Source: Candidatus Eiseniibacteriota bacterium
GTDB lineage: Bacteria > Arandabacterota > Arandabacteria > JAGLYR01
DNA: 7,029 nt
Assembly: GCA_023132135.1 (NCBI GenBank)
Contig: JAGLYR010000251.1
Span: forward strand, 1 to 7,029
Direction of reading: 5' to 3'
Shown: positions 1-7,029 of the stretch, piece after piece
How positions within the stretch are numbered: position 1 is the stretch's first letter
Layout of the letters: every line of letters begins with the position of its first letter
Notes under the pieces: generated by a model
The model's input: the letters and a program-made list of their open reading frames with translations, nothing else
What the model was told of the DNA's origin: nothing
The model's database searches: none
Program-made: the position numbers and the translations under genes

Positions 1-53
1 TTTACTATTTCCTGTGGGTACCTGGTGACGCCATCGGCCGCCGGCGAATATCA

Positions 54-81
54 GTGAATGGGAAATCGTGAATCGGAAGTC
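54..81. repeat. Two tandem 14-nt imperfect repeats
   Basis: GTGAATGGGAAATC (54-67) is followed directly by GTGAATCGGAAGTC (68-81), with 12 of 14 positions identical. It lies about 225 nt ahead of the lipoprotein start. It could be a pair of protein-binding half sites or a decayed simple repeat; a two-copy repeat this short can also arise by chance. Confidence 0.45.
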
Positions 82-290
82 GGGTTCCCACCCTCATGAC
101 CCGGCTGCATTCCCGCAATCGTCGGAGCCAAGAGACTGATATCCGAACCGGCTTCCGGCCACTGCTGAGAAATGCGTGTTAAGCCCCCCGCGTGTCTCCG
201 CCGATAGGGAAACAGGGTTCTCGCAAGCCCATTTCGACCCTCAGATTGGATCCCGATGTTCGTCCGCGTCGGACGCTTTCATCGGAAGGT

Positions 291-294
291 GGAG
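291..294 (+). promoter_or_regulatory. Ribosome binding site of the lipoprotein gene
   Basis: GGAG, inside the purine-rich run GGAAGGTGGAG at 284-294, lies 10 nt before ATG 305. This site, together with the signal peptide that begins there, decides the start at 305 rather than the upstream in-frame TTG at 176. Confidence 0.6.
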
Positions 295-304
295 ATCGTA
301 CGCC

Positions 305-2371
305 ATGAAGAACGTCGCGCGATGGCTGCTTTGCGTGCTGCTTGTCTGTTCCGCTGGTAGTTGCAGCGTCAATACCAATCCCGAGATGCCAACGTGGGAA
401 GCCGAGTTCAACGTTCCCCTCGGAACGGAAACCACTTCGCTGTCGGAATGGGTCGAAGAGTCGGAGGATCTCTACGAGAACGCGTCGGGAGTGATCACGT
501 TCCAGTTCGACGGAACACTGGACCGGGCGGAGATCGGGGACCGCCTTACCATAGATCCCATCACCGAATCGTTTCACCAGACCATCGGCGTCTTTGAGCT
601 GGACTGCCCCGAGCGGCAGCAGACTGAACTGGTGTTCTCGAGCTTGTGGCCGCCGTCCCAGGTTCTGGTAGGGCAGACCGTTCCAGTACCGGGTTTCGAG
701 TTCGACAACGCCGAGGCGCCGGTGCCCGAGCTGGACGGGTTCCATTCAATGACTCTCGACGAGGGGCGGATCACGGTCGTACTCAGGAATCTTCTCCCGG
801 TCGCCATCGAGAACGTCAGCTTGAATCTGGTGGATGAGATCTCCTCGTCGGTTATCGTCTCCTTCAGCTTTTCGAGCGTGCCGGCGGGGCAGGCCGACTC
901 GACTTTCGCCGATCTCGCCGGCAGGACGCTCACTAATGATCTCAAGGTGCGGGCAAGCGGCGGATCTCCCGGATCGGGGTTGGACCCTGTGTACATCGAT
1001 GCCGGGGCGGGCGTCGCCTTCGAGGTGGGCCTGTCGAATCTCAAGGCCCTCGAGGCCTCCGCCCGACTCCCTGCCACCGGGATTCGGCTGGATGAAACGG
1101 CCGAGATGTCCGGGGGAATGGTTCTGACCGGGGCCCATATTGCCCGGGGACAGCTGCAACTCCAGTTCGCCAACGAACTGCCGGTTGCCGTGGGCGGCAC
1201 CTTCGAGATAGCCGAGTTCCGCAATCCCTCTGGAGCTCCCCTTGTGATCGAGGTACACATACCGGCGGACGAAGAGAGTTCAACCGAGGTCGTGCTGGAT
1301 GACTACACCTTCAGCGCGCCCGCCCCCGCTCCCGGCGCTCCCCAGATCCTGAACATCGCCGCGGAAGTAACCACCGAAGACACGGGGGACATCGTCACAC
1401 TGAGCGCCGAGGACGGCCTCCATGTCGAGGTCATTTTCGATACCCTTTCCTTCTACCAGGTTTCGGGGATTCTGGACGGCACCTCCTTCGACATCACGCC
1501 CACCACCCAAGAGGTGGATGTTCTCGATGACCTGGAGGACATCTCTCTGCAGGAGGCGCGGCTGGTCCTGAAGCTGGTTTCGAGTCTCTCGATTCCAGTG
1601 GGCCTCTCCCTCGAGATCGCGGGGCAATCCGACAAAGGCACTATTGTGACCCTGCCCATCGAAGTCGAACTGGGGCCGGCTCCCAAGTCTTCGTCCGATA
1701 CGACCTGTGTGATCCTCGATCAGGACAACAGCACCATCGTAGAGTTCCTCAACAACATCCCCTCGTCCATCACGGTAACCGGGGAGGGGCGCGCCGGAGA
1801 CGGCGTCACCGCTGGGACCGTTTCACAGGAAGACTACGTTGAGGGGACCTACGCTTTCGACGTTCCCTTCCACCTCGCCTTCGAGGAACAATCCATCGAA
1901 ACAGACCTGACCGAAATCGAGATCCTTCCCGACAGCGGGGACATGGATGGCGGAGACAATGCCATTGACGGCGAGTTGACGGAGCGGATGCGATCCGCCG
2001 AGATCTGGGTCACGTTCCAGAACCATACCCCGCTGGGTGCTGCCGTGACCGCCTACTTCGCCGCGGACTCGACACGGGTCTTCTCCGACCCGGACCTGGT
2101 TCTCGATCCCGTCGGGCTGGAGCCCGGAAGTGTGGACGGATCGGGGCGGGTAGTCACGGCCACTGTCTGCTCCAACCACCTGGTCCTGACTGAAGAGGAT
2201 CTGGACCTCTTCCGGAACCCCGGCAGCGAGATCAAGATCGTGTACTTCGGAACCGGGATCCGCCTCCACTCCACCGGGGGACAGGCGGTGAGAATCTGCG
2301 CCTCCGACTACTTCCGGACCCAGGCGCGGATCCGTTTCACCGCAATGGTGGAAATGCCTGACGACAAGTGA
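305..2371 (+). CDS. Large predicted outer-membrane lipoprotein with repeated beta-rich modules, unknown function
   Basis: A 688-residue protein I cannot assign to a named family. Residues 1-20 form a lipoprotein signal: Lys2/Arg6, a hydrophobic core at 7-18, and lipobox Ala17-Gly-Ser-Cys20. Ser at +2 of the mature protein (no Asp) fits outer-membrane sorting under the usual proteobacterial rule. The rest is acidic, beta-rich and without transmembrane helices. A module of the form hydrophobic-x-N-x-x-P-hydrophobic followed by alternating hydrophobics recurs near residues 160-177 (RNLLPVAIENVSLNL), 288-304 (ANELPVAVGGTFEIA), 424-440, 481-495 and 571-588, suggesting several Ig-like or LEA14-like beta sandwiches. 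A Pro/Ala linker lies near 338-346. Cys101, Cys468, Cys622 and Cys665 might form disulfides. The barrel gene follows after 11 nt, so the two are probably one operon and may act together at the outer membrane. It is sure as a gene; function is open. Confidence 0.85.
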   Translation: MKNVARWLLCVLLVCSAGSCSVNTNPEMPTWEAEFNVPLGTETTSLSEWVEESEDLYENASGVITFQFDGTLDRAEIGDRLTIDPITESFHQTIGVFELDCPERQQTELVFSSLWPPSQVLVGQTVPVPGFEFDNAEAPVPELDGFHSMTLDEGRITVVLRNLLPVAIENVSLNLVDEISSSVIVSFSFSSVPAGQADSTFADLAGRTLTNDLKVRASGGSPGSGLDPVYIDAGAGVAFEVGLSNLKALEASARLPATGIRLDETAEMSGGMVLTGAHIARGQLQLQFANELPVAVGGTFEIAEFRNPSGAPLVIEVHIPADEESSTEVVLDDYTFSAPAPAPGAPQILNIAAEVTTEDTGDIVTLSAEDGLHVEVIFDTLSFYQVSGILDGTSFDITPTTQEVDVLDDLEDISLQEARLVLKLVSSLSIPVGLSLEIAGQSDKGTIVTLPIEVELGPAPKSSSDTTCVILDQDNSTIVEFLNNIPSSITVTGEGRAGDGVTAGTVSQEDYVEGTYAFDVPFHLAFEEQSIETDLTEIEILPDSGDMDGGDNAIDGELTERMRSAEIWVTFQNHTPLGAAVTAYFAADSTRVFSDPDLVLDPVGLEPGSVDGSGRVVTATVCSNHLVLTEEDLDLFRNPGSEIKIVYFGTGIRLHSTGGQAVRICASDYFRTQARIRFTAMVEMPDDK

Positions 2372-2376
2372 GGAGA
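2371..2376 (+). promoter_or_regulatory. Ribosome binding site of the barrel gene, overlapping the lipoprotein stop
   Basis: AGGAGA begins on the last base of the lipoprotein TGA (2369-2371) and sits 6 nt before ATG 2383. It decides that start over the in-frame GTG at 2368, which would place the SD inside the gene. A second ATG at 2389 is 12 nt away and less likely. The arrangement suggests translational coupling. Confidence 0.6.
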
Positions 2377-2382
2377 AACACC

Positions 2383-3723
2383 ATGAGCATGCTGAGAGTC
2401 GAGAGCAACCTCGCCCGGAAGCGGGGCGCCGTCGCGGCCCTGGCTGTGAACCTCCTGGTGTTCCTGCTCCCGGTGCAGGCTGCCGGGACTCCCGTGACCG
2501 CCCGGGACCTGGCCCTGGGAGGCGCAGGCACAGTTTCGGCGAGGGGGGTCGAGACCCTTTGGTCGAACCCTGCAAACCTCGGGGCCCGTAACGGTCCGGC
2601 CTTCTCCCTCATGTTCCTCAGCATGGCAGCGGGCGCGTCCAACAACAGTTTCACCCTCGACCGGTACAACCGTTTCACGGAACCCGGTACCGAGCTGTCG
2701 TTCTCCGACAAGAACGAGATCCTCGAGAGCATTCCGGAGAACCAGTTCCAGCTGCGGGCCGAAGCCGCGGCCAATGCCCTCGCGCTCACCGCGGGTCCCA
2801 TTGGTTTCGCGGTCACGCCCCGGGTATCCGGATTCCTGACCCTGGCGAAGGATTACTTCGACCTCCTGTTGACGGGTAACGAGTTGAACCGAACGTATTC
2901 CTTTGATGGCACAACCGGGGAGAGCATCGCGTTTGTTGAAACGGCCCTCTCCTTCGGACGCCGGACATCCTGGGTCCCCTTCCGGAACGGGCGCTGGGGA
3001 ATCTCGCTCAAGCTCCTCTCGGGCCGCGCGTACTTCGAGGTCATGGAGGCGGAAGGTCAATTGACGACCTACCCCGCCAAGGCAGCGGGCCAGGCCCGGG
3101 TCAAGGTGCACTATTCCGGCACGACTGAAGAGATCGGGAAAGACGGCGAGAGTGAATCGGAGTACAAGACCAGCTCCGGGCACGGCTTCGGCTTCGACTT
3201 TGGACTGGCCGGGCGAATCTCATCCAACTGGAAAACCAGTATCGTCGTCCGGGACATAGGGAGCAGCATCACCTGGGATCGGGGGACGGAGAAATCGTAC
3301 CTCTACCAGGTCGACTCGCTGACCGTAGAGAATGCCGACGAGGACGACGCTATCACCGAGGAGGAAACCGACCATCCTCTGGATTCCTTCACGGTTTCCA
3401 TCCCCGCCACCATGCATCTGGAGCTCACACGGGAAACCAGCGGGTTCCTCTTCAGCACTGCCTACGACCAGGGCTTCGGCAATTTCGCCGGGGTCTCCAC
3501 AACACCGAGACTCTCTTTCGCAACGGAGTTCCGCTGCCCCGCGTGGTTACCGCTTCGCACGGGTGTCTCCTTCGGCGGTGGAACGGGCACCTGCCTGTCC
3601 GGAGGTCTGGGTTTCCAGATGGGAGCGCTTCGACTCGACGTTGCAGGGCGCACTCACAGTATTTTCCCTGGCGGCGCGAGCAAGGGCGCCGCGGGGGCGT
3701 TCACGAGCTACCTGCGATTCTGA
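2383..3723 (+). CDS. Outer-membrane beta-barrel protein, FadL/PorV-like
   Basis: A 446-residue protein. Residues 1-33 look like a Sec signal peptide: basic Arg5, Arg12, Lys13 and Arg14, hydrophobic core at about 16-30, cleavage after Val-Gln-Ala33 or Ala34. The mature N-terminus carries ARDLALGGAGTV (40-51) and then LWSNPANLG (59-67). The pattern ALGGAG...NPA is typical of FadL/OmpP1 and PorV/PorQ-type barrels, where this part forms the hatch or first strand. The rest alternates polar and hydrophobic residues as beta-strands do, with acidic loops, for example an Asp/Glu-rich stretch coded near 3334-3372. The chain ends in Tyr-Leu-Arg-Phe; a C-terminal Phe is the usual Bam recognition signal. 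FadL proteins import hydrophobic compounds, while PorV-type proteins serve type IX secretion; the sequence does not tell which, if either. It follows the lipoprotein gene closely and is probably cotranscribed. No terminator is visible after it. Confidence 0.8.
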   Translation: MSMLRVESNLARKRGAVAALAVNLLVFLLPVQAAGTPVTARDLALGGAGTVSARGVETLWSNPANLGARNGPAFSLMFLSMAAGASNNSFTLDRYNRFTEPGTELSFSDKNEILESIPENQFQLRAEAAANALALTAGPIGFAVTPRVSGFLTLAKDYFDLLLTGNELNRTYSFDGTTGESIAFVETALSFGRRTSWVPFRNGRWGISLKLLSGRAYFEVMEAEGQLTTYPAKAAGQARVKVHYSGTTEEIGKDGESESEYKTSSGHGFGFDFGLAGRISSNWKTSIVVRDIGSSITWDRGTEKSYLYQVDSLTVENADEDDAITEEETDHPLDSFTVSIPATMHLELTRETSGFLFSTAYDQGFGNFAGVSTTPRLSFATEFRCPAWLPLRTGVSFGGGTGTCLSGGLGFQMGALRLDVAGRTHSIFPGGASKGAAGAFTSYLRF

Positions 3724-3731
3724 TTGGTTTT

Positions 3732-4295
3732 CTACTGCGGCGGGCTTTCGATCACAGGAAGACGGATGCTGAACAGGACGCCTTTCTCCTGACCCGATTT
3801 GTAGACAATCCCCCCACCGTGGTTTGCGGCTACCACCATGCACTCGGCGAGCCCCATGCCTTCGGCGCCCTCCTTCGTCGTGAAACCGGGATCAAAAATG
3901 CTGGAAGCCGCGTCCTCGGGGATTCCGGGACCATCGTCCGCATAGACAATCACGATGGCGGAGTCGTCGGGATTCCACACCGCATCGATGTCGATCCGTC
4001 CGTCCCCGTTGCCCGCTTCGGCAAAGGCTTCGGTGGAATTATCATAGAGATTGACAAGCATTTGCTGAATCTGGGCGGGGTCCGCGTGGGTCTTGGGTAG
4101 ATCAGGCGCAACCCGCGCGTTCAATTTGATCTGGGGCGAGAGAGGTTGCAGGAACGCGGCGGCTTCTCTGAGCAGCTGCCCGATGTCGGACAGAACCGGC
4201 GACCACGCCTCCGCCGACGGATTGGCCGTTCCCTTCACAATGTCCTGGAGCTTCCTGACCTGCTTGACTACCTTCTTGGCATTCCTAACGCCCAT
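3732..4295 (-). CDS. Small stand-alone histidine-kinase-type ATPase domain protein, no phosphoacceptor His
   Basis: A 187-residue protein that is almost only a HATPase_c (GHKL) domain. Visible boxes in order: N box at 78-91 (QMLVNLYDNSTEAF, Mg-binding Asn86 expected), G1 box ADDGPGIP at 119-126, F box IFDPGFTTK at 133-141, and G2 box GAEGMGLA at 143-150, then ANHGGG. The nucleotide site therefore looks intact. Residues 1-50 resemble the end of the dimerisation helix and the linker of NtrB-like kinases, but there is no H-E/H-D phosphoacceptor motif. The only histidines are His70 and His159, both within the ATPase domain. There is no sensor domain or membrane segment, so it should be cytosolic. 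The start at 4295 is chosen because GGAGGAG lies 8-10 nt upstream and the longer frame (to 4541) is the shadow of purM. It follows purM by 44 nt on the same strand. It could be a truncated kinase, a partner kinase acting on another protein's histidine, or an anti-sigma-like protein. Confidence 0.8.
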   Translation of the reverse strand: MGVRNAKKVVKQVRKLQDIVKGTANPSAEAWSPVLSDIGQLLREAAAFLQPLSPQIKLNARVAPDLPKTHADPAQIQQMLVNLYDNSTEAFAEAGNGDGRIDIDAVWNPDDSAIVIVYADDGPGIPEDAASSIFDPGFTTKEGAEGMGLAECMVVAANHGGGIVYKSGQEKGVLFSIRLPVIESPPQ

Positions 4296-4303
4296 GTTGC
4301 TTT

Positions 4304-4310
4304 CTCCTCC
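4304..4310 (-). promoter_or_regulatory. Ribosome binding site of the ATPase-domain gene
   Basis: On the minus strand GGAGGAG precedes ATG 4295 by 8 nt. It fixes the start, since the frame upstream only overlaps purM out of frame and has no other good site. Confidence 0.6.
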
Positions 4311-4330
4311 GCTCCGCGTTGTTCGATTCT

Positions 4331-4339
4331 CACCTCCTT
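4331..4339 (-). promoter_or_regulatory. Perfect but orphan Shine-Dalgarno-like sequence after purM
   Basis: AAGGAGGTG on the minus strand begins right after the purM stop TAG (4342-4340). It is a near-perfect match to the 16S 3' end, yet no ATG, GTG or TTG lies at a suitable distance downstream. The ATPase gene uses a second SD about 25 nt further on. It may be a ribosome standby site, or the remains of an earlier start. Confidence 0.4.
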
Positions 4340-5506
4340 CTATCGGTTGATCCTCCGCGCATCTTGAATCCTCTGATCCGGATTTCTCACCGGGCGGAAT
4401 GTCTTCCCCTTTCCAACCAGACCACGCGACGGAAGGCGAACCTCCCGCCCGCCGTCCGCCACAACACGGCCAATGCGCCACGCATCCCATCCCCCAAGGC
4501 CCAGTGCATCCACACAGGCAGCGCTGTCCTCCTCGGGACAAACGACGCAGAACCCGATTCCCATGTTAAAGGTTGCGTACATCTCCCCTTCCTCGACACC
4601 CCCCAGATTCTGAATCACCTGGAAGACCGGAAGCGGTTCGGGAAGGCAGTCGAGGACGAAGCTCGCTGAGCTCTTGACGCGCGCAAGATTCAGGAGACCG
4701 TCGCCCGTGACATGGATCAGGGCCTTGAGACGGACACCCGCGCCGCGCAAGGCATTCACGTGCGGAACGTAGATCACAGTGGGTTCAAGAAGCGCTTCGC
4801 CCACCGGGCACCCGAGTTCGTCCACGTGGCGGTCGAGGCTCCAGCCGGCTTGCTCGATGACTCTCCTTGCCAGCGTGAATCCGTTGGAATGGAGACCGCT
4901 GGCGGCGATCCCGATAACCACATCACCATCGGCCAGATGGTCCCCGCTGATGATCCGATCCAACTCGACGGTGCCGACGGCGGTTCCCACCAGGTCGAAG
5001 GCCCGGCCCTCGACGCTCCCGTGCAGCATCTCGCGAACCTGGGCCAGCTCCCCGCCGGGGATCACGATCCGCGCCTGCCGGGCGCCGCGGTACAGGCTCT
5101 CGCCGATCCTGGAGAGCATCCCGGCATCGGCCTCCTCGACGGCCAGGTAGTCCACCATGGCCAGGGGCTCGGCGCCGACGCACAGGATGTCGTTCACGTT
5201 CATCGCGATGCAGTCGATCCCGACCCCGTCGTACCGGTCCATCTGCTGGGCCACGAGGATCTTGGTGCCGACGCCGTCGGTCGAAATCGCCAGCCCCAGC
5301 GTATCGGTCAGACGGATCACGTTGGCGAAGTAGCCAATATCCATAACGGGGGCGCCCGCGCCCTCCCTGAGGGATTCCGATTTCTTCACCCATTTGATGA
5401 GACCTGCCAGAGAATCCTCCGCCTTCACGGCGTCAACTCCTGCTGCCGCGTAGGTCGTTGCACGCACTCGATCCTGTTTCCCGCTGGCCGATTTCCGCTG
5501 TCCCAC
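4340..5506 (-). CDS. purM: Phosphoribosylformylglycinamidine cyclo-ligase (AIR synthetase)
   Basis: PurM catalyses the ATP-dependent closure of FGAM to aminoimidazole ribonucleotide in cytosolic de novo purine synthesis. With the GTG start at 5506 it has 388 residues. Family landmarks: N-terminal TTYAAAGVDAVKAED (about 17-31), STDGVGTK (75-82) for nucleotide/phosphate binding, GIDCIAMNVNDI (96-107), GAEPLAMVDYLA (111-122), HSNG (206-209), IHVTGDGL (264-271) and EMYATFNMGIG (308-318). The loop that reads GGETAEMPGMY in E. coli is GGELAQVREML here, a divergent form. It is about 40 residues longer than the E. coli enzyme (345), mostly at the two ends; the last 30 or so residues are basic. Start choice: GTG 5506 has GGAGG 5 nt upstream; ATG 5533 (397 aa) has only a weak AGG; GTG 5467 (375 aa) has AGGA and best fits the usual family N-terminus. 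No other pur genes lie in the window. It is divergent from the H-NOX operon. Confidence 0.93.
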   Translation of the reverse strand: MGQRKSASGKQDRVRATTYAAAGVDAVKAEDSLAGLIKWVKKSESLREGAGAPVMDIGYFANVIRLTDTLGLAISTDGVGTKILVAQQMDRYDGVGIDCIAMNVNDILCVGAEPLAMVDYLAVEEADAGMLSRIGESLYRGARQARIVIPGGELAQVREMLHGSVEGRAFDLVGTAVGTVELDRIISGDHLADGDVVIGIAASGLHSNGFTLARRVIEQAGWSLDRHVDELGCPVGEALLEPTVIYVPHVNALRGAGVRLKALIHVTGDGLLNLARVKSSASFVLDCLPEPLPVFQVIQNLGGVEEGEMYATFNMGIGFCVVCPEEDSAACVDALGLGGWDAWRIGRVVADGGREVRLPSRGLVGKGKTFRPVRNPDQRIQDARRINR

Positions 5507-5511
5507 GAGTC

Positions 5512-5516
5512 CCTCC
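5512..5516 (-). promoter_or_regulatory. Ribosome binding site favouring the purM GTG start at 5506
   Basis: GGAGG on the minus strand, 5 nt before GTG 5506. It is stronger than anything before ATG 5533. With the predicted transcript start near 5542 it also leaves a leader of ordinary length. Confidence 0.45.
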
Positions 5517-5548
5517 ACGCCTGGATGGTCCATAACCTGCCTGCCTGC

Positions 5549-5577
5549 AGGCTAGCAAGTCGGCGCCCCGGTGACAA
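5549..5577 (-). promoter_or_regulatory. Possible sigma-70 promoter of purM
   Basis: On the minus strand TTGTCA (5577-5572, 5 of 6 to the -35 consensus), a 17-nt spacer, then TAGCCT (5554-5549, 3 of 6 to the -10 consensus). The expected transcript start near 5542 would give about 36 nt of leader to GTG 5506. The -10 is weak, so this is tentative. Confidence 0.28.
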
Positions 5578-5665
5578 GCCTGTATTTCCCACCAGCGCGT
5601 GCCGCCCGTCGACGCGCGCAGGTGCAATCCAGACTATCCGCCGTGGACACGGAATGGGCGAAAGG

Positions 5666-5694
5666 GCGACAAGGCCCCTCGGCCCCCGTATCTA
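5666..5694 (+). promoter_or_regulatory. Possible promoter of the H-NOX operon
   Basis: GCGACA (5666-5671), a 17-nt spacer, then TATCTA (5689-5694), with a transcript start expected near 5700. The -35 box matches 4 of 6 and the -10 only partly. No FNR/DNR-type TTGAT-N4-ATCAA site is seen in the divergent region. Confidence 0.2.
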
Positions 5695-5709
5695 AAGAAA
5701 CAGGGGGAA

Positions 5710-5868
5710 ATGCCGAAAACAAGAGATGGTTGCACAGTTGCATATTCGACGCCACGGATGAGGATGATCGAGCTCAAGGAAGAGGTCAACCGCCTGAGGG
5801 TACAGACGGGTATGGAACCCAAGTACCAGGTGGACGTCACAGAGGACGTCCAGGGAGGGACTCCATGA
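5710..5868 (+). CDS. Small 52-aa protein coupled to H-NOX, kinase-linker-like helix
   Basis: A short ORF whose TGA (5866-5868) overlaps the H-NOX ATG (5865) as ATGA, a layout typical of translational coupling. Residues 18-31 (RMIELKEEVNRLRV here abbreviated from the helix) form an amphipathic charged helix, followed by GMEPKYQV. This resembles, from memory, the short tail 'ELK-EVN-L---LG-PP-Y' found after PAS or other sensor domains in two-component proteins. The start is uncertain. ATG 5710 has a G-rich run 2 nt upstream, which is close. ATG 5758 or 5764 would give about 36 or 34 residues that still contain the helix. The frame is open further upstream, but that part looks non-coding. It could be a real small partner of the NO-sensing pair, a remnant of a larger sensor, or a leader ORF that serves H-NOX translation. 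Confidence 0.5.
   Translation: MPKTRDGCTVAYSTPRMRMIELKEEVNRLRVQTGMEPKYQVDVTEDVQGGTP
5831..5852 (+). promoter_or_regulatory. Perfect 8-bp inverted repeat abutting the H-NOX ribosome binding site
   Basis: TGGACGTC (5831-5838), six-base loop ACAGAG (5839-5844), GACGTCCA (5845-5852). It ends directly before the GGGAGGG of the SD at 5853-5859. As RNA it forms a G/C-rich hairpin that could modulate ribosome access; as DNA it could be a dimeric operator. It lies inside the 52-aa ORF, so ribosomes translating that ORF would melt it. The function is inferred from position only. Confidence 0.45.
5853..5859 (+). promoter_or_regulatory. Strong ribosome binding site of H-NOX
   Basis: GGGAGGG contains GGAGG 6 nt before ATG 5865 and fixes the H-NOX start. 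The much longer in-frame extension upstream is not part of the fold. Confidence 0.7.
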
Positions 5869-6407
5869 AGGGCGTGGTCAACAAGGGCATCGAGCAACTC
5901 GTTATAGGGAAGTTCGGCCCCGAAGCGTGGCAGGAAGTCAAGAGACGCGCCGGTTGCGAGGAGCCCTTCTTCGCCACCAGCGAGGACTATCCGGACGAGA
6001 TCACCCTGGCGCTGGTCAAAGCGGTCTCGGAGGTCTCCGGGCTTTCGGAGGAAACGGTCCAGATCGAGTTCGGCAAGTTCTGGGTCTCGAATACCGGCAA
6101 GGACTCCTACCCGACTTTCTACAGTCTTGCCGGCTCGTCCGCCCGCGAGTTCCTGCTCAACATGGATCGGGTGCATGAGCAGGCTACGAGGAATATTCCA
6201 GGGGCACAACCGCCGAGGTTCGAATACGAGGAACTCCCGGACGGGAAACTTCTCATGCACTATCACTCCAAACGCGGCCTCTGTACTGTGTTCAGGGGTC
6301 TGATCATGGGCGTGGGCTGCCTGTTCGGCCAGGAACTCCAGGTCCGGTCGATCGCCTGCGTTCACAAAGGCGATCCGCACTGCACCATCGAGGTAACCTT
6401 CCCGTGA
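5865..6407 (+). CDS. hnoX: H-NOX heme protein, nitric oxide sensor
   Basis: A 180-residue single-domain H-NOX (HNOB) protein of normal length; this family binds heme b and senses NO or O2 in the cytosol. Landmarks: MKGVVNKGIEQLV at the start, FG at 17-18 and W22, acidic Tyr-Pro-Asp at 42-44, IEFGKFWV (67-74), FLLNMDRVH (96-104) with proximal heme ligand His104, Pro112 and Pro116-Pro117 before the heme, and the heme-propionate motif Y133-x-S135-x-R137. By alignment from memory with the Thermoanaerobacter protein, its distal O2-binding Tyr140 corresponds to Val142 here, Trp9 to Ile9 and Asn74 to Trp73. The pocket is therefore non-polar and NO-selective binding is predicted. Cys140, Cys165 and Cys173 match three ligands of a zinc site described in some H-NOX proteins. 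The gene starts inside the stop of the small ORF and ends inside the GTG of the HNOBA protein, which is its likely signalling partner. Confidence 0.95.
   Translation: MKGVVNKGIEQLVIGKFGPEAWQEVKRRAGCEEPFFATSEDYPDEITLALVKAVSEVSGLSEETVQIEFGKFWVSNTGKDSYPTFYSLAGSSAREFLLNMDRVHEQATRNIPGAQPPRFEYEELPDGKLLMHYHSKRGLCTVFRGLIMGVGCLFGQELQVRSIACVHKGDPHCTIEVTFP
6390..6394 (+). promoter_or_regulatory. Ribosome binding site deciding the GTG start of the HNOBA protein
   Basis: GAGGT lies 9 nt before GTG 6404, inside the H-NOX coding region. The in-frame ATG at 6422 has no comparable site. GTG 6404 also gives a GTGA overlap with the H-NOX stop. Confidence 0.5.
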
Positions 6408-7029
6408 GCCGAAGTTCAAGCATGGCCGAGGTTGATCTCGGTTCGCTCGAAGCCATGGCCCCGTTTCTCGTCGCGGTGGACGGCAAGGGTATGGTGACCT
6501 GGGCAAGCCGGGCGATCCTGAGGAGGGTCGGGCATGCGGTGGGGCTGAGGTTCGAAGAGCTGCTCGAGCCGAGGGATGCCGGAGGCGAGGATCCTGCAAA
6601 TCTGCCGACTGGAAACACCGGCGGTCTTCGCAGATTCATGCTTCGGGACGGAGAGGCCGCCGTTCCCCTGGCCGGGTTCCCGGCGCGTTCCGGGGACGGT
6701 TTTTTGCTGCTTGCGGCCCCGGACCTGGGACGCCGGGATGATCTCTCGCACTTCGGCTTCGAGGACTTCTCCCCGAACGACACCCAGATTGACCTTCTGA
6801 CAACTCGCGACGAGACTGCGGCATCCATGAAGGACGCCGCCGCGGTGACCGAGGTTCTCCGGGAAAGAAACCGGCAACTGGAGGAGTCCCAGGAAGAACT
6901 CTCCGGCCAGCACCGCGCGATGCTCAACATAATGCGTGACACGGAGAAATCTAAATCCCAACTCCAGGAGCTGAATCTCGAGCTCGAGGAGCAGACGGCC
7001 AGGGCAAACCAGATGGCCCTTCAGGCCGA
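6404..7029 (+). CDS. HNOBA-domain signalling protein, probable hybrid histidine kinase (3' end outside window)
   Basis: The first 208 residues of a longer protein; the frame is open to the end of the window. Residues 20-136 match the HNOBA (heme-NO-binding-associated, PAS-like) domain known from soluble guanylate cyclases and H-NOX-linked bacterial kinases: PFLVAVDGKGMVTWAS (20-35), GLRFEELLEPR (47-57), FLLLAAPDL (100-108) and HFGFEDFSPNDTQIDLL (116-132). From about 137 to the end is a charged coiled coil / signalling helix. Its last part, NLELEEQTARANQMALQA (191-208), is very like the segment that directly precedes the HisKA phosphoacceptor helix in many hybrid kinases, so a HisKA-HATPase module is expected next; a GGDEF or cyclase domain is possible. 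No transmembrane segment is seen, so it is cytosolic. It overlaps H-NOX by 4 nt (GTGA), which fits stoichiometric coexpression and direct control by H-NOX. Confidence 0.82.
   Translation, partial: MSRSSSMAEVDLGSLEAMAPFLVAVDGKGMVTWASRAILRRVGHAVGLRFEELLEPRDAGGEDPANLPTGNTGGLRRFMLRDGEAAVPLAGFPARSGDGFLLLAAPDLGRRDDLSHFGFEDFSPNDTQIDLLTTRDETAASMKDAAAVTEVLRERNRQLEESQEELSGQHRAMLNIMRDTEKSKSQLQELNLELEEQTARANQMALQA

Follow-up and report, generated by a model that had tools for sequence, protein, structure and literature searches.

An H-NOX gene of an uncultured bacterium overlaps a gene for a probable hybrid histidine kinase that begins with a divergent HNOBA

Gene content of the locus

The window, that is the whole stretch of 7,029 nucleotides that was analysed, is the entire contig C170 of a 3.4-Mb draft genome made up of 345 contigs and 96.4% complete. 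Examination of its 3' end revealed the following features:

5710..5868, forward strand: frame of 52 amino acids overlapping the H-NOX start by ATGA; a frame only, its status as a gene being unsupported
5865..6407, forward strand: stand-alone H-NOX (heme NO-binding) protein of 180 amino acids, from the ATG at 5865 to the stop at 6407, with a PF07700 match
6404..6407, forward strand: GTGA overlap of the H-NOX stop with the kinase start (translational coupling), seen in the sequence, with the same junction in three relatives
6404..7029, forward strand: 5' part (208 amino acids) of a probable hybrid histidine kinase, with a GTG start and 208 codons open to the contig end
6425..6784, forward strand: divergent HNOBA (H-NOXA, PAS-like) domain, kinase residues ~8-127, from the fold model, hhalign and the PF07701 matches of relatives
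6782..7027, forward strand: long signalling helix/coiled coil leading into HisKA, kinase residues 127-208, from a predicted helix (127-207) and the alignment with the paralog C129

The four-nucleotide overlap of the H-NOX gene with the next gene, pointed out by a sequence-only reading of this DNA, is the GTGA at 6404-6407; at the same junction L065 and L066 have ATGA and L067 has TAATG, the H-NOX gene overlapping the HNOBA gene in each of these loci. The same reading had counted the 52-amino acid frame as the first gene of a three-gene operon. This was not borne out: a family search with the frame gave a best E-value not below 0.17, no second copy was found in its own genome, and no counterpart was found upstream of the H-NOX gene in L065 or L066. 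A search of the upstream DNA for sites resembling a promoter or a terminator gave none.

Two other groups of genes are carried by the window. At 176-3723 (forward strand), two genes overlap by 4 nucleotides and encode a 731-amino acid frame containing a lipoprotein-like signal and a 451-amino acid protein with weak similarity to the PorV family. At 3732-4319 (reverse strand), directly downstream of purM (4340-5533, reverse strand), a protein of 195 amino acids matches HATPase_c (E 5e-18) with no HisKA match, and reads as a kinase ATPase module lacking a phosphoacceptor.

The H-NOX protein

The identification of the first protein as an H-NOX was confirmed by a PF07700 (HNOB) match at E 1.1e-46 (159 bits against a cut-off of 25.5) that spans model positions 1-162 of 163. 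A residue table of 14 H-NOX proteins showed that all heme-site residues are kept, namely the proximal histidine H104, P116 and the YxSxR motif (Y133, S135 and R137), and that the position equated with the distal tyrosine of O2-binding H-NOX proteins is occupied by V142, which is not a tyrosine. A profile made from the window H-NOX and two relatives found Nostoc Alr2278 as the closest solved relative (E 1.2e-34) and matched the sGC beta-1 subunit at E 1.4e-23.

Three cysteines of the window H-NOX, C140, C165 and C173, coincide with the zinc-site cysteines in Shewanella H-NOX and do not vary among the four H-NOX proteins of the window family in the residue table. The ligand set of zinc-binding H-NOX proteins consists of three cysteines and a histidine or glutamine, and Vibrio cholerae H-NOX without heme reacts to oxidation at such a zinc/cysteine site (PMC7108781). 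Position 162, where the fourth ligand usually lies, is a serine in the window protein and a glutamate in its relatives. Judging from these residues, redox input through the cysteines is possible.

The HNOBA domain of the kinase

The N-terminal domain of the kinase is a real but divergent HNOBA, as established by its predicted fold and by its relatives. The domain had been placed at residues 20-136 by the sequence-only reading; fold and relatives uphold this assignment, whereas the Pfam model does not find it in the window protein, where PF07701 gives E 0.45 and 10.4 bits, over residues 98-169 only, against a cut-off of 23.4 bits. Two relatives have HNOBA as their top-scoring family, both likewise below this cut-off: L065 matches PF07701 at E 2.6e-4 in two stretches (21.0 bits) and L066 at E 0.0096 over model positions 3-78 (15.9 bits). 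When a four-sequence profile of the window family was aligned by hhalign with the N-terminus of a Pfam-certified HNOBA kinase (PF07701 E 1.5e-17) from the distant genome G197, a match of 114 columns was obtained at E 2e-4. Two negative controls, the H-NOX-adjacent survey kinases L042 and L045, gave E 0.42 and 0.57 against the same family profile.

A PF07701 scan of the phylum found nothing and so missed the window family. Searches of PDB sequences with the kinase fragment and with a 3-row profile returned neither sGC nor 2P04, since the window kinase is too divergent. Weak PF07701 matches elsewhere fall mostly on model positions 165-216, the coiled-coil end, and were not counted as HNOBA; matches of the window kinase to IpaC_SipC and GvpL/GvpF concern the coiled coil only and were dismissed.

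An AlphaFold2 model of the kinase fragment had a mean pLDDT of 78.6, with values of ~90 in the core strands and helix and ~41 in a loop near residues 60-73. The nine best Foldseek matches of this model are sGC chains. VIA-align places only H-NOXA and sGC chains in the first twelve ranks, with 2P08 at Z 13.0 (rmsd 2.2 A, 100 residues aligned), 2P04 at Z 12.7 and the sGC chains at Z 11.2-12.8; the best other PAS domain reaches Z 9.5. A control PAS domain from the G143 kinase, modelled in the same way, had neither sGC nor H-NOXA among the 50 matches listed.

Probable continuation of the kinase on another contig

The remainder of the kinase was sought in the same genome. A HisKA scan gave 24 matches, and only one of them, at C171:1-150, enters the model part-way (position 16) at the very edge of a contig. 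It sits in a 637-codon frame, and C171 1-1914 encodes the rest of HisKA, a HATPase, two REC domains and an Hpt domain. Both parts find their best match in the paralog C129: the last 78 residues of the window kinase align with the pre-HisKA helix at C129 residues 298-374 (E 2.5e-8), and the C171 kinase aligns with C129 395-926, 63% of the residues being identical; the two aligned parts are 20 residues apart. In the DNA of C129, the two aligned halves are separated by 58 nucleotides ending in the H-box.

DNA overlap of C170 with C171 or with other contigs was sought and not found; as the two contigs do not overlap, we infer their junction from the above alignments, which suggest that the window kinase continues on C171 1-1914 after a gap of ~58 nucleotides. 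The consecutive numbers of the two contigs are only suggestive of adjacency, and a comparison of the ends of neighbouring contigs, several of them masked, gave no proof that contig numbers follow genome order. A kinase output had been proposed from the coiled coil alone, and it agrees with the histidine-kinase modules in which C171 and two relatives end; the frame does not appear to stop soon after 7029, the best-fitting continuation and the relatives reading on into a histidine kinase.

The kinase frame of C171 is followed by a separate response regulator (2026-2655). This protein, at 2026-2655 of locus L061, has a Cys-rich C-terminal tail (ICMHCHKI...CPEC) without a Pfam match.

Relatives and distribution

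Our survey covered 386 mostly distant genomes, 25 of which have an H-NOX match. The profile of the window-type HNOBA matches only the window genome, G005 of the same class and G143 of another phylum, in each case directly after the H-NOX gene. In G005, the HNOBA protein goes on with two PAS domains and then a kinase core, in which HATPase matches at E 8.8e-27 and HisKA at only E 0.064; the next frame after the kinase gene reads as a receiver-domain protein. In G143, the HNOBA precedes three PAS domains, HisKA, HATPase, two REC and Hpt; in L065/L035, the HNOBA and the HisKA-HATPase-REC-REC-Hpt tail lie within one frame. A scan of genome contigs yielded L066, from a fourth draft genome, as the sole new relative; it shows the same start of the gene pair, and its contig breaks off 259 bases beyond the H-NOX match.

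The other H-NOX loci examined are organised differently. In L037 and L039 the H-NOX is fused to chemotaxis domains; in L042 and L045 its neighbour is a histidine kinase that lacks HNOBA, and in others the neighbouring genes are unrelated. At L051 (4700-7124, reverse strand, G265 contig C202), four tandem H-NOX-like genes encode proteins of ~180 amino acids each in which the proximal histidine is apparently missing; going by their residues, these proteins may differ from the usual mode of heme binding. Finally, L078 3702-5846 (G197 contig C39) encodes a canonical HNOBA-HisKA-HATPase-REC-REC protein in a genome where the survey found no PF07700 match, and is possibly an HNOBA kinase without an H-NOX in its genome. 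A tblastn search of plasmids with the G197 HNOBA region gave no matches.

Comparison with known systems

Bacterial HNOBA genes were reportedly described as neighbours of HNOB genes by Iyer, Anantharaman and Aravind in 2003. According to a paper of 2004, the HNOB and HNOBA domains are common to animal NO receptors and several bacterial signalling proteins (PMC549065), and the HNOBA domain of a Nostoc kinase has been crystallised (2P04; PMC2904703). The pairing of H-NOX with an HNOBA kinase is a known kind of system in view of these earlier bacterial reports and of the crystallised Nostoc domain, and its novelty had been overstated in the sequence-only reading. What is new here is a divergent HNOBA branch below the Pfam cut-off, in uncultured lineages, in which the HNOBA probably leads straight into the hybrid kinase core of the BarA type.

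The Nostoc punctiforme H-NOXA histidine kinase (PDB 2P04, 2P08) likewise carries its HNOBA/H-NOXA at the start of the kinase and provides the best structural matches (Z 12.7-13.0), but it is only 13% identical to the window kinase in the aligned region, and the window protein is under the Pfam HNOBA cut-off. The G197 kinase also has an HNOBA directly before a signalling helix and a hybrid kinase core, and C171 is 47% identical to its kinase part; unlike the window system, it has a canonical HNOBA, no PF07700 protein in the survey of its genome and no C-terminal Hpt match. Systems of the HnoX/HnoK type (Shewanella oneidensis, Vibrio cholerae and HahK of V. fischeri) share with the window a stand-alone H-NOX beside a histidine kinase and three zinc-site cysteines; the survey kinases L042 and L045, which lie next to H-NOX genes, bear no likeness to the window HNOBA. 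The C-terminal modules of BarA-type hybrid kinases are shared by C171 and by its own-genome paralog C129, while the window kinase differs from that type by its HNOBA as N-terminal input domain. Animal soluble guanylate cyclase has the same order of H-NOX, HNOBA and signalling helix, matched here by sequence for the H-NOX and by fold for the HNOBA. The window system differs in that the H-NOX is encoded as a protein of its own and a histidine kinase takes the place of the cyclase as output.

Proposed mechanism and alternative readings

The two coupled genes probably encode a two-component NO-sensing system split over two proteins. NO would bind the ferrous heme of the H-NOX and break the bond between H104 and the iron. 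The H-NOX, as a separate protein, would dock on the kinase dimer at its HNOBA and helix, an arrangement in trans that corresponds to the one in cis of the H-NOX in sGC beta, and once NO-bound would move its proximal helix against the HNOBA and the signalling helix, as described for sGC, in which contacts between H-NOX, PAS and coiled coil have been reported (PMC8196705). Autophosphorylation of the BarA-type hybrid kinase would then be altered, and the phosphate relayed through REC and Hpt to the downstream response regulator. The guanylate-cyclase-like contact between H-NOX and HNOBA is proposed from domain identity and fold only. As for the sign of the response, NO-bound H-NOX inhibits the kinase in Shewanella and Vibrio (PMC8738867), and by analogy inhibition would be somewhat the likelier outcome for the window kinase.

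Three other readings were weighed against this scheme. HNOBA itself is PAS-like in fold, and the N-terminal domain could be an ordinary PAS of a hybrid kinase, its likeness to HNOBA reflecting the shared fold and the H-NOX regulating it as it does other partner kinases; the sub-threshold PF07701 scores of the window protein and its relatives and a Pfam PAS match at residues 15-43 (E 0.1) point in that direction. We consider this unlikely, as sGC and H-NOXA chains fill the first twelve places (Z 11.2-13.0, the best other PAS reaching 9.5), the control PAS had no such chain among the 50 matches listed, and two relatives match HNOBA better than any other family. It is similarly improbable that the H-NOX acts on the kinase chiefly through redox sensing at a zinc/cysteine site, NO binding playing a lesser part: the invariant cysteines and the oxidation response of heme-free Vibrio cholerae H-NOX (PMC7108781) fit such a role, but the heme residues are all kept and the fourth zinc ligand is replaced by serine, or by glutamate in the relatives.

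A third reading, to which we give slightly less credit still, is that C171 is not the continuation and that the window kinase has another, unseen output domain. The two contigs share no overlapping DNA, and contigs may be missing from an assembly that is 96.4% complete. Against this, C171 holds the sole own-genome HisKA match that starts at a contig edge inside the model, both halves best match C129 with a 20-residue gap, and L065 carries the same HisKA-HATPase-REC-REC-Hpt tail after its HNOBA.

Significance

According to a review of 2022, no H-NOX had been solved at high resolution together with its signalling partner (PMC8738867), and it is not yet clear how, in sGC, the NO signal travels from the H-NOX across the PAS and coiled-coil domains (PMC8196705). 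An HNOBA kinase paired with a stand-alone H-NOX presents the module order of sGC in the form of two proteins that can be separated, with phosphorylation as a simple readout. Our findings also indicate that HNOBA domains are undercounted by the Pfam model. We tentatively propose, with a confidence a little short of even, that the HNOBA kinases of this divergent branch, which Pfam misses and which occur in uncultured phyla, keep the allosteric path of sGC (H-NOX, HNOBA dimer and signalling helix) in the form of two soluble proteins that work in trans. If true, these kinases and their H-NOX partners would amount to the animal NO receptor split by nature into two parts, and would offer a tractable route to the structure of an H-NOX/partner complex.
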